Origin: a bacterium
GTDB lineage: Bacteria; UBA4055
Direction of reading: 5' to 3'
Length of the DNA stretch: 5,262 nucleotides
Assembly: GCA_029559475.1 (NCBI GenBank)
Contig: JAKQBN010000068.1
Location: 1-5,262, forward strand
This document shows positions 1 to 5,262 of this stretch, piece by piece. A program made the translations under genes and the position numbers. The notes beneath the pieces are model-generated. The model made no database searches and was not told where the DNA came from. It saw only the letters and a list, made by a program, of their open reading frames with translations. Each line of letters starts with the position of its first letter. Position 1 is the first letter of the stretch.

Positions 1-727
1 CGTTCAGCGAAATATTTTCAAAAAGGTAAATCGATAAAAATTTTCCGGATAATATTCCAAAAAATATAATAGATGCAAGTTGAAAATAAATTCTATACCT
101 GTTTAATTTCTTTACGAATAATGCTATTATAGATATTAATAGAATAAAATATAGAACCGGTGAAAGCTTATTTTCAATCCACTTTAGAGAAACCTTCTGC
201 TCAGTATTTTCATATTCGATCTTTCCGGTATAAATTGCTGATCTTTTTATTAAAATATCTCTAACTGCAGAAGTGGTGTAAGTCGCTCCGGTAACAGCAT
301 CGACCTTCAGTTCTGAAACTTCAGCAATGGTTTTTCCATTCCATGAACCGAAAAATTTAATATTTTTCAATCCTTCTATCCAGGAAGAAGTTTCATTATT
401 CGGCAGGATACCAAGACCTATAATTTTCTCATCGTTATCAGCAGCTATGACCAAAGGTAAAGGACCTCCATAGCCTGTAAAATTATCACAGTAGGGAGTT
501 GTCAGAATGAATTTGCCGACGATATTCATCTCTCCATCATAAACAAGCGACCACTTATTTATATAATTCACTTCTTCGACCGATGCTGCCGAGGGGATCA
601 TTTCCTGAATGTAGGGGATAAGATCATTCGTCCTGAAATCGAATTGTTCCTTCACTTCTCGCTTTGAAAAAAATACAACTGCCGATAATGCTATTATTAC
701 GGGTATTTTCCACAGATATCTTTTCAA
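1..727 (-). CDS. Membrane-anchored FMN-binding domain protein, partial (3' end beyond window)
   Basis: The frame is open for 242 codons from a TTG at 727 to the window edge, with no stop or frameshift. Residues 2-7 are basic/aromatic (KRYLWK) and about 8-20 are hydrophobic, forming a signal anchor. A soluble, presumably extracytoplasmic domain follows. It contains GYGGPL (about 85-90), ILPNNET (about 107-113) and DAVTGAT (143-149). The last matches the Dxx[S/T]GA[S/T] motif at which ApbE attaches FMN covalently, making Thr149 the likely site. Helices at about 190-206 and 213-235 follow. This order resembles NosR-like and RnfG/NqrC-like proteins, and NosR-like members often continue into a polyferredoxin-type membrane domain with 4Fe-4S clusters; that part, if present, lies outside the window. 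The inferred role is electron transfer at the membrane. TTG is chosen because the in-frame stop (TAA) is only 14 codons upstream, no ATG or GTG lies between, and AAGGCGG sits 6 bases before it. The gene is more AT-rich than the pst genes. The FMN-domain call is firm; the specific pathway is unknown. Confidence 0.85.
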   Translation of the reverse strand, partial: MKRYLWKIPVIIALSAVVFFSKREVKEQFDFRTNDLIPYIQEMIPSAASVEEVNYINKWSLVYDGEMNIVGKFILTTPYCDNFTGYGGPLPLVIAADNDEKIIGLGILPNNETSSWIEGLKNIKFFGSWNGKTIAEVSELKVDAVTGATYTTSAVRDILIKRSAIYTGKIEYENTEQKVSLKWIENKLSPVLYFILLISIIALFVKKLNRYRIYFQLASIIFFGILSGKFLSIYLFENISLN

Positions 728-753
728 AAAAAACCGCCTTTTAATTAAGGCGG
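726..753 (-). terminator. Intrinsic terminator of the pst-phoU operon
   Basis: On the minus strand CCGCCTT (753-747), a 6-base loop AATTAA, and AAGGCGG (740-734) form a perfect 7-bp stem, followed at once by eight T (733-726). It begins 40 bases after the phoU stop codon. This is a canonical rho-independent terminator for transcription from phoU. On the plus strand the stem is not followed by a T tract, so it should work in one direction only. Its T tract overlaps the TTG start of the next gene. Confidence 0.9.
734..740 (-). promoter_or_regulatory. Shine-Dalgarno-like site of the FMN protein gene, inside the terminator stem
   Basis: On the minus strand AAGGCGG, one mismatch from AAGGAGG, is followed by six T and the TTG start at 727. 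The same seven bases form the 3' arm of the phoU terminator, so the site would be base-paired in any read-through transcript. It supports the TTG start because no other start codon has a comparable site. Its use is inferred from position and spacing only. Confidence 0.5.
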
Positions 754-754
754 A

Positions 755-783
755 ATTATATGGTATTTACAAACAAAAGACAA
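755..783 (-). promoter_or_regulatory. Candidate sigma-70-type promoter for the FMN protein gene
   Basis: On the minus strand TTGTCT (783-778; four of six matches to TTGACA) is separated by exactly 17 bases from a perfect TATAAT (760-755). Transcription would start about 6-9 bases further on, near 746-749, inside or at the edge of the terminator loop. Such a transcript would have a leader of only about 20 bases. The whole promoter lies between the phoU stop and the terminator. The region is AT-rich, so a chance match is possible. Confidence 0.5.
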
Positions 784-792
784 GGATAAAGA

Positions 793-1446
793 TCATCCCT
801 GATGCCTGACAATAGTTCCGTTTATCATATACACGACATCTTCGGCTATATTTGTCGCGTGATCTCCGATCCTTTCCAGAGCTCTGGATATAGTGAGATA
901 CTGCGATAGGATCTCAAAGCTGTTCGGCTTGTCTTTTAAAGCATCTCCCACTTTTTTGAATACGTTCTTGTGAAGTTCATCTATCTCCTCATCAGCCTCC
1001 ATTACAGCTTCGGCTTTCTTTTCATCCAGCTCTATAAGCGCGTCTATGCTGTTCTTGACCATTAGTAGAGATCTTTCGCACATAAGCGTAAAGTCAAAGA
1101 CGGGATTTTTCTGATCAAGTTCGATTATCCTGACGCTTCTTTCCGCGATATTGACCGCTAGATCACCGATCCTCTCGAGATCGGAATTGATCTTGAGCAT
1201 CGAAATAATAAATCTCAGATCAATAGCTACGGGCTGATATAGTGCAAGGAGCTTTAGACACTCTTCCTCGATCTCTATTTCCAGCCTGTCTATATCATTA
1301 TCTTTTTCGATCACCTGCATTGCAAGTTCTTTATCGTTCTCATATACCGATCTGACCGCGTTCCTGACATCCTCTTCGACAAGAGCGCAGTACTCATAAA
1401 ATCTTTTTTTAAGTCTAATTAATTCAGCCTGTAAATACTTTGACAT
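793..1446 (-). CDS. phoU: Phosphate signalling and transport regulator PhoU
   Basis: The 217-residue product has the usual PhoU length and consists of two homologous three-helix-bundle domains. Each carries the family metal-binding signature: ERIGD 91-95 with NIAE 99-102, and ERIGD 191-195 with NIAED 199-203, exactly 100 residues apart. The acidic clusters bind metal ions (iron or manganese in characterised homologues). No signal peptide or membrane segment is seen, so the protein is cytoplasmic. In known systems PhoU links the Pst transporter to the PhoR kinase, silences the Pho regulon when phosphate is plentiful, and limits phosphate uptake. The ATG at 1446 is well supported: AGGAGG (1457-1452) lies five bases upstream and overlaps the pstB TAG stop, implying translational coupling. 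It is the last gene of the operon, with an intrinsic terminator just downstream. Both metal motifs are intact and nothing looks truncated. Confidence 0.96.
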   Translation of the reverse strand: MSKYLQAELIRLKKRFYEYCALVEEDVRNAVRSVYENDKELAMQVIEKDNDIDRLEIEIEEECLKLLALYQPVAIDLRFIISMLKINSDLERIGDLAVNIAERSVRIIELDQKNPVFDFTLMCERSLLMVKNSIDALIELDEKKAEAVMEADEEIDELHKNVFKKVGDALKDKPNSFEILSQYLTISRALERIGDHATNIAEDVVYMINGTIVRHQG

Positions 1447-1455
1447 GACTTCCTC

Positions 1456-2238
1456 CTATCCGAATTGTCCGGTTATGTATTCTTCAGTTCTTTTCTGATC
1501 TGGATTCGTGAATATTTTCGTGGTTTTATTGAATTCTATAAGGTTCCCGATGTAGAAGAACGCCGTATTGTCAGATACCCTGGAAGCCTGCTGCATATTG
1601 TGAGTCACTATTATGATCGTAACCTGATGTTTCAATTCGCCGATCAGCTCCTCTATCCTGTTGGTTGACTGAGGGTCCAATGAACTTGTAGGCTCATCCA
1701 TGAGAAGAACTTCCGGTTCGACCGCCAGTGCTCTCGCTATAGAAAGTCTCTGCTGCTGCCCGCCCGATAGGCTTCCGCCCGGCGTTTTCAGCCTGTCTTT
1801 TACTTCTTCCCACAGAGCAGACTGCCTTAATGATCTTTCGCAGACTTCGTCCAGAAGGCTTTTATTCTTGATCCCTACAAGTTTCAAGCCTGCTACAACG
1901 TTGTCGTAAATGGACATCGTAGGGAAGGGAGTGGGCTTCTGGAATACCATTCCGATCTTTCTCCGGATAGTAACAGGATCGATCTTCGGATCGTAAATAT
2001 CAGTACCGTCTATCAGAGCTTTTCCTGTCACTCTTGCGCCTCTCGTCAGATCGTGCATTCTGTTCAGAGCTCTTAAGAATGTGGTCTTACCGCAGCCTGA
2101 CGGGCCGATAAAAGCGGTCACCTGTTTGTCGAATATCTGTAGGCTCACATTTTTTACGCCGGGATTCTGACCGTAAAAAACTGACAGGTCTATGGTTTCG
2201 AGTCTGATCTTGTTTTCATTAGAAGGTTCATTATTCAT
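1456..2238 (-). CDS. pstB: Phosphate ABC transporter ATP-binding protein PstB
   Basis: The 260-residue product is full length for PstB and has a complete set of ABC ATPase motifs in order: Walker A GPSGCGKT 45-52, Q-loop glutamine Gln100 in VFQKPTPFP (a PstB-typical stretch), ABC signature LSGGQQQR 157-164, Walker B VLLMDE 177-182 with catalytic Glu182, D-loop SSLDPQ 185-190, and switch histidine His213 in VTHNM. It hydrolyses ATP as a dimer on the cytoplasmic face of the PstC-PstA channel to drive phosphate import. The C-terminus (EEYITGQFG) is also typical of PstB. The ATG at 2238 lies ten bases after the pstA stop, with AGGA overlapping that stop and eight bases of spacing. All key residues are present, so it should be active. 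No internal promoter was evident between it and pstA. Confidence 0.97.
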
Positions 2239-2248
2239 CTTCTGTATC

Positions 2249-3106
2249 CTATTTTTTATCTCTTATAACGAATCTTGCAATTATAAATGAAGCTATGATA
2301 ACCGCGAGAAGGACTATCGCCGCCGCCCATCCCATGTCGTGCCAGTGTTCATAAGGACTTATGGCAAGATTATACAGCCTTTGCGGAAGAGTATCTACAG
2401 GTCCCGTGAACCAGCCTGTCCATTTAATCGGCAGATAGTTATTCCCGAATGATGTGAATACTAACGGTGCGGCTTCTCCGGCGGCTCTTGCGAAAGCGAT
2501 CAGAAATCCTGTTACAAGACCGACCTTCGCCGCCGGGATGATCGTTGAAAGGATCACACGCCAGCGGGGGAGACCTATTGCCAGCCCGGCTTCCCTGATA
2601 GACCACGGAATGTTCATCAGAGCGCTTTCTGTGGCTCTCGCGATTATCGGGAACATTACGAATGCCAACGCAACTCCGCCTGAAAGTCCCGAGAATGTTC
2701 CCATCGGTTTCACTACGAGAGTAAAAGCGAGGAGACCTTTAAGTACGGCCGGCATTCCGTTCAGAGTATCATTGAGCACTCTAAGAACAGGATTTGCCCA
2801 GTGATCGGGATATTCGGAGAGCATTACGCCGGCTCCGACCCCGAACGGGATCGCTATCAGAACGGCGATCAGGTCAACAACTATGGTGCCGAGCATTGTA
2901 TGAACCAGCCCTGTCGGTTCTCCCATCATCGCTCTTGTCGGCGATCCTAGTTCCTTTGTGAAAAGATCGATGCTTAAAGCATCGAATCCTTTTGCGATAA
3001 CATAAACTATTATTATGAATAATGGAATTAATATCACTATGGTGTTGAGGATTATAAGGGATAACATGATGTTATCGCGGATATATCTTCTTCTGAGGCT
3101 TATCAT
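2249..3106 (-). CDS. pstA: Phosphate ABC transporter permease PstA
   Basis: The 285-residue inner-membrane subunit pairs with PstC to form the phosphate channel. A basic N-terminus (RRRYIR, 5-10) precedes six likely membrane segments, at about 14-38, 73-97, 115-133, 141-157, 196-215 and 259-280. The cytoplasmic EAA loop that docks onto PstB begins at [14 protein letters not shown] (171-184). The charged pair Arg207/Glu211 in ARAAGEAAP is conserved in the family and lies in a membrane segment. The ATG at 3106 overlaps the pstC stop in ATGA, with GGGAGG (3121-3116) nine bases upstream, so the two permease genes are probably translationally coupled for equal amounts. The name PstA rather than PstC rests on the position next to pstB and on the AGEAAP sequence, where PstC proteins have IGET. 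Codons 43-49 contain a 19-base palindrome, listed separately. Confidence 0.96.
2967..2985. repeat. 19-bp near-perfect palindrome inside pstA
   Basis: TCGATGCTT and AAGCATCGA flank a single central A, giving nine-base arms with no mismatch. It lies in the early coding part of pstA, in the extracytoplasmic stretch between the first two membrane helices. No other copy was noticed in the window. It could be a protein-binding site or a small mRNA hairpin, but it may equally be a by-product of the coding sequence. Confidence 0.4.
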
Positions 3107-4092
3107 ACGGCTCTGCCTCCCGTAATTGCATATTTTCTCTGGATCCAGGCTGCGACAAGATTAACCACAAGCGATATTAAGAAAAGATAGAATCCCACGG
3201 CCATAAGGCTGGCGAGATGAATGTTTTCGACGGCTTCCCTGAACTCGTTCACGATGACCGATGCCATTGTTGAACCCGGCCCGAATATAGTGAAGGGGAG
3301 AGTGTTCTTGTTTCCGATAAGCATGGCTACAGCCATTGTTTCACCGATAGCTCTTCCGAGGGAGAGCATCGCTCCGGCCAAAATTCCGCCTCTTGAGTAC
3401 GGGATAACCGCCATCCTGATGACCTCCCACTTCGTAGCTCCGAGTGCTGAAGCGGCTTCCCTCTGTTCCTTGGGGACCATTCTGAAAGAATCGCAAGCCA
3501 GAGCGGTAGTAAAAGGGATTATCATTATTGTAAGGATTATCGTGGCGGTAAGCATTCCGTAACCTGCGGGATTACCAAGAATCGGAGTCAGTGTCGGCGC
3601 ATTTTCAAGCGACCACAGATATACAGGCATATAGACCGAATCCCTTACCCAAGGTGTGAATATAAATATTCCCCAGATCCCTATTACTACGGACGGTACA
3701 GCAGCAATTAGATTAACAAGGTTTTCAATTATATATCCGAGCCATTTAGGCGCATATTCAGCCGTGAATATCGCTATAGCTACCGCCGGCAGAAATGACA
3801 GAGCCAGCGCGGCAAGACTGGTCACTAAAGTTCCGACTATGAACGGCCATGTTCCGAACTCCATTGAAATAGCCGCATCCCAGACCCGTCCGGTCATAAA
3901 TCCGAAGAACCCGAATTTGCTTATAGCTTCGGTTCCGCTGAAATAAAGAGAAACGGCCATAGCTATAGTAGTAAAAATAACTATAAACCCTAAAATGAAA
4001 ATGCCGTACGCGAAAATTCTGTCACCCAGCCATCCGTATAAAGCTGAGGGCGACAGACTGATCTTTTTATTTGTCAAATTATTTCCTGTCAT
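3103..4092 (-). CDS. pstC: Phosphate ABC transporter permease PstC
   Basis: The 329-residue product (from ATG 4092) is the second channel subunit and has the usual PstC length. Six membrane segments are likely at about 27-51, 83-108, 121-146, 180-199, 236-258 and 294-315. The EAA loop REAASALGATKWEVIRMAVIP (split here as REAASALGAT, 211-220, then KWEVIRMAVIP, 221-231) contacts PstB. GRAIGET (246-252) carries the conserved membrane Arg/Glu pair. The frame is also open upstream to a GTG at 4131, but that codon lies inside a strong intergenic hairpin, has no good ribosome site, and adds an atypical 13 residues (MPVLLYF...). ATG 4092 has AGGGAG ending five bases before it and gives a basic, polar N-terminus (MTGNNLTNKK), so I prefer it. 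The stop overlaps the pstA start by four bases. Translation of this gene is separated from pstS by the hairpin, which probably sets it below pstS. Confidence 0.95.
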   Translation of the reverse strand: MTGNNLTNKKISLSPSALYGWLGDRIFAYGIFILGFIVIFTTIAMAVSLYFSGTEAISKFGFFGFMTGRVWDAAISMEFGTWPFIVGTLVTSLAALALSFLPAVAIAIFTAEYAPKWLGYIIENLVNLIAAVPSVVIGIWGIFIFTPWVRDSVYMPVYLWSLENAPTLTPILGNPAGYGMLTATIILTIMIIPFTTALACDSFRMVPKEQREAASALGATKWEVIRMAVIPYSRGGILAGAMLSLGRAIGETMAVAMLIGNKNTLPFTIFGPGSTMASVIVNEFREAVENIHLASLMAVGFYLFLISLVVNLVAAWIQRKYAITGGRAV

Positions 4093-4117
4093 TTTCTCTC
4101 CCTGAGAAGAAAAGTAT

Positions 4118-4152
4118 AAAAGGACGGGCACCCTTTACAGGCGCCCATCCCC
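4118..4152 (-). terminator. Intercistronic hairpin with short U tract (attenuator or 3' stabiliser) between pstS and pstC
   Basis: On the minus strand GGATGGGCGCC (4150-4140), a 7-base loop, and GGTGCCCGTCC (4132-4122) form an 11-bp stem with two G-U wobbles. Two further G-U pairs at the base (4152-4151 with 4121-4120) are possible. It is followed by TTTTATACTTTT. The stem is GC-rich but the T tract is broken, so termination is probably partial. It starts about 25 bases after the pstS stop. It would allow more PstS than PstCAB, either by partial termination or by protecting the pstS 3' end, as is common for binding-protein genes in ABC operons. The structure is seen in the sequence; the role is inferred. 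Confidence 0.7.
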
Positions 4153-4155
4153 GAA

Positions 4156-4174
4156 ATATTGTCTATGTCAATAT
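4156..4174. repeat. Small inverted repeat just after pstS
   Basis: ATATTG and CAATAT flank a 7-base spacer, immediately after the pstS stop codon and just upstream (on the minus strand) of the larger hairpin. It is AT-rich and would be a weak hairpin in RNA. It could be an operator-like half-site pair, but I recognise no known binding motif. Confidence 0.3.
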
Positions 4175-4176
4175 AT

Positions 4177-5259
4177 TTACCCGAGTATTTTCTTACCGAT
4201 TTCTTCTCCGTTCCATTTCAGCTGGCGGATCATTTCTTTATTTCTGTCAACAGCAGCTTTCGGAAGCTTCGAATATCCTAGTTTTTCCGAGAGTTTCTGT
4301 CCGTCAGTTATTGACCATACTAAGAATTTTATCAGTTCTTCAGCTTCGGATTTGGTTTTTATCGCTTTGTTCTTTTCAAGATTCTCGTAAACAAGCATCC
4401 ATGTAAATCCTGCGATCGGATAACCGGTTTTAGCAGGTGTGTCTGTAAAGATTATTCTTGTGTCTTCCGGAAGTTCTATATTAGCGGCTTCAGATGTAGC
4501 TTCAAAACTCGGTTTTATTGTATTTCCGGCTTTATTTACTACATAACCGTAAGTGATCTTGTTAAGCATTGCGTAAGCAAAGCTCATATATCCTATAGCG
4601 CCGGGAGTATTCTGTACAACGCCTGCAACTCCTTCGTTTCCTTTTCCGCCGACTCCGAGAGGCCAGTTGACGCTTGTCGCCGATCCGATCTTGTCGTTCC
4701 ATTCTTTATTTACTTTTGACAGATAGCTTGTCCATATGTTGGTCGTTCCTGAACCGTCGGATCTGTGAGCTACTGTTATAGGCATAGCGGGTATTTTGAC
4801 GGAAGGATTAAGATCCTGAATTTTTTTATCGTTCCATTTAGTTATTTTGCCAAGATATATTTCTGCAAGAACCTGTCCGTTGAATACCAGACCTTCTTTG
4901 ACGCCGGGAAGGTTGTAACCTACTACGACATCAGCAAGGGTTATCGGCATGTTAAAAGCTTTTCCGCCGGTTTTTTTCTCTACTTCTGTTATTACTTCAT
5001 CTTTCAAATACGCTTCTGTCATTCCGAACATTATTGTCTGCTCGCCGAACTGACGTATACCGCCGCCCGATCCGATAGACTGATAATTAACCGTTACTCT
5101 ACCGTCCGTTATTGTTCTGTACTGATCCGCCATTGCAGTTACCAACGGTGCCGGAAAAGATGCGCCTGCGCCGATAATTTCGACTTTTTGTGCAGCGTAA
5201 ACAGTTCCGATAGCGGCTGTAATTATTATCGCTGCGATTACTTTTTTTACTGATTTCAT
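4177..5259 (-). CDS. pstS: Periplasmic phosphate-binding protein PstS
   Basis: The 360-residue product binds inorganic phosphate in the periplasm and delivers it to PstCA. A type I signal peptide is clear: KSVKK, a hydrophobic core (about 7-18) and VYA-A around 20-23. There is no lipobox cysteine, so the mature protein should be soluble. Ligand motifs align with E. coli PstS from memory: GAGASFPAP 30-38 (Ser34 for Thr10), IGSGGG 62-67 (Ser64 for Ser38), and RSDGSGTT 166-173 (Arg166, Asp168, Ser170 and Thr172 for Arg135, Asp137, Ser139 and Thr141). IYLGKITKWND 134-144 and PGAIGYMSFAYA 219-230 are also family-typical. One ligand residue differs: FGMTEAYL (78-85) has Glu82 where E. coli has Asp56 in FGASDAPL. 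It is the first gene of the operon as seen. The ATG at 5259 gives a proper signal peptide, but only three upstream bases are in the window, so its ribosome site and promoter cannot be judged. Confidence 0.97.
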   Translation of the reverse strand: MKSVKKVIAAIIITAAIGTVYAAQKVEIIGAGASFPAPLVTAMADQYRTITDGRVTVNYQSIGSGGGIRQFGEQTIMFGMTEAYLKDEVITEVEKKTGGKAFNMPITLADVVVGYNLPGVKEGLVFNGQVLAEIYLGKITKWNDKKIQDLNPSVKIPAMPITVAHRSDGSGTTNIWTSYLSKVNKEWNDKIGSATSVNWPLGVGGKGNEGVAGVVQNTPGAIGYMSFAYAMLNKITYGYVVNKAGNTIKPSFEATSEAANIELPEDTRIIFTDTPAKTGYPIAGFTWMLVYENLEKNKAIKTKSEAEELIKFLVWSITDGQKLSEKLGYSKLPKAAVDRNKEMIRQLKWNGEEIGKKILG

Positions 5260-5262
5260 TTC

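Follow-up and report, generated by a model that had tools for sequence, protein, structure and literature searches.

How can a gene be expressed when its start codon lies in the T tract of what appears to be the terminator of the preceding operon? The question is raised by contig C5, whose entire 5,262-bp sequence (the window) was analyzed. The contig belongs to G000, a metagenome-assembled genome (2.28 Mb, 92% complete) of an uncultured organism whose closest named relatives are Candidatus Delongbacteria. In the window, a pst operon ending in phoU is directly followed by a flavoprotein gene, and a promoter, a terminator-like hairpin, a Shine-Dalgarno (SD) sequence and a TTG start codon are superimposed in 59 bases. 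According to the original prediction, RNA reading through from phoU would be mostly terminated and its ribosome site paired, while RNA from the local promoter would escape both.

Composition of the junction

All these elements are found in the sequence, on the minus strand, where they had been placed (Table 1), and the exact combination of TATAAT with CCGCCTT...AAGGCGG occurs once in the genome. The hairpin has a 7-bp stem with five G-C pairs and a loop of 6 nt, T8 follows immediately, and the energy of the hairpin alone is -10.5 kcal/mol, so that the terminator is confirmed in its stem and T tract. The pairing of the 3' arm with the anti-SD sequence is stronger than that of 80% of 143 genes tested and of 96% of in-gene controls. 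With just 6 nt from the hairpin to the start codon, a promoter cannot fit downstream of the hairpin and would have to precede or overlap it. The weaker hairpin at the end of phoU may serve as an additional terminator for polymerase arriving from upstream.

Table 1. Features of the phoU-flavoprotein junction and the flanking genes (positions in the window).
Feature	Position	Strand	Basis or remark
pst operon (pstS-pstC-pstA-pstB-phoU), then flavoprotein gene		minus, C5	
phoU, last gene of the pst operon	793..1446	minus	PF01895, E 6e-49; TIGR02135, 210.6 bits (cut-off 130)
Weaker hairpin resembling a terminator, covering the stop codon of phoU and the first -35 bases	781..801	minus	sequence, folds
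-35 hexamer TTGTCT	778..783	minus	sequence scan and weighted promoter model
-10 hexamer TATAAT, 17-nt spacer to -35	755..760	minus	sequence scan and weighted promoter model
Terminator stem, 5' arm CCGCCTT	747..753	minus	sequence, folding
Expected transcription start, first purine A746	746..749	minus	inferred from the distance to -10
Terminator loop AATTAA	741..746	minus	sequence
Terminator stem, 3' arm AAGGCGG, also the SD sequence	734..740	minus	anti-SD pairing, -8.3 kcal/mol
T8 tract of the terminator	726..733	minus	sequence
TTG start codon	725..727	minus	two T common to TTG and the T8 tract
FMN_bind and Fer4_5 membrane protein (flavoprotein) gene	2..727	minus	starts at TTG 727, runs off C5

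The contig terminates at the pstS start, and the region upstream of pstS lies outside it. Between pstS and pstC, a strong 14-pair hairpin with a T-rich tail is found on the minus strand (4120-4152); it likely lowers transcription into the membrane genes.

The flavoprotein gene continues on contig C21, which shares an exact 141-bp overlap with C5 (window positions 1-141 are identical to the end of C21, L059 15824-15964), and encodes ca. 384 amino acids in total. The protein has an FMN_bind domain, and its 4Fe-4S portion (Fer4_5), which contains two CxxxCP motifs, is encoded on C21. The gene that follows on C21 is convergent, which suggests transcription of the flavoprotein gene as a single unit. 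The predicted TTG start is well supported by comparison with the orthologs L005-L007 (MKRYLLKIPVIIAF) in three genomes of the family that belong to another genus, since these place an ATG at exactly that codon.

Strength of the predicted local promoter

By itself, a simple consensus scan does not speak for the promoter, as it yields 10 promoter-like sites in the window and shuffled sequence yields equally many (11.0 expected). A weighted sigma70 model, based on E. coli-like frequencies that we supplied and that may not fit the Delongbacteria phylum, assigns the site a score of 11.6, the highest within the surrounding 400 bases. This score is reached once per 34,597 genome positions, in 2.3% of 1,037 ORF upstream regions and in 16 of 2,000 shuffles (0.8%) of the 65-nt intergenic region. 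By the weighted model, the promoter proposed originally is thus above chance.

Predicted folding of read-through and locally started RNA

In folds of the read-through RNA from phoU, the SD sequence is paired, with an unpaired probability of at most 0.11. Opening it would cost 9.5-11.8 kcal/mol, and opening the ribosome footprint 13.1-17.2 kcal/mol. For RNAs starting at 749, 748 or 746, the predicted SD cost is ∼0.2-2.6 kcal/mol (5.6 at one RNA length), and that of the footprint is 3.5-9.1 kcal/mol. Once ∼70 or more coding bases are present, the start codon of the locally started RNA is predicted to pair weakly, at 3.7-4.0 kcal/mol, with early coding sequence. Hence, the predicted difference between the two RNAs is borne out in the folds for the SD sequence, masked by 10-12 kcal/mol in the one and freed in the other, while the ribosome site as a whole, with its weakly paired start codon, would be freer in the local RNA, yet incompletely open.

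Proposed mechanism

The best explanation overall, to which we give somewhat better than an even chance, is that the terminator of pst-phoU and the local promoter nested in it insulate the flavoprotein gene at two levels. The hairpin (753-734) with T8 would be the terminator of the pst-phoU operon, and the promoter (783-755) would drive the flavoprotein gene, its transcripts beginning around 746-749, within the 5' arm or immediately after it. Because such an RNA would lack a working hairpin, it would neither terminate nor mask its SD sequence. RNA coming from phoU would contain the whole hairpin, so that most of it would stop at 733-726 and the leaked remainder would have its SD sequence paired. 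A single element would thereby separate the gene from the upstream operon both in transcription and in translation, and it would have arisen when the flavoprotein gene came to adjoin phoU.

This explanation builds on what the analysis shows: the elements and their order, the score of the promoter, the supported start codon, the folding energies and the separate leader in relatives. From these we infer where transcription starts, that it terminates in the T tract, that the SD sequence is masked and that the arrangement is of any benefit. The pairing of the start codon with early coding RNA, the presence of the junction in one genome, the rarity of nested promoters and the E. coli-like frequencies behind the promoter score count against it.

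Regulation of the pst operon by phosphate in G000 is presumed from what is known of the family. No PhoB-type match above the TIGR02154 cut-off was found in G000, a cut-off that only two of 14 controls exceed. In G002, a genome of the same genus, and only there, TAACA-like repeats spaced ∼11 nt apart and resembling Pho boxes precede pstS (L057, contig C142, ∼3360-3430).

History of the junction

Full-length flavoprotein orthologs, 50-52% identical, occur in two other genera (five genomes), and a shorter match lies at the end of a contig in G008. In none of the relatives compared is the flavoprotein gene directly behind phoU; this junction was seen in G000 only. In G005, a TPR gene and a gene for a 111-aa protein, in this order, separate phoU from the flavoprotein gene, and G008 keeps these two together with the flavoprotein gene. 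In G002, phoU is followed by a convergent gene and then by the TPR and 111-aa genes. The absence of the flavoprotein gene from G002 may be an assembly gap, as these two genes run up to the contig end. The 111-aa gene was not found in G000, where the best TPR homologue is located elsewhere. The possibility of a conserved junction was rejected, given the convergent gene behind phoU in G002 and a different terminator and a TPR gene there in G005 and G009. No relatives of the flavoprotein were found in a search of viral contigs.

G005 and G009 have a flavoprotein leader in common although the genes preceding it differ. A region with TATAAT is common to G012 and G007, upstream of the gene, which there lies behind a divergent gene or a spacer. 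These comparisons support the view that in relatives the flavoprotein gene is an autonomous unit with its own leader, and a local promoter would therefore be expected in G000. The junction itself is, judging from the gene orders, a lineage-specific rearrangement.

Terminators next to start codons in the genome

Behind genes in 1.53 Mb of G000, we found 116 terminator-like hairpins, of which 112 were scored for promoters. A co-directional start follows within 40 nt at 27 and within 14 nt at eight of these 112, counts that depend on simple, unannotated ORF calls, and the histogram of terminator-to-start distances peaks at 0-40 nt. Terminators abutting starts are a habit of this genome, and the junction in the window is not unique in this respect.

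Strong nested promoters were found at 2/27 terminators abutting starts and 0/85 others (rank test, p = 0.16). The -10 element overlies the stem in 14/30 versus 19/60 cases, which is not a significant enrichment in G000 (p = 0.17). With neither test being significant in G000, a genome-wide class of nested promoters was rejected. G005 gave p = 0.02 on five sites only, which is too few. The broader idea that starts behind terminators in Delongbacteria routinely have promoters with the start point within the hairpin, which would stop upstream RNA, mask the ribosome site of leaked RNA and be disarmed locally, seems to us improbable.

A comparable arrangement occurs on the minus strand of L097 (∼15078-15098), where the ATG of a gene falls within a terminator's T tract and AAGGG within its 3' arm. 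Its relatives keep the coding region and have different upstream DNA up to the start codon, as is the case at the junction in the window.

Alternative explanations

The insulating overlap could be a side effect of compaction. Both the promoter and the terminator would work, their overlap would be an accident of the rearrangement, and the terminator alone would insulate the gene, the masking of the SD sequence being unselected. This alternative is doubtful, though it has to be taken seriously. It agrees with the uniqueness of the junction to G000, where the genes are directly adjacent in place of the order with the TPR and 111-aa genes seen in G005 and, in part, in G008, and with the commonness of terminators near starts. 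However, it leaves aside that a very strong promoter is placed exactly so that RNA would start within the stem, and that a promoter anywhere upstream would have been halted by the hairpin.

A second alternative is that the terminator is leaky and the promoter match is unused, so that the flavoprotein gene, as the distal member of the pst operon, would depend on read-through and have lowered expression. Relevant here is the second-best nested case in G000, at L153:19417-19460 (contig C25, ∼59417), where the terminator ACCGTCCG..CGGACGGT stands 16-20 nt before a gene start, too close for a promoter to fit between them. Together with L153, the loci L189, L190 and L170 place this terminator in three genomes of the genus and in another genus. 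Both other genomes of the genus keep it but lack the -10 element, and in G005 the stem is 20 nt before a start; this makes partial read-through probable in the family. The alternative retains weight, as some genes behind abutting terminators probably live on read-through. For the flavoprotein gene itself we nevertheless consider it unlikely, given the promoter score, the orthologs with their own leaders, and the SD sequence that would be paired in read-through RNA.

The geometry of the junction, with its short leader, also resembles that of a regulated attenuator, in which RNA starting upstream of 753 would keep the hairpin and an unknown factor would decide between stop and go. This is very improbable. 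An Rfam search of the junction for known cis-regulatory RNAs gave no family at the gathering score (the best match had 24 bits versus 79 required), no competing antiterminator helix is prominent in the folds, and the start predicted from TATAAT falls within the stem.

Finally, an assembly artefact joining genes that are not true neighbours is conceivable in a fragmented metagenome assembly with a contig this short that ends in an overlap with C21, but it is hardly credible, as the junction lies 725 bp from the contig end and outside repeats, and the two genes are near neighbours in G005.

Comparison with known systems

Protection of a gene from outside transcription at two levels is known from mobile elements. 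Tn10 was reportedly found by Davis et al. in 1985 to be protected in this way from outside promoters, and Beuzon et al. are said to have described protection of IS200 from external promoters in 1999. The insulation proposed here would be similar to that of Tn10/IS10 and IS200 in having two levels. Unlike these transposase genes, the gene at the phoU junction is an ordinary chromosomal FMN_bind and Fer4_5 gene, and a single hairpin would do both jobs.

In the phage T4 late genes I-TevI, segB, soc and e, as well as in mobE of Aeh1, a promoter is located inside the hairpin that sequesters the ribosome-binding site (PMC2988022). There, the ribosome site is paired in transcripts that come from promoters upstream, while those from the local promoter start with too little of the 5' side left for the hairpin to form (PMC2988022). 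Similarly, the folds of the phoU read-through RNA have the ribosome site paired, and a local start would omit the 5' arm, provided that it lies where the position of TATAAT places it. By contrast, the T4 switch is one of timing by a late promoter, while the promoter here would be of the sigma70 type in a bacterial chromosome. Moreover, the T4 hairpins are not described as terminators (PMC2988022), whereas the hairpin here would be the intrinsic terminator of the upstream operon.

Bifunctional terminators that also sequester a ribosome-binding site have been proposed in bacteria, with 18 candidates less than 15 nt from a start codon in E. coli, and none had been demonstrated as of 2010 (PMC2965389). 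The phoU junction would likewise use one hairpin as a terminator and as a mask of the ribosome site. Unlike those candidates, which are attenuators in the gene's own leader, the local RNA here is predicted to be free of the hairpin. If the proposed insulation is true, it would provide for a bacterial gene the combination reported as undemonstrated in 2010 (PMC2965389), in the form of an insulator of just 59 bases separating two chromosomal operons, its single inverted repeat being both terminator and SD mask and the local promoter disarming both. It would also mean that starts without promoter room behind terminators, which are many in G000, need not belong to read-through genes. The logic of the switch is known from the T4 late genes and Tn10; by analogy with them, one hairpin acting as terminator and SD mask in front of a chromosomal gene would be a variant of it.
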